Origin: Microlunatus antarcticus
GTDB taxonomy: Bacteria; Actinomycetota; Actinomycetes; Propionibacteriales; Propionibacteriaceae
Reading direction: 5' to 3'
Length of the DNA: 64,000 nucleotides
NCBI RefSeq assembly: GCF_014193425.1
Contig: NZ_JACHZG010000001.1
Coordinates: forward strand, 2,418,001 to 2,482,000
This document shows positions 1-64,000 of this stretch, one piece after another. The notes beneath the pieces are model-generated. The model saw only the letters and a list, made by a program, of their open reading frames with translations. It had not been told where the DNA came from and did not search any database. The translations under genes and the position numbers were made by a program. Each line of letters begins with the position of its first letter. Positions within the stretch are counted from its first letter, which is position 1.

Positions 1-790
1 GGTCCGCCTGCGCCTGGGTGACGACGGTCGACAGGAACTCGTCACGGCTCGGGGCCGCCTCGGCGACGAGACGCACGATCTCGTCGTAGACCTTGGGGTG
101 CATGGTCGCGAACGAGAGGTCCTCGAGCTCCCACTTGATCGTGTTCATGCCGAGCCGGTGGGCGAGCGGCGCGTAGATCTCGAGCGTCTCGAGCGCGATG
201 CGGGACTGCTTGTCCGGCCGCAGGTAGTGCAGCGTGCGCATGTTGTGCAGGCGGTCGGCGAGCTTGATGACGAGCACGCGGATGTCGCGGCTCATCGCCA
301 CGACCATCTTGCGGATCGTGTCGGACTTGGCCGACTCGCCGTACTTGATCTTGTCGACCTTGGTGCAGCCGTCGACCAGGAGCGCGATCTCCTCGCCGAA
401 GTCCTTGGTCAGCTCCTTCAGCGTGTACGCGGTGTCCTCGACCGTGTCGTGGAGCAGGGCCGCGCAGAGCGTCGCCTCGGTCATCCCGAGCTCGGCGAGG
501 ATCGTCGTCACGGCCAGCGGGTGCGTGATGTACGCGTCGCCGCTCTTGCGCCGCTGGTCACGGTGGTAGCGCTCGGCGGTGTGGAACGCCCGCTCGACCA
601 GCGAGAGGTCGGCCTTGGGGTGGTTGGCCCGGATGACCTGGAACAGGGGGTCGAGCGCCGCCGTCTGCGGGCGCGTCGCGCCCAGCCGGGCCAGGCGCTG
701 CCGCATGCGGACGCGCGGCGGCTCGCCGGAGGCTGCCGGCGTCTCGACGACCGTCTGGTCCACCACGCTCGAATCCACCACACCCGTCAT
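1..790 (-). CDS. rel: RelA/SpoT family (p)ppGpp synthetase/hydrolase, N-terminal part
   Basis: Bifunctional RSH enzymes make and hydrolyse (p)ppGpp in the stringent response. Reading the minus strand from the ATG at 790 gives 263 residues without a stop; the gene continues beyond base 1, so only the hydrolase half and the beginning of the synthetase half are visible. The HD hydrolase motif is clear: [11 protein letters not shown] at about 81-91, HD at 114-115 followed by TVEDT, and [10 protein letters not shown] at 177-186. The synthetase catalytic region, TGS and ACT domains lie outside. The secDF-apt-rel order is classic for actinobacteria; here a potassium channel gene sits between apt and rel. 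A TAGACT -10 element lies just upstream. Family assignment is very secure; symbol rel is used because most actinobacteria have one bifunctional enzyme. Confidence 0.96.
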
Positions 791-805
791 GTCGACTGTG
801 GGAGG

Positions 806-811
806 AGTCTA
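806..811 (-). promoter_or_regulatory. -10 element (TAGACT) for rel
   Basis: On the minus strand TAGACT ends 15 nt before the rel ATG at 790, in the 44-nt gap after the channel gene. It matches the TANNNT pattern seen before many genes here. It would give rel its own transcript with a leader of about 9 nt. No convincing -35 box was seen. Confidence 0.45.
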
Positions 812-834
812 GTCAGGCGGTCGGCACGTGCGCG

Positions 835-1890
835 TCAGGCGTCAGCGGCCTTGCGGACGACGACGACCTGGTCGCCCGTCTGGAGGGTGGCGACGGCGGG
901 GTCGTAGAAGCGCCGCAGGGTCTTGTTCCGGACGACCGCGATGACGCGTTCGCCCTCGACCTCGCCCGGCGCGTGACCGGCCTCGGCTGCGGTCACCTGG
1001 CGCTCCCCCACCTCCAGGCCCTCGCGGGACGAGAGGAGGTCCTCGATGACGGTGCCGATGTTCGGGCTGGTCGCCGAGAGCCCGAGCAGCCGCCCGACGG
1101 CCTCGGACGAGGTGACGACGACGTTGGCCCCGCACTGGCGCAGCAGCGAGGCGTTGTCGTCCTCGCGGACCGCGACCACGACGTGCGCGCTCGGGTTGAG
1201 CTGCCGCACCGTGAGCATGGTGAGGATCGCGGAGTCGTCTCGGTCGAGGGTGATGACGATCTCGCGCGCCCGGGCGATCTCGGCGCGGCGGAGGATGTCG
1301 CGCCGGGTGGCGTCGCCCTCGATGGCGGCGTAGCCGCGGACGTTCGCGTCGGCCACGGCGGTCGGGCGGGAGTCGATGATGACGACCTGCGACGCGTTGG
1401 CGCCATTCGTCTCCAGGGTCTCGACGGCGCTGCGGCCCTTGGTGCCGTAGCCCACGACGACGACGTGGTTGCGCATGCCACTCCTCCAGCGTCGGTCCCG
1501 GTAGATCTGCCGGCCCTGGTTGGCCAGCACCTCCAGGGTCGTGCCGACCAGCAGGACCAGGAAGCCGATCCGCAGGGGGGTCACGATGATGGCGTTCAGC
1601 ACCCGGGCGTGCGGGGCGACGGGCGTGATGTCGCCGTACCCGGTGGTCGTGATGGTGACCGTGGCGTAGTAGATCGCGTCGATCAGACCGACCGTGCCGT
1701 CGCTGGTGTCGTTGTACGAGTCCCGGTCGAGGAAGACCAGCACGACCACGATGGTGAGCAGCAGCAGGGCGAGCCCGCCGCGCCGCGCCAGCTCGACGCC
1801 GGGCGAGGCGCTCCGGGCCGGGAGCGAGACGAGGGCCTCGGAGGTCCAGCGCCGCTCCTGGTCGAGGCGGCGCATGCGCACCATGCCCAC
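835..1890 (-). CDS. Potassium channel with RCK (TrkA-N) domain
   Basis: A 351-residue two-TM potassium channel subunit with a cytoplasmic regulatory domain. Visible parts in order: basic N-terminus, TM1 at about 39-54, pore loop with the selectivity filter TTTGYGD at 81-87, TM2 at about 98-118, then a Rossmann-type RCK/TrkA-N domain beginning near 141 (VVVVGYGTKG) and a TrkA-C-like tail. Kch/MthK-type proteins gate K+ flow in response to ligands such as nucleotides or Ca2+. The GTG start at 1890 is one base after the apt stop (TGA-C-GTG), so the gene is very probably translated from the secDF-apt transcript. A channel between apt and rel is not the usual arrangement. Ligand and direction of K+ flow cannot be read from sequence. 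Confidence 0.9.
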   Translation of the reverse strand: MGMVRMRRLDQERRWTSEALVSLPARSASPGVELARRGGLALLLLTIVVVLVFLDRDSYNDTSDGTVGLIDAIYYATVTITTTGYGDITPVAPHARVLNAIIVTPLRIGFLVLLVGTTLEVLANQGRQIYRDRRWRSGMRNHVVVVGYGTKGRSAVETLETNGANASQVVIIDSRPTAVADANVRGYAAIEGDATRRDILRRAEIARAREIVITLDRDDSAILTMLTVRQLNPSAHVVVAVREDDNASLLRQCGANVVVTSSEAVGRLLGLSATSPNIGTVIEDLLSSREGLEVGERQVTAAEAGHAPGEVEGERVIAVVRNKTLRRFYDPAVATLQTGDQVVVVRKAADA

Positions 1891-1891
1891 G

Positions 1892-2449
1892 TCAGCCCCG
1901 CTCGACGGTGACCAGGGCCCGCACGTCGTCGAGGCCGGCCTGGTGCAACCGGGCCCGGCCCCCCAGGAACCCGAGCTCGAGCACCACGGCGACGGCGGCG
2001 ACCTCGGCGCCGAGCGTGCGCACCAGCTCGGCCGTGGCGGCGATCGTGCCGCCGGTGGCGAGCACGTCGTCGACCACGAGGACCCGCTGACCCGCGTGGA
2101 GCGCGTCGGCGTGCACGGCGAGCGTCTCGGTCGCGTACTCGAGGTCGTAGGTGATCTCGACGTGCTCGCGGGGCAGCTTGTTGGGCTTGCGGACGGGGAC
2201 GAAGCCGACGCCGAGCGCGAGCGCCACCGGACCGCCGAAGATGAAGCCGCGGGCCTCCAGGGCGACGACGGCCTCGATGCCGGCGGGCGCGGCAGCGGTC
2301 AGACCCTCGACGGCGGCGGCGAGGCCGGCGGCCGACCCGAGCAGCGGCGTGATGTCGGAGAACGTGACCCCGGGCTTCGGGAAGTCCGGGACGTCGACGA
2401 CGAGGCTGGAGATCAGCTCGGCGCGGGACCGGCCACCGTCCGGCGCCAC
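1892..2449 (-). CDS. apt: Adenine phosphoribosyltransferase
   Basis: Converts adenine and PRPP to AMP in purine salvage, in the cytoplasm. The 185-residue product has FPKPGVTFSDITPLL near 23-37 and the PRPP-binding loop VLVVDDVLATGGT at about 123-135. The frame is open further upstream into secF, but the GTG at 2449 lies one base after the secF TGA and gives a normal-sized Apt, so it is chosen as start. It is flanked on the minus strand by secF and the K+ channel gene, with the same TGA-C-GTG junction on both sides, suggesting tight translational coupling. Confidence 0.93.
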   Translation of the reverse strand: MAPDGGRSRAELISSLVVDVPDFPKPGVTFSDITPLLGSAAGLAAAVEGLTAAAPAGIEAVVALEARGFIFGGPVALALGVGFVPVRKPNKLPREHVEITYDLEYATETLAVHADALHAGQRVLVVDDVLATGGTIAATAELVRTLGAEVAAVAVVLELGFLGGRARLHQAGLDDVRALVTVERG

Positions 2450-2450
2450 G

Positions 2451-3683
2451 TCACCGCTTCCGTTGGCTGCGCGGCGCGTTCTGCGGCTGCGGCCGCTTGG
2501 CCGCACCCTCGACGACCGGCCGTACGGCGGGCCGCGCGGACGCGGGCACCGCCGTCACGCGGGTGCCGCCCTTGGCGCCCAGCGCGACCTCCTCGGCCGC
2601 GCCCGGCGCGACCCCGACGAGGCCGTCGGGCTCGTCCAGCCGGTCGTCGGCCGACGTGTCGTCAGCCGCAGCGGCGGGGGCCGAACGACCCTCGGCCTTG
2701 TCGCGACGGGTCTGGACCCGAGCACGGTGGCGGGCCATGTCCGGCTCCCGCTCCTTGAGCTGGGCCAGCAGCGGCGTGGCGATGAAGATCGAGGAGTACG
2801 CGCCGGAGACCATGCCGACGAACAGCGCCAGCGACAGGTCCTTCAGCGGGCCCTCGCCCAGGATGAACGTGCCGGCGAAGAGCAGCGCGGCCACGGGCAG
2901 GACACCGATGATCGTCGTGTTGATCGAGCGCACGAGCACCTGGTTGACGGCGAGGTTCGCCGCCTCCGAGTACGTCTTCGTCGTGCTGGTCTTGACGCCC
3001 TTGACGTTCTCGCGCACCTTGTCGAAGACGACGACGGTGTCGTAGAGCGAGTAGCCGAGGATGGTCAGGACGCCGATCAACGTCGCCGGTGTGACCGTGA
3101 AGCCGACCAGCGCGTAGATGCCGACCGTCAGCAGGAGGTCGTGCAGCAGGGCGACCAGGGCGGCGCCCGACATCTTGGCGTCGCGGAAGTAGATCCAGAT
3201 CACCAGCGAGACCAGCACCAGGAACACGATCAGCGCGATGAGCGCCCGCTCGGTGATCTGGCCGCCCCACGACGCGCCGATGAGGCTGTAGTTCACCTGG
3301 TCGCCCGGGACCCCGACCGCCTGGCCGATCGCCCCGCGGACGGCGGGGACCTCGGTCGTGGTGTCGAGGGTGCGCGTCTGCACGCGGACCTGGTTGCTGC
3401 CGATCGTGTTGACCGTCGCCTCGTTGAGGTTCGGGACCCCGGAACGCTCGAGGGCGTCCCGCACCGGCTGCACCATCTGCGACGCGCTGACGTTCGTCGG
3501 CGCCTGGAAGTCGGCGCCACCCTCGAACTCGATGCCCAGGGTCAGGCCCTTGAGCAGCAGCGCGAGGATCGAGACGGTCAGCAGGATGCCGGAGAAGATG
3601 TACCAGCGACGCCGGCGGGCGATGAAGTCGTACGAGACCTCGCCCGTGTAGAGGCGGTGGCCCAGGTCAGAGAACTTGGACAT
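2451..3683 (-). CDS. secF: Protein translocase subunit SecF
   Basis: Inner-membrane partner of SecD; SecDF uses the proton gradient to pull secreted proteins out of the SecYEG channel. The 410-residue product shows TM1 at about 27-45, a periplasmic-type loop beginning GIEFEGGADFQ, and five further membrane segments between about 150 and 310, with the conserved LGYSLYDTVVVFDKVREN region near 210-225. The last 100 residues form a basic, Ala/Pro-rich cytoplasmic tail longer than in E. coli, as is usual in actinobacteria. It starts 6 nt after secD. Confidence 0.97.
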   Translation of the reverse strand: MSKFSDLGHRLYTGEVSYDFIARRRRWYIFSGILLTVSILALLLKGLTLGIEFEGGADFQAPTNVSASQMVQPVRDALERSGVPNLNEATVNTIGSNQVRVQTRTLDTTTEVPAVRGAIGQAVGVPGDQVNYSLIGASWGGQITERALIALIVFLVLVSLVIWIYFRDAKMSGAALVALLHDLLLTVGIYALVGFTVTPATLIGVLTILGYSLYDTVVVFDKVRENVKGVKTSTTKTYSEAANLAVNQVLVRSINTTIIGVLPVAALLFAGTFILGEGPLKDLSLALFVGMVSGAYSSIFIATPLLAQLKEREPDMARHRARVQTRRDKAEGRSAPAAAADDTSADDRLDEPDGLVGVAPGAAEEVALGAKGGTRVTAVPASARPAVRPVVEGAAKRPQPQNAPRSQRKR

Positions 3684-3689
3684 GAGAGA

Positions 3690-5435
3690 TCAGACCCTCG
3701 ATCCGGCCGCGGAGGCCCGACGTGTGCGGATACCCGGCAGCGCCTTGACCCCGAGGTGCGCGGGGTCGAGACCGGACAGCTTGTGACCGCCCCCGAAGAA
3801 GCGGGTGCGGGCCAGCAGCGACATCAGCGGCTTGGTGAAGAAGAAGACGATGAAGACGTCGATCAGCGTGGTCAGCCCGAGCGTGAAGGCGAAGCCCCGC
3901 ACCGAGCCGATCGCCAGGATGAACAGCACGACCGCGGAGAGCATCGACACGGCGTCGGCGATCAGGATCGTGTGCCGCGCGCGGCGCCAGCCGGTCTCGA
4001 CGGCCGTCCGCAGGCTGCGTCCGTCGCGGACCTCGTCGCGGATGCGTTCGAAGTAGATGACGAAGCTGTCCGCCGTCACCCCGATGGCCACGATCGCGCC
4101 CGCGATGCCGGGCAGGTTGAGCGCGAAGCCGACCGAGCTGCCGAGCAGCACCATGCACGCGTACGTGATCACCGCCGCGATGGCCAGCGAGGCCACCACG
4201 ACGATGCCGAGCCCGCGGTAGTAGAGGAAGCAGAAGAGCACGACCAGGATCAGGCCGACGATGCCGGCCACGATCCCCGCGTGCAGCTGCTCGCCGCCGA
4301 GGGTGGCGGAGACGTTGCTGACCTGCGAGATGTCGAAGGCCAGCGGCAGGGCGCCGTACTTCAGCACGTTGGCGAGGTCGGTCGCGGTCTGCTGGGTGAA
4401 CCCGCCGGAGATCTGCGCGGCGCCGCCGGGGATCGCCGTGCTGACCGACGGGGCGGAGATCGACTGGCCGTCCAGGACGATCGAGAAGCGGTTCATCGGG
4501 TCGCTCTTGGCCGCGAGGGCGCGGGTCGCGTCCTCGAACTGGGTCGAGCCCTGCCCGTTGAACTGCAGGTTGACGACCCACTCGATCCCGTTCTGCGGGA
4601 TGCCGGCGTTGGCGCTGGTGAGCTCGTTGCCCTCGATGAGGGTCGGGCCGAGCAGGTACTTCTCGGTGCCCTCGCGGCTGCAGGAGAACAGCGGCTGGTC
4701 GGAGACGTCGACCTGCGGGTCGCCGCAGGTGTAGCTGGCGAAGTCGGTCGTGTCGGCCTGCGAGGGCTGCCAGTCCAGCGCCTTGTCGGGCGGGGTGCCC
4801 TGGCCCTCGACGGTCGGCCGGGGTGCGGTCGGTGTCGGAGGCGCGGTGGGCAGCTGCGGCTGCGGCATCATCGGCCGGTTGTTGCCGGCGGGCACCTGAC
4901 CGGAGCCACCGCTCGCGGCGGGCGAGGGGGCCGGGTTGGCCGACTCGGTGGCGGCCGGGGCGCTCGGGCTGGCCGCCCCGGTGGGCTCGCCGCTGGGCGC
5001 GGGGGTCGGCGTCGCCGCACCCGTCTCGCTGCCGGACGGCGCGGTGACGGGCGGCTGGACCTGCTCCGCCGCGTACACGGCGCGGAACCGCAGGTTGGCG
5101 GTCTGGCCGACCTGCTGCACCAGCTGGTCCTGCTGGACGTTCGGGACGCTGACGATGATCTGCCGGTCGCCCGAGACGGTCACCTCGCTCTCGCCGACCC
5201 CGAGCGCGTTGACCCGCGACTCGATGATCTGGCGCGCCTGCTGCAGGCTGGCCGGGTCGACCGACCCGCCGCCGGTGGTGTTCCGCGCGGTGAGCGTGAC
5301 GGTCGTGCCGCCCCGCAGGTCGAGCCCCAGCTTGGGGGTCCAGGTGTTGCCCACGGCCATCAGGGCGATCAGGCCCGCGGTGATGACCGCCAGGGCCACC
5401 AGCATGCGCAACGGGCGCCCGGTCATCGCTGCCAC
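3690..5435 (-). CDS. secD: Protein translocase subunit SecD
   Basis: Works with SecF in the membrane to complete protein export. The 581-residue product has TM1 at about 10-27, LGLDLRGGTTVTL near 36-48, a P1-like head, and the five C-terminal membrane segments from about 390 on (IVGLILVVLFCFLYYRG and VTADSFVIYFERIRDE are typical). Between roughly 125 and 215 there is a low-complexity Pro/Ala/Ser/Thr/Gly-rich insert inside the extracytoplasmic loop, of the type seen in other high-GC actinobacteria. GTG start at 5435; an internal ATG three codons on (MTGRPL) is an alternative. Confidence 0.97.
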   Translation of the reverse strand: MAAMTGRPLRMLVALAVITAGLIALMAVGNTWTPKLGLDLRGGTTVTLTARNTTGGGSVDPASLQQARQIIESRVNALGVGESEVTVSGDRQIIVSVPNVQQDQLVQQVGQTANLRFRAVYAAEQVQPPVTAPSGSETGAATPTPAPSGEPTGAASPSAPAATESANPAPSPAASGGSGQVPAGNNRPMMPQPQLPTAPPTPTAPRPTVEGQGTPPDKALDWQPSQADTTDFASYTCGDPQVDVSDQPLFSCSREGTEKYLLGPTLIEGNELTSANAGIPQNGIEWVVNLQFNGQGSTQFEDATRALAAKSDPMNRFSIVLDGQSISAPSVSTAIPGGAAQISGGFTQQTATDLANVLKYGALPLAFDISQVSNVSATLGGEQLHAGIVAGIVGLILVVLFCFLYYRGLGIVVVASLAIAAVITYACMVLLGSSVGFALNLPGIAGAIVAIGVTADSFVIYFERIRDEVRDGRSLRTAVETGWRRARHTILIADAVSMLSAVVLFILAIGSVRGFAFTLGLTTLIDVFIVFFFTKPLMSLLARTRFFGGGHKLSGLDPAHLGVKALPGIRTRRASAAGSRV

Positions 5436-5507
5436 TTCAGTGCTTACCTCGTTCGGGAGAAGCCACGGCGGACCGCCGCACGCCAGGCGTACGGCGGGGA
5501 CGCGTGG

Positions 5508-5966
5508 TCAGCGCAGGTTGCTGCGGTCGGTGTCGGTGGAGGGGTACGTCGGGCTGGTGGTGCTCGACGGGTACGGCGAGGAGGCGTCGACGTCGGCGTC
5601 GGCGCGGACCACGGGCGGGACGGCGCCGGAGTCGTACGTGGAGGTCGCCTCGGCCTCGAGCTCGTCGCCGACCTCGTCCTCGGAGACCGCGTCGACGTCG
5701 GCCTCGGTCGCGCGGCGCACGATGGCCTGCTTGAGCACCGTCAGCTCGACGCCGGGGGCGATCTCGAGGACGGCCTGCTTGGTGCCGAGCGAGACGAGCG
5801 TGCCGAACAGGCCGCTGCCGAGCAGCACCTGGTCGCCGGGCTGGAGCTCGCGCGTCATCTTCTGCAGAGCCTGCTGGCGCTTCTTCTGCGGCCGCAGGAT
5901 CAGGAAGTAGAACGCGACCACCATGAGGAGGACGAGGATCAGCGTGCTGTATTGGTTGGAAGCCAC
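5508..5966 (-). CDS. yajC: Preprotein translocase subunit YajC
   Basis: Small accessory protein of the SecDF complex. The 152-residue product has a single N-terminal membrane helix (about 8-24) followed by the family signature RPQKKRQQA and GDQVLLGSGLFGTLVSL. After about residue 95 it carries an acidic, low-complexity tail (Ser/Thr/Asp/Tyr-rich) with no recognisable domain. It begins the yajC-secD-secF-apt-channel gene series on the minus strand, 72 nt ahead of secD. Confidence 0.94.
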   Translation of the reverse strand: MASNQYSTLILVLLMVVAFYFLILRPQKKRQQALQKMTRELQPGDQVLLGSGLFGTLVSLGTKQAVLEIAPGVELTVLKQAIVRRATEADVDAVSEDEVGDELEAEATSTYDSGAVPPVVRADADVDASSPYPSSTTSPTYPSTDTDRSNLR

Positions 5967-6032
5967 GATGTGCCGTTCCGGGTTGGGGTCGGAGGGTGCC
6001 GGACGTGGTGGAGACCACGGCCCGACCGGTGA

Positions 6033-6038
6033 ACTCTA
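6033..6038 (-). promoter_or_regulatory. Candidate -10 element (TAGAGT) for yajC-secDF
   Basis: On the minus strand TAGAGT lies about 66 nt before the yajC ATG, in the 98-nt gap after ruvB. A short perfect hairpin (CGTGGT-ggag-ACCACG, 6004-6019) would fall in the resulting leader. No clear -35 box. Confidence 0.4.
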
Positions 6039-6064
6039 CCCAGCGATCCGCCGAATCCCTGTAG

Positions 6065-7120
6065 TCAGCCGAACAGGCCCGGGTCGGGCGCGCCGCCCGG
6101 CGGCGTCCACGCGGTGCTGCCCGGAGGCGTGAGCCCGAGGTGGGCCCAGGCCGCGGGCGTGGCGACGCGACCGCGCGGCGTCCGCATCAGGAACCCCTCG
6201 CGCACCAGGAACGGTTCCGCGACCTCCTCGACGGTCTCGCGCTCCTCGCCCACGGAGATGGCCAGGGTGGACAGACCGACGGGTCCGCCGGCGAACCGCT
6301 TGCAGATCGCGACGAGGACGGCGCGGTCGAGGCGGTCCAGGCCGATGGAGTCGACCTCGTACAGCTCGAGCGCCGCGGCGGCGACCGCCTGGGTCAGCCG
6401 GCCCGAGCCGCGCACCTCGGCGAAGTCCCGGACGCGGCGGAGCAGCCGGTTGACGATGCGCGGGGTGCCGCGGGACCGGCCGGCGATCTCGCGCGCCGCG
6501 TCGGGCTCGAGCTCGACGCCCAGCAGGACGGCCGAGCGCCGCACGATGTGCTCGAGGTCGGCCGGGTCGTAGAACTCGAGCTGGCCGGTGAACCCGAAGC
6601 GGTCGCGCAGGGGGCTCGGGAGCAGGCCGGCCCGCGTGGTCGCGCCGACGAGGGTGAAGCGCGGGATCTCGATGGGGATCGCCGTGGCGCCGGGACCCTT
6701 GCCGACGACGACGTCGACGCGGAAGTCCTCCATCGCGAGGTAGAGCATCTCCTCGGCCGGCCGCGAGAGCCGGTGGATCTCGTCGAGGAACAGCACCTCG
6801 CCCTCGGTCAGCCCGGACAGGATCGCGGCGAGGTCGCCCGCGTGCTGGATGGCCGGCCCGCTGGAGATGCGGAGCGGCGCCGTCATCTCGGCAGCGATGA
6901 TCATCGCCAGCGTCGTCTTGCCCAGCCCGGGCGGGCCGGACAGCAGGACGTGGTCCGCGACCCCGCCCCGACGGCGGGCGGCGGCCAGCACCAGGCCGAG
7001 CTGCTCGGAGACGCGGGGCTGACCCTCGAACTCGGCCAGCGAGGTCGGCCGCAACGCCGACTCGGCCGCCCGCTCGTCCGGGTCGGCCACGGAGTGCATG
7101 TCCACGGGGTCGAGGCTCAC
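6065..7120 (-). CDS. ruvB: Holliday junction helicase motor RuvB
   Basis: AAA+ ATPase hexamer that, with RuvA, drives branch migration of Holliday junctions. The 351-residue product has [12 protein letters not shown] at about 23-34, Walker [10 protein letters not shown] at 62-70, Walker B FLDEIHR near 111-117, the sensor GATTRAG near 159-165, an arginine finger region ([11 protein letters not shown]), and the C-terminal winged helix ending in [17 protein letters not shown]. Its ATG overlaps the ruvA stop by 4 nt. Confidence 0.98.
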
Positions 7121-7725
7121 GGGCGCGCCAGGCTGAGCAGAGCAGCGCGCATGAGGGCCGGCACGCCCAGGTCGGGCTGCTCGACGAGCATCGGCTCGAC
7201 GTCGTCGCAGGCCGCCTCGGCGTCACGCAGCGTCCAGCCGAGCCCGACGAGGCCCTGAGCCACCTGGTGGCGCCAGACCGCCTGGGCCGGGAGGGTCGGG
7301 GCGCCGAGCTCGGCGACCAGGCCGACGGTGTTGATCTTGTCCTTCAGCTCGAGGACGATCCGCTGGGCGCCCTTGCGACCGATCCCCGGGACCCGGCACA
7401 GCGTGACGAGGTTCTCCGTCGCGATGGCGGTGCGCAGCTCGTTCGGGCTGAGCACCGCGAGCGCCGCCTGCGCCAGCTTGGGGCCGACCCCGGTCGCGGT
7501 CGTCAGGAGCTCGAAGAACTCCCGCTCGTCCACGGTGGCGAAGCCGAAGAGCGTCAGGGAGTCCTCGCGCACCACCAACGAGGTGAACAGCGTGGTGCGC
7601 TGCCCCACCCGCAGGGCGGCGAGGGTGCCCGGGCTGCACAGCGCGAGCAGCCCGACCCCACCGGTCTCGACGACCGCGGACGTGGGGCCGAGGGCGGCCA
7701 CGTTCCCGCTGACCTGGGCGATCAT
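7117..7725 (-). CDS. ruvA: Holliday junction DNA-binding protein RuvA
   Basis: Tetrameric protein that holds the open four-way junction and loads RuvB. The 202-residue product begins [12 protein letters not shown], has the N-terminal OB fold, then two helix-hairpin-helix motifs ([19 protein letters not shown] and [19 protein letters not shown]), and a C-terminal RuvB-binding domain. The ATG at 7725 overlaps the ruvC stop by 4 nt (ATGA). A longer in-frame reading runs back into ruvC but has no family resemblance. Confidence 0.97.
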
Positions 7726-8306
7726 GCACGTGCTCCCTTCGTACGGGCCTGGGTAGCGGCCTGGGCGTAGGCCCGCTGCTGTCGCGCGGCCACGCTCGAG
7801 GCGGACTGCTGGGCCTGGTCGAGCCGGTCGGTGCTGCTCCCCCGCCAGACGTGGCAGATGGCGAGCGCGAGGGCGTCGGCGGCGTCGGCCGGCTTGGGCA
7901 CCTCGGTCAGCTGGAGGATGCGGGCCACCATGGCCCCGACCTGGTCCTTGCCGGCCCGGCCGGACCCGGTGATGGCCGCCTTCACCTCGCTGGGCGTGTG
8001 GAGGGCGGCCGGGATGCCGTGCCGGGCAGCGACCAGCAGGGCGATCCCCGCGGCCTGCGCCGTCCCCATGACGGTGCCCACGTTGTGCTGGGCGAAGACG
8101 CGTTCCACGGCGACGACGGACGGGCGGTAGCGCTGCACCCACTCCTCGAACGTCGCCTCGAGGGCGGCCAGCCGTACGCCGGTCTCCTCGTGCGGGGACG
8201 TCCGGAGCACGTCGACGGCCAGGACGAACGGCTTGCGCCCGGGCACGCCGTCCACCATGCCGAGACCACAGCGGGTCAGGCCGGGGTCGATGCCGAGCAC
8301 GCGCAC
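7722..8306 (-). CDS. ruvC: Crossover junction endodeoxyribonuclease RuvC
   Basis: Resolves Holliday junctions by symmetric cleavage. The 194-residue product starts [13 protein letters not shown] with catalytic Asp7, has Glu68 in [10 protein letters not shown], and the C-terminal acidic pair in [13 protein letters not shown] near 148-160; these four acids form the RNase H-like active site. GTG start at 8306, preceded by a GAGGGAGA ribosome-binding site. First gene of the ruvCAB operon. Confidence 0.97.
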
Positions 8307-8355
8307 GGGGTCTCCCTCGTCGTCGGAGCGCGTGCGGAACCGAACACGCGTTCGT

Positions 8356-8361
8356 ACGCTA
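8356..8361 (-). promoter_or_regulatory. -10 element (TAGCGT) for ruvCAB
   Basis: TAGCGT on the minus strand about 50 nt before the ruvC GTG, in the gap following yebC. The leader of roughly 40 nt contains the ruvC Shine-Dalgarno sequence. Confidence 0.4.
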
Positions 8362-8380
8362 ACCGAGGAGTCGTGGACCC

Positions 8381-8405
8381 CGGCCGCCCGACACGCGCGC
8401 GGCCG
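8381..8405 (-). terminator. Possible hairpin after yebC
   Basis: CGGCCGC and GCGGCCG arms (8381-8387 and 8399-8405) with an 11-nt loop lie 13 nt past the yebC stop. There is no T-run, which is common for actinobacterial terminators. Weak evidence. Confidence 0.35.
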
Positions 8406-8417
8406 CCCCGATCAGGC

Positions 8418-9179
8418 TCAGCCGGCGTTGACCAGGGCGTCGTTCTGGACGTCGGCGTTGGTGAAGACGTTCTGCACGTCGTCGGAGTCCTCGAGGGCGT
8501 CGACGAGGCGCTCGAGCTTCTCTAGCGTCTCCGCGTCGGCCGGCTGCGTGAACTCGGGCACGAAGGAGACCTCGGCCGAGTCGTAGTCGAGCCCGGCCTC
8601 CTGCACCGCGGTGCGCACGGCGACGGTGACCGCCGGGTCGCTGATGATCTCGAAGGCGTCGTCGAGGTCGTTGACCTCGTCGGGCCCGGCGTCCAGGGTC
8701 GCCTCGAGGACGTCGTCCTCGGTGAGGGTGCGCCCCTCCTGCTGCTTGGTCAGCAGGACGACGCCCTTGCGGCTGAACACCCGCGCGGTCGACCCGACGT
8801 CGGCCATCGTGCCGCCGTTGCGGGTGACCGCGACGCGGACGTCGGAGGCGGAACGGTTCCGGTTGTCGGTCAGGCACTCGATGAGCATCGCGATGCCGGC
8901 CGGGCCGTACGCCTCGTAGAACAGCGTCTCGTACGCGGCGCCGCCGCCCTCGGCACCGGAGCCGCGCTTGATGGCGCGCTCGATGTTGTCCTTGGGGACC
9001 GAAGTCTTGCGGGCCTTCTGGACGGCGTCGTACAGCGTGGGGTTGCCGTCGAGATCACCGCCGCCCAGCCGAGCGGCGACCTCGATGTTCTTGATGAGCT
9101 TGGCGAAGGACTTCGCGCGACGCGCGTCGACGACGGCCTTCTGATGCTTGGTGGTGGCCCACTTGGAATGACCCGACAT
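8418..9179 (-). CDS. yebC: YebC/PmpR family translation/transcription regulator
   Basis: The 253-residue product begins [22 protein letters not shown], the family hallmark, and keeps [28 protein letters not shown] near 45-72 and the [18 protein letters not shown] region. YebC proteins were named as transcription factors; recent work on the family ties some members to relief of ribosome stalling at proline stretches (family knowledge, not visible here). It lies directly upstream of ruvC, the standard actinobacterial neighbour. The start at 9179 is supported by a TACGAT -10 box 8 nt ahead of the ATG. Confidence 0.96.
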
Positions 9180-9187
9180 GGTTCTAG

Positions 9188-9193
9188 ATCGTA
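9188..9193 (-). promoter_or_regulatory. Leaderless-type -10 element (TACGAT) for yebC
   Basis: On the minus strand TACGAT is followed by 8 nt and then the yebC ATG, so transcription would begin at or next to the start codon. No Shine-Dalgarno sequence precedes the ATG. Confidence 0.55.
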
Positions 9194-9248
9194 GTCCCGC
9201 CGCACCCGCTCCCTCTCCACCCGTTCTCCTCTCGCCGGGATCCACGGG

Positions 9249-9303
9249 AAACGCTGACTCCCGACAGCTGCTGGCCGGCTCCACGGGTCGGGAGTCAGCG
9301 GTT
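9249..9303. repeat. Palindrome, copy 1 (core CGCTGACTCCCGA)
   Basis: Arms CGCTGACTCCCGA (9252-9264) and its exact complement (9288-9300) give a 13-bp stem, extended by A/T pairs, around a 23-nt loop. The stop codon of the DUF559 gene (9295-9297) lies inside the right arm, so it may serve as that gene's terminator. TCCACGGG appears both just before the left arm and just before the right arm. A near copy lies at 10282-10339. Confidence 0.75.
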
Positions 9304-10248
9304 CGTGGGCGCCCAGCGCTCCAGCAGCCGGCGGCGGCCGGCCGATCCGTAGGACGAGCGCGAGACGAGGTCGCGCCACGCCGCGAGCCGGCCGGGGTGC
9401 CACGACCGCTGCAGCGCGGCGTCGGCGGCGGCGATGATCTCGCCGCCGCGGCGGAGCACCTCCCGCGCCGTGTAACCGCAGCGCTCCCACCGGTCGTCCA
9501 CCAGCCGCCGTTCGCGGGCGAGGTCGGCGCGGTGCGTCTCGACGTCCCGGTGGTCGGCGCCGTCGTACTCGTGGATGCGCCGAGTGCCCACCAGCCAGAG
9601 GTCGGCCCGGGCGACGAACGTCCCTGCGGCCGTACGGATCTCGTGCTGCGGCTCGACCTCGACGTCGGCTGTGACGTGCAGCAGCCGCAGGACAGACTCC
9701 CACGCAGACTCGCTGCGGCCGTCGAGCAGGGGTAGGACCTCTCGCAGCATCCGGACGCCGCGTCGCCGCGCGCAGGTCGCCTCGACGAGGTCGGCCGTCG
9801 TGCAGTGGCCGAGGTGGAGCGCCGAGTCGGCCAGCACCACGAGATCGAGCACGTCGAGGTCGGCCGCGCACGTCAACAGGGTCTCGGCAGGGGTGGCCAG
9901 CCGTACGCCGTCGACCTGCTCGACCGTGCCGTTCCCGTTCAGACGGAGCACCTTCAGACCGTGCCGCTGCGGATGGCGGTCCCGCTCCGCGACCGCGGCG
10001 AACACCGGCTGCGGCAGCGCCTGCGGCAGCCACCATCCCCGTAGGGCCGCCGCGGTGAGGTGCGTGATCACGGCCGACTCCGGCAGCACCAGGCTCCAGC
10101 CCCTGAGCCGGTGGGCCAGGTCGGGCTCCACACCCGCCGCATGCACCCCTCGCGCGACCGCGGTCCACCCGGCCCGCCTGACCCTGCCCCGGACGACGTC
10201 CTCCACGTCTGGAGGATGGTCAGGAGTCACCGATCCTGCCGGTCCCAC
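9295..10248 (-). CDS. DUF559/AbiEi-like protein with PD-(D/E)XK-type C-terminus
   Basis: 317 residues of a family common in actinobacteria, often labelled AbiEi-type antitoxin or DUF559 protein. The N-terminal 90 residues resemble the AbiEi winged-helix region ([15 protein letters not shown]). The C-terminal 130 residues look like a Vsr/DUF559 endonuclease fold: [20 protein letters not shown] near 220-240 carries the D...E-x-D acid pattern, followed by the basic [13 protein letters not shown] region. No partner toxin gene lies next to it. The gene is bracketed by two related palindromes, suggesting a separate cassette between yebC and the his-linked genes. Start is uncertain: GTG at 10248 is used, and another GTG lies 6 codons later. 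DNA cleavage is untested inference. Confidence 0.7.
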
Positions 10249-10281
10249 CCCGCGAACCTGTGGACAACGTGCGAGCGCCGA

Positions 10282-10339
10282 GAAACCGCTGACTCCGGAC
10301 GCCCGAACCTCGATCTGCCGTGTCGGGAGTCAGCGTTTC
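10282..10339. repeat. Palindrome, copy 2 (core CGCTGACTCC)
   Basis: Arms 10282-10299 and 10324-10339 pair as GAAAC(C)GCTGACTCC with one bulged C and a short mismatch. The core matches the palindrome at 9249-9303. It lies 53 nt downstream of the end of the acyl-reductase/HAD gene and upstream of the DUF559 gene, so it could terminate the former. Confidence 0.7.
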
Positions 10340-10391
10340 CTGACGAGGGGGGGAGGGGGCGAAAGGGGCGGGGCCGGTGGGGCAGCCGGGG

Positions 10392-12755
10392 TCAGGCGGG
10401 CAGGCGCCAGCGCGGGGTGGGGGACTTCGTCTTCCACTCCACGATCGACCAGTTCTTGCGCTGCGCCGCCCGCATCAGGGAGATGTCGGGGCTGACCGCG
10501 ACGGGGTTGCCGACCGTGGAGAGCATCGGCAGGTCGGAGTGGCTGTCGGCGTAGGCGAAGCTCCGCGTCAGGTCGACCCCGCGCAGCGCGGCGTAGTGCT
10601 GCAGCCAGGCGGCGCGCGACTCCCCCACCAGCGGCGAGGTGGCCAGGTAGCCGGTGGCCTTCCCGTCGGCGTCGGAGCCCAGCTCGGCGGCCAGGATGAT
10701 GTCGAACAGGCCGCGCAGCGGTCGGGTCAGGACCGACACCGCGCCGGTGATCAGGATCGTCGTGTGCCCCGCCGCGCGGTGCTCCTCGATCCGCCGGATC
10801 GCGTCCGGGGAGACGCGGTCCAGGATGAAGTCGTTCATCGTCGTGTCGACACGGTGCTCGAGCTCGGCCAGGTCCAGCCCGCGGTAGCGGCGGTAGACCG
10901 CGCGGAGGAAGCTGCCGCGGTCGCGCTGCTCGGTCAGCAGGTAGCTCGGCAGCCGGCCGAGGACCCCGCCCAGCTCGACAGCGCGGTCGAGCGGGGACAG
11001 CTCGGGCAGACGCGCCCACAGGTACTGCTCGATGACGTTGGTCGACATGATCGTGCCGTCGAGGTCGAAGACGGCGACCGCCGAGGCGCCGGCGGTGTTC
11101 GTGGAGAGGTCCTTGAACGTGGTCGGCCGGTTCGCCCGCTTCTTGCGCAGCGCGTCCATCCGGCGCACGGAGGCCGTGATCGCCGGGCAGTGGACGTCCT
11201 CGAGGTAGGTCGTCCAGTCGTAGCCCGCCGTGTCGAAGGCGAACGTGGCGACGTCGGCCGGGTCGAGCGACCGGGTCAGCGCCAGCGTGTTGTCGTCGAC
11301 GAAGTGGAGCTCCGACTGCGCGTACTCGTTGTAGAGCGTGTGGTAGCGCCGCCAGAAGTCGAGCCGCCCGCGCATGAGGTCGAGGTCGCGCGCCAGCTTG
11401 CGCGTCTGGTGCGAGCGCGGGGCCCGCGAGATCACGCGCTCGGCCAGGTCGTGCGCCCGCTCGGAGGTCGACAGCAGCCGCTCGACCGAGACCGCGCCGG
11501 GGAACTTCCACTCCGGCAGCGGGGCGCCCGGCTTGGACACGTTCTCCAGCGGATGGGCGGTGAAGTACGAGCGGATGTGGCCGTAGATGTCGTGGAACGT
11601 CAGCGGGTTCCGCGCGCCGGAGCTGACGTGGTAGTACTCGGGCTCCCCCGGCGTGGGGTCCGTCGCGCAGACCGCGAGGATCGCGTTCACGACGTAGTCG
11701 CACGGCACGATGTCGATGACCGCGTCGGCCGAGGCCGGGAACTCGGGCAGCTCGCCGCGCCCGTACGCCAGGATCAGCGGCTCGGCCATCTTGAAGCCCT
11801 CGATCCAGCCCGGGTAGGGGTGGAGCCAGCTGGACTCGACGATGGCCGGGCGGACGATGGAGATCTCGATGTCGGCGCCGAGGTCGGTGACGACGCGCTC
11901 CCCGAGCGCCTTGGTGAACGTGTAGACGTCGGTCCACCCGAGCGAGCGGGCCCGTTCGGTCCCGGCCGCCACGAGCTCGGCGGTCACCCACTCCTGGCGG
12001 CGCCGTTCGGTGTCGGCGGCGGTGGTGAGGTAGCCCGCCTGGCGGTGCACCCGCTCGGCCTGGTGGCGTAGCTCGGTCAGCCGCTCGGGCATCCGCGAGG
12101 CGGCCTCGACCTGCTCTCGCATGGCCAGGCCGGCGCGCGTCTCGGCCTCGTAGTCGATGCCGTGCACGTGCCCGGCCTCGGGGATCGCGCCCCGGCGTCG
12201 GCCGGCGGTGTACGCGGTGGAGATGTGGACGTAGTGCGGGACCTTCGTGCGCTCGCCGTCGGGTCCGGTGACCGCCTCGAGCATCCGCTCCATCAGCACC
12301 CGGGTGCCGACGACGTTGGTGGTGAAGGCCTGGTCGATGGGCGGGTCGAACGAGACGTCGCCGGCGCAGTGCACGACGACGTCTAGGTCGGCGGGCAGCG
12401 CGGGCACGTTCGGGAGGTCGCCCTCGATGACCTCGATGCGGGCGAGCAGGCCGTCGAGCCCGCCGTGCTGCTCGGCCAGGTCGGCGAAGATCTTCTTCTT
12501 CAGCAGGTTCCGGACGCGGGCGGTCGCTCCCGCCGAGCCCTTGCGACGCACGAGCACCGACGGCCGGGTGTCCGGCAGGTCGGTCAGCATCTTCCACAGC
12601 AGCTGCTCGCCGATGAAGCCGGTCACCCCGGTCATGACGATCTTCTTGCCGCCCAGCAGGTCGCGAAGCCGGCCGTCGAGCAGCGGACCGTGGACCGGCT
12701 CCCGGAGCTCGCTCAGCGCCGGACCGCGGTGGAACGTGTCGGCGGGGACGCTCAC
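10392..12755 (-). CDS. Fatty acyl-CoA/thioester reductase-like SDR fused to HAD-IB phosphatase
   Basis: 787-residue two-domain protein. Residues about 35-510 are an extended SDR of the male-sterility/NAD-binding-4 type: TGVTGFIG cofactor loop at 42-49, HCAGDVSFD near 129-137, and the Y278-x3-K282 pair ([11 protein letters not shown]). Residues about 555-787 are an HAD-IB (SerB-like) hydrolase with DLDGT at 564-568, an ITGAV motif II, and [10 protein letters not shown] motif III. The first half should reduce an acyl thioester; the second should remove a phosphate or relate to an attached acyltransferase step; the substrates are unknown. GTG start at 12755 overlaps the hisA stop by 4 nt, so it is co-translated with a histidine gene, though no His role is evident. 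Confidence 0.8.
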
Positions 12756-13558
12756 GCGCGGACCTCCGGGGCCGTGTCCTGGCGCGGCCGGTCGGACGAC
12801 CACCGGGTCACCGCCAGCGCCTCGGGCAGGGTGAAGCTGCCGACGTAGAGCGCGGTCCCGATGATCGCGCCCTCCACGCCGGAGCCGACGAGACCCGACA
12901 GCGCGGCGACGTCGTCGAGGCTGCTGATGCCGCCGCTGGCCACCACCGGCGCGTCCGTGCGCGCGCACACGTGGGCGAGCAGGTCGAGGTTGGGCCCGGA
13001 GAGCATGCCGTCGCTGGCCACGTCGGTGACCACGAAGCGCGCGCAGCCGGCGGCGTCGAGCCGCGCGAGCGTCTCGTCCAGCTCGCCGCCCTCGCGCGTC
13101 CACCCGCGGGCCGCGAGACGGGTGCCGCGCACGTCGAGGCCGATGGCGATCTGCTCACCGTGGGCGCCGATGATCCGCTCGCACCACTCCGGCGACTCGA
13201 GAGCCGCTGTGCCGATGTTCACCCGGGCGCAGCCGGTGCCGAGCGCGCGTTCCAGGCTGGCGTCGTCGCGGATCCCGCCCGACAGCTCGACCTGCACGCC
13301 GGCCGCCTTCACCGCGGCCACGATCGGTGCGAGGACGGCGGCGTTGCTCCCCCGCCCGAAGGCGGCGTCGAGGTCGACCAGGTGGATCCACTCCGCGCCC
13401 TCGTCGACCCACCGCTGGGCGGCGGCCATCGGGTCGCCGAACACCTTCTCGGACCCGGCGACACCCTGCACGAGCTGGACGGCCTGGCCGCCCGCCACGT
13501 CGACGGCGGGCAGCAGGACCAGGCGGTCGGAACCGGCACGATCGGCACGCGGGAGCAC
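12752..13558 (-). CDS. hisA: HisA/PriA ProFAR isomerase (probably also PRA isomerase)
   Basis: (Beta/alpha)8-barrel sugar isomerase. The 268-residue product has [18 protein letters not shown] near 15-32, [21 protein letters not shown] and [12 protein letters not shown] phosphate-binding turns, and an Asp in [12 protein letters not shown]. In actinobacteria this enzyme (PriA) serves both histidine and tryptophan synthesis; no trpF is present in the trp cluster of this window, which fits. The GTG at 13558 is settled by a TAGGGT -10 element 6 nt in front of it, so hisA has its own leaderless promoter and need not depend on the glycosidase gene upstream. C-terminus overlaps the next gene by 4 nt. 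Confidence 0.95.
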
Positions 13559-13564
13559 CGGACG

Positions 13565-13570
13565 ACCCTA
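13565..13570 (-). promoter_or_regulatory. Leaderless-type -10 element (TAGGGT) for hisA
   Basis: Minus-strand TAGGGT, 6-nt spacer, then the hisA GTG at 13558. It lies directly after the hairpin that ends the glycosidase gene. Confidence 0.6.
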
Positions 13571-13580
13571 CCGGCTGCCC

Positions 13581-13610
13581 GGGCCCCGTCCGTCCCTGCG
13601 GGCGGGGCCC
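13581..13610 (-). terminator. Terminator hairpin after the glycosidase gene
   Basis: GGGCCCCG (13581-13588) and CGGGGCCC (13603-13610) pair exactly; CCG/CGG continue the stem inward after a mismatch, leaving a CCCT loop. It lies 9 nt past the stop at 13619 and before the hisA promoter. No U-run. Confidence 0.6.
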
Positions 13611-13618
13611 CGCCGGCG

Positions 13619-16252
13619 CTAGCCAGTCGTCACCACCAGGTGCGAGGTCCCCTTCTTGCCCGGTGCCCGGACGGTGACCTCGAGGCCGCGGCTGGTCGGC
13701 GTCAGCACCGTCTTCACCTTCCGGCCGTCGAGCGTGGCCGAGCCGACCCTGCTGTCGCGCGGCAGCACGGCGCCGAGGACCAGCGTCGAGCGACCGTGCC
13801 GGACGACCGTGGTGTCGTACCGCGTGACGCCACCGTCGGTGCTCCGGCTGGCCGTGACGTCGAGCCGCCCGGAGCCGACCTTGATCGAGCGGGCCGACGC
13901 CTTCGGCTGGTCCGGCGGCAGCTGCGGGACCACGGCGACCCGGCCGCGGCCCATGTCGGGCGAGACGCCGAGCCACTGGTGCACGACCGGCCACAGCACG
14001 CCGTACGCGCCCCAGGCCTGCAGGACCATCGACCTCTCGTTGAACGGCTTTTCGATGTTCGCGCCGAACGACCCGCCGGGGACGATCTCCGGCATCGCGC
14101 CCGGCATCTCCCACAGGTCCGGGTCGAGCTGGGCCCGCGCGTTCCCGTGGGTGTAGACGCCCTGCTGGTCGTCGCCGAGGCGGCCGTAGTTGCCCTCGCT
14201 GACGCCGGCGATCGCGCTGTTGAGGGTGAAGATGCTCGTCTCGTTCGTCACCGAGGAGACGACCTGGTCGCAGCGGGTCCCGTCGGTGTCACCCGCGACG
14301 CTGTTGGCGCCGGTGCCGGTGTGGTAGAGCCCGAGCTCGCCGGTGTAGCAGCTGCGCTCGTGCTGGGCGAGGGTCGTCCGCGCGTGCTCGTCGGACGCCA
14401 GCGGACCGGCCGGGCGACCCGGCAGGGCCGGGAGCACGGCGTCGGTCGGGGTGAGCCCGATCCAGTGCCGCTGGAAGATGCGCGTGTTGCCACCACCCAC
14501 GGGCTCCGGGTCGAGCGAGTCGGCGTACGAGCGGGCCCCGTCCTTCGGGTACCACCAGGCGCGCTCGAACGCCTCGGTCAGCTTCTGCGCCCGCTGCGTC
14601 GCCCACCGCTGGGTCTTGCCGTCGCCGCGCGCCTTCGCCAGGTCGGCGAGGTCGGCGTACCCGCGGATCGTGTAGACGGTGTTGTCCAGCTTCTCCGTCC
14701 CCATCCCGTTGCGCTCGACGTTGCCGAGGCCCTCGGGCCACCCGTCACCGTCCGCGTCGAGGGAGTCGACGTGGCGCATGGCCCTGACGCTGGCCGGGTA
14801 GAGGTCGCGGAGGAACTTCTGGTCACCGCTCCAGCGCCACACGAGGGCGACGGCCGACGGGTACTTGGCCGACTCGTCGGTGTTGCCCTCGTCGGCGTTC
14901 GAGCCGAAGTAGACCGCGCCGTCGGGCGTGACCTCGTGGACGATCTTGCCGCTGCCGCCGTTGACCGCCTCGGAGACGTCGCGGAGCGTCCGCAGGTGCG
15001 CCTTGATCGGTCCGAACTGCCCCGCGGCCACCGACGCGAACGCCGTGAACTCGCCGTCGGTGCCGAAGAGCCAGGTGTAGTCGGGCCAGCCCGCACCGAT
15101 CCAGCGCATCGAGTCGAGCGTCTTCACCGGGGCGGGGTAGGTCGTGCCGGCGTCCACCACCCGCAGCGCGACGTCGTCGGACCGCTGCACCGAGGCGGCC
15201 AGCATCTGCTTGGACCACGCGACGCTCTGCTCGACGAGCGGGTCGCCGGGCAGCGACACGTCGGTGAGGTCGGCGACCTCCTCCCGCCCGCGGACCTTGG
15301 CCGCGAGCGCCGCGCCGGGGTCGGCCAGCACCTTCGCCAGCGCCCGCTGCGCGTCGGCCGTCCCGTCGCGGGAACCACCCACGCCGAACCACACCGTCGT
15401 CGGCTCGCCGGCCTTCAGCCGGAGCTTGTAGGCGAGCTGCCCGCCGGTCCCCTTCCCGTACGCGGTGTCGTCGCAGCGGGCGGGCGCGGCCGGGGCGTCG
15501 GGCCCGGAGGCCGGGCAGATGACGGCCGGGTCCTGCGGACCGCGGAAGTTCTTCCCCAGCGCGGTCGTGGTCGGCATGGCGGCCGAGCCGAAGGCCGCGG
15601 CCCAGTCGTGCGCGGTCTGGTCGGCCCCCGGCGGGGTCCCCTGGTCGCGGAAGACGAGGGCGTTGCCCTCGACGGACCCGGTGTCGGGCAGGTTGACCGT
15701 GGTCTGGCTGGGCTTCGTCTCGCCCCAGGGGTAGGAGCCCATGAGCTCGGAGTGGGCGTCGGCCCGCAGCACGACGCTGCGCGAGGTCGAGGACCGCAGC
15801 GTCAGCCCGACGAGGGCGCCCGGGACGCCGTCCGGGACGAGGTCCGTGCGGCTCGCGGCGACGCCGTCGGTGGCGGGGAAGTCGGTGCGGACGTAGCCCC
15901 AGCCGGAGGTGGTCTGCGTGCCCTGGCCGATCCACTGGTCGCCGATGCCGAACCAGACGCCGTCCAGCAGCTTGAGGCTCGGCGTCCAGAAGCCGCCCAT
16001 CTCCCCGCGGGTGTGGAACCCGGCCGCCGGGAACCGCCCGTCCGCGCTGCCCAGCACCCAGGCCCGGTCACCCGTGACCACCGTGCGCCGCTCGGGCAGC
16101 CGGCTCGTCTCCGAGAGCTCCGGCGACCGCAGCAGTGCCGGGTCAGACGCCCGGGCCGGTGCCGCCTGAGCCGGTCCGGTCGCGCCGAGCGCCCCGCCGA
16201 CCAGTGCCGCTGCCGCGAGCACCGCTCCTGCTCGTCCCCACCTGCGTCGCAT
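13619..16252 (-). CDS. Secreted (alpha/alpha)6-barrel glycosidase-like protein
   Basis: 877 residues from the ATG at 16252. A signal peptide is evident: basic MRRRWGRAG, hydrophobic 9-24, cleavage likely after AQA at 28-30. No good twin-arginine motif, so Sec export is expected. Residues about 40-300 form a beta-rich N-terminal part; about 335-800 resemble the catalytic barrel of amylo-1,6-glucosidase/six-hairpin glycosidases, with DSMRWIGAGWPDYTWLFG leading to WLFGTDGEFT at 394-403, DGDGWPEGLGNVE, and a long (alpha/alpha)6 repeat. The C-terminal 100 residues look like a small beta domain. It probably acts on extracellular glucans or mannans; the exact substrate is unknown. Its place between hisH and hisA, inside a histidine gene series, is unusual. 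Confidence 0.75.
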   Translation of the reverse strand: MRRRWGRAGAVLAAAALVGGALGATGPAQAAPARASDPALLRSPELSETSRLPERRTVVTGDRAWVLGSADGRFPAAGFHTRGEMGGFWTPSLKLLDGVWFGIGDQWIGQGTQTTSGWGYVRTDFPATDGVAASRTDLVPDGVPGALVGLTLRSSTSRSVVLRADAHSELMGSYPWGETKPSQTTVNLPDTGSVEGNALVFRDQGTPPGADQTAHDWAAAFGSAAMPTTTALGKNFRGPQDPAVICPASGPDAPAAPARCDDTAYGKGTGGQLAYKLRLKAGEPTTVWFGVGGSRDGTADAQRALAKVLADPGAALAAKVRGREEVADLTDVSLPGDPLVEQSVAWSKQMLAASVQRSDDVALRVVDAGTTYPAPVKTLDSMRWIGAGWPDYTWLFGTDGEFTAFASVAAGQFGPIKAHLRTLRDVSEAVNGGSGKIVHEVTPDGAVYFGSNADEGNTDESAKYPSAVALVWRWSGDQKFLRDLYPASVRAMRHVDSLDADGDGWPEGLGNVERNGMGTEKLDNTVYTIRGYADLADLAKARGDGKTQRWATQRAQKLTEAFERAWWYPKDGARSYADSLDPEPVGGGNTRIFQRHWIGLTPTDAVLPALPGRPAGPLASDEHARTTLAQHERSCYTGELGLYHTGTGANSVAGDTDGTRCDQVVSSVTNETSIFTLNSAIAGVSEGNYGRLGDDQQGVYTHGNARAQLDPDLWEMPGAMPEIVPGGSFGANIEKPFNERSMVLQAWGAYGVLWPVVHQWLGVSPDMGRGRVAVVPQLPPDQPKASARSIKVGSGRLDVTASRSTDGGVTRYDTTVVRHGRSTLVLGAVLPRDSRVGSATLDGRKVKTVLTPTSRGLEVTVRAPGKKGTSHLVVTTG

Positions 16253-16378
16253 GTCCGCTCCCCTCCCCAGCCCTCGCCGTCGAGCGCTGAGGAGGGCGAC
16301 GTTAGGGCGTGCCTCTGACAGGTCGGCAGGTGGGTCGAGCAAAGTTCCCGGACGGCTTTTCGGCTGCCTCGCGTCGGA

Positions 16379-17020
16379 TTACGCGGCGGGCGAGGAGAGC
16401 GTGGCGACCCAGTTGGCGATCAGCCGGGCGCCCGCGTCGCCGCTCTTCTCCGGGTGGAACTGGGTCGACCAGAGCGCGCCCTCCTCGACGGCGGCGACGA
16501 AGCGGTCGCCGCCGTGCTCGGCCCAGGTGACAAGCCGGCCGGGCTTCTCCGCCAGGGCGCGGACGCCGTAGCTGTGGACGAAGTAGAACCGCTCGTCGCC
16601 GACACCGCCGAAGAGCCGGCTGCCGGCGGCCGGCGCCACGGTGTTCCAGCCCATGTGCGGCAGCCGCTCGGACTGCAGCCGCTCGACGACGCCCGGCCAG
16701 ACGCCGACGCCGTCGGCCTCCACGCCGTGCTCGATGCCCGCCTCGAACAGCACCTGGTGGCCGACGCAGATGGCCAGCGTCGGCAGCCCCGCCGCCTGGC
16801 GGGCGGCGATGACGTCCGGCCCGCCGACCGCGCGCAGCCCGGCCATGCACGCGGCGTACGCGCCGACCCCCGGCACGACCAGCCCGGGCGCGGCGAGCGC
16901 GACCTCGGGGTCGGCCGTGACGACGACGTCGACCCCGGTCCGGGCGACGGCCCGTTCCGCGGACCGCAGGTTCCCGGAGCCGTAGTCGAGGACGACGACG
17001 GTCCCCCGGAGGTCACTCAT
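16379..17020 (-). CDS. hisH: Imidazole glycerol phosphate synthase, glutaminase subunit HisH
   Basis: Hydrolyses glutamine and passes ammonia to HisF, which makes IGP and AICAR. The 213-residue class I amidotransferase has DYGSGNLRS near 12-20, PGVGAY oxyanion region at 50-55, nucleophile Cys85, and the His189/Glu191 dyad in TQFHPEKSG. The residues after the nucleophile read CVGHQ rather than the usual CLGMQ, a small departure. HisF is not found in this window. It follows hisB by 24 nt. Confidence 0.96.
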   Translation of the reverse strand: MSDLRGTVVVLDYGSGNLRSAERAVARTGVDVVVTADPEVALAAPGLVVPGVGAYAACMAGLRAVGGPDVIAARQAAGLPTLAICVGHQVLFEAGIEHGVEADGVGVWPGVVERLQSERLPHMGWNTVAPAAGSRLFGGVGDERFYFVHSYGVRALAEKPGRLVTWAEHGGDRFVAAVEEGALWSTQFHPEKSGDAGARLIANWVATLSSPAA

Positions 17021-17044
17021 CGGGCGTCACCCACAGGGCGTCGC

Positions 17045-17710
17045 TCACAGCGCGCCCTTGGTGCTCGGCACGCCCAGCACGCGCGGGTCGTACGCGACCG
17101 CGTCGCGCAGGGCCCGGGCGACGGCCTTGAACTGCGCCTCGACCACGTGGTGCGGATCGCGCCCGCCCAGCACGCGCACGTGCAGGCAGAGGTGGGCGTG
17201 GAAGGCGAGCGACTCGAAGACGTGCCGGGTGAGCGAGCCCGTGTAGGGGACGCTCGTCCGCCCGTCCGGAGTGACGTCGCCGCCGCCGATGCGGACGTAC
17301 GCCTGCGCCTCGGGCTCGCCGGTGCACACGCAGTACGGGCGCCCTGAGACGTCGACGACGGCCTGGGCCAGGGCCTCGTCGAGCGGGACGACGGCATCGC
17401 CGAAGCGCCGGATGCCGGTCTTGTCGCCGAGGGCCTGCCGGATCGCCTGGCCGAGCACGATGGCGGTGTCCTCGACGGTGTGGTGGGCGTCGATGTACGC
17501 GTCGCCCGTGGCAGTGACCTCGAGGTCGAGCAGCGCGTGGCGCGCCAGCGCGGTGAGCATGTGGTCGTAGAAGCCGACGCCGGTCGAGATCGACGAGGTG
17601 CCGGTCCCGTCGAGGTCGACGGACACCCGGACGCTCGACTCGCTGGTCGCACGTTCGAGAGCGGCCCGCCGGGGGGCCCGTGCGGTGTCGGTCGGAGCGG
17701 TCTCGCTCAT
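17045..17710 (-). CDS. hisB: Imidazoleglycerol-phosphate dehydratase HisB
   Basis: Removes water from IGP to give imidazole acetol phosphate. 221 residues, monofunctional as in actinobacteria (no histidinol-phosphatase part). Manganese-binding signatures are present: [10 protein letters not shown] at 49-58, HHTVED at 76-81, and [20 protein letters not shown] near 175-194. The ATG at 17710 overlaps the hisC stop by 4 nt; the frame is open upstream but only this start gives the family N-terminus. Confidence 0.97.
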
Positions 17711-18825
17711 GGCATCCTCGCGCTCGCTGCTGCAGGGTCGTGGTCGGACAGGATCTCGTCGAGGGCCGCCTTGAACGCGGCCATCTCCTCCGGCGTGCCG
17801 GCGGACACGCGCAACCAGCCGTCGGGGCCGACCTCGCGGATCAGCACCCCGCGGTCGAGGAGCGCCTGCCACAGCGCGTGGCGGTCGGCGAAGCGGCCGA
17901 AGAGGACGAAGTTGGCGTCGGAGTCGGCGACCTGCAGGCCGCGGTCCACGAGCCAGCCGGCCAGGTCGTCGCGTGCCTCACGCAGCCGGTCGACCGCGGC
18001 CAGCATCTCGCCGGCGTTGGCCAGGGCGACGCGCGCGACGGCCTGGGTCATCGCCGACAGGTGGTACGGCAGCCGGACGATGCGCAGGGCGTCGACGAAC
18101 GCGGGGTCCGCAGCCAGGTAGCCCAACCGACCGCCGGCGAAGGCGAAGGCCTTGGACATCGTGCGGCTGACGGCGAGCCGCGGCCGGCCCGGCAGCAGCT
18201 CGAGCGCGCTCGGCGTGCCCGTCCGCGCGAACTCGACGTACGCCTCGTCCACCACGACGACGCCCGGGCTGGCGTCCACGAGCGCGACGACGACCTCGGG
18301 CGGCAGCGCGGTGCCGGTCGGGTTGTTCGGGCTGGTGACGAGGACGACGTCGGGGCGGGTCTCCTCGATCGCGGCCACGGCCGCGTCGACGTCGATGGTG
18401 AAGTCCTCGGCGCGCGGGAAGGTCACGAAGCCCGAGTGGGTGTCACGGGCGTACTCGGGATACATCGAGTAGGTGGGCGCGAAGCTCAGCACGGTCCGCC
18501 CCGGGCCGGCGAACGCCTGGAGGACGTGGAGCATGACCTCGTTGCTGCCGTTGGCCGCCCACACGTGGTCCGCGGTCAGGCCGTGGCCGAGGTAGGCGGC
18601 GAGGTCGGCCCGCAGCGCCACCGCGTCCCGCTCCGGGTAGCGGTTGAGGTCCCGGGCGGTCTCGGCGGCCGCGGCGGCGATCTGCGCGACCACCGACTCG
18701 CTGGGCCCGTACGGGTTCTCGTTGACGTTGAGCCGGACCGGGACGTCGAGCTGCGGGGCGCCGTACGGCACCTCCCCCACCAGCTCGGGGCGGAGCGGCA
18801 GGCCCGACGTGGCGAGGCCGCTCAC
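17707..18825 (-). CDS. hisC: Histidinol-phosphate aminotransferase HisC
   Basis: PLP enzyme transferring an amino group from glutamate to imidazole acetol phosphate. The 372-residue product has [10 protein letters not shown] near 33-42, SPNNPTG at 165-171, DEAYVEF near 193-199 and the PLP lysine K225 in [20 protein letters not shown] start at 18825 overlaps the hisD stop by 4 nt; longer in-frame readings run through hisD and are not real. Confidence 0.97.
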
Positions 18826-20162
18826 ACGCCCAGCTCGGGGGCGTCGAGGAAGCGGGCCGTGACGGCGTAGCCGTGCGCGGGCAGGTCCTCGGCCTCGGCG
18901 AACACCTCGACGTGGCGGGCGACGGCCGCAAGCGCCTCGCGGCTGTAGTCGACCACGTGCATCGCCTTGAGGAACGACTTCACGTTGAGCCCCGAGGAGT
19001 GGCAGGCGCACCCGCCGGTGGGCAGGACGTGCGTGCTGCCCGCGGTGTAGTCGCCGAGGGAGACGGGCGAGTACCGCCCCACGAAGACGGCCCCGGCGTT
19101 GGTGACGCGCGCGGCGACCGCGGCGGCGTCGGCGGTCTGGATCTCCAGGTGCTCCGTGGCGTACGCGTTGACCACCGCGAGGCCCTGCTCGAGGTCGTCG
19201 ACGAGGACGACGGCCGACTGCCGCCCGCTCATCGACGTCGTGATGCGCTCGCTGTGCTTGGTGGCGGCGACCTGGCCGGGCAGCGCCTCCTGCACGCGGT
19301 CGGCGAGCGCGGGCGAGTCGGTCACGAGGACCGCCGCCGCGAGCGGGTCGTGCTCGGACTGCGACACGAGGTCGGCGGCCACGAGCGCGGGGTCGGCCGT
19401 GTCGTCGGCCAGCACCATGATCTCGGTGGGGCCGGCCTCGGAGTCGATGCTGACGATCCCGCGCAGCAGCCGCTTGGCCGCCACGACGTAGATGTTGCCC
19501 GGGCCGGTGACCATGCTCACCGGCTCGCAGAGCCCGGGCACCCCGTACGCGAACATCGCCACGGCCTGCGCGCCGCCGACGGCGTACACCTCGTCGATCC
19601 CGAGCAGCCGGCAGACGGCGAGGATCGAGGGGTGCGGGAGCCCGCCGAACTCGCGCTGCGGCGGCGACGCGACCGCGATGGAGCGGCAGCCGGCGACCTG
19701 GGCGGGGACGACGTTCATGATCACGCTGGAGGCGAGCGGGGCGAGCCCGCCCGGCACGTAGAGCCCGACGCGCTCGATCGGGACCATCCGCTGGGTGACG
19801 CGGGCGCCGGGGGCGAGCTCGACGTCGACCGCGACCGGGCCGAGCTCGGCGGCGCAGACCTGCCGGCGCCGGGCGATGGACTCCTCGAACGCGGCGCGCA
19901 GGTCGTCGGCCAGACCGTCGACGGCGGCCGCCAGGGCCTCCTCCGGCACCCGGAACGACGCCGGGACGACCCGGTCGAACCGCTCGGAGTAGTCGCGCAG
20001 CGCGGCCTCGCCGCGAGCGGCGACGTCGTCGCACACGCCCCGCACCACGCCGAGGGCGGCCTCGACGTCGACGGCGGCGCGGGGGACCACGGTGCGGTAG
20101 TCGATCACGGCGTCGTCGGCTCCGCCGGTCAGCCGGCCGCGCAGGTCGATGGTCGCAAGCAC
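18822..20162 (-). CDS. hisD: Histidinol dehydrogenase HisD
   Basis: Zinc enzyme that oxidises L-histidinol to histidine in two NAD-dependent steps. The 446-residue product shows the NAD-binding and family signatures [21 protein letters not shown]-type zinc ligands ([11 protein letters not shown]), and the C-terminal [25 protein letters not shown] region. First gene of hisD-hisC-hisB-hisH. GTG start at 20162 is supported by a TAGACT element 7 nt upstream. Confidence 0.97.
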
Positions 20163-20169
20163 GGGCGCG

Positions 20170-20175
20170 AGTCTA
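20170..20175 (-). promoter_or_regulatory. Leaderless-type -10 element (TAGACT) for hisD
   Basis: Minus-strand TAGACT, 7-nt spacer, then the hisD GTG. It faces away from the azlC promoter 36 nt further on, making a compact divergent promoter pair. Confidence 0.6.
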
Positions 20176-20210
20176 GGCGGGCGGCGTCGCCCGGCCCGCG
20201 GCGTTTCTCA

Positions 20211-20216
20211 TAGGGT
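20211..20216 (+). promoter_or_regulatory. Leaderless-type -10 element (TAGGGT) for azlC
   Basis: TAGGGT, then 7 nt (CCGCTGC), then the GTG at 20224. No Shine-Dalgarno sequence precedes this GTG, so a leaderless transcript is the simplest reading. Confidence 0.6.
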
Positions 20217-20223
20217 CCGCTGC

Positions 20224-20931
20224 GTGCCACCCTCCCCGGAACGTCCCGCGATCATCCGCTCCGCGGTCGGGATCGGGGTGTACGCCGCCGCGTTCGGCGC
20301 GACCTTCGGGGCCGTCGCCGTGGCCGCCGGGCTCAGCGTCGGGCAGGCGCAGGTCCTCAGCCTGGTCCTCTTCTCCGGAGCGTCGCAGCTCGCGTTCTCC
20401 GGCGTGGTCGGGGCGGGCGGCTCGGCCTGGACGGCGCTCGGGCCGACGCTGCTGCTGGCCCTGCGGAACGGCTTCTACGGCGTGACGCTCGCGCCGGTCC
20501 TCGAGGCCCGGGGCCTGCGGCGGCTCGTGACGGCCCACTTCGTGATCGACGAGACGACGGCCATGTCGACCGCGCAGCCGGCGCGGCGCGAGCAGCGGCT
20601 GGCCTTCTGGTGGACGGCGCTCGTGCTCTTCGCCTGCTGGAACGTGGGCACGTTCCTCGGGGCGCTGCTGGGCTCGGCCGTCGACACCGACGCGTTCGGT
20701 CTCGATGCGGCCGGGCCGGCCGTCTTCCTGGCGCTGGTCTGGCCGGCCTTCCGCCAGGTGCGCGCCCGCTGGGTCGGGCTGGCCGGGGCCGCGATCGCCG
20801 TGGCGCTCGTGCCGCTGGCGCCGAGCGGGGTGCCGGTGCTCGCCGCCGCGGTGGCGGCCGTGGTCGGCGGCCTGCTGCCCCGTCGCGACGCGGAGCCCGG
20901 GTCGACGGGCGCCGAGGGAGGCCTCGCGTGA
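20224..20931 (+). CDS. azlC: AzlC family branched-chain amino acid exporter, large subunit
   Basis: 235 residues, largely hydrophobic. The N-terminal GIGVYAAAFGATFGAVAVAAGLS, LFSGASQLAF and LLALRNGFYG motifs are characteristic of AzlC/YgaZ, which exports branched-chain amino acids with AzlD/YgaH. About seven membrane segments. The GTG at 20224 is preferred over earlier in-frame codons because of the TAGGGT element. The following azlD GTG overlaps its stop by 4 nt. Confidence 0.88.
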   Translation: MPPSPERPAIIRSAVGIGVYAAAFGATFGAVAVAAGLSVGQAQVLSLVLFSGASQLAFSGVVGAGGSAWTALGPTLLLALRNGFYGVTLAPVLEARGLRRLVTAHFVIDETTAMSTAQPARREQRLAFWWTALVLFACWNVGTFLGALLGSAVDTDAFGLDAAGPAVFLALVWPAFRQVRARWVGLAGAAIAVALVPLAPSGVPVLAAAVAAVVGGLLPRRDAEPGSTGAEGGLA

Positions 20932-21251
20932 ACCTCTGGGTGCCGGTGCTCGTCGCCTGCGTCGGCTCGTACCTGATCAAGCTCGCCGGGCTGTCGCTCC
21001 CCTCGTCGGTCCTCGCGGAGCCGCGGGTGCAGCGGGTGACGACGCTCCTGCCGGTGGCGATGCTCTCGGCGCTGGTGTGCGTGCAGCTCGTGGACGGCGG
21101 CGGGGGCACGTACGCGCTCGACTGGCGCGTCGTCGCCGGCGTCGGGGCCGGCGCGGTCGCGCTGCTGCTGCGTCGCGGCTTCCTGGTCGTCTTCGTCGTG
21201 GCCGTCGCCGTCACCGCCCTGCTGCGGCTCCTCGTGCCCGCGGGAGGATGA
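20928..21251 (+). CDS. azlD: AzlD family branched-chain amino acid exporter, small subunit
   Basis: 107 residues with about four membrane helices; VACVGSYLIKLAGLSLPSSV near 9-28 and LLPVAMLSALVCVQ are typical AzlD features. GTG start within the azlC stop (GTGA). Acts as the obligate partner of AzlC. Confidence 0.85.
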   Translation: MNLWVPVLVACVGSYLIKLAGLSLPSSVLAEPRVQRVTTLLPVAMLSALVCVQLVDGGGGTYALDWRVVAGVGAGAVALLLRRGFLVVFVVAVAVTALLRLLVPAGG

Positions 21252-21255
21252 CCCC

Positions 21256-21768
21256 GTGGCCCGGCGACGCGACGCGCAGCAGAACACCTCCGGCGGCACC
21301 CCCGCCACCGCGGCGCTGACCCGCGCCGGCGTGGCCTTCACGCTCCACCCGTACGAGCACGTGGACGGCGAGCGGCACTTCGGGGACGAGGCGACGGCTG
21401 CGCTGGGGCTGGACCCGGCCCGGGTGTTCAAGACCCTGGTCGCCGACCTCGGCGGCGAGCGGAGCGCCCTGGCGGTGGCCGTCGTGCCCGTGGCCCGCCA
21501 GCTCGACCTCAAGGCCTTCGCCGGGGCCCTCGGTGCCAAGAAGGCGGCGATGGCCGACGCGGTGGCGGCGCAGCGGTCCAGCGGCTACGTGCTCGGCGGC
21601 ATCTCCCCGCTCGGGCAGCGCACGGCACTCCCGACCGTGGTCGACGCGACCGCGCTCACCTTCCCGACCGTGTTCGTGTCGGCGGGCCGGCGGGGCCTGC
21701 AGGTCGAGCTGTCCCCCGCAGACCTGGTCGCCGTGACCAGGGCCCAGGTCGCGGCCGTCGGTCACTGA
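21256..21768 (+). CDS. ybaK: YbaK-type Cys-tRNA(Pro) deacylase
   Basis: 170-residue trans-editing enzyme that hydrolyses Cys mischarged on tRNA-Pro. Visible family features: TPATAALTRAGVAFTLHPYEH near 14-34, VFKTLVADL, the conserved lysine in GAKKAAMAD, and SGYVLGGISPLGQ. GTG at 21256 has GGAGG 8 nt upstream. It follows azlD by 4 nt, so it belongs to that operon. Its 3' end overlaps the converging next gene by 7 bp. Confidence 0.9.
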   Translation: MARRRDAQQNTSGGTPATAALTRAGVAFTLHPYEHVDGERHFGDEATAALGLDPARVFKTLVADLGGERSALAVAVVPVARQLDLKAFAGALGAKKAAMADAVAAQRSSGYVLGGISPLGQRTALPTVVDATALTFPTVFVSAGRRGLQVELSPADLVAVTRAQVAAVGH

Positions 21769-22340
21769 GTGGCGTCGGCCTCGTCGACCGGGTCGAGCTC
21801 GTCCACCTCGGGGTCGCGACCGAGCGACGAGCCGAGCAGCACCGGGACGACCGCGAAGAGCGGCCACACCGCCAGCGCGGCCCTCGCCCGGACCGTGAGG
21901 TCGACCGGGACCACGTCCCCCGGCTGCGCGGCGGCGAGGCGGACGGCGAAGGAGCCGGGCACGATCCGGTAGCCGACCGTCCAGCACAGCGCGCCGGCGG
22001 CCGCGCCGACGACGGCGACGAGGACGACGACGAGCCAGCCGGACCGCCCGAACCAGCGCCAGGCGAGGACGCCGACGACCAGACCCACGACGACGCCGCA
22101 CACCACGAACGACGCGTCCGCGGCGATGTAGCCCGCGAGGCCGCGTTCCGTCGTCGAGGCACCGCCGCCGTCCACCACGCGGAACGTGGGCAGGTCGGTC
22201 ACCAACCACCACACGACCCCGCTCAGCGCGCCGAGGCCGAGCCCCAGGGCGACGAACAGCCCGACGCGTCGGGCGTCCGGCCACCGGCGGGTGGTCGGGA
22301 CGTCGGTCGGCGGCAGCGTGGTCTGGGCCGGGTCGGTCAT
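21762..22340 (-). CDS. Actinobacterial membrane protein (DUF2567-like)
   Basis: 192 residues with about four membrane helices (28-50, 76-97, 104-125 and 156-172), a Pro/Thr-rich start and an acidic C-terminal tail. The extracytoplasmic stretch between helices 1 and 2 and the pattern GGASTTERGLAGYIAADASFVVCG resemble DUF2567 proteins, but I hold that label loosely. It is encoded 10 nt upstream of dnaE's 3' end side on the same strand, transcribed toward the azlCD-ybaK operon and overlapping ybaK tail to tail by 7 bp. Function unknown. Confidence 0.65.
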   Translation of the reverse strand: MTDPAQTTLPPTDVPTTRRWPDARRVGLFVALGLGLGALSGVVWWLVTDLPTFRVVDGGGASTTERGLAGYIAADASFVVCGVVVGLVVGVLAWRWFGRSGWLVVVLVAVVGAAAGALCWTVGYRIVPGSFAVRLAAAQPGDVVPVDLTVRARAALAVWPLFAVVPVLLGSSLGRDPEVDELDPVDEADATQ

Positions 22341-22350
22341 GGGCGGGTGG

Positions 22351-25300
22351 TCAGGACGCGAGGCAGGACGGGCCGAGGAGGGCCTTGAGATCGGCCATCA
22401 GCGGGGGCGACGGGCTGACGCTCAGCCCCGAGTCGAGCCGCATCAGCGTCGAGCGGCCCGAGCTCTGCAGCCGCAGCCGCACCTCGGTGGTGCCCGGGTA
22501 CTGCGCGAGCACGTCCCGCAGCTGCGCCACCACCGGCGGGGTGCAGCGGACGGCCGGCAGCGAGATGACGACGGGCCCGGTCGGGCCCTCGCTCACGTCG
22601 GGCAGGGTCAGCTCGGTGGCGTTGAGCGAGACCGCGTCGTCGTCGGACTTGATCCGGCCCTTGACCCGCACGACGACGTCCGTGGCCAGGACGGTCGACA
22701 CCAGGTCGTACGCCTTGGGGAAGAGCAGGACCTCGATCGAGGCCTCGAGGTCCTCGACGGTGACGACCGCCCAGAGGTCGCCGCGCTTGGTCGTCTTGCG
22801 GTTGACGTTGGTGATCATCCCGGCGATCGTCACCTGGCCCTCGCGGGGGCCGTCGTCGCCGAGCAGCTCGCCGATGCTGATGTCGCGCTCGAGGCTCAGG
22901 ATGTGCTCGAGGCCGAGCAGCGGGTGGTCGCTGACGTACAGGCCGAGCATCTCCCGCTCGAAGGCGAGCTTGGTCCGCTTGTCCCACTCCGGCAGGTCCG
23001 GCACCGTCCCGGACAGGTGCGCCGCCCCGCTGTCCGACTCGTCGAAGCCGAAGTCGAAGGAGTCCTGGCCGCGCGCCGAGTTCCGCTTGAGGTCGAGCAC
23101 GCCGTCGACCGCGGACTCGTACACGCTCATCAGCGCCCTGCGGGTGTGACCCATCGAGTCGAACGCCCCGGCCTTGACCAGCGACTCGATGAGCCGCTTG
23201 TTGCAGACCACGAGGTCGGCCTGGTCCAGGAACGAGTAGAAGTCGGGCGCCTTGCCGGTCTCGGTGCGCGCCACGACGACCTTGTCCACCGCGTTGGCGC
23301 CCACGTTGCGGACCGCGGTCAGGCCGAAGCGGATGTCGCTCCCGACCGGGGTGAAGTTGGCCTCGGACTCGTTGACGTCGGGCGGCAGGACCTGGATCCC
23401 CATCCGGCGGCACTCGCCCAGGTAGATGGCCATCTTGTCCTTGTCGTCCCCGACCGAGGTCAGGAGCGCGGCCATGAACTCGGCCCGGAAGTTGGCCTTG
23501 AGGTAGGCGGTCCAGTAGGAGACGAGCCCGTACGCCGCCGTGTGCGCCTTGTTGAAGGCGTAGTCGGAGAAGGGGACGAGGACGTCCCAGAGCGCCTTGG
23601 TCGCGGCGGCGGAGTAGCCGTTCTTGGCCATGCCGGCCGAGAACGGCTTGTACTCGGCGTCGAGGATCTCCTTCTTCTTCTTGCCCATCGCGCGCCGCAG
23701 GAGGTCGGCCTGCCCGAGCGTGTAGCCGGCGACCTTCTGCGCGGTCGCCATCACCTGCTCCTGGTAGACGATCAGCCCGTGCGTCGTCCCGAGGATCTCG
23801 GAGAGCGGCTCCTCCAGCTCCGGGTGGATCGGCGTGATGTCCTGGCGGCCGTTCTTGCGCAGGGCGTAGTTCGTGTGGCTGTCCACGCCCATCGGCCCGG
23901 GGCGGTAGAGCGCGAGGACGGCGGAGATGTCCTCGAAGTTGTCCGGCCGCATCAGCCGCAGCAGCGACCGCATCGGCCCGCCGTCGAGCTGGAACACCCC
24001 GAGCGTGTCGCCGTGGCCCAGCAGCGCGTACGTCGCGGGGTCGTCGAGCATGAGGTCCTCGAGCACGAGGTCGATGCCGCGGTTGAGCTTGATGTTCTTG
24101 ACCGCGTCGTCGAGCACCGTGAGGTTGCGGAGCCCGAGGAAGTCCATCTTGATCAGGCCCAGCGACTCGCACGTCGGGTAGTCGAACTGGGTGATGATCG
24201 CGCCGTCCTGCTCCCGGCGCATGATCGGGATGATGTTGATCAGCGGTTCGCTGCTCATGATCACGCCGGCGGCGTGCACGCCCCACTGGCGCTTCAGGCC
24301 CTCGAGGTCGCGGGCGGTGTCGACGACCTTCTGCACGTCGGCGTCGGACTCGTACAGCGCGCGGAACTCGCCGCCCTCGCCGTAGCGCGCGTGCTCCTTG
24401 TCGAAGAGCTTGCCCAGCGGGACGTCCTTGCCCATCACGGGCGGCGGCATCGCCTTGGTGAGGCGCTCCCCCATCCCGAACGGGTAGCCGAGCACGCGGG
24501 AGGCGTCCTTGACCGCCTGCTTGGCCTTGATCGTGCCGTAGGTGACGATCTGGCTGACCCGGTCCTCGCCGTACTTCTGCGTGACGTAGCGGATCACCTC
24601 GCCGCGGCGACGCTCGTCGAAGTCGATGTCGAAGTCGGGCATCGAGACGCGGTCCGGGTTGAGGAAGCGCTCGAAGATCAGGCCGTGCCTGAGCGGGTCG
24701 AGGTCGGTGATCCGCATAGCGTACGCGGCCATCGACCCGGCACCCGACCCACGGCCCGGGCCGACGCGGATGCCGTTCTCCTTGGCCCAGTTGATGAAGT
24801 CGGCGACGACGAGGAAGTAGCCGGCGAAGCCCATCTGGGTGATGACGCCGGTCTCGAACTCGGCCTGGCGGCGCACGTCGTCCGGGATGCCGGTCGGGTA
24901 GCGGCGCCGCAGGCCCGTCTCGACCTCCTTGATGAACCAGGACGTCTCGTCCTCCCCCGGCGGGCAGGGGAAGCGCGGCATGTAGGTGCCGCTGCCCTCG
25001 GCGTACGAGATCTCGCAGCGCTCGGCGATGGCCAGCGTGTTGTCGCAGGCCTCCGGCACCTCGGCGAACAGCGCGCGCATCTCGGCCGCGGACTTGAGGT
25101 AGTAGCCGTCGCCGTCGAACTTGAACCGGTTGGCGTCGGCCATCGTCGAGCCGGACTGGACGCAGAGCAGGACCTCGTGGGCGGCGGCCTCGGCCTGGGT
25201 CGCGTAGTGCAGGTCGTTGGTCGCGACGAGCGGCAGGTGCAGGTCCTTCGCCAGCTTGAGCAGGTCCTGGCGGACGCGGTTCTCGATGGAGAGCCCGTGG

Positions 25301-25920
25301 TCCATCAGCTCGACGTAGTAGCTGTCGGCGCCGAAGATGTCGCGGAACTCGGCCGCGCTCTTGACCGCCTCGTCGTACTTGCCCAGGCGCAGGTAGGTCT
25401 GGACCTCCCCCGACGGGCAGCCCGTGGTGGCGATCAGGCCCTTGCCGTAGGTGTTCAGCAGCTCGCGGTCCACGCGCGGCTTGAAGTAGTAGCCCTCGAG
25501 CGAGGCGAGCGAGCCCATCCGGAAGAGGTTGTGCAGCCCGGCGGTCGACTCCGCCCACATCGTCATGTGCGTGAAGGCACCACCACCGGAGACGTCGTCG
25601 CCGTTCGCCGCGGCCTTGGCGTCGCCCCACCGGACCCGCTTGCGCTCGCTGCGGTGGGTCTTGGGCGTGACGTACGCCTCGAGCCCCACGATCGGCTTGA
25701 CGCCGGTGCCCTTGGACGCCTTGTGGAACTCGTAGGCCCCGAAGAGGTTGCCGTGGTCGGTGACGGCGATGGCCGGCATCCCCTGCTCCACGCACCCGGC
25801 GAAGAGGTCCGAGATCCGGGCGGCGCCGTCGAGCATGGAGTACTCGGAGTGCACGTGGAGGTGCACGAAGCTGTCGTTCGCCCGGGTGCTCGAGCGAGGA
25901 GAAAGGGTGCTGGTGCTCAT
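22351..25920 (-). CDS. dnaE: DNA polymerase III subunit alpha DnaE
   Basis: Replicative polymerase catalytic subunit, 1189 residues, the normal DnaE1 length. N-terminal PHP domain with HLHVHSEYSMLDG at about 20-32; polymerase palm with the catalytic PDFDIDFDERRR near 426-437; fingers (GVHAAGVIMSSEP, YRPGPM); then helix-hairpin-helix, an OB fold near 1000-1090 (GQVTIAGMITNVNRKTTKRGDLWAVVTVED), and a C-terminal tail-binding domain. The ATG at 25920 has a TAGGCT element 9 nt upstream. Confidence 0.98.
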   Translation of the reverse strand: MSTSTLSPRSSTRANDSFVHLHVHSEYSMLDGAARISDLFAGCVEQGMPAIAVTDHGNLFGAYEFHKASKGTGVKPIVGLEAYVTPKTHRSERKRVRWGDAKAAANGDDVSGGGAFTHMTMWAESTAGLHNLFRMGSLASLEGYYFKPRVDRELLNTYGKGLIATTGCPSGEVQTYLRLGKYDEAVKSAAEFRDIFGADSYYVELMDHGLSIENRVRQDLLKLAKDLHLPLVATNDLHYATQAEAAAHEVLLCVQSGSTMADANRFKFDGDGYYLKSAAEMRALFAEVPEACDNTLAIAERCEISYAEGSGTYMPRFPCPPGEDETSWFIKEVETGLRRRYPTGIPDDVRRQAEFETGVITQMGFAGYFLVVADFINWAKENGIRVGPGRGSGAGSMAAYAMRITDLDPLRHGLIFERFLNPDRVSMPDFDIDFDERRRGEVIRYVTQKYGEDRVSQIVTYGTIKAKQAVKDASRVLGYPFGMGERLTKAMPPPVMGKDVPLGKLFDKEHARYGEGGEFRALYESDADVQKVVDTARDLEGLKRQWGVHAAGVIMSSEPLINIIPIMRREQDGAIITQFDYPTCESLGLIKMDFLGLRNLTVLDDAVKNIKLNRGIDLVLEDLMLDDPATYALLGHGDTLGVFQLDGGPMRSLLRLMRPDNFEDISAVLALYRPGPMGVDSHTNYALRKNGRQDITPIHPELEEPLSEILGTTHGLIVYQEQVMATAQKVAGYTLGQADLLRRAMGKKKKEILDAEYKPFSAGMAKNGYSAAATKALWDVLVPFSDYAFNKAHTAAYGLVSYWTAYLKANFRAEFMAALLTSVGDDKDKMAIYLGECRRMGIQVLPPDVNESEANFTPVGSDIRFGLTAVRNVGANAVDKVVVARTETGKAPDFYSFLDQADLVVCNKRLIESLVKAGAFDSMGHTRRALMSVYESAVDGVLDLKRNSARGQDSFDFGFDESDSGAAHLSGTVPDLPEWDKRTKLAFEREMLGLYVSDHPLLGLEHILSLERDISIGELLGDDGPREGQVTIAGMITNVNRKTTKRGDLWAVVTVEDLEASIEVLLFPKAYDLVSTVLATDVVVRVKGRIKSDDDAVSLNATELTLPDVSEGPTGPVVISLPAVRCTPPVVAQLRDVLAQYPGTTEVRLRLQSSGRSTLMRLDSGLSVSPSPPLMADLKALLGPSCLAS

Positions 25921-25929
25921 CGGAGGACC

Positions 25930-25935
25930 AGCCTA
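25930..25935 (-). promoter_or_regulatory. -10 element (TAGGCT) for dnaE
   Basis: Minus-strand TAGGCT followed by 9 nt (which include GGTCCTCCG) and the dnaE ATG; transcript would be leaderless or nearly so. Confidence 0.5.
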
Positions 25936-25961
25936 AGCGCGTCCTCGGACAGCCCCGGACC

Positions 25962-26003
25962 ACGACGCGCCCGGCCCGCCGGGAGGCGGACCGGGCGCGT
26001 CGT
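25962..26003 (-). terminator. Strong terminator hairpin after the peptidase gene
   Basis: ACGACGCGCCCGG (25962-25974) pairs exactly with 25991-26003; five further pairs inside leave a GGGA tetraloop at 25981-25984. About 18 bp of stem, 23 nt past the stop at 26027. It insulates the peptidase gene from the dnaE promoter. Confidence 0.75.
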
Positions 26004-26026
26004 CCGAGGGCTGGTCAGAGCCCGTT

Positions 26027-27724
26027 TCAGCGCGGGAGAGCCGCCCGACGCAGGGCGGACAGCTCGGGCGAGCCGGCCCGCGCGGCCGCCCTGGCGGCCT
26101 GCTTGGCCTTGGCCGTCTTCGTGCCCGACGCCTCGGGCTCCGGCCGGGGCAGGGGCTTGCAGCTCACGTCGGCCCGCTTCCCCGACCTCCGCTTCGGCAG
26201 GTCGCCCGTCGCGAGGTAGGCGGCGATCCGGTCGTCCACGCACGCGTTGCCGTAGAGGGAGCCCGCGTGGGTGGTCCCACCGGGCTCGGCAATCAGCCGG
26301 GCCTTCGGAAACCGCTTGCGGACCTCGAGGCTGCCCGCGTACGGGGTCGCCGCGTCGAGCGTCTCGTTGACCATCAGCAGGCTCTTGACCTTCGAGCCGT
26401 CGATCTTCAGCTCCTTCTGCTGCTGGGCGGGCCAGTGCCGGCACGGCTCGTTGAACCAGGTGTTGGCCCAGGTCTCGTACGGCGCCGTGCGGAAGATGCG
26501 CCAGCTGTCGCGCTCCCACGTGCTCCACCGCTGCGGCCAGTCCTTGGTGTCGGTGCACTGGACGCCGAGGTAGACCGCGTAGCCGTTGTCGGCTTTTGGA
26601 TTGTCGGGGTCGTAGCCGCTGGCGTCGAGGTACGCGGCCTCGAGGGCCTTCACGTCGCCCTTGCGGACGAAGCCGGAGAACGTCGCCGCGAGATCGGTCC
26701 AGGTCGACTGGTAGTAACCGGCGTAGAGGAACGCGTCGACCCACTCGCTGCCGCCGAGGTCGCCGCCCTCGCCCTTGACCGGGTCGCGGTACAGCTTCTC
26801 CTCGGTGCGGTAGAAGAGCGAGCGGACAGCCTTCTCGGTCGTGCCGAGGTGATAGGTGCTGTCGTGCTCGGCGATCCAGCCGAACCAGATGTCGATGTTG
26901 ACGTCGAACGGCTGGTCCTGGTCGAGGTTGGCGTCGTACCAGATCTTGCGGGGGTCGACCGTGCCGTCGAAGACCACGCGGCGCAGGCGGGTCGGGTAGA
27001 GCGTTCCGTAGACCTGGCCGAGGTAGGTGCCGTACGAGAAGCCGTAGTAGTTGATCTTCTTCTGACCGAGCGCCTTGCGGATGCTCTCCATGTCCTTCGC
27101 CGAGTCGACCGTGGTCAGGTGGTCGAGGATCGGGCCGTTCTTCTTGGCGCACGCGTCGGTGTAGGCGTTGGTCTTGGCGAACCAGGCCTCGCTCAGCGCC
27201 GGGCTGGCGGGCACGTAGCGCGGCCGGTCGTAGCCCGCGAACTCGGGGTCGCACGAGACCGCGGGCTCGGAGTCGCCGACGCCGCGCGGGTCGAAGCCGA
27301 TCCAGTCGTAGCCGTCGCCCGCTCCGTCCGGGACGTACTGGCCGAGCGTCACCAGCCCGAGGCCGGACCCGCCCGGGCCGCCGGGGTTGACGAGCATGAC
27401 GCCCTGGTACTTCTTCGCCGTGTGGAGGACCCTCGAGACCGCGATCTTGATCTTCGTTCCGCCGGGGTGGGCGTAGTCGAGCGGCACGGTGACCTTCGCG
27501 CACTGCGCCTTGGCCTCCTTCAGCCCGTCGTCGGAGCAGGAGCCCCAGACGGGTGCCGCCGGCGTGTACGAGCCGGCCGCGGCCGAGCTGGCGGCGGCGG
27601 CCGCGGTCTTCGGGGCCGCACCGGCCACCGGTTCGGCCGCGGCGGAGGGGGCCAGCAGGGCACCCGACGCCAGCAGCGTGGCGAACGCCGCGCAGGCGGC
27701 CAGGGCGCGTGGGCGCAGGGTCAT
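26027..27724 (-). CDS. Secreted alpha/beta-hydrolase, tripeptidyl aminopeptidase (SlpD/SlpE) type
   Basis: 565 residues from the ATG at 27724. Signal peptide about 1-31 (hydrophobic 8-28, AAA cleavage region). The mature part is an alpha/beta-hydrolase with an oxyanion motif NPGGPGGSG near 98-106, nucleophile elbow GFSYGTYLG with Ser at about 226, catalytic Asp in VNETLDAATP, and His in PGGTTHAG, followed by the family's Cys-rich C-terminal substrate-binding domain (LYGNACVDDRIAAYL). Related Streptomyces enzymes release tripeptides from secreted proteins or peptides. The frame is open far upstream across the ABC exporter, which is chance in GC-rich DNA. Confidence 0.88.
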   Translation of the reverse strand: MTLRPRALAACAAFATLLASGALLAPSAAAEPVAGAAPKTAAAAASSAAAGSYTPAAPVWGSCSDDGLKEAKAQCAKVTVPLDYAHPGGTKIKIAVSRVLHTAKKYQGVMLVNPGGPGGSGLGLVTLGQYVPDGAGDGYDWIGFDPRGVGDSEPAVSCDPEFAGYDRPRYVPASPALSEAWFAKTNAYTDACAKKNGPILDHLTTVDSAKDMESIRKALGQKKINYYGFSYGTYLGQVYGTLYPTRLRRVVFDGTVDPRKIWYDANLDQDQPFDVNIDIWFGWIAEHDSTYHLGTTEKAVRSLFYRTEEKLYRDPVKGEGGDLGGSEWVDAFLYAGYYQSTWTDLAATFSGFVRKGDVKALEAAYLDASGYDPDNPKADNGYAVYLGVQCTDTKDWPQRWSTWERDSWRIFRTAPYETWANTWFNEPCRHWPAQQQKELKIDGSKVKSLLMVNETLDAATPYAGSLEVRKRFPKARLIAEPGGTTHAGSLYGNACVDDRIAAYLATGDLPKRRSGKRADVSCKPLPRPEPEASGTKTAKAKQAARAAARAGSPELSALRRAALPR

Positions 27725-27834
27725 GGAACTCGCTCTCGTGAGGGGGAAGGCGGAGCGAGCACACGTTTGCACGCAGGCGCGTCGCAGCGGTGGATCCTGC
27801 GCGTCACCCGCGTGGCGCGGCGCCAGAGCCACGC

Positions 27835-27894
27835 TGCGCCCCGCCGGCCACTTTGCGCCCGTTGCTACGGGCGCAGAGACGCTCACGGGGCGCA
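27835..27894 (-). terminator. Nested hairpin after the ABC exporter
   Basis: An inner stem TGCGCCCGT/ACGGGCGCA (27854-27862 and 27867-27875, TGCT loop) lies within an outer stem TGCGCCCCG/CGGGGCGCA (27835-27843 and 27886-27894). It is 28 nt past the exporter stop and ends before the peptidase gene, so a terminator is likely. The two stems share most of their sequence. Confidence 0.55.
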
Positions 27895-27921
27895 ATGTCG
27901 TGGCGCGGCCACGAGTCGAGA

Positions 27922-30024
27922 TCAGACGGAGACGTCCGCCCGACGCCGGCCGCGGGTGCCGTCCTCCGGGTCGCAGAACGTGCGCCCGTCGGTGAACAGC
28001 ACGCCGTCGGCGAAGCGGGCCTCGACCTGGCCGCCGCCGAACTGCTCGGCGTAGAGGCGTGCGTAGAGGCCGCCCTGGGCGAGGAGCTGGGCGTGGTTGC
28101 CCTGCTCGACCAGCTCGCCGTCCTGGAGGCCGAAGATGACGTCGGCGTTCTGGATGGTCGACAGGCGGTGGGCGATGGCGATGGTCGTCCGGCCCTGGGT
28201 CGCTCGTTCGAGCGCCTCCTGGACCAGCCGCTCGGTCTCGGTGTCGAGCGCCGAGGTCGCCTCGTCGAGGATGAGGACCCGCGGGTCCATGAGGAACACC
28301 CGGGCGATGGCCAGCCGCTGCTTCTCCCCGCCCGAGAGCCGGTAGCCGCGCTCCCCCGTGATCGTCTCGTAGCCCTCCGCGAAGCCCATGATCCGGTCGT
28401 GGATGTTGGCGTTGACCGCCGCCCGGTGGACCTCGTCCTCGCTCGCCCCGGGCCGGGCGTACGCGATGTTGTCGTAGATCGTGCCGTGGAACAGGTACGG
28501 CTCCTGCGTCACCATCCCGACGGTCTCGGCGAGCGAGTCCATGGTCAGGTCGCGGACGTCCACGCCGTCGACGAGCACGGCCCCCTCGGTGACGTCGTAG
28601 AAGCGCGGGACGAGGTAGGTCATCGTCGTCTTGCCCGAGCCCGACGGTCCGACGATCGCGGCGAGCTGGCCGGGCCGGACCTTCAGCGACAGGTGCTTCA
28701 GCGTCCAGCGCTCGGCCGCCGGCACCGCGTCGGCGACGTCGGCGGCGGGCGGGTCGTCGAGCGCGGGGTCGCGCTCCTGCCCGGCCTCGACGGCGCGCAC
28801 CTCCTCGGCGGCGCGGGACGCCGCCGCCTCCCGCTCGCCAGCGAACCGCGGGCCGCGGGCGGTGGACGCGCTGAGCTCGCGGGGCTCCGGGTAGCGGAAC
28901 CACACGTCGGCGAACTCGACCGACCCGCCGGCCGCCCCCGGCGGCAGGGCCCGCGCGTCGGGCCGTTCGACGACGGCGGGCTCGAGGTCGAGGTACTCGA
29001 AGATCCGGCGGAACAGGGCGAGCGAGGTCTGCACGTCGAGGCTGACCCGCATCAGCTGGATGAGCGGCATCTGCAGCCGCGCCTGCAGCGTGGTGAACGC
29101 GATGATCGTGCCCGTCGTCAGCGTCGCCGCCCCGACCGTGACGCGGCCGGTGATGATGAAGCCGGCCGCGAGGTAGATCAGCGCGGGCGTGATCGCGAAG
29201 AACGTCTGCACCAGGGCGAAGAACGCCCGCCCCGTCATGGCCTGCTCGACCTGGAGCCGCGTCTGCCGCGCGTTCTCCTCGCGGTAGCGCTGCACCTCGG
29301 AGTCGGCGCGGTTGAAGACCTTGGCCAGCAGGATGCCCGAGACCGAGAGCGACTCCTCGGTGATCGCGGTCATCTCCGAGAGCGACTCCTGCGTGCGCCG
29401 GGCCAGGCGCTGGCGCCGCCGGCCCACCCGTAGCTGCAGCCAGACGAAGAGCGGCATGAGGACGAGCGTGATGACCGTCAGCTGCCAGCTCAGCAGCACC
29501 ATGGCGATGAACGCCGAGATGACCGTGACGGAGTTCTGCACGATGGTCGTCGCGGTGTCGGTGAGGACGGTCCGCACGGCGCTCACGTCGTTCGCCAGCC
29601 GGGACTGGATCGCCCCGGTCTTGGTCGCGGTGAAGAAGGCGAGCTCCATCTTCTGCAGGTGCGCGAAGAGGTCGCTGCGCAGGTCGGCCATGGCCGAGTT
29701 CCCGATGGTGCTGGTGAGCAGGTTCTGCCCGATGCCGATCAGCGCGGTCGCGACCGGGATGACGCACAGCCCGGCGACGAGCCAGCCGAGCAGGTGGAAG
29801 TCGGCCGGGCTCCCGTCCGTCGGGAAGAGCGCGTCGTCGAAGACGGCCTTGGTCAGGAACGGTGCCGCCACGCCGAGCAGCGCGGCCACGACCACGGCCA
29901 GCACGACCAGGAGCATCTTGCGGCTGTACGGGGCCAGCAGGCGCGCGATCCGCCGCAGCGTCGTCGACGAACCGTCGGCCGCCGCGTCCTGCGCCACGTC
30001 CCGCGGCGGCACCGTCGTGGTCAT
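27922..30024 (-). CDS. ABC exporter, fused permease and ATPase
   Basis: 700-residue half-transporter of the MsbA/LmrA type. Six membrane helices in residues about 35-330, then a nucleotide-binding domain with Walker A GPSGSGKTT at about 458-466, signature LSGGEKQR near 563, Walker B LILDEATSALD near 583 and the H-loop in IAIAHRLS. Odd feature: about 60 Ala/Glu/Arg-rich residues are inserted between the A-loop region (WFRYPEPREL) and TLKHLSLKV, inside the NBD. The ATG at 30024 has TAGGCT 6 nt upstream. No partner half-transporter lies beside it, so a homodimer is likely; cargo unknown. Confidence 0.9.
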   Translation of the reverse strand: MTTTVPPRDVAQDAAADGSSTTLRRIARLLAPYSRKMLLVVLAVVVAALLGVAAPFLTKAVFDDALFPTDGSPADFHLLGWLVAGLCVIPVATALIGIGQNLLTSTIGNSAMADLRSDLFAHLQKMELAFFTATKTGAIQSRLANDVSAVRTVLTDTATTIVQNSVTVISAFIAMVLLSWQLTVITLVLMPLFVWLQLRVGRRRQRLARRTQESLSEMTAITEESLSVSGILLAKVFNRADSEVQRYREENARQTRLQVEQAMTGRAFFALVQTFFAITPALIYLAAGFIITGRVTVGAATLTTGTIIAFTTLQARLQMPLIQLMRVSLDVQTSLALFRRIFEYLDLEPAVVERPDARALPPGAAGGSVEFADVWFRYPEPRELSASTARGPRFAGEREAAASRAAEEVRAVEAGQERDPALDDPPAADVADAVPAAERWTLKHLSLKVRPGQLAAIVGPSGSGKTTMTYLVPRFYDVTEGAVLVDGVDVRDLTMDSLAETVGMVTQEPYLFHGTIYDNIAYARPGASEDEVHRAAVNANIHDRIMGFAEGYETITGERGYRLSGGEKQRLAIARVFLMDPRVLILDEATSALDTETERLVQEALERATQGRTTIAIAHRLSTIQNADVIFGLQDGELVEQGNHAQLLAQGGLYARLYAEQFGGGQVEARFADGVLFTDGRTFCDPEDGTRGRRRADVSV

Positions 30025-30030
30025 GGGCCG

Positions 30031-30036
30031 AGCCTA
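30031..30036 (-). promoter_or_regulatory. Leaderless-type -10 element (TAGGCT) for the ABC exporter
   Basis: Minus-strand TAGGCT, 6 nt, then ATG at 30024, in the 25-nt gap after the racemase gene. It separates exporter transcription from the NCS1-racemase operon. Confidence 0.55.
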
Positions 30037-30049
30037 GGCGAGCACGCGG

Positions 30050-30778
30050 TTACCGGTACTCCTTGGGCAGCGGGGGCGCGTACTCGCTGCGGGTGCTGGT
30101 GCGCAGGCCGAGCTTGACCATCGACTCGACCAGCAGGACACCCGCGCTCACGCCGTCGATCACCGGGACGCCGACCTGCTCGGACACGTCGTGGCAGAAG
30201 TCGGCCATGCCGGCGCAGCCGAGCACCACCGAGTCGGCCTCGTCGTGCTCGACCGCGCGGCGGCAGTAGTCGATGACGAGCTTGCGGGCGTCCGAGGCCG
30301 GGTCGTCCAGCTCGAGCACCGGGACCTCGCAGGCGTAGATGCTGCGGCAGTGGCCCGCGAAGCCGTAGCGCTGCACGAGGTGCTCGGCCTGCCCCATCGT
30401 CCGGGCCAGCGTCGTCACGACGCTGAACGAGCGGCCGAGCATCGTGGCCAGGTGGAACCCCGCCTCCGCGATCCCGACCACCGGGCCCGACGCGATCTCC
30501 CGCGCCGCGTCCAGGCCCGGGTCGCCGAAGCAGGCGATGACGAAGCCGTCGACCCCGTCCGCCTCCGCCGCGGCGATCTCGGCCAGCAAGCCGGGAACGG
30601 CCATCGCCTCGTCGTAGTGGCTCTCGATCGAGGCGGGGCCGTGGGCGTTGGTGATCGAGACGACCTCGGTCGAGACGTCGACCACGCTGCGCGCGGCCTC
30701 GGCGATGCTCGCGGTCATCGACTCCGTGGTGTTCGGGTTGATGACCGCGATCCGCCGCCGTACGCCCGCCGCGGTCAC
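30050..30778 (-). CDS. Hydantoin/allantoin racemase (Asp/Glu racemase superfamily)
   Basis: 242 residues of the HyuE-like family, cofactor-independent racemases with two catalytic cysteines. IAVINPNTTESMT near 10-22, Cys83 in VIACFGDPGLD and Cys188 in VLGCAGMADF are all present. The enzyme would interconvert enantiomers of a 5-substituted hydantoin or allantoin so that a stereospecific hydrolase can use it. It overlaps the upstream NCS1 transporter gene by 4 nt, so uptake and racemisation are coupled. No hydantoinase or allantoinase gene is in the window. Confidence 0.85.
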   Translation of the reverse strand: MTAAGVRRRIAVINPNTTESMTASIAEAARSVVDVSTEVVSITNAHGPASIESHYDEAMAVPGLLAEIAAAEADGVDGFVIACFGDPGLDAAREIASGPVVGIAEAGFHLATMLGRSFSVVTTLARTMGQAEHLVQRYGFAGHCRSIYACEVPVLELDDPASDARKLVIDYCRRAVEHDEADSVVLGCAGMADFCHDVSEQVGVPVIDGVSAGVLLVESMVKLGLRTSTRSEYAPPLPKEYR

Positions 30779-32334
30779 TGGCCGACCCCGGACGTGGCCA
30801 CCTCGAGGTCACGGTCGAGGTGCGCGATGCGCGGGTTGGCCCGCTCGAGGAGCGTGAAGGCGACTAAGCCGAGCCCGCAGCCGACGAACCAGCTGAAGTC
30901 GCCGGCGTGCGACAGGATCGCGCTGGACGAGTCGGCCCAGACCACGCCCCCGACCAGCACGAGGACGATGGCCGGGACACCACCGATCAGGACCGAGGCG
31001 ACCGCGTTCGGGTTGTAGCCGTTGCGGAACCAGTAGCGCTTCGTCGTGTCCATCGAGTACATGTCGTCGACCCAGACCCGCTGCTTGCTGACCACGTAGT
31101 AGCCCGAGATCAGGATGCCGAAGAGCGGGCCGATCAGCGCCCCGAGGATGCCGAGGGTGAAGAGGATGCCCTCGTCGGAGTTGTACCAGTTCCACGGGGT
31201 CAGGAGCACGGAGCCGACGGCGGCGATCATGCCGCCCATCCGCCAGCTGATCCGCTTCGGGTTGACGTTGGAGAAGTCGAACGCCGGGGAGATGAAGTTC
31301 GCGACGATGTTGATGCCGACGGTGGCGATGACGAAGGTGAGGCCGCCGAGCAGGATGGCGAAGGCCGAGTCGATGCGCTGCACGGTCTCGATCGGGTCCG
31401 TGATCATCTCGCCGAAGACCGGGACCGTGGCCGAGGCGGTGACGACGGTGAGGATCGAGAAGAACAGGAAGTTCAGCGGCAGCCCGAGCCAGTTGCCCTT
31501 GCGCACCGCCTTGAACGACCGGGCGTAGCGGGAGAAGTCGCCGAAGTTCAGCATCGGGCCCGAGAAGTACGAGACCACCGCCGCGGTCGCCGCGATCATC
31601 ACCGGGATCGACGCCGCAAGGCTCAGCCGGTCGGAGGACAGGTTGAGGCTGATGTTCCCGATGCCGGCCTTGCTCACCAGGTAGACGCAGAGGGCGATCA
31701 TGACCACGTACACGGCGGGCCCGGCGAAGTCGATGAACTTCTTGATCGCCTCCATGCCGCGCCAGAACACGGCGGCCTGGGCGACCCACAGGATCGCGTA
31801 GCAGAGGTAGCCGAGCGGCGAGAGCCCGAGGAACGTCGTCCCGTTCAGCGCCGCCGAGAAGCCGGGCGCGAACTTGAGGAAGATGATCATCAGCGACGTC
31901 GCCGCCAGGTAGGTCTGCACCCCGTACCAGGCGATGGCGATGCAGCCGCGGATGATGGCCGGGATGTTCGCGCCCCGGACGCCGAAGACCGCCCGGTTGA
32001 TCACCGGGTAGGGCACGCCGGTGATCTGGCTGGGCTTGGCGACCAGGTTGCAGAAGACCATGACGATCCCGATGCCGACCACCAGCGCGACGAGCACCTG
32101 CCAGGCGGCGATGCCGAGGCTGAAGAGCGCGCCCGCGGTGACGTAGCCGCCGACGCTGTGCACGTCGGACATCCAGAACGCGAAGATGTTGTACGAGGAC
32201 CAGGTCTGCTTCTTCAGCGGCGCGAGGTCCGTGTTCGCGAGCCGGTCGTCGTACTCCGGCTTGACCAGGCCGTCGCCACCGGGGTGACCGGCGGACTCCA
32301 GGACGTCGTGGTGCGCAGGTGCGGTGTCGGTCAT
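30775..32334 (-). CDS. NCS1 family nucleobase/hydantoin:cation symporter
   Basis: 519 residues with about 12 membrane helices of the Mhp1/LeuT fold. N-terminal LKKQTWSSYNIFAFWMSDVHSVGGYVTAGALFSLG is the NCS1 signature; GANIPAIIRGCIAIAWYGVQT follows near 130-150. Members import allantoin, hydantoins, uracil or cytosine with Na+ or H+. The racemase in the same operon favours hydantoin or allantoin. The promoter carries an exact GTAAC-n6-GAAAC GlnR-type site, which fits a nitrogen-source importer. ATG at 32334 with GGGAGCCCC upstream. Confidence 0.9.
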   Translation of the reverse strand: MTDTAPAHHDVLESAGHPGGDGLVKPEYDDRLANTDLAPLKKQTWSSYNIFAFWMSDVHSVGGYVTAGALFSLGIAAWQVLVALVVGIGIVMVFCNLVAKPSQITGVPYPVINRAVFGVRGANIPAIIRGCIAIAWYGVQTYLAATSLMIIFLKFAPGFSAALNGTTFLGLSPLGYLCYAILWVAQAAVFWRGMEAIKKFIDFAGPAVYVVMIALCVYLVSKAGIGNISLNLSSDRLSLAASIPVMIAATAAVVSYFSGPMLNFGDFSRYARSFKAVRKGNWLGLPLNFLFFSILTVVTASATVPVFGEMITDPIETVQRIDSAFAILLGGLTFVIATVGINIVANFISPAFDFSNVNPKRISWRMGGMIAAVGSVLLTPWNWYNSDEGILFTLGILGALIGPLFGILISGYYVVSKQRVWVDDMYSMDTTKRYWFRNGYNPNAVASVLIGGVPAIVLVLVGGVVWADSSSAILSHAGDFSWFVGCGLGLVAFTLLERANPRIAHLDRDLEVATSGVGQ

Positions 32335-32370
32335 GAGGGGCTCCCGAGGGCAAGAGGTGGCGTGCTCGCC

Positions 32371-32376
32371 ACGCTA
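32371..32376 (-). promoter_or_regulatory. -10 element (TAGCGT) for the NCS1-racemase operon
   Basis: Minus-strand TAGCGT 36 nt before the NCS1 ATG. The GlnR-like box at 32398-32413 begins 21 nt upstream of it, i.e. centred about 40 bases from the expected transcript start, a normal position for an activator. Confidence 0.5.
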
Positions 32377-32397
32377 GGGACGCCGAGAGCCGCGCTG

Positions 32398-32413
32398 GTT
32401 TCGTCGCGGTTAC
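32398..32413 (-). promoter_or_regulatory. Putative GlnR binding site (GTAAC-n6-GAAAC)
   Basis: On the minus strand the sequence reads GTAAC, six bases, GAAAC. This equals the actinobacterial GlnR consensus half (gTnAc-n6-GaAAc). It lies upstream of the NCS1 -10 element. It would make the importer and racemase part of the nitrogen-limitation regulon. The sequence match is seen; GlnR binding is inference, and glnR itself is not in the window. Confidence 0.6.
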
Positions 32414-32563
32414 GAATGAATGCGCTCGTATGTCGGCACCCGCGACCACGTCCTGCTTCGATCGGACCGCCTCCGGCGTGGACCGCTCCGAATCGAGATG
32501 AACGCGGCGGCTCCGGTCGGCGTAGGGATAGCGACCGGGGGAACGCGGAAGGAGCAGGGTTGC

Positions 32564-33094
32564 GTGGCGCACACCGAGGACCTGTCCGACGACGTCGGCC
32601 TGCGGGCCGCGTACGCCGCCCACGGCTCGGAGCTCTACCGCTTCGTCCTGCGGGGTCTCGGTGACCCCGGCCTGGCGCAGGACGCCGTGCAGGAGACGTT
32701 CCTGCGGGCGTGGCAGGCGGCGCACCGCTACGACCCGGCCCTCGCCAGCGTGCGGGTCTGGCTCTTCGCCATCGCCCGCAACGTCATGCTCGACGTCCAC
32801 CGCCGCCGCAGCCGTCCGTCGTGGGCCCACGCGATGGAGCAGGGCGGGCTGGAGGCCAGGCTGGACCCCGTGGACGACCCGACCGAGCACGTCCTGGCCC
32901 GCGCCGTCGTCGGCACGGCGCTGCGCGAGCTCAGCCCCGAGCACCGGGAGGTGATCGTGGAGACCTACCTGCGGGGGCGCTCGTACGACGAGCTGGCCGC
33001 AGAATCGGGCGTGCCGGCCGGCACGCTCCGCAGCCGGATGTTCTACGCCCTCAAGGCCCTGCGCACGACGATGACGAGGATGGGGGTGGAGTGA
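32564..33094 (+). CDS. ECF RNA polymerase sigma factor
   Basis: 176-residue sigma-70 family protein with region 2 (LYRFVLRGLGDPGLAQDAVQETFLRAW near 24-50, then VRVWLFAIARNVMLDVHRRR) and region 4 (LSPEHREVIVETYLRGRSYDELAAESGVPAGTLRSRMFYALKALR near 125-170). GTG at 32564 is chosen because GGAAGGAG lies 9 nt before it; an ATG 66 nt upstream lacks such a site. The next gene encodes a zinc-finger anti-sigma factor and overlaps by 1 nt. The order resembles SigK/RskA-like systems. Regulon unknown. Confidence 0.9.
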   Translation: MAHTEDLSDDVGLRAAYAAHGSELYRFVLRGLGDPGLAQDAVQETFLRAWQAAHRYDPALASVRVWLFAIARNVMLDVHRRRSRPSWAHAMEQGGLEARLDPVDDPTEHVLARAVVGTALRELSPEHREVIVETYLRGRSYDELAAESGVPAGTLRSRMFYALKALRTTMTRMGVE

Positions 33095-33762
33095 TGGGAC
33101 CCGATCAGCACCGGCAGGAGCGCGAGCTGCTGGGTGCGTACGCGCTGGGCCAGCTCGACGCGGCCGACCGGGCCCGGGTGCAGGAGCACCTGGCCGGGTG
33201 CGCGGACTGCCGCGCCGAGCTGGCGTCGCTGGACACGGTCGCCGCCGCTCTGCGCGGCCTCGACCCGGACACGCTGGCTCCCCTCGACGCCGCGCCGCCC
33301 GCCGGGCTGGCCGACGACATCTTCGCGACGGTCGGGGCGCGCCGCCGGGCCGCGGCGCGACGTTCCCGGGTGCGGCGCGTCCTGGCCGGGGGGCTCGTCG
33401 CCGCCGGCCTCGTCGGGGCCTTCGCGCTGGGCGGGCGCACGCTCGGGACGCCCGACGCGCCGCCCGTCGTCGCCGTCAGCCTGCGGGTGCTGCCGGCCGC
33501 GGTCGAGGCGCAGGCGGGCCTCGTGCGCCACACCTGGGGCACCGAGCTCGACCTCCAGGCGAGCGGGCTCGCGGACGGCGGGACCTACACCGTCGTGTTC
33601 CTCACGCGGGACGGCACCCGGGTGCCCGCGGGCAGCTTCCTCGGCACCGGGTCCCAGCCCCTGCACTGCTCGGTGAACGCGGCGGTGAGCCTCGACGCGA
33701 CGGCCGAGGTCCAGGTCACCGACGACCGGGGCGCGCTGGTGATGGACGCGTCCGTCGGCTGA
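33094..33762 (+). CDS. Zinc-finger anti-sigma factor, RskA-like
   Basis: 222 residues. Cytoplasmic N-terminus with the ZAS zinc motif H32-x3-C36-x2-C39 (EHLAGCADC), one membrane helix at about 97-114, and an extracytoplasmic C-terminal domain of the RskA type (SLRVLPAAVEAQAGL... AGSFLGTGSQPLHCSVNAAVSL). It should hold the ECF sigma factor at the membrane until proteolysis. ATG at 33094 shares one base with the sigma stop (TGATG). Confidence 0.87.
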   Translation: MGPDQHRQERELLGAYALGQLDAADRARVQEHLAGCADCRAELASLDTVAAALRGLDPDTLAPLDAAPPAGLADDIFATVGARRRAAARRSRVRRVLAGGLVAAGLVGAFALGGRTLGTPDAPPVVAVSLRVLPAAVEAQAGLVRHTWGTELDLQASGLADGGTYTVVFLTRDGTRVPAGSFLGTGSQPLHCSVNAAVSLDATAEVQVTDDRGALVMDASVG

Positions 33763-33765
33763 GCC

Positions 33766-33808
33766 CGTCCGGCTGGCCCGGCCGTGCGGGTCCGGGCCAG
33801 CCGGGACG
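33766..33808. terminator. Bidirectional terminator between convergent genes
   Basis: CCGGCTGGCCCGG (33769-33781) pairs exactly with 33792-33804 across a 10-nt loop; CGT/ACG extend the stem. It fills the 51-nt gap between the anti-sigma gene and the converging DUF1697 gene. Confidence 0.75.
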
Positions 33809-33813
33809 AGGAC

Positions 33814-34350
33814 TCAGCCCGCTCTGGTCCGGATCTTGGCGACGACCCGGGTGACCGTGCCCAACGTCCGGGTCGTGGCGCTCACGCCGACGGTCCGGAT
33901 GAAGCCCGTCGCCAGCCGGCTGCCGGCGATGCCGTCGCCGTAGAGCACCCACACCTCGCGGTCCGCGACGACGAACGGCTCCGCGTCGGTGGCGACCGCT
34001 GCGATCCGCCCCTCCAGCCCGTAGGGCGCCGGACCGGTCAGGAACGCGACCGTCACCCGGCTCGGGGACCCCTCCGGGAACGGGTTCTCCCCGAGCAGGG
34101 CCGCCAGCTCGTCCGCCGACCGGACGGTGACGTCGATCCGCGTCCCGTACTCCCGCTCGAGCGCGTCGGCGACCTCGCGCTCCACGGTCGCCGCCGCCCT
34201 CGGCGTGGTCAGCACGAGGTTCCCGCTGTTCACCCAGGTCCACACGTCGTCGTACCCCAGGCCCCGAGCCAGCTCGGCCAACCGCGGCATGGCCACCGCC
34301 CGGTGCGGACCCAGGTTCACCCCGCGGAGGAGGGCGACGTACGTGGTCAC
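33814..34350 (-). CDS. DUF1697 family protein
   Basis: 178 residues. The N-terminal MTTYVALLRGVNLGPHRAVAMPRLAELARGLGYDDVWTWVNSGN pattern (residues 1-44) is the DUF1697 hallmark. The fold is known but no biochemical role is agreed. Monocistronic, convergent with the anti-sigma gene. GTG start at 34350. Confidence 0.9.
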   Translation of the reverse strand: MTTYVALLRGVNLGPHRAVAMPRLAELARGLGYDDVWTWVNSGNLVLTTPRAAATVEREVADALEREYGTRIDVTVRSADELAALLGENPFPEGSPSRVTVAFLTGPAPYGLEGRIAAVATDAEPFVVADREVWVLYGDGIAGSRLATGFIRTVGVSATTRTLGTVTRVVAKIRTRAG

Positions 34351-34390
34351 GCGCTCATCCTGCCCGTTCCCGCTCTCCGGCCCCCGCCAC

Positions 34391-34396
34391 TAGCCT
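34391..34396 (+). promoter_or_regulatory. Leaderless-type -10 element (TAGCCT)
   Basis: TAGCCT, 6-nt spacer, then GTG at 34403. This supports the GTG rather than the ATG three codons later as the start of the next gene. Confidence 0.55.
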
Positions 34397-34402
34397 CGGC
34401 GG

Positions 34403-35248
34403 GTGCAGACGATGGAGCGGGCGGACTGGGAGCCCCGGGCCGCCGCGCACGCGGCCCGGGTCGACGCCCTCGTCGCCCCTCACATGGCCCGCCGCGCCAG
34501 CGGGGTCGCTCACCCCGTCCACGACTTCCTGTTCACCTACTACTCCCAGCGCCCGGGTCAGCTGCGCCGCTGGCACCCGGGGTGGGGCACCCGCCTGCTC
34601 GACGCGGCGGACCACGACCGGCTCAAGGGGTACGCCGACGGCACGGTCACGCACGACCACGTCGCCGCGCAGCGCCCGCTCGTGGAGTCGGTGCACCGAC
34701 TGCTCTCCGCGACGGCGTCCCGGCCCGCGCACCTGGGCTGCTTCGGGATGCACGAGTGGGCGATGGTCTACCGGCTCGGGCCGGACGACACCCGGCACGC
34801 CGCCTGGCCGCTGCGGCTCGGGCCCGCGGGCACCGACACGGTCGTGGAGTCGCACCGGATCACCTGCTCGCACTTCGACGCGTACCGCTTCTTCACGCCT
34901 CCGGCGCGCGGGCTCAACGTGCTGCGCCCCACCGCGGGCGACCGGGCCGAGCACGAGCAGCCGGGCTGCCTGCACGCCGGGATGGACCTCTACAAGCACG
35001 CCTTCCGGCTGACCCCGATGATCGCCAGCGAGCTGGTCGCCGACTGCTTCGAGCTCGCCCGCGACATCCGCCTGGTCGACATGCGCGCGGCACCGTACGA
35101 CCTCACGTCCCTCGGGGTCGAGCCGCTGGCGGTGGAGACGGCGACGGGCAAGGCGGAGTACGCCGCCGCTCAGCGCGGGTTCGCCGAGCGGGGCGCCCCG
35201 CTGCGGGCGCGGCTGGTCGAGGCGTGCGAGCGGCTGCTCGCGGTCTGA
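34403..35248 (+). CDS. Conserved actinobacterial protein often labelled 3-methyladenine DNA glycosylase
   Basis: 281 residues, cytoplasmic, with no membrane segment. Conserved blocks: HPVHDFLFTYYSQRPGQLRRWHPG near 38-61, SRPAHLGCFGMHEWAMVYR near 107-125, SHRITCSHFDAYRFFTP and EQPGCLHAGMDLYK. Homologues of the same length in Streptomyces carry the glycosylase label. I see no helix-hairpin-helix or AlkA/TagI/AAG motif that would justify it, so the enzymatic name is doubtful. Many conserved His, Cys and Asp residues suggest metal binding. Convergent with narK, 27 nt apart. Confidence 0.7.
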   Translation: MQTMERADWEPRAAAHAARVDALVAPHMARRASGVAHPVHDFLFTYYSQRPGQLRRWHPGWGTRLLDAADHDRLKGYADGTVTHDHVAAQRPLVESVHRLLSATASRPAHLGCFGMHEWAMVYRLGPDDTRHAAWPLRLGPAGTDTVVESHRITCSHFDAYRFFTPPARGLNVLRPTAGDRAEHEQPGCLHAGMDLYKHAFRLTPMIASELVADCFELARDIRLVDMRAAPYDLTSLGVEPLAVETATGKAEYAAAQRGFAERGAPLRARLVEACERLLAV

Positions 35249-35275
35249 CCTGCGCGGTGCGGGTCGAGGCCGGCC

Positions 35276-36655
35276 TCAGACGCCCACGAGCCGGCCGGGG
35301 CGGTTGCGGATGAACACGGCCCAGGTCACGACGACGCAGATCGCGTAGAAGGCGATGAACGTGACGTACGCACCGTCGCCGTTCTTGAGGGTGAGGAACG
35401 ACTGGCGGAAGGCGAGGTTCACCAGCACACCCCCGAAGGCGCCGATCGCGCCGGCGAGCCCGATGAGGGCTCCGGAACGGCGCCGGGCCTGCGTGTCCGC
35501 GGCCTCGCGGCTCGTGCCGTCGGCCACGGCGGTGTCGGCCTTGGCGTGGAAGATCGCGGGGATCATCTTGTAGACCGAGCCGTTGCCGATCCCGCTGAAG
35601 ACGAAGAGGATCACGAAGCCGGTGATGAAGACCGGCAGCGAGTTCGCGCGCGACGCGAGCAGCACGATCACGGCACCGACGGCCATGATCACGAAGTTGA
35701 CGCAGCTGACGCGCGACCCCTGGTAGCGGTCGGCGAGGCGGCCGCCGATCGGGCGGACGAGCGAGCCGAGCAGCGGACCCAGGAACGTCAGCGCCGCCGC
35801 CTTGACCGGCACCGGGAACTGCTCCGGGAACTGCACGAGCAGGACCTGACCGAAGGCGAAGCCGAAGCCGATGAACGAGCCGAACGTGCCGATGTAGAGC
35901 AGCGCGACGATCCAGGTCTCGCGGTGGCGCGTGACCTCGCGGATCGCGCCCTTCGCGTTCGAGTTCTGCGTCAGGTTGTCCATGGTCAGCGCCGCGCCGA
36001 GCGCGGCCAGCACGATCAGCGGGATGTAGACGGCGACCAGCACCCGCGGGTGCGTCACCCCGACGGTGGCCAGCACGAGCAGGCCGACGAGCTGGACGAC
36101 CGGGACGCCGAGGTTGCCGCCGCCCGCGTTGATGCCGAGGGCCCAGCCCTTCAGCCGGGAGGGGTAGTACGCGTTGATGTTCGTCATCGACGAGGCGAAG
36201 TTGCCGCCGCCGACGCCGGCGAGGAGCGAGACCAGGAGCAGGGTGCCGAACGAGACCCCGGGCTTCAGCACGATCGCGATGGCGATCGTCGGGATCAGCA
36301 GCATCAGCGCGGCGACGATCGTCCAGTTCCGCCCGCCGAACGTGCCGACCGCGAACGTGTACGGGATCCGCAGCGCGGCCCCCACGAGCGTGGGCAGCGC
36401 GGTGAGGAGGAACTTCTGCGCCGGGTCGAAGCCGTAGGCCGGCCCCAGGAACAGCACGAGCACCGACCACAGGCTCCAGACCGAGAAGCCGATGTGCTCG
36501 CTGATCACCGAGAAGATCAGGTTGCGCTTCGCGACCCGCTGGCCGGTGGACGCCCAGAAGGCCTCGTCCTCGGGGCGCCAGTCGTCGATCCAGCGGCCGC
36601 CGAGCTGCTTCTGCGCCGCGCTGCTGAGGTGGGTGGTGGAGAGGTCGGTCGACAT
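35276..36655 (-). CDS. narK: NarK-type nitrate/nitrite transporter (MFS)
   Basis: 459 residues, about 12 membrane helices. The nitrate signature GVGGGNFASSMTNINAYYPSRLKGWALGINAGGGNLGV near 146-183 is diagnostic for the NarK/NasA branch of the major facilitator superfamily. Last gene of the nitrate reductase-nirB-nirD-narK series on the minus strand, starting 49 nt after nirD. Role: import of nitrate for assimilation, or exchange with nitrite. Confidence 0.95.
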   Translation of the reverse strand: MSTDLSTTHLSSAAQKQLGGRWIDDWRPEDEAFWASTGQRVAKRNLIFSVISEHIGFSVWSLWSVLVLFLGPAYGFDPAQKFLLTALPTLVGAALRIPYTFAVGTFGGRNWTIVAALMLLIPTIAIAIVLKPGVSFGTLLLVSLLAGVGGGNFASSMTNINAYYPSRLKGWALGINAGGGNLGVPVVQLVGLLVLATVGVTHPRVLVAVYIPLIVLAALGAALTMDNLTQNSNAKGAIREVTRHRETWIVALLYIGTFGSFIGFGFAFGQVLLVQFPEQFPVPVKAAALTFLGPLLGSLVRPIGGRLADRYQGSRVSCVNFVIMAVGAVIVLLASRANSLPVFITGFVILFVFSGIGNGSVYKMIPAIFHAKADTAVADGTSREAADTQARRRSGALIGLAGAIGAFGGVLVNLAFRQSFLTLKNGDGAYVTFIAFYAICVVVTWAVFIRNRPGRLVGV

Positions 36656-36704
36656 GAGTTCTTCCCGAGGGTCGGAGGGGCGGGGCGGAGACGGGCGGGC
36701 GGGG

Positions 36705-37046
36705 TCAGACGGTGACGACGAGCTCGGCGCCGTCGAGGCGGACGTCGAACCGCTCGAGGGGGGCGGCTCCGGTGGTCGAGCACCCCGTGTCGAGGTCGAA
36801 CGCGTTGAGGTGCAGCGGGCAGAGGACGACCTCGGAGTCGGTCTGCCCGTCGGCGATCGGGCCGCCGCGGTGGGGGCACACCGCCGACAGCGCGCGGACC
36901 CGGCCGTCGCGGATCCGGAACACGGCCACCTGCCGGCCGGCGACGTCGAAGGCGCGGCCCTCGCCGTACGGGATCTGGTCGACCGGACCCAGCCGGTGCT
37001 CGACGCCCGACCCGACCTCCGGAGCGACCTCGACGGACGCGCTCAC
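36705..37046 (-). CDS. nirD: Nitrite reductase small subunit NirD, Rieske type
   Basis: 113 residues from the GTG at 37046, which overlaps the nirB stop by 4 nt. A Rieske-fold domain with intact [2Fe-2S] ligands: C57-x-H59 (CPHRG) and C76-x2-H79 (CPLH). Many enterobacterial NirD proteins keep the fold but lack these ligands, so this one probably carries a real cluster. It would pair with NirB in reducing nitrite to ammonium with NAD(P)H. Confidence 0.93.
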   Translation of the reverse strand: MSASVEVAPEVGSGVEHRLGPVDQIPYGEGRAFDVAGRQVAVFRIRDGRVRALSAVCPHRGGPIADGQTDSEVVLCPLHLNAFDLDTGCSTTGAAPLERFDVRLDGAELVVTV

Positions 37047-39579
37047 CAGGCACCGCCCAGCAGCTCGGTCGCCCGGTCGGCCGGCACGTGGGGCAGGACC
37101 TCGAGCGGCAGAGCCGTCCGGAACTGCCCCGGCGTCAACGGCTCCCGCCCCTGCGTCCACGGGTCGACGTGGGTGTCGGCGTGGAGCTGGACGGCCGCGT
37201 CGAGACGTTCGGCGATGCCCTCGGAGTCCTCGACCACCACGGCGCGGATGTGCTCGACCCCGACGCGCGGGACCCAGGCGTAGGTGCGCTCGAGCCAGTT
37301 CGCGCTCTCGCGGTAGTACTGCAGGAAGCGGCCCGTGATCGTCTTCGCCTCGTCGGCGGTGTCGACCGTGCACAGCAGGTCGCCCTTGCGGATGTGCGCG
37401 CCGGCGGCGCCGCCGACGTAGATCTCCCAGCGCCCGCCCTCGATGGCGACGATGCCGACGTCCTTGCAGAGCGACTCGGCGCAGTTGCGGGGGCAGCCCG
37501 AGACCGCGAGCTTCATCTTGGCCGGCGACTCCATGCCCTGCATGCGGGTCTCGAGCTCGACCCCGAGCCGGGTGGAGTCCCCGGTGCCGAAGCGGCAGAA
37601 CTCCTGCCCGACGCAGGTCTTGACCGTCCGGAACGACTTGCCGTACGCGTACCCCGACGGCATGTCCAGGTCGGCCCAGACGCCGGGCAGGTCCTCCTTC
37701 TTGATCCCCAGGAGGTCGATCCGCTGCCCGCCCGTGAGCTTGACCATCGGCACCGCGTACTTGTCGGCGACGTCGGCGATCCGGCGCAGCTGCGCGGCCG
37801 TGGTGACGCCCCCGCGCATCTGCGGGACGACGGAGAAGGTGCCGTCGCGCTGGATGTTGGCGTTGACGCGGTCGTTGATGAAGCGGGAGTCGTTCTCCTC
37901 GACGTAGTCCTCGCCCCACATCATCTTGAGCAGCGAGGCCAGCCCCATCTTCGACCGCGCGTCCTCGCCGTCGGGCGCGAGCGCGGCGAACACGGCCGAC
38001 GGGGTCATCAGCCGGCGCTCCCGGATGATCTCCATGAGCGGCGCCTTGCCCATGGGGATGCCGGGCACGTAGTAGCCGGCCGCCGGGTCCTCCTCCACCG
38101 CGCCGCCCGCGGCGTGCTCGACCAGCTGCGCGACCAGGCCCTTGCAGGTGCCGCACCCCTTGCCGGCGCGCGTCTTGTCCATGACGCCCGACACCGTCTT
38201 GCAGCCGGCACCGACGCAGTCGACGATCGCCTTCTTGGAGACGCCGTTGCAGTTGCAGACCTGCGCGTCGTCGGCGAGCTCGGCGACGCCGACCTCCTCG
38301 CTCGGCCCGCCGAGGTCGAACATCAGCTCCACCCGGTGCTCGGGCAGCGGTAGTCCGCGGTCGAACGCCTGCTGCAGGAACGCGACCTTGGAGCTGTCGC
38401 CGAGCAGCGTCGCGCCGACGATCTTGTCGTCGCGGATGACGATCGACTTGAACACACCGCGCTTCGGCTCGGAGAAGACGATGTGCTCGTCGGTCTCCCG
38501 CTCGGGCGACGTCAGGCCCATCGAGGCGACGTCGACCCCGGCGACCTTGAGCTTGGTCGCGGTCCGCGAGCCGAGGTACGCCGCCGTCGGGTCGGCCCCG
38601 GTGATCTGGTCGGCCAGCACGACCGCCTGCTCCCAGAGGGGAGCGACGAGCCCGTAGACCTCGCCGCGGTGCTGCACGCACTCCCCCACGGCGTAGATGT
38701 CGTCCTCGTCGAGCACCCGCATCGCGTCGTCGACGACGATGGCCCGCTCGACGGTCAGCCCGCTGACCAGCGCGACCTCGGTGTTCGGCCGGATCCCGGC
38801 GGCGACGACGACCAGGTCGCACTCGATCTCGGCGCCGTCCTTGAGCCGCAGGCCGCGGACCTTGTCCGGGCCCCAGATCGCGGTGCTGCGGTTGCCGCAG
38901 ACGACATGGATGCCCAGGGCCTCCATGCTCTGGCGCAGGATCTCGCCACCCTCGGGCCCGAGCTGGGCGTTCATCAGGTGCGCCGGCGAGTGCACGACGG
39001 TGACGTCGAGCCCGTAGTGCTGCAGCCCGCGGGCCGCCTCGAGCCCGAGCAGCCCGCCGCCGATCACGACCGCGCGGTGGTGCTCGTCGTGCGTGGCGTG
39101 CTCGATCATCGCGCGGGTGTCGTCGATCGTCCGGAAGGCGAAGACGCCGGGCAGGGTCGTGCCGTCCGGGCGGCGCAGCCCGTCCATCGGCGGCATGAAC
39201 GACCGGCTCCCGGTCGCGATGATCAGCTCGTCGTACGGCTCCGTCCGCCCGTCGTCGGTGATCACCACCTTGGCGTGCCGGTCGATCCGGTCGACCCGGA
39301 CGCCGCGGTGCAGCGCGATGTCGTTCTCGACGTACCACTCGAGTGAGTTGAGGTAGATGTCCTCGTGGCTCTCCTCGCCCGACAGGACGTGGCTGAGCAT
39401 GATGCGGTTGTAGTTGCCGTACGGTTCGTCGCCGAACATCGTGATCGCGAACTGCTCCGCCCCGCCGCGGGCGAGGATCTCCTCGACCGCCCGGGCACCG
39501 GCCATGCCGTTGCCGATGACCACGAGGCGTCGCTTCTGGCCCTTCGACAGGCTCAAAGAACGTTCCTCGACCGCCGTCA

Positions 39580-39580
<1 letters not shown>
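37043..39580 (-). CDS. nirB: Nitrite reductase large subunit NirB
   Basis: 845 residues; siroheme enzyme reducing nitrite to ammonium. Order of parts: FAD-binding GNGMAGARAVEEIL near 23-36, NAD domain (VVIGGGLLGLEAARGL), BFD-like [2Fe-2S] region with CNCNGVSKK and KGCGTCKG at about 441-480, then the siroheme/[4Fe-4S] half with CVGQEFC near 653-659 and SGCPRNCAES near 692-701 (C-x5-C and C-x3-C cluster ligands). Shares one base with the nitrate reductase stop (TGATG). Siroheme is probably supplied by the divergent cobA-hemD genes. Confidence 0.97.
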
Positions 39581-42187
<2,607 letters not shown>

Positions 42188-42192
<5 letters not shown>

Positions 42193-42236
42193 AGCCCGTG
42201 ACCGTCGGCGTTACGACGTGTTCACCGATCTCTCAC
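42188..42236 (-). promoter_or_regulatory. Phased GTNAC-like boxes at the nitrate reductase promoter (possible GlnR sites)
   Basis: Minus strand reads GTGAG-n6-GTGAA-n6-GTAAC-n6-GGTCA-n6-GTGAC from 42236 to 42188, each box starting 11 nt after the last. This is the spacing of GlnR a/b boxes, though the b boxes are poor matches to GAAAC. It overlaps the reductase start codon and expected promoter. Binding is inference. Confidence 0.4.
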
Positions 42237-42364
42237 ACGCCGTAGGAAGCCCCGTGAGGGCGGGTGAGAGGCTCTTCGGCCGCCCCCGACCGACCGGTTG
42301 TTACGCCGTGGTGTCGGCGAGGTCACCCCGAAGTGCCGCCCCGGCCCCGACGGCGTAGCCACGA

Positions 42365-42391
42365 GTTACGCGGAGGACATCGAGGGGTAAC
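42365..42391 (+). promoter_or_regulatory. Phased GTTAC/GTAAC boxes upstream of cobA (possible GlnR site)
   Basis: GTTAC (42365-42369), six bases, GACAT, six bases, GTAAC (42387-42391). The two strong a-type boxes are exactly 22 nt apart, with a partial b box between. Another GTTAC is at 42300-42304. The 268-nt gap between the divergent nitrate and siroheme genes thus holds several such boxes and no gene. Confidence 0.45.
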
Positions 42392-42460
42392 GCCGGCTTC
42401 CTAGGGTGAGGCCTACCCGAGCCACCCCCCGACGGCTCACGTCCGCAGGAGGTGGCTGCC

Positions 42461-43618
42461 GTGCAGCTCGACCTCGACGTCACCGGCCGCAAGGTCGTCG
42501 TCCTCGGTTCCGCGGCCGGCGCACGCCGCTGCGTCGCCCGCTTCGTCCGGGGCGGCGCCCGCGTCACCCTGGTCGCGACCGACGGCCCACCGGGCACGCG
42601 CCTCGACACCGTGCGCTACGTCGCCGCCCCGGCGCCCGACGACACGTCGGCGCTGCTCCGCCTGGTCGGCCCGGCCTGGATCGTCGTCTTCGTCGACCCG
42701 GCCGCGCCCCTGCGCGACCGCGTCGTCGAGCTGGCGGGGCACCTCCGGGTCATGACCACGACCGAGGCGCCCGCCGAGACGGTCGGCGCCGTGACGCTCG
42801 TGGGCGGCGGCCCCGGGCGTGCGGGGCTGCTGACCGTCGAGGCCGTGGCGGCGCTGGGCGCCGCCGACGTCGTCTTCTACGACCGGCTGGCCCCCACCGA
42901 CGACCTCGCCGCCCTCGCGCCGGCCGCCGAGCTGGTCGACGTCGGCAAGACGCCCTTCCACCACCCGGTCGAGCAGCGCTCGATCGAGCAGCTGCTCGTC
43001 GACCGGGCCCGCGCCGGCCAGTCCGTGGTCCGGCTCAAGGGCGGCGACCCCTTCGTCTTCGGCCGGGGTGGCGAGGAGATGCTCGCCTGCCTCGACGCCG
43101 GCGTGCGGGTGCGCGTCGTCCCCGGCGTCAGCAGCGCGGTCGCCGTCCCGGCCGCGTGCGGGATCCCGGTCACCCACCGCGGGCTGAGCCACGCGTTCAC
43201 CGTCATCTCCGGCCACCAGCGCCCGAGCGAGGCCGAGCTCGACGGGCTGGCCCGCCTCGGCGGCACGATCGTCGTGCTGATGGGCGTCGTCAACCTCGAG
43301 CAGATCGCCACCGGGCTGCTCCGCGCCGGGATGGACCCGGACACTCCGGCCGCCGTCGTCGAGCGTGGCTACTCCGACTCCCAGCGCAGCACGTTCAGCC
43401 GGCTCGGGTCGCTCGCCGACGACGCACGGCGGCTCCAGGTGGCCTCGCCCGCGGTCGTGGTCATCGGTGCCGTGGTCAGCGTCGCGCCCGGCCTGGCCGA
43501 CGCCGCCCGGGTCCTCGACGACCTGCCTGCCTGGGCGGACGCGCTGACCCCCGACGCCGCGCTGACCTCCGAGGACGCCCGGGCACCGGACGACGTCGCC
43601 GACCGGTCCGGACCGTGA
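42461..43618 (+). CDS. cobA: Uroporphyrinogen-III C-methyltransferase with N-terminal CysG-like domain
   Basis: 385 residues. About 105-350 is a SAM-dependent SUMT making precorrin-2, with TLVGGGPGRAGLLTVEAVAAL, FYDRL, VRLKGGDPFVFGRGGEE and PGVSSAVAVPAACGIPVTHRG. Residues 1-95 resemble the Rossmann part of precorrin-2 dehydrogenase (KVVVLGSAAGARRCVARF), but the glycine loop is degenerate and the dimerisation part is missing, so it may not oxidise precorrin-2. Start at GTG 42461 has AGGAGG 8 nt upstream, better than a GTG 9 nt earlier. Divergent from nitrate reductase; supplies siroheme to NirB. Confidence 0.92.
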   Translation: MQLDLDVTGRKVVVLGSAAGARRCVARFVRGGARVTLVATDGPPGTRLDTVRYVAAPAPDDTSALLRLVGPAWIVVFVDPAAPLRDRVVELAGHLRVMTTTEAPAETVGAVTLVGGGPGRAGLLTVEAVAALGAADVVFYDRLAPTDDLAALAPAAELVDVGKTPFHHPVEQRSIEQLLVDRARAGQSVVRLKGGDPFVFGRGGEEMLACLDAGVRVRVVPGVSSAVAVPAACGIPVTHRGLSHAFTVISGHQRPSEAELDGLARLGGTIVVLMGVVNLEQIATGLLRAGMDPDTPAAVVERGYSDSQRSTFSRLGSLADDARRLQVASPAVVVIGAVVSVAPGLADAARVLDDLPAWADALTPDAALTSEDARAPDDVADRSGP

Positions 43619-44805
43619 GCGCGCGCACCGGCGCCTGGGCCGCACGGGCCGACCGCGCCGCCGACCCGTACGCCCGGCCGGCGCCCGGGCTCCGCGTCGA
43701 CCAGCTGCGCGGGTTCCGGATCGGGGTCACGTCGGACCGTCGCTCGGGCGACCTCATCGCCGCCCTCGAGCGCCGGGGCGCCCAGGTGCTGCACGCGCCG
43801 GCGCTCAAGATCGCGCCCAACGAGCAGGACTCCGCCCTCGTCGACGAGACCCGCGCGCTCATCCGGGCCCGTCCCGAGGTGGTGCTGGTGACGACCGGCT
43901 ACGGCATGCGGCGCTGGTTCGAGGTCGCCGACGCCGTCGGGCTGGGCGCCGAGCTGACGGCGGTGCTGGAGCAGGCCCGCATCTTCGCCCGCGGCCCGAA
44001 GGCCGTGGGCGCGGTCCGCGCGGCCGGCCTGGTGGACGCCCACCTGAGCGAGACCGACACCACGGCCGCGCTGGTCGACGCCGTCACCGAGTCGGGCCTG
44101 GTCCGCCCCCGCGTCGCGATCCAGCTGCACGGCTTCACCGACGAGGAGCAGCTGCGCCGTCTGCGCGCGGTGAGCTCGGAGGTCGTCACCGTCACGCCCT
44201 ACCGCTGGGTCCGTCCCACGGGCAGCGACCGGCTCTCCCGGCTCATCGAGTCGGCGTGCTCGCGCCAGCTCGACGCGATCACCTACACCAGCGCGCCCGG
44301 CGCCGCCGCGACGCTGGAGACCGCGTACGGGATGGGGTTGGGCGAGGCGTTCGTCGCCGCGCACGGCGACCACGTCACGGCCGCGGCCGTCGGGCCGGTC
44401 ACCGCCCAGCCGCTCGTCGAGGCCGGCATCGTCCCGATCGTCCCCGACCGCTACCGGCTCGGCGCCCTGATCCGGCTCGTCTGCGAGGACCTGGCGGTCC
44501 ACCACGTGCAGGTCTACCGAGCCCACGAGACGCTCGTCGAGGTCCGCGGGCGCAGCGTCGCGGTCGGCGGGCGCAGCGTGCTGCTCGGCCCGAGCGCGCT
44601 GGCCCTGTTCAAGGCGCTGGCCGCCGCCGAGGGGGTCGTCTCCCGGCACGACCTCGTCGCCGCCCTGCCCGAGCAGCTCGACGACCACGCCCTCGAGGTC
44701 GCGATGAGCCGGCTGCGGCGTGCGCTGGACGTGCCGGGGCTGATCACCACCGTGGTCAAGCGCGGCTACCGCTTCAACGGCGTCCGCGTCGACACCGCCG
44801 GCTGA
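43615..44805 (+). CDS. hemD: Uroporphyrinogen-III synthase with C-terminal winged-helix DNA-binding domain
   Basis: 396 residues. About 30-290 is HemD (FRIGVTSDRRSGDLIAALERRGAQVLHAPALKI, AITYTSAPGA, VGPVTAQPLVEAGI). About 300-390 is an OmpR/PhoB-type winged helix (LLGPSALALFKALAAAEGVVSRHDLVAALP... VAMSRLRRALDVPGLITTVVKRGYRF). The fusion is known in actinobacteria and usually sits by nitrite reductase genes; it may tie siroheme supply to transcription of the nitrate genes. GTG start overlaps the cobA stop by 4 nt. Confidence 0.92.
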   Translation: MSARTGAWAARADRAADPYARPAPGLRVDQLRGFRIGVTSDRRSGDLIAALERRGAQVLHAPALKIAPNEQDSALVDETRALIRARPEVVLVTTGYGMRRWFEVADAVGLGAELTAVLEQARIFARGPKAVGAVRAAGLVDAHLSETDTTAALVDAVTESGLVRPRVAIQLHGFTDEEQLRRLRAVSSEVVTVTPYRWVRPTGSDRLSRLIESACSRQLDAITYTSAPGAAATLETAYGMGLGEAFVAAHGDHVTAAAVGPVTAQPLVEAGIVPIVPDRYRLGALIRLVCEDLAVHHVQVYRAHETLVEVRGRSVAVGGRSVLLGPSALALFKALAAAEGVVSRHDLVAALPEQLDDHALEVAMSRLRRALDVPGLITTVVKRGYRFNGVRVDTAG

Positions 44806-44818
44806 CCCGGCCGGCTGA

Positions 44819-44845
44819 CCCCTCCCGCGGACCTCGCGGCAGGGG
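44819..44845 (+). terminator. Hairpin after hemD
   Basis: CCCCT-cc-CGCG (44819-44829) pairs with CGCG-gc-AGGGG (44835-44845) around a 5-nt loop, 14 nt past the hemD stop. Confidence 0.5.
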
Positions 44846-44880
44846 CGGCGGCCGGCCCCGGGCCGTGCGACGCTGGGCGC

Positions 44881-45651
44881 GTGCCGCCCGACCAGCGCCC
44901 CTCCTACCCGCGGACGCCCGCGTACGGGGAAGGCTTCCCGTCCGGCGGTGCCGGTCCCCGGCCCGGCTCTCCTGCCCCCCGTCCGAGCGCACCGACCGGG
45001 CCGCCCGTCGAGCCGCGCGGCGTCTGGCTCGCCCTCGGGCTGTCGGTGGCGGTCAACCTGCTCACGCTGGTCGGGGTGCTCGCCCTGGGCTGGCCCGCGG
45101 GCAACGTGTTCCTCCTGTTCTGGTGCGAGGACGTGGTGCTCGGCCTCATCACCCTGGTCCGCGTCGGAACCGCCGAGGTCGACCCCTCGCGCCGCGTGCA
45201 GACCGCGCTGTTCTTCTGCGTGCACTACGGCATCTTCTGCTCGGTGCACCTGGGCTTCACCCTCGTCGTCGCGTGGCGCCTCGGCTGGGACCTCGGCGTC
45301 CTCGCCCTCGGGGTGCCGGTCGTCCTCGTCGTCCTGCGCTACGCGGTCGAGCTGGTCCGGACCTGGTTCGGGCCCGAGGGCCTGCGGGCCCGGACGACGC
45401 CGCGCCAGGCGATGTTCGCGCCGTACCCGCGCATCGTCGTGCTGCAGGTCGGCGTCATCGTGGCCTTCCTGCTGCTCATGGCCTCGTTCTTCGCCGGCCT
45501 TCCGGACTCGCCGGTCGCGTCGTACGGCCGGGTGGTCGGCACGCTGCCGGACTGGCTCGGACGCCCCGCGGTCCTCGCCGTCGTGGTGCTGCTGCTGGTC
45601 AAGACCCTGGTCGACCTGCTGACGACGCGGCGGGCGCTGCGGGCCCGCTGA
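44881..45651 (+). CDS. Membrane protein, DUF6498-like
   Basis: 256 residues from a GTG at 44881. Pro-rich first 45 residues, then about six membrane helices. [17 protein letters not shown] near 76-92 and [16 protein letters not shown] near 109-124 resemble DUF6498 proteins, whose function is unknown. No Shine-Dalgarno sequence is evident, and the start could lie elsewhere in the Pro-rich region. Stands alone between hemD and the carbonic anhydrase gene. Confidence 0.7.
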
Positions 45652-45660
45652 CCGGCTATT

Positions 45661-45675
45661 CCCTAGCGCTAGGGT
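45661..45675 (+). promoter_or_regulatory. Perfect 14-bp palindrome overlapping a -10 element (CCCTAGCGCTAGGG-T)
   Basis: CCCTAGCGCTAGGG (45661-45674) is self-complementary. Its right half plus the next base is TAGGGT, the -10 form used before other genes here, placed about 47 nt before the carbonic anhydrase ATG. A repressor dimer bound here would block the promoter. Operator role is inference. Confidence 0.45.
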
Positions 45676-45721
45676 CGGGTATCGCGTGGCACCGGTCGCG
45701 CACGAACGACGAGGAGATGTC

Positions 45722-46300
45722 ATGTCCGTGCTGCCCGAGGTGCTGGCCGCCAACGAGACGTACGCCGCCGGGTTCGGCGACCTAGGCTCGCTCGCCCTGC
45801 CGCCGGCCCGCCACTTCGCCATCCTCACCTGCATGGACGCCCGGCTCGACCCCGCGAAGTACGCCGGGCTCAGCGAGGGCGACGCCCACGTCATCCGGAA
45901 CGCGGGCGGCCGGGCCAGCGACGACGCCATCCGGTCGCTCGTCATCAGCTACAAGCTGCTCGGCACCGCCGAGTTCTTCGTGGTGCATCACACCGAGTGC
46001 GGCATGGAGTTCTTCACCGACGACGTGATGCGCGGCCTGCTCGCGTCCAGCCTCGAGACGGCCGCGCTGGGCGAGGACGGCTTCCACGACGTCGGCACCG
46101 GCCCCGGCTCGACCGAGGGCGCGTACGTCGACTGGCTCACCATCGCCGACGCCGACCAGGCGGTCGTCGACGACGTCACCCGCATCCGGAACCACCCGCT
46201 CGTCCCCGCGGGCATCCCGGTCTACGGCTACGTCTACGACGTGAAGTCCGGCCGCCTGGTCGAGGTCGAGGCTGCCACCTCCATCGGCGCTGCCCAGTAG
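45722..46300 (+). CDS. Beta-carbonic anhydrase
   Basis: 192 residues; hydrates CO2 to bicarbonate. Zinc and active-site residues are present: C37-x-D39-x-R41 (CMDAR) and H90-x2-C93 (HTEC). The short length and the [16 protein letters not shown] motif place it with the small Rv1284-like beta enzymes. ATG at 45722 has GAGGAG 5 nt upstream; a GTG at 45686 is an alternative 12 codons earlier. A palindrome overlaps the likely promoter. Confidence 0.92.
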
Positions 46301-46317
46301 CCCTCCCGCCGAAGGCA

Positions 46318-46380
46318 CCGCGAGCGGTAGGTTGCCGCGCCGAATCGTGAGGATCTGGCGCGGCAACCTACCGCTCGCGG
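46318..46380. terminator. Perfect 24-bp inverted repeat, bidirectional terminator
   Basis: Arms 46318-46341 and 46357-46380 are exact complements over 24 bases with a 15-nt loop. It lies between the converging carbonic anhydrase and gltD genes, 17 nt and 29 nt from their stops. Unusually long and perfect compared with other hairpins in the window. Confidence 0.8.
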
Positions 46381-46409
46381 GGGTTCTTGGGGGTGGGTGA
46401 GCTTCAGGC

Positions 46410-47876
46410 TCAGACCATCATCTGGCGGACCTCGGGGCCGATCGGCCGCGGGAGGGCGGACGTGCCCGAGAGGAACTTGTCCACGCCGTTGGCGCAGGCG
46501 CGGCCCTCGGCGATCGCCCAGACGATGAGCGACTGGCCGCGGCCCGCGTCGCCGCAGGCGAAGACGCCCTCGACGTCCGTGGCGTAGTCACCGTTGCGGG
46601 CGATGTTCCCGCGCGGGTCGACGCCGACGCCGAGCTGCTCGACGAGCTGCTTCTTCTCCGGGCCGGTGAAGCCCATGGCCAGCAGCACGAGCTCGGCCGG
46701 GATCTCCTTCTCGGTGCCCTCGATCGCCGTGAGCTTGCCGCCCTGGAACACGACCTCGGACAGGACGAGCGTCTTCACGTTCCCCTGCTCGTCGCCGCGG
46801 AACTCCGAGGTGGAGACCGAGTAGACGCGCTCGCCCGACTCCTCGTGCGCCGAGCTGACCCGGTAGGTCATCGGGTAGGTCGGCCACGGCTGGTTCTCGG
46901 GCCGGTCGGTCGGCGGGGTCGGCATGATCTCCAGCTGCGTGACCGAGGCCGCGCCCTGCCGGATGGCCGTACCGAGGCAGTCAGCACCGGTGTCGCCGCC
47001 GCCGATGATCACGACGTGCTTGCCCTGCGCGCTGATCTGGTTCTCCGGCGCGTTGCCGAGCGCGGCCCGGTTGCCCTGCGGCAGGTACTCCATCGCCTGG
47101 TGGATGCCGCCGAGCTCGCGGCCCGGCACCGGGAGGTCGCGCCCGACGGTCGAGCCGATGGCGACCACGACCGCGTCGTAGCGCTCCTTGAGCTGGGACC
47201 AGGTCACCGACCCGCCGACGTCGACGCCGCAGCGGAAGTTCGTGCCCTCGTCGCGCATCTGCCGGATCCGGCGGTCGAGGACCTTCTTCTCCATCTTGAA
47301 CTCGGGGATCCCGTAGCGCATCAGACCGCCCGGGGCGTCGGCCCGCTCGTACACCGCGACGGTGTGACCCGTCCGGGTCAGCTGCTGCGCGGCGGCGAGG
47401 CCCGACGGACCCGACCCGACGACGGCCACGGTCTTGCCCGTCAGCCAGTCCGCCGGCTGCGGGGCGACGCGGCGCTCGTCCCACGCCTTGTCGATGATCG
47501 TCACCTCGACGTTCTTGATCGTCACCGCGTCGCGGTTGATGCCGACGACGCAGGCCGTCTCGCACGGCGCCGGGCACAGCCGACCCGTGAACTCGGGGAA
47601 GTTGTTCGTGGCGTGCAGCCGCTCCAGCGCCTCGTCCCAGTCACGACGCCAGACGAGGTCGTTCCACTCGGGGATGAGGTTGCCCAGCGGGCAGCCGGTG
47701 TGGCAGAAGGGGATGCCGCAGTCCATGCAGCGCCCGGCCTGCTCCGAGATGATCGGCAGCAGCGCCCGCCCCGGCGAGCCCGGGTAGACCTCGTTCCAGT
47801 CGTGCACGCGCTCCGCGACCGGCCGCCGCTCGGCGACCTTCCTTGGCGTCGTGATGAACCCACGCGGGTCAGCCAT
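46410..47876 (-). CDS. gltD: Glutamate synthase small subunit GltD
   Basis: 488 residues; passes electrons from NADPH through FAD and Fe-S clusters to GltB. N-terminal cysteine clusters CMDCGIPFC and CHTGCPLGN near 49-64 and [10 protein letters not shown] near 99-108, FAD site [15 protein letters not shown] near 150-164, NADPH site [15 protein letters not shown] near 290-304, and a final [17 protein letters not shown]. Follows gltB by 222 nt that contain a long inverted repeat. Confidence 0.97.
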
Positions 47877-47956
47877 GTGATGCCTCCGTGACGGACGAGA
47901 GCCGCGCAGCAGCGCGGGAGGAAAGAAGCCGGAGAGGAGCAGGACCCGCAGCCCGA

Positions 47957-48065
47957 GCGGGTGCCCGGGGTACGAGCCGGTCGGAGCGTGGATGGGTCTG
48001 GCGGGAGCCCGGAGCCTGCGGAGGGCGGATGGTTGCGACGACCGGCTCGTGGCCCGGGCACCCGC
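47957..48065 (-). repeat. 27-bp inverted repeat between gltB and gltD
   Basis: Arms 47957-47983 and 48039-48065 are complementary at 25 of 27 positions and separated by 55 nt. In the gltB-gltD transcript this would fold into a long hairpin in the 222-nt intercistronic space, which otherwise holds no gene. It could partly terminate or protect the gltB message and so set the GltB:GltD ratio. Confidence 0.7.
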
Positions 48066-48098
48066 GAACCCGACCCGAGGGATGAGCGACGATCCCGA

Positions 48099-51000
48099 TC
48101 ACCGCTTCACCGCCTCCATCATCCGCAGCGTCGTGGCGGCCTCGTCGAGACCTTCCGACTCCGCGGCCTCGCGGGCGGCGACGACCTTGGCGTACTCCCG
48201 CGGGAGCACCTTGGTGAAGCGGGTCGAGGCGAAGGCCCAGTCGTTCAGCAGGCCCTCGGCGACGACGGAACCCGTCTCCTCGAGGTGGCGCTTGACCAGG
48301 CCCTGCAGCAGCTCCAGGTCGGCCTCGCCGGGCTCGATCGCGTCGACCATCTCGGTGTTGAGCAGCGACTCGTCGAGGTCGAGCAGGTAGGCGATGCCGC
48401 CCGACATGCCGGCGGCGACGTTGCGGCCCGTACGCCCGAGGACGACGGCCACGCCTCCGGTCATGTACTCGCACCCGTGGTCGCCGAGGCCTTCGACGAC
48501 GGCGGTGGCGCCCGAGTTGCGGACGCAGAACCGCTCGCCCACCTGTCCGGCGATGAAGATCTCGCCGCCGGTGGCGCCGTAGCCGATGACGTTGCCCGCG
48601 ATGATGTTCTCGCTGGCCACGAAGGTCGAGGCCCGGTTCGGCCGCAGCACGAGCCGACCGCCCGACAACCCCTTGCCGAGGTAGTCGTTGCTGTCGCCCT
48701 CGAGGCGCAGCGTGATCCCCGCCGGCAGGAACGCGCCGAAGCTCTGCCCCGCCGACCCGGTGAACGTCAGGTCGATCGTGCCGTCCGGCAGGCCCTCGCC
48801 GTTGGTCGCCTTGGTGACCTCGTGGCCGAGGATCGTGCCGACCGTCCGGTCGATGTTCCGGACCGGCAGCGACGCGCGGACGGCCTCGCCGGACTCGAGC
48901 GCAGGTCGGCAGATCTCGATCAGGCGCTGGTCGAGCTTGGCGTCCAGACCGTGGTCCTGCTTCGTCACGTTGTGCAGCGGCGCGCCCTCGGGCAGCTCCG
49001 GGCGGTGCAGCATCGGCGCCAGGTCGAGCCCGTGCGCCTTCCAGTGGGTCTCGGCGATCGTGGAGTCGAGCAGCTCGACGTGGCCCACGGCCTCGGCCAG
49101 CGTGCGGAACCCCAGCGCCGCCAGGTGCTCGCGCACCTCCTCGGCGATGAACTCGAAGAAGTTCACGACGAACTCGGGCTTGCCGGAGAACTTCTGGCGC
49201 AGCTCGGCGTTCTGCGTGGCGACGCCCACCGGGCAGGTGTCGAGGTGGCAGACCCGCATCATGATGCAGCCGCTCACCACCAGCGGCGCCGTGGCGAAGC
49301 CGAACTCCTCGGCCCCGAGCAGGGCGCCGATGATCACGTCGCGGCCGGTCTTGAGCTGGCCGTCGACCTGCACGACGATGCGGTCGCGCAGCCCGTTGAC
49401 GAGCAGCGTCTGCTGGGTCTCGGCCAGGCCGAGCTCCCAGGGACCGCCCGCGTGCTTGAGCGAGGTCAGCGGGGCCGCCCCCGTGCCGCCGTCGTGGCCG
49501 GAGATCAGCACCACGTCGGCCTTGGCCTTGCTCACCCCGGCCGCCACCGTGCCGACGCCGACCTCGGCCACGAGCTTGACGTGGACGCGTGCGCTCGGGT
49601 TGGCGCACTTGAGGTCGTGGATGAGCTGCTTGAGGTCTTCGATGGAGTAGATGTCGTGGTGCGGCGGCGGCGAGATGAGGCCGACGCCCGGCGTCGAGTG
49701 CCGCGTCTTGGCGACCCACGGGTAGACCTTCTGGCCGGGCAGCTGGCCGCCCTCGCCGGGCTTCGCGCCCTGCGCCATCTTGATCTGGATGTCGCTCGCG
49801 TTGGTCAGGTAGTCGCTGGTCACGCCGAACCGGCCCGACGCGACCTGCTTGATCGCGCTGCGTCGCTCCGGGTCGTGCAGGCGGTCGGTGTCCTCGCCGC
49901 CCTCACCGGTGTTGGACTTGCCGCCGAGGCGGTTCATCGCGATGGCCAGCGTCTGGTGCGCCTCGAGGCTGATCGACCCGTACGACATCGCCCCGGTCGA
50001 GAAGCGCTTGACGATCGCGCTGACCGGCTCGACGTCCTCGATCGGGATCGAGGGGCGGTCGGGGCTGATCTTGAGCAGCCCGCGCAGCGTCATCAGCCGC
50101 TCGGCCTGGGAGTCGATGTGCGACGTGTACTGCTTGAAGATGTCGTAGCGCCCGGTCCGGGTGCTGTGCTGCAGCCGGAACACGGTCTCGGGGTCGAACA
50201 GGTGCGGCTCGCCCTCGCGGCGCCACTGGTACTCCCCGCCGACGGGCAGCGTGCGGTGGGCCTGCGGGATGCCGTTGGCCGGGTAGGCCTGCAGGTGGCG
50301 CCGGTGCACCTCCTCCGCGATCTGCTCGAGCGTGACGCCGCCGAGCTTGGAGGTGGTGCCGGTGAAGTAGCGGTCGACGACCTCGGCGGACAGGCCGAGC
50401 GCCTCGAAGATCTGCGCCCCGGTGTAGGACGCGACCGTGGAGACGCCCATCTTGCTCATGACCTTGAGCACGCCCTTGCCGAGCGCCTTGACCACGTTCT
50501 TGACCGCGGCCTCCGGCTCGGCCTCGGTGTAGACGTTGCGGCGCGCGAGGTCCTCCGCCGACTCGATGGCCAGGTACGGGTTGACCGCGGCCGCGCCGTA
50601 GCCGATCAGGAGCGCGACGTGGTGGACCTCGCGGACGTCGCCCGCCTCGACGACCAGGCCCACCTGGGTCCGGGTCTTCTCGCGGACGAGGTGGTGGTGC
50701 ACGGCGGCGGTGAAGAGCAGCGACGGGATCGGCGCCAGCTCGGCGTTGGAGTGCCGGTCCGACAGCAGGATGATCCGCGCGCCGTCGGCGATGGCCTGGC
50801 TGATCTCGGCGCAGAGCCGGTCGAGCGCCGCGCTCAGCGCCGCGTGGCCGCCGGACACCTCGTACAGCCCGCGGGCGACGTACGTCGCGTAGCCGGGTAG
50901 GTCGCCGTGCCGGTTGATCTTGACGATCTTGGCCAGGCTGTCGTTGTCGAGCACCGGGAACGGCAGCACCAGGCGTCGGCAGGACGCCGGGCCGGGCTCC

Positions 51001-52658
51001 AGCAGGTTCTGCTCGGAACCGATCGTGTTGAACAGCGAGGTGACGAGCTCCTCGCGGATCGCGTCGAGCGGCGGGTTGGTCACCTGCGCGAAGAGCTGGC
51101 TGAAGTAGTCGAACAGCAGCCGCGGCTTCTCGCTCAGGGCGGCGATCGGGGTGTCGGTGCCCATCGAACCGATCGGCTCGGCACCGCCGGACGCCATCGG
51201 CGCGAGGATCAGCCGCAGCTCCTCCTCGGTGTAGCCGAAGACCTGCTGACGACGGGTGACCGAGGCGTGGCTGTGCACGACGTGCTCGCGCTCGGGCAGG
51301 TCGGTCAGCGACATGCGGCCGCCGAGCAGCCACTCCCCGTACGGGGCCTCCGCGGCGAGGCTGTCCTTGACCTCGTCGTTGGAGATCAGGCGGTGCTCGG
51401 CCAGGTCGACGAGGAACATGCGGCCCGGCTGCAGCCGGCCCTTCTGCACGATCTTCTCGGCCGGGATGTCGAGGACGCCCGCCTCGGAGGCGAGCACGAC
51501 GAGGCCGTCGTCGGTGACCCAGAAGCGGCCCGGGCGCAGGCCGTTGCGGTCGAGGACCGCGCCGACCTGCGTGCCGTCGGTGAAGACGACGCCGGCGGGA
51601 CCGTCCCAGGGCTCCATCAGGCAGGAGTGGAAGGCGTAGAAGTCGCGACGACGGGCGTCCATCGTCGGGTTGTTCTCCCAGGCCTCCGGGATCATCATCA
51701 GCATCGCGTGCGGCAGCGACCGGCCGCCGAGGTGCAGCAGCTCGACGACCTCGTCGAACGAGGCCGAGTCCGACGCCTCGGGCGTGCAGATCGGGAACAG
51801 CCGCTCCAGGTCGCCGGGGATCAGCTGGCTGGAGAGCAGCGCCTCGCGGGCCCGCATCCAGTTCCGGTTGCCCTTGACCGTGTTGATCTCGCCGTTGTGG
51901 GCGATCATCCGGAACGGGTGCGCCAGCTCCCACGACGGGAACGTGTTGGTCGAGAACCGCGAGTGCACGACGACCAGCGCGCTCTCCATGCGCTCGTCAC
52001 CGAGCTCGGGGAACACCAGCTCGAGCTGCTCGGTGGTGAGCATGCCCTTGTAGACGAGCGTGCGGCAGGACAGCGAGGAGAAGTAGACGCCGGCCTCGTT
52101 CTGGCTCCGGCGGCGCAGGCAGTAGGCGAGGCGCTCCAGCGCGAGGCCCTGCACGGGCTGGCCGGAGGCCGTGACGAACAGCTGCTCGAAGGCGGGCATG
52201 TTGTCGCGCGTCAGGTCGGACAGCGACGAACTCTCCGTCGCCACGACGCGCCAGCCGAGGACGTTGAGGCCCTCCTCGCCGGCGACGCGCTCGATGACCG
52301 CCTTCGCCTCGGCGCGCGCGGCGTCGTCGACGGGCAGGAACGCGAGGCCCACCGCGTACGAGCCGGCCGGCGGCAGGTCGAAACCCGCCTCGGAGCGCAG
52401 GAAGCGGTCCGGGACCTGCAGCAGGATGCCCGCGCCGTCGCCCGTCTTCGGGTCCGCGCCGGTCGCGCCGCGGTGGTCGAGGTTGCGCAGGGCCTCGAGG
52501 CCCTGCTCGACGATCGCGTGGCTGGGGACGCCGCTGAGCGTGGCGACGAAGGCGACACCGCACGCGTCGTGGTCGAGCGCCGGGTCGTACAGGCCCTGGG
52601 CCTGGGGGCGGCGGAAGGACGAGGCTGCGGGCACGGCAGGCGTGGAGAGCAGAGTCAC
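48099..52658 (-). CDS. gltB: Glutamate synthase large subunit GltB
   Basis: 1519 residues; makes two glutamates from glutamine and 2-oxoglutarate. N-terminal Ntn glutaminase with the processed nucleophile Cys33 (DACGVAFV), central and FMN-binding synthase domains ([31 protein letters not shown]), [3Fe-4S] cysteines in [15 protein letters not shown] near 1127-1141, and the C-terminal GXGXG beta-helix ([13 protein letters not shown]... [17 protein letters not shown]). GTG at 52658 has AGGAG about 10 nt upstream and leaves a 32-residue propeptide; the frame is open a further 21 codons upstream. Confidence 0.97.
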
Positions 52659-52751
52659 GTGGGTGGACTCCTGTCGTCTTGCGTCGGGCAGGGCTCGACG
52701 AGGGGCACGAGCGTGGCGCACCCAGGACGTCGCTGGCCAGGAGCGGTGAGG

Positions 52752-52757
52752 ATGCTA
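52752..52757 (-). promoter_or_regulatory. Candidate -10 element (TAGCAT) for gltBD
   Basis: Minus-strand TAGCAT about 93 nt before the gltB GTG. The rest of the 292-nt gap to lgt holds no gene that I can support. No good -35 and no clear GlnR box. Confidence 0.35.
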
Positions 52758-52950
52758 ACGCAGGGACACGGGCATCCTGATCATGTTTCGGCCTGGACGA
52801 GCGTCTGGTTGCGCTGCGTCGTCGGCGTCACGGTGCTGGCGTGCTGGGTCGACGGGGTGGCGCGACCGAGGTGCTAGGTAGCCCTAGCGTACCGAAGCCG
52901 ACCGGGTGCCCGCGGACTCGTACGCTGCGCGGACGTGGCCCCGGCTGCGG

Positions 52951-53940
52951 TCAGCCCTCGGCGCGCGGGCGACCCGGCTCGACCGCGTCCTCGGTCTCCG
53001 GGCTCTCCGCCGTGGAGGTCTCGACCTCGGACTCGGCGTCGGCCTCGGTGGTGCCGGCGTCGGTCCCGTCCTCGGTGGCGCTGCCGGCCTCCACGGGGAC
53101 CGGACGCTCGACCACGGTCTCGCGCCCGGGCCGGTTCTTCACCAGCCAGGCGAGCACGAGCGCCGCGCCGACGAAGACGATCACCGAGGTGTAGTTGTTC
53201 AGCCGGAAGCCGCCGATCTCGTTCACGGTGTCGATCCGCAGCGCCTCGATCCAGAAGCGGCCGAGCGTGTAGAAGAGCACGTAGAGCGTGAAGACCTTGC
53301 CGTGGCCCAGCCGGAAGCGGCGGTCCAGCAGGATCACGACGACCGCGACGAGGACGTCCCAGATCAGCTCGTAGAGGAACGTCGGGTGGAAGGTCGCGTA
53401 CTGCTCGAAGCCGACCGGGCGGAACCGCGCGTCGATCTCCAGCCCCCACGGCAGCGTGGTCGGACGGCCGAAGAGCTCGGAGTTGAACCAGTTGCCGAGC
53501 CGGCCGATCCCCTGGGCCACGGCGATGCCGGGAGCGCAGGCGTCGAGCAGGGCCGGGAAGCGGATCCCGCGGCGACGGGCGACCAGCCAACCGCCCAGCG
53601 CGCCGAACGCGACGGCACCCCAGATGCCGAGGCCGCCCTGCCAGATCTTGAGCGCGTCGACCGGGTTGCGGCCGGGACCGAAGTAGAGCTCGTAGTCGGT
53701 GATGACGTGGTAGATCCGGGCCCCGACGATCCCGAAGGGGACGGCCAGGACGACCACGGACTCGAGCCCGTCGGAGGTGCCGCCCCGCGCCCGCCACCGC
53801 CGGGTCGCGATGACCATGCCGACGACGATCCCCGCGATGATGCACAGCGCGTAGGCACGGATGGGCAGCGGGCCCAGGTGCCAGACGTTCTGGCTCGGGC
53901 TCGGGATGAACAGCGGCGCCAGCCCGACGAGCGGGCTCAC
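52951..53940 (-). CDS. lgt: Prolipoprotein diacylglyceryl transferase Lgt
   Basis: 329 residues; membrane enzyme attaching diacylglycerol to the lipobox cysteine of prolipoproteins. Seven membrane helices; the Lgt signature GRLGNWFNSELFGRPT near 136-151 and the H-containing YATFHPTFLYELIWD region are present. After about 270 there is an acidic Glu/Asp/Thr-rich tail. GTG at 53940 overlaps the trpA stop by 4 nt, the usual trpA-lgt arrangement in actinobacteria. Confidence 0.96.
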   Translation of the reverse strand: MSPLVGLAPLFIPSPSQNVWHLGPLPIRAYALCIIAGIVVGMVIATRRWRARGGTSDGLESVVVLAVPFGIVGARIYHVITDYELYFGPGRNPVDALKIWQGGLGIWGAVAFGALGGWLVARRRGIRFPALLDACAPGIAVAQGIGRLGNWFNSELFGRPTTLPWGLEIDARFRPVGFEQYATFHPTFLYELIWDVLVAVVVILLDRRFRLGHGKVFTLYVLFYTLGRFWIEALRIDTVNEIGGFRLNNYTSVIVFVGAALVLAWLVKNRPGRETVVERPVPVEAGSATEDGTDAGTTEADAESEVETSTAESPETEDAVEPGRPRAEG

Positions 53941-54814
53941 GCGGTCGTCGTCCCCGCGGCCGCCGCGGGGCCGGCCACGCCCTGCGCGAGGTCGGCGACC
54001 ACGGCGCGCAGACCCGAGAGGTCGTCGGGGGTGCCGGCCTCCTCGGCGTCGAGCAGCGTCTTGACGAGGGCCGAGCCCACGATCACGGCGTCGGCGTACT
54101 CCGTCACCTCGCGCGCCTGCACCCCGTTCGAGACCCCGAGGCCGACGCCGACCATGGCGCCGTCGGCCGCCGCGCGCACGCGCTCGACGAGGCCGGGCGC
54201 GGCGGTCGAGCTCGTCGCGCGCGCGCCGGTGACGCCCATCACGGAGGTCGCGTAGACCCACCCGCGGCAGGCGGCGACGGTGGCGTCGAGGCGGTCGTCG
54301 GTGGACGACGGCGAGACGAGGAAGATGCGGTCGAGCCCGTACGCGTCGGAGACCTCGAACCAGGCCGCGGCCTCGTCCGGCGTGAGGTCGGGGGTGATCG
54401 CGCCGGAGCCGCCGGCCGCGGCGAGGTCGCGGGCGAAGGCCTCGGGGCCGTAGTGCTCGATCAGGTTCCAGTAGGTCATGACGACCGCCGGCGTGCCGGC
54501 CTGCGCGACCGTCTCGACCGCCGCGAACGCGTCCCTCGTCCGCACGCCGCGGGCGAGCGCGCGGGTGCCGGCGCGCTGGATCGTGACCCCGTCCATCATC
54601 GGGTCGCTGTAGGGCAGACCGACCTCGACGAGGTCGACGCCGGCGCTCTCCCCCTCGCCGGTCAGCGCGCGCATCGCCGCCAGGGAGGTCGGGACGTCCG
54701 GGTAGCCGACGGTGAGGAACCCGACGAGCGCGCCACGGCCCTGCTCGCGGGTCGCGGCGAAGACGTCGCCCGTACGCCCCCGGTCGAACGTGACCTGCGC
54801 GGCCGAGGGCGCGC

Positions 54815-54818
<4 letters not shown>
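53937..54818 (-). CDS. trpA: Tryptophan synthase alpha subunit TrpA
   Basis: 293 residues; cleaves indole-3-glycerol phosphate to indole and G3P. TIM-barrel features: [10 protein letters not shown] near 31-40, [17 protein letters not shown] near 60-76 with the catalytic Glu in [10 protein letters not shown], and [12 protein letters not shown] near 225-236. GTG at 54818 overlaps the trpB stop by 4 nt. C-terminus is Ala/Gly-rich. Confidence 0.97.
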
Positions 54819-56155
<1,337 letters not shown>

Positions 56156-56180
56156 TAGATCAACCTCGTCTCGTGTGCGG

Positions 56181-56210
56181 CCCGCTCGTCGCGGGCTCCC
56201 GCGCAGGATA
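56181..56210 (-). promoter_or_regulatory. Internal trpB promoter with two mutually exclusive hairpins
   Basis: Minus-strand TATCCT (56205-56210) is a good -10 element about 50 nt before trpB. Downstream, GCGGG at 56191-56195 can pair with CCCGC at 56198-56202 or with CCCGC at 56181-56185, so the two stems compete. No Trp-rich leader peptide is visible. An attenuator-like role is speculative. Confidence 0.35.
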
Positions 56211-56309
56211 CGGCGGGAGACCCAAGGGGCCGCGGCGTTTTCGCCGGGGTGGCAGGGGTGGGGCTGGGTTCGTGCTGGTGCGGAGCGGTGGGGCGTGGTG
56301 GGGCGCGCG

Positions 56310-57113
56310 TCAGCTGCGGTGGACGGCCGGGTGGGCGCCCGCCGCCACGAGGTCGGCCACGCCGGTCCGCGGGTCCCGGCCGGTGACCAGGGCCTCGCCG
56401 ACCAGGACCACGTCGGCCCCGGCCCGGGCCAGCTCGATGACGTCGTGCGGGCCGCGCACGCCCGACTCGGCGACGCGGACGACGCCGTCGGGGATCAGCG
56501 GGGCCAGCCGTGCGAAGGTCGTCGTGTCGACCTCGAGGGTCTGCAGGCTGCGGTTGTTGACCCCGATGAGCCGCGCGCCGGCGTCCACCGCGCGGCGCAC
56601 CTCGTCCTCGGTGTGCGCCTCGACCAGGGGCGTGAGCCCGATGGACACGGCGCGCTCGACCAGGCTGATCAGCTCGGTGTCGCTCAGCGCGGCCACGATG
56701 AGCAGGGCGAGGTCGGCCCCGGCCGCGCGGGCCTCGAAGAGCTGGTACGCGGTGACGATGAAGTCCTTGCGCAGGACGGGGACGTCCACGGAGGCCCGGA
56801 CGCGGACCAGGTCGTCGAGCGTGCCGGAGAACCGGCGCTGCTCGGTGAGCACGGAGATCACCGCGGCCCCGCCGGCCTCGTACTGGGCCGCCAGCGCGGC
56901 CGGGTCCGCGATCGTCGCGAGCGCGCCCTTGCTGGGGCTCGACCGCTTGACCTCGGCGATGACCGAGACGCCCGGACCGCGGAACACCGGCATCGGGTCC
57001 AGCGCGGGGTCGACGTGCAGGCACCGCTCCTTCAGCCGCTCCAACGAGACGTCGGCCTGCCGCAGCTCGAGGTCCTCGCGGACCCCGGCGACGATGTCGT
57101 CGAGCACTCCCAT
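56310..57113 (-). CDS. trpC: Indole-3-glycerol-phosphate synthase TrpC
   Basis: 267 residues; closes the indole ring from CdRP. Catalytic and phosphate motifs: [13 protein letters not shown] near 50-62, VLRKDFIV near 114-121, [15 protein letters not shown] near 176-190, and [12 protein letters not shown] near 210-221. Monofunctional (no TrpF part). ATG at 57113 with AGGGGAAG upstream. Followed by a 154-nt gap and trpB. Confidence 0.97.
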
Positions 57114-57157
57114 GACGTCTTCCCCTGAGTCCTACGTCTCGTGAACGGCGCGGTCCC

Positions 57158-57427
57158 TCAGCGGGCTCCGTGCCCCATCTTCTGCAGAACCAGGGCGGCG
57201 ACCCCGGCCAGCGCGAGCAGCGCCACACCGATGCCGAAGACCACCCAGTTCTGGAACACGACGGCGAAGCCGCCGATGAGCACGGCCACCATCGCGGTCA
57301 GGCTGCCGACCCAGGCGGCCAGCGTCTGGCCGTGGTGGACGGGCTTCTTGCGCTGCCCGGACCGGTCGGTGATCTCGGAGCGCTGGGCCGTGCCGGACGG
57401 GTCCGCTGCACGGGACGGTGCTGCCAT
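57158..57427 (-). CDS. Small membrane protein of the trp cluster (HGxxPAAW-like)
   Basis: 89 residues. Hydrophilic first 30 residues, then HHGQTLAAWVGS (similar to the HGxxPAAW motif of a small actinobacterial membrane family) and two helices at about 41-60 and 64-82. Members sit beside trpC in many actinobacteria; the function is unknown. ATG at 57427 has AAGGAG 8 nt upstream; a GTG just before it is too close to that site. Confidence 0.8.
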   Translation of the reverse strand: MAAPSRAADPSGTAQRSEITDRSGQRKKPVHHGQTLAAWVGSLTAMVAVLIGGFAVVFQNWVVFGIGVALLALAGVAALVLQKMGHGAR

Positions 57428-57451
57428 CACGCTGCTCCTTGCTCCACCGGG

Positions 57452-58267
57452 TCAGGTGGGTTCGTCGGTCCGGGTGTCGACCCGGCGGTTCATTGTGACC
57501 CCGGAGGGTTGTTCCTGCACAACGGCCCTCCTGGATGAACGTTCGTCGCCGGGATGTTCGTCGGACTGCTCCGCGGGGTCCTCGACGGCCCGGTTCCCCG
57601 GCTCGGCGACGGGCCTGCCGTCCGCCGCGGTCGGGTCGACGCCCGCGTCGAGGAGGCGCCAGAGCGCCGCCGGGTCGTCCTCACGGCGGGCGTCGGCGAC
57701 GGCCGCGGCGGGGCTCGCCGGTGCGCCCGGGGTGACGGCCGGACGCTCGTAGCGCGCGGTGCGGGACGGCCAGCGCGGGGCCGTGAGGGCCATGGTCCCG
57801 GCCGCGAGCACGACCACGAGCCCGGCGGCGGCGAAGACGTACGGCCAGGCGGTGCCGACCAGCGCGAACTGGTCGGCCAGGCTCACCTCGAGCACCCGGC
57901 TGCGGACGGCCTGCGTGGCGGGGCGCGACCGGTCCAGGCCGAGGACCACGGCGCCCGCGCCGGTCAGCAGCAGGAGCACGCCCAGCACGCGGCGGCCACG
58001 GCTCTTGAGCACCAGCGCGAGCAGGGCGCCGGCGAGCACGACGAGCGCGAGCGCCTGGGCGAGCCCGCCGCTGGACTCCGTCCCGGTGAACGCCACCGAG
58101 ACCCCGTCGCCCGCCGCCCGCCACCAGGGGCGGGAGCCGGCCACGAGCGCGAGCACGGCGCCGACGGCGAGGCCGCCGAGCGCGGGCGTCCGCAGCCGGG
58201 CCGCGCGGGCCCGTCCCGTCCGCAGGGGCTGCGGCGCCTGGGCCGTCTCCGCAGGCTGCGCCGTCAC
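57452..58267 (-). CDS. Trp biosynthesis-associated membrane protein (TIGR02234-like)
   Basis: 271 residues. Four membrane helices at about 27-45, 68-86, 93-110 and 140-160, with a long Pro/Asp/Glu/Arg-rich cytoplasmic tail after 170 that is longer than usual. The position between hisI and trpC and the SRPWW motif after helix 1 match the family. GTG start overlaps the hisI stop by 4 nt. In relatives trpE lies between hisI and this gene; it is absent here. Function unknown. Confidence 0.85.
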
Positions 58268-58638
58268 GCCAGGACCACGGCGGGCAGCGGTCGGGCGTCG
58301 AAGCACGTCGCGTCGCCGGTGTGGCAGGCCGCCCCGTCCTGGCGCACGGTGAGCAGCAGCGTGTCGCCGTCGCAGTCGAGCCGGACGCCGCGGACCCACT
58401 GCCGGTGCCCGCTCGTCTCGCCCTTCACCCAGTACTCGTCGCGGCTGCGGGAGTAGAAGGTGGAGCGTCCGGTGGTGAGCGTGCGGTGCAGCGCCTCGTC
58501 GTCCATCCAGCCGACCATGAGGACGTCGCGCGACTCCTCGTCCTGGACCACCGCGGGCACGAGCCCGGCGGCGTCGCGCTTGAGCAGCGCGGCGATGGCG
58601 GGGTCGAGCCCCGACGACGGGGCGGGCGAGGACGTCAT
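58264..58638 (-). CDS. hisI: Phosphoribosyl-AMP cyclohydrolase HisI
   Basis: 124 residues; opens the adenine ring of PR-AMP, third step of histidine synthesis. [28 protein letters not shown] near 39-66, and the metal/active-site block [25 protein letters not shown] near 88-112 with three cysteines. Monofunctional (no HisE part). First gene of the hisI-trp series, far from the hisDCBH and hisA genes. Confidence 0.96.
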
Positions 58639-58691
58639 GGCAGCCAGTCTCCCCCGCCGTTCCAGCGGTACGCCGCGCCGCCCGGCGGCAC

Positions 58692-58697
58692 TACAGT
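58692..58697 (+). promoter_or_regulatory. Leaderless-type -10 element (TACAGT)
   Basis: TACAGT, 8-nt spacer, then GTG at 58706. It supports that GTG as the start of the TIGR03085 gene, which diverges from hisI. Confidence 0.55.
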
Positions 58698-58705
58698 CCA
58701 CCCTT

Positions 58706-59362
58706 GTGACGTTTGCCCAGTCCGAGCGTGCCGAGCTGGCCGACCTCTTCGACCAGGTGGGCCCCGAGGCCCCGACGCTGTGCGAGGGCTGGACGGCCCA
58801 CGACCTCGCCGCGCACCTGTGGATCCGCGAGACCGACCCGGTCGGCGCGGGGGGCATCGTCGCGCGCCCGCTCGCCGGCTTCCTGGAGCGGCGGATGGCC
58901 GAGACGAAGGCGCGCTGGCCGTACGAGGAGCTCGTGGACAAGGTCCGCAACGGCCCGGCCCGCTTCTCGGTCTTCGCCATCCCGGGGGTCGACGAAGGCG
59001 CGAACACCATCGAGTACTTCGTGCACCACGAGGACGTCCGGCGCGGGGGCGGCGAGCCGCAGCCGCCTCGCGAGCTGCCCGAGGACGTCGAGGGCTGGCT
59101 CTGGCGCCGGCTCAAGCTGCTGGCCCGGGCGCAGTTCCGGCGCTCGAAGGTCGGCGTGGTCCTGGAACGTGAGGGTGCGGTCGGGGCCGACGGCGAGCCG
59201 GAGACGATCCGCGCCGCGCCCGGCACCCCGATCGTCACCGCCGTGGGTCGACCCAGCGAGCTGACGCTCCTCGCCTACGGCCGGACGGAGGCCGCCCGGG
59301 TCCGCCTCGTAGGCGAGCCGGAGGCCGTCGAGCAGCTGCTGGGCAGCGAGCTCAGCGAGTAG
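58706..59362 (+). CDS. TIGR03085 family metal-binding protein (mycothiol-transferase fold)
   Basis: 218 residues of the DinB/maleylpyruvate-isomerase-like superfamily. [17 protein letters not shown] near 26-42 supplies the first conserved His, and [12 protein letters not shown] near 106-117 the second pair; these bind a divalent metal in relatives. Members are actinobacterial and often presumed to use mycothiol. Divergent from hisI, leaderless GTG at 58706. Substrate unknown. Confidence 0.88.
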
Positions 59363-59405
59363 CGCGCCTGCGCACCCCGCGCCGACGAGCGAGCAGACTG
59401 GCGGC

Positions 59406-59615
59406 ATGAGAAGCACCGCTGCCCGCACGACCGCCCGCGTGATCGGCGTGATCGCCATCCTGATCGGAGCGCTCTGGGTCGGTCAGGGCCTCGGCGTCCT
59501 CCCGGGGTCGGCGATGTCCGGGGTGCTGTTCTGGTTCTGGGTCGGTGCCGTCCTCGTCCTGGTCGGGCTCGCCCTCCTCTTCTTCTCCCGGCGCCCGGTC
59601 CCGCCGTCGGCTTGA
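59406..59615 (+). CDS. Small two-helix membrane protein
   Basis: 69 residues: basic start, helix at about 11-29 ending in GQGLGVLPGSAMSG, second helix at about 39-60, then SRRPVPPSA. The LIGALWVGQGLGVLPGS pattern recurs in small actinobacterial membrane proteins of unknown function. A CAGACT element 6 nt before the ATG may be its -10 box. Confidence 0.75.
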   Translation: MRSTAARTTARVIGVIAILIGALWVGQGLGVLPGSAMSGVLFWFWVGAVLVLVGLALLFFSRRPVPPSA

Positions 59616-59673
59616 CCGGGCTGTAACACGGCGGGCCTAGGGTCCCGTGGATGAGCGTCGACGGAGGACCCGC

Positions 59674-62223
59674 GTGCCCGCCGAGCTGACGCTGGGGGCC
59701 GAGGAGGAGCTGCACCTCGTCGACCTCGACAGCTGGAAGCTGGTCGGCCGGGCCCCGCAGCTGCTGTCCCGGCTCCCGAGCGCCAACTACTCCGCGGAGA
59801 TCCAGCGGACGACGGTCGAGACCAACACCGACGTCGTCGACACCCTCGACGGGCTGCGGGCCGAGCTGCTCCGGCTGCGCCGCCTGCTGGTCACCGAGGC
59901 CGCGCGGGACAACGTCGGGATCGCGGCCGTGGGCACCGCCCCGAGCGCCGCGTTCGCCGACTTCGAGCTCACGACCACCGGGCGCTACGGCCGGATGCAG
60001 GAGCAGTACCGGATGCTCGTCGACGAGCAGCTGATCTGCGGGCTGCAGATCCACGTCGGCGTCTCCGACCGCGACCTCGCGGTCGAGATCATGCAGCGCA
60101 TCGCCCGCGACCTGCCGGTGCTGACCGCCCTGTCGGCCAGCTCGCCGTACTTCAACGAGCAGGACACCGGCTACTCCTCGATCCGCACGATCATCTGGCA
60201 GCGCTGGCCCACCGCCGGGGCGACCGGACCGCTGCGCTCCGCCGCCGAGTACGACGCGCTGCTGGCCGACCTGATCCAGAGCGGGGTCATCGCCGACGAG
60301 AAGATGGCCTACTTCGACGTCCGGCCCTCCTCGCACGCGCCGACCCTGGAGCTGCGGGTCTGCGACGTCTGCCCGGTCGTGGACGACGCGATCCTCATCG
60401 CCGGGCTCTTCCGGGCCGCGGTCCGCGCCGCCGAGATCGAGATCGCCGAGGGCCTCCCGCACGAGCCGGTCGCGGCGCCGATGCACCGGGCCGCCCTCTG
60501 GCAGGCCGCGCGCGGCGGCCTGTCCGGCAACCTGCTGGACCGCAGCCCCCACCCGCGCCCCGTCCCGGCCGCCGACGCCGTCCGGGCGATGGTGGCCCGG
60601 CTGGAGGGTCCGCTCACCGAGCTGGGCGACTACGACGAGGTGCGCTGGCTCGCCGAGTCCGCGCTCGCCCGGGGCAACTCCGCCGACCGGCAGCGGGCCG
60701 CGTACGCCGAGCGGGGGCGGCTGGACGACGTGATGGAGCTGGTGGTGGCCGAGACCCGCGGCCCGGCCGGCGGTCCCCGGCCGGCGGCGCCGGAGCTGAG
60801 CCGCTACCGTTCCCGCGCCGGCGACGAGGCCGTGAGCTCCAACCGACGCCCGCGCCCGGCGTACGAGGACCTGGTCGAGGTGTTCCGCGACCTCGACGCC
60901 GACCGCATCGACGAGCGCGCCCGGGCCCGGGACGCGTGGGTCGCCGAGCACGAGGTCACCTTCGGGGTCGAGGGCACCAAGCAGCTCTTCAGCGTCGACC
61001 TGATGCCGCGGATCGTGTCGCCGCACGAGTGGGCGGACCTCGCCCGGGGGCTGGCCCAGCGCGCCCGCGCGATCGAATCGTTCCTGCGCGACGTCTACGG
61101 CGAGCAGCGCATCCTGCGCGACGGCCTGCTCACGCCGGAGCTCGTCGAGGGCTCGCCGGGCTGGCGTGCGGAGGCGGGCCGGCTGCCGGCCGACGTCGTC
61201 CGCGCCCCCGTGATGGGCTTCGACCTGGTCCGCAACGAGTTCGGCGGCTGGCGAGTGCTGGAGGACAACGTCCGCAACCCGTCCGGCGCCGGCTACGCCC
61301 TGGCGATCCGCGACCTGCTCGACGACGTCATGCCGGACCTGCCCCGCCCCGACGGCCTGCTCGACCCGGGCGCGGCGATGCCGCTCCTGCGCTCGACCGT
61401 CCTCGGCGGTCGCGACGACGGCATCGCGGCCCTGCTCACGAGCGGTCCCGCCAGCTCCGCGTGGTTCGAGCACCAGCTGCTCGCCGAGCGCGCCGACCTC
61501 GTCCTCGTGCAGGCCGACGACCTCGTCGTCGCGGACGGTGAGGTGCGCCACCGGGCGAGCGGCGAGCGCCTCGACGCCCTCTACCTCCGCCTGGACGTCG
61601 AGCTCGTGGACCTCGTGGACGCCGAGGGGCGACCGGTGGGGGCCGAGGTGTTCGCGGTCGCGGAGGCCTGTGGCGTGCTCCTCGCGAACGCCCCCGGCAA
61701 CGGCGTGGCCGACGACAAGGCCATGTACTGCTACGTCCCCGAGCTGATCGGCTACTACCTCGACGAGCACCCGACGCTGGAGTCGGTGCCGACCTACCGC
61801 ACCAGCGAGGCGTCGGAGTACCGGATGGTCCTCGACCGCGTGGGCGAGCTGGTCACCAAGCCGGTCGACGGCCACGGCGGGGCGGGCGTGCTGATCGGCC
61901 CGGACGCGTCGGCGGCCGAGGTGGCCGAGCGCCGGGCCGAGATCGCCGCCCACCCGGCCGGCTGGGTCGCGCAGGAGGTCGTCGCCCTCTCGTCGCACCC
62001 GACGCTGACCGGCAGCCTGCTGCAGCCGCGCCACGTCGACCTGCGCGTCTTCGCGTACGTCACCGGCACGGGTCCCGACGACGTCCGCCTCGGCAGCCTG
62101 GGGCTGACCCGGATGGCCCCGGAGGGCTCGCTGGTGGTGAACTCCTCGCGCGGCGGCGGGGCCAAGGACACGTGGATCGTCGGGGACGTCGACCGAGACC
62201 TCGACGAAGAAGGAGCCTCCTGA
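59674..62223 (+). CDS. Carboxylate-amine ligase (GCS2/YbdK-like) fused to circularly permuted ATP-grasp
   Basis: 849 residues. About 1-355 is a glutamate-cysteine ligase type 2 (YbdK/EgtA-like) domain: TLGAEEELHLVD at 6-17, ETNTDVV, CGLQIHVGV near 127-135, and ELRVCDVCP. After a Pro/Arg linker, about 390-849 is a DUF404/DUF407 circularly permuted ATP-grasp: DNVRNPSGAGYAL, GNGVADDKAMYCYVP, KPVDGHGGAGV, RHVDLRVFAYV and NSSRGGGAKDTWIV. Both halves form amide bonds with ATP. GTG at 59674 has GGAGGA 5 nt upstream; a GTG at 59647 is possible. TGATG overlap with the next gene (NAGGN-type amidotransferase) implies one pathway, perhaps a small glutamate-derived peptide. Confidence 0.88.
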   Translation: MPAELTLGAEEELHLVDLDSWKLVGRAPQLLSRLPSANYSAEIQRTTVETNTDVVDTLDGLRAELLRLRRLLVTEAARDNVGIAAVGTAPSAAFADFELTTTGRYGRMQEQYRMLVDEQLICGLQIHVGVSDRDLAVEIMQRIARDLPVLTALSASSPYFNEQDTGYSSIRTIIWQRWPTAGATGPLRSAAEYDALLADLIQSGVIADEKMAYFDVRPSSHAPTLELRVCDVCPVVDDAILIAGLFRAAVRAAEIEIAEGLPHEPVAAPMHRAALWQAARGGLSGNLLDRSPHPRPVPAADAVRAMVARLEGPLTELGDYDEVRWLAESALARGNSADRQRAAYAERGRLDDVMELVVAETRGPAGGPRPAAPELSRYRSRAGDEAVSSNRRPRPAYEDLVEVFRDLDADRIDERARARDAWVAEHEVTFGVEGTKQLFSVDLMPRIVSPHEWADLARGLAQRARAIESFLRDVYGEQRILRDGLLTPELVEGSPGWRAEAGRLPADVVRAPVMGFDLVRNEFGGWRVLEDNVRNPSGAGYALAIRDLLDDVMPDLPRPDGLLDPGAAMPLLRSTVLGGRDDGIAALLTSGPASSAWFEHQLLAERADLVLVQADDLVVADGEVRHRASGERLDALYLRLDVELVDLVDAEGRPVGAEVFAVAEACGVLLANAPGNGVADDKAMYCYVPELIGYYLDEHPTLESVPTYRTSEASEYRMVLDRVGELVTKPVDGHGGAGVLIGPDASAAEVAERRAEIAAHPAGWVAQEVVALSSHPTLTGSLLQPRHVDLRVFAYVTGTGPDDVRLGSLGLTRMAPEGSLVVNSSRGGGAKDTWIVGDVDRDLDEEGAS

Positions 62224-64000
62224 TGTGCGGACTCGCCGGTGAGATCCGGTTCGACGGACGCGACGCGGAGGTGCAGGCCTGCTCGCGCATCACCGAGGCG
62301 ATGGCGCACCGCGGCCCGGACGGCTCCGGCCTGTGGGCGCGCGGGCCGGTCGCCCTCGGGCACCGGCGGCTGTCGATCATCGACCTCAGTGCCGCCGGGG
62401 GCCAGCCGATGGTCGACTCCCCGCTCGGCCTGACCGTGGCGTTCAACGGCTGCATCTACAACTACCAGGACCTGCGCGCCGAGCTCGAGGGCCACGGGCA
62501 CCGCTTCTTCTCCACCTCCGACACCGAGGTGATCGGCAAGGCGTACGCGCAGTGGGGCACGGCGTGCGTCGACCACTTCCTGGGGATGTTCGCCTTCGCG
62601 GTCGCCGAGCACGCGACCGGCCGGCTGGTGCTGGCCCGCGACCGGCTCGGCATCAAGCCGCTCTACCTCGACCAGACCGCCTCGCGGCTGCGCTTCGCGT
62701 CGTCCCTGCCCGCGCTGCTGAAGGGCGGCGGCACGGACACGTCGCTCGACCCGGTCGCGCTGGCCTGCTACATGACGTTCCACAGCATCGTGCCGCCGCC
62801 GCGGACGATCCTGAACGGGATCAAGAAGCTCCCGCCCGCGACCGTACGGGTGGTCGAGCCCGACGGGACCTGGACCGAGCGCACGTACTGGTCGCCCGCC
62901 TTCACCCGCGACGCCGAGCAGGCCGGCTGGAGCGAGCGCGACTGGCAGGAGGCGCTCCTGGAGAAGCTCCGAATCGCCGTCGACCGGCGGATGGTCGCCG
63001 ACGTGCCGGTCGGGGTGCTGCTGTCGGGCGGCATCGACTCCTCGCTCGTCGTCGCCCTGCTCGCCGAGGCGGGCCAGCGCGACCTCAAGACGTTCAGCAT
63101 CGGCTTCGAGTCGAGCGGCGGGGAGCGCGGCGACGAGTTCGAGTACTCCACCCTCGTCGCGCAGCGCTTCGGCACCGACCACCACCGCATCGCGATCGAC
63201 GACTCACGCCTGCTCCCGGGCGTCGACGCGGCGATCGCGGCGATGAGCGAGCCGATGGTCAGCCACGACTGCGTGGCCTTCTTCCTCCTCAGCGAGGACG
63301 TCGCCCAGAGCGTCAAGGTCGTGCAGTCCGGGCAGGGCGCCGACGAGGTGCTGGGTGGCTACGACTGGTACCCGCCGCTGGCCGGGGTCGCGCGCGAGGA
63401 CGCGGCGGAGGCGTACGCGGGGGTGTTCTTCGACCGGCGCTGGTCGGCCATGTCCGGGCTCGTCTCGCCGGAGTGGCTGATCGACCACGACGCACCGAGC
63501 GAGTTCGTCGCCGCACGGTTCGCCGAGCCGGGGGCGGAGACCGCCGTGGACGCCGCCCTGCGCAGCGACACGACGGTGATGCTGGTCGACGACCCGGTCA
63601 AGCGCGTCGACAACATGACCATGGCCTGGGGCCTCGAGGCGCGGGTCCCGTTCCTGGACCACGAGCTGGTCGAGCTTGCCGGCCGCATCCCGCCGGCGCT
63701 CAAGCTGGCCGACGGCGGCAAGGGCGTGCTCAAGTGCGCGGCCCGCGGCATCGTGCCGGACGAGGTCATCGACCGGACCAAGGGCTACTTCCCGGTGCCG
63801 GGGATCCGGCAGCTGCAGGGCCCGATGCTGGCCAAGGTGCGCGACGCCCTGACCGATCCGGCTGCGCGGCGCCGGGGGTTGTTCTCCGATGCTGCCGTGC
63901 AGGCGCTCCTGGCCGACCCCAACCGGACGCGGACGCAGCTCGGCTCCAACGCGCTGTGGCAGCTCGGCCTGCTGGAGATGTGGCTGCAGCACCACGGGGT
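62223..64000 (+). CDS. N-acetylglutaminylglutamine-type amidotransferase (asparagine synthase family), partial
   Basis: 592 codons visible, continuing past base 64000 though near its expected end. Ntn glutaminase nucleophile Cys2 (MCGLAGEIRF), HRGPDGSG, FNGCIYNYQDLR, then the synthetase domain with the ATP pyrophosphatase loop SGGIDSS near 269-275, and AMSEPMVSHDCVAF and QSGQGADEVLGGY. The GEIRF start and SEPMVSHDCV block match the TIGR03104 subfamily found with NAGGN osmolyte genes rather than AsnB. ATG shares one base with the upstream ligase stop. The usual GNAT-ATP-grasp partner and peptidase would lie beyond the window. Confidence 0.88.
   Translation, partial: MCGLAGEIRFDGRDAEVQACSRITEAMAHRGPDGSGLWARGPVALGHRRLSIIDLSAAGGQPMVDSPLGLTVAFNGCIYNYQDLRAELEGHGHRFFSTSDTEVIGKAYAQWGTACVDHFLGMFAFAVAEHATGRLVLARDRLGIKPLYLDQTASRLRFASSLPALLKGGGTDTSLDPVALACYMTFHSIVPPPRTILNGIKKLPPATVRVVEPDGTWTERTYWSPAFTRDAEQAGWSERDWQEALLEKLRIAVDRRMVADVPVGVLLSGGIDSSLVVALLAEAGQRDLKTFSIGFESSGGERGDEFEYSTLVAQRFGTDHHRIAIDDSRLLPGVDAAIAAMSEPMVSHDCVAFFLLSEDVAQSVKVVQSGQGADEVLGGYDWYPPLAGVAREDAAEAYAGVFFDRRWSAMSGLVSPEWLIDHDAPSEFVAARFAEPGAETAVDAALRSDTTVMLVDDPVKRVDNMTMAWGLEARVPFLDHELVELAGRIPPALKLADGGKGVLKCAARGIVPDEVIDRTKGYFPVPGIRQLQGPMLAKVRDALTDPAARRRGLFSDAAVQALLADPNRTRTQLGSNALWQLGLLEMWLQHHG

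Follow-up and report, generated by a model that had tools for sequence, protein, structure and literature searches.

REP palindromes are common small repeats in bacterial genomes. In the REPtrons, as described in the available part of PMC8266576, the palindromes are found genome-wide and the RAYT gene is mostly present in a single copy; by criteria that include presence on plasmids, RAYT genes resemble housekeeping genes more than transposase genes. A second point of reference is provided by the AbiE type IV toxin-antitoxin systems. According to the accessible portion of PMC7319586, the sites bound by AbiEi antitoxins in their promoters consist of a pair of inverted repeats, each of 23 bp, with a spacing of 3 or 13 bp; by addition these figures give a span of 49 or 59 bp. 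The third is the group of Vsr-like DUF559/REase_MTES_1575 endonucleases, MTES_1575_REase being described with a Vsr REase fold (PMC3710099, available in part).

The locus described here shares with REP and TnpA-REP/RAYT systems (REPtrons, and also TIRtrons in the accessible text of PMC3733652) short, dispersed intergenic palindromes, a single-copy gene bracketed by cognate palindromes, here with no plasmid or phage match, and lineage-specific families of very uneven copy number. It differs from them in its enzyme, a putative Vsr-fold DUF559-like nuclease with an AbiEi-type region and not an HUH Y1 transposase, and in its palindromes, which are double half-sites of a fixed 59-nt length lacking a GTAG or CGTC edge tag. 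A putative AbiEi-like region is common to this gene and to AbiE systems such as S. agalactiae AbiEi and M. tuberculosis Rv2827c, a family whose inverted repeats span such lengths; unlike AbiE, the gene is lone, with no AbiEii toxin adjoining, it has a predicted C-terminal DUF559-like nuclease region, and its repeats lie on both sides of it and are also dispersed. With the Vsr-like endonucleases it has in common the C-terminal nuclease-like region and a conserved acidic/His motif, and it is set apart from them by the palindromic repeats, for which the literature searched offered no such example. In the same literature (without preprints and most subscription journals, and with several papers available in part), no account was found in which dispersed palindromes bracket an AbiEi-like or DUF559 gene.

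The window, that is the whole stretch of 64,000 nucleotides of Microlunatus antarcticus DNA that was analysed, carries the gene and its palindromes in the following arrangement.

8421–9179, minus strand: yebC (TACO1/YebC), the downstream neighbour (PF01709, 1.7e-49; PF20772, 4.5e-30)
9247–9305: palindrome 1, 59 nt, with arms 9247–9265 and 9287–9305 around a variable 21-nt middle (covariance-model match, 63.3 bits)
9295–10248, minus strand: lone AbiEi/DUF559-like gene, a mechanical ORF of 317 aa with a GTG start
10282–10340: palindrome 2, 59 nt (covariance-model match, 59.7 bits)
10392–13103, minus strand: fusion ORF of a fatty-acyl-reductase-like part (NAD_binding_4) and a HAD part, the upstream neighbour (Pfam scan on 10392–12935)

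Read along the minus strand, the order is reductase-HAD fusion, palindrome 2, AbiEi/DUF559-like gene, palindrome 1 and yebC. An earlier note on this DNA had described two related palindromes flanking the gene, one of them perfect over 13 bp and one containing the stop codon, and all of this was confirmed. Both palindromes are in place with a common core; the perfect arm of palindrome 1 measures about 13–14 bp (read as 14 bp, CGCTGACTCCCGAC), palindrome 2 has the same core with one pair mismatched, and the TGA stop of the DUF559-like ORF at 9295–9297 lies inside the 3′ arm of palindrome 1. The repeat extends beyond that description, having a fixed length of 59 nt and edges at about 61. Pairing was found between arms 9248–9265 and 9287–9304 of palindrome 1 (18 nt, 94% complementary) and between arms 10281–10300 and 10322–10341 of palindrome 2 (20 nt, 85% complementary). 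The gap between palindrome 2 and the GTG start of the DUF559-like ORF measures 33 nt, and that between palindrome 2 and the reductase ORF end 51 nt.

The name AbiEi/DUF559 given earlier to the gene is a reasonable one, but for the window protein itself the assignment is weak, as no Pfam match at E≤0.1 and no NCBIfam match was obtained. The PADLOC AbiEi profile matched it with E=1e-5, over positions 71–181 only of a profile of 184, and PADLOC AbiEi profiles also match members of this gene family. Among 30 aligned homologues, 16 matched DUF559 (PF04480) and 12 REase_MTES_1575 at E≤0.1, and the family profile matches PDB entry 3hrl, an 'Endonuclease-Like Protein', with E=2.5e-5. In the 30-sequence alignment S181, E184, R188 and D216 are invariant, and E227, G230 and H233 are conserved at 90% or more. 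Judged from this conserved motif (S181...H233), the C-terminal region of the window protein is a putative nuclease-like region. By reading of the alignment, many relatives carry an apparent AbiEi-type N-terminal winged helix; it is mostly missing in the window protein and its nearest relatives, in which the last part alone remains. Five longer relatives were scanned, and an AbiEi_4 match, below the cut-off, was obtained for one of them (L093). A one-sequence structure model of the window protein had a mean pLDDT of 39, too low for the model to be used. No AbiEii (nucleotidyltransferase) toxin partner was found beside the gene, the neighbours being yebC and the reductase-HAD fusion.

Ten matches to the DUF559-like gene, the window gene included, are present in the M. 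antarcticus genome (G000); a DUF559-like paralog is located at G000:C1:2484610–2485398, 2.6 kb past the window end. When inverted repeats were sought around 22 Microlunatus loci, they were found on both sides at 11, on one side at 5 and on neither side at 6, and their sequences differ from gene to gene. A flank comparison was carried out on 126 loci from genus, family and class (71 from homologue searches and 55 chosen by place among the matches listed, mostly without internal stops), in which 450 nt upstream and 450 nt downstream of each gene were locally aligned. Short flanks made 5 loci untestable in the percentile test and 7 in the stricter test described below. The median score of own flank pairs was 25, compared with 11.5 for mismatched loci and 12 for a shifted control, in which the same upstream flank was aligned with a region farther downstream. 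Own flanks scored above the 99th percentile of mismatched pairs at 95 of 121 loci, and the shifted control did so at 1 of 118. In the stricter test the own flank pair had to outscore 120 mismatched pairs; 81 of 119 loci passed, 66 of them with a margin of at least 4 points, and 38 failed, with 0 of 98 random mismatched pairs passing. Clustered at 50% protein identity, the loci form 48 clusters; those that passed fall in 37 of these, taking in all members of 29, and are distributed over the own genome (7/10), other Microlunatus (16/26), other genera of the family (11/17) and the rest of the class (47/66).

Around yebC, taken as a control gene at 19 loci in 19 genomes, the top flank score was 14.5. 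An annotation-blind scan of 170 genes in 400 kb of the own genome gave 7 above 16.5. The best was a DUF559-like paralog (the L030 gene, 43.5) and the next an aminoglycoside-kinase-like gene with a 45-nt direct repeat (27.5), the rest reaching at most 18. This gene, aminoglycoside/hydroxyurea-kinase-like (PF04655) and located at L172:11278–12147 (G000:C1), carries the 45-nt direct repeat in both flanks, with 38 of 45 positions identical. Among the 91 loci with a shared repeat, the palindrome arm score was 12 or more at 65, the shuffle medians reaching it at 0 of 91. Across the class, genes of the AbiEi/DUF559-like family are frequently flanked on both sides by palindromes of their own.

The build of the window-type palindrome was examined from its copies. 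When up to three mismatches were allowed, the pattern CGCTGACTCC-N29-GGAGTCAGCG was present at 16 sites of the own genome (10 with none, 3 with one, 3 with two and 0 with three), the reversed-pattern control giving 0. With up to two mismatches it was found, among 20 Microlunatus genomes, 16 times in G000, 11 times in M. flavus (G004) and once, with two mismatches, in G016, and in none of the other 17. In a named genome collection, from which the window's own records may be left out, the exact pattern was present in M. flavus only, in 8 stretches; a search of viral contigs with the exact pattern gave no match. Alignment of 15 rows from G000, the weak place at 381237 (L023) being left out, and 11 from G004 defined an element of 59 nt with sharp edges, in which inward-facing half-sites of about 19–21 nt surround a variable 21-nt middle. 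The half-sites are 88% identical between copies in G000 and 96% in G004, and the middle 31% and 41%, respectively. The edges read A-N-[GA]-A-A-[AC]-CGCTGA in G000 and CGAA[CA]CGCTGA in G004; at neither is a GTAG or CGTC tag present at the palindrome foot.

A covariance-model search of the 20 Microlunatus genomes, in which 150 candidates per genome were scored so that counts may be low, placed at least 17 copies in G000, 34 in G004, 4 in G010, 3 in G001, 2 in G006 and 1, weak, in G005; in the other 14 genomes no place was found among the candidates scored. Many lower-scoring G004 copies have a second half-site variant, e.g. CGCTGAGGGACGAC, with the length still 59 nt, and one of the 34 G004 places, L242, is another palindrome type with AAGTGGTCGC arms, as around L065. 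Covariation of an inner stem was considered and rejected by count, positions 20–28 pairing in 33% (G000) and 43% (G004); in fixed register, the bases of this middle part pair no more often than expected by chance, the pooled z for each pair ranging from −0.4 to 1.9. Over the whole structure, 76.9% of cells were paired against 74.1% in shuffles (3/500 as high) and 57 cells were changed on both sides against 44 (4/500 as high), the excess coming mainly from pairs 1, 2, 5, 18 and 22. A search for an Rfam identity returned three below-threshold microRNA models alone, and these were taken as chance. Paired palindromes of the window type occur at G000:C1:3008100–3008309 and G000:C1:1800098–1800360, with starts about 150 and 205 bp apart, and resemble REP clusters.

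A different 59-nt palindrome type, GCGAGCGGTAGGTTGC...GCAACCTACCGCTCGC, lies within the window at 46320–46378, between the ends of mechanical ORFs 45686–46300 (plus) and 46410–47876 (minus), and a second copy is present in the same genome at L179:10625–10683. An assignment of these two to the L032 paralog was dropped, their scores of 11.5 and 12.0 being background, and no cognate DUF559-like gene was identified among the ten paralogs for the palindrome at 46320–46378.

The earlier note had named two findings as speaking together against its suggestions, wide occurrence of the hairpins at gene ends and conservation of the gene in place in all relatives. The genome-wide palindrome search revealed that copies are indeed widespread and lie mostly near gene ends. 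With ORFs called from codon-position G+C, 45 of the 47 palindrome sites examined fell between genes (24 convergent, 17 tandem and 4 divergent). For G000 this count took in 16 of 17 places, with the weak 381237 (L023) included and 1800303 left out; for G004 it took in 31 of 34, without the two that bracket the gene and without L242, the other palindrome type. As background, 3000 positions were drawn at random from 400 kb of the M. antarcticus genome, and 676 of them were intergenic, with 177 convergent, 380 tandem and 119 divergent. For the convergent palindrome sites, the distance between the 49-nt core and the nearer stop codon was 13–56 nt in 19 of 24.

Such a location is what would be expected if the palindromes were ordinary bidirectional terminators, gene-end hairpins whose sequence is kept alike by gene conversion. 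Folding agrees with this in part: palindrome 1 folded better than all 200 shuffles (z −4.6), and palindrome 2 gave a less clear result (z −1.9, with 10 of 200 shuffles equally good). Terminators of this kind, however, could work without a conserved 19-nt sequence and without a length of exactly 59 nt, they leave the matched, gene-specific bracketing pairs across the class unexplained, and the palindromes were not among the scored candidates in 14 of 20 genomes of the genus. A terminator scan of 8300–11000 found 0 terminator-like sites, but as it allows loops of 3–8 nt only, termination by these long-looped palindromes is still compatible with the result. As a full account, terminators appear improbable; in a secondary role, termination at the ends of genes would be compatible, and it may have been added later for the host. 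Of the earlier suggestion of a terminator-type repeat family used in this genome, the repeat family was borne out, its copies lying mostly near gene ends, and the terminator part found no counterpart in the short-loop scan.

The match between gene and palindrome type was followed in two ways. Palindromes were common to 58% of 43 locus pairs with protein identity of at least 60%, a value inflated by those high-identity pairs that represent the same locus in related species, with flanks alike by descent. Sharing was 13% of 54 pairs at 50–60% identity, 2.5% of 445 at 40–50%, and 0.6–1.2% below. In addition, 11 palindromes of the own genome, hand-picked from 464 kb, were compared with the flanks of the ten paralogs, a comparison in which 99% of random 60-mers score 18 or less. 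Each of four matched the flanks of one paralog and of no other: L187:6635 and L189:2939 matched the window gene with 25 and 25.5 (next best 12.5 and 10), L190:15355 the L025 gene with 24 (next best 10), and L176:8243 the L033 gene with 40.5 (next best 11). The remaining seven matched none of the ten (best 11.0–14.5). The L033 paralog (G000:C1:489015–492392) is flanked by GGCACACCCTGC repeat arrays and not by single palindromes, and an array like it is present elsewhere in the genome at L176:8243–8308. The places listed for the arm of the L032 paralog comprised no more than the two pairs around the gene and a single dispersed pair of equal spacing, the background of this search being noisy (52+52 matches vs 12+19 in the control).

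Outside Microlunatus, the arm TTGATCTTGGAGTTGTT was followed in genus g68 of family f21. It occurs 50+52 times in G343, 63+63 in G295 and 57+61 in G226; G264 has 4 arms, all around its DUF559-like gene. In G275, G325, G367 and G385 it was found 0 to 10 times (0 in G325), controls gave 0, and there was none in G000 or G004. The arm brackets a DUF559-like gene in G343, G295, G264 and G226; G226 and G295 each contain another DUF559-like match, which lacks this bracketing. In G295 and G264 the gene bracketed by the arm is intact, the stops listed for it being natural gene ends.

Autoregulation of the AbiEi type would account for several of these features. The upstream palindrome would then be an operator for self-repression, the downstream and dispersed copies regulon sites or remnants, and nothing would move. 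The promoters of AbiEi and Rv2827c themselves contain the paired inverted repeats of 23 bp to which these proteins bind (PMC7319586, accessible portion); palindrome 2 is 33 nt ahead of the GTG start, and conserved half-sites at a fixed spacing around a variable middle are as for a double-stranded binding site. Left unexplained are a matching copy beyond the other end of the gene, present at 81 of 119 loci, the dispersed copies with their preference for convergent gaps (24 of 45 intergenic sites, with 4 divergent, when random positions gave 177 and 119 of 676), and arm counts that run from 0 to 126 within one genus. As the whole explanation we regard autoregulation as unlikely; it accounts for the upstream copy and may well contribute.

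Conservation of the locus was compared within the genus. yebC was found in 19 of 20 Microlunatus genomes, and the reductase (FAR) adjoins it in five within the fetched flanks, two records being short upstream. The DUF559-like gene with its palindromes lies between FAR and yebC in G000, G004 and G010 and is absent from this place in G001 and G006, whose homologues lie elsewhere. The gene is therefore not conserved in place in all relatives, the other of the two findings named in the earlier note, and its presence in three of five genomes indicates that the unit was gained or lost on an evolutionary scale. In the empty FAR-yebC gaps of G001 and G006 no palindrome match was obtained in the covariance-model search. 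Three orthologous dispersed sites were also compared: at two of them both species have the palindrome, and at the third it is confined to G004 and has no clean edges; none showed a solo palindrome cleanly inserted. In a comparison of L039 with L213, G010 is ~150 nt longer than G004 directly beside an orthologous palindrome.

This variable presence, together with the match of PADLOC AbiEi profiles, is what suggests an exchangeable cassette, in which the gene would be swapped as cargo, e.g. for defence, by recombination between the flanking palindromes. Most window-type palindromes in the genus Microlunatus, however, lie without the gene; neither empty gap gave a palindrome match in the model search, no partner toxin gene is found inside the bracketed unit, and searches of plasmid and phage collections and of viral contigs gave no match, so that the reading as mobile cargo is unsupported. 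We consider such a cassette very improbable. Of the small mobile or exchangeable defence cassette proposed earlier, gain or loss at the locus bore out a part, and the mobile defence part found no support.

Could the palindromes be REP elements moved by a Y1 (RAYT/IS200) transposase, with the DUF559-like gene as a bystander? Their size and intergenic location are REP-like (PMC8266576 and PMC3733652, each available in part). But a profile search for Y1_Tnp (PF01797), in which positive controls matched in 5 of 14 genomes, found none in 10 of 10 genomes, including three g68 genomes with 102–126 arms. This reading is thereby left with hardly any likelihood. The architecture of a REPtron combined with the lack of a Y1 transposase match in ten genomes favours a REP-like partnership with a putative Vsr-fold nuclease.

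The two palindromes and the gene that they enclose probably belong together as a unit, in which palindromes are partnered, much as in a REPtron, with the gene of a putative Vsr-fold (DUF559) nuclease. Compared with the RAYT transposase, this enzyme would be unrelated, a PD-(D/E)XK/Vsr-fold nuclease carrying an AbiEi-type region. This reading draws on the association of gene and palindromes, the structure of the family with its fixed length and conserved half-sites, the distribution of the copies and the match between gene and palindrome type. The protein would recognise and spread the palindromes; recognition is plausible, given the binding of AbiEi to paired inverted repeats. In the scheme proposed, many AbiEi/DUF559-like nuclease genes would own a palindrome with copies on both sides. 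The protein would bind its own palindrome as a pair of inverted half-sites and cut at or near it, and copies may then be spread by cut-and-repair copying. Copies spread in this way would settle in other intergenic places, often behind stop codons, and persist there; a host role, e.g. in transcription termination, could possibly be gained later.

More tentatively, and with about as much to be said for the idea as against it, these systems could constitute an independent second kind of REP. Actinobacterial Vsr-fold DUF559 nucleases with AbiEi-type DNA-binding regions would have private palindrome families, which they would copy to places between genes through cutting and repair; paralogs would co-diverge with their palindromes, and several systems would be present per genome. 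Dozens of gene-palindrome pairs are on hand for direct tests of recognition. If the proposal is true, dispersed palindromes can arise by a second chemistry, from another enzyme family, and a role would be assigned to the large group of lone AbiEi/DUF559-like genes that are listed as AbiEi in defence libraries.
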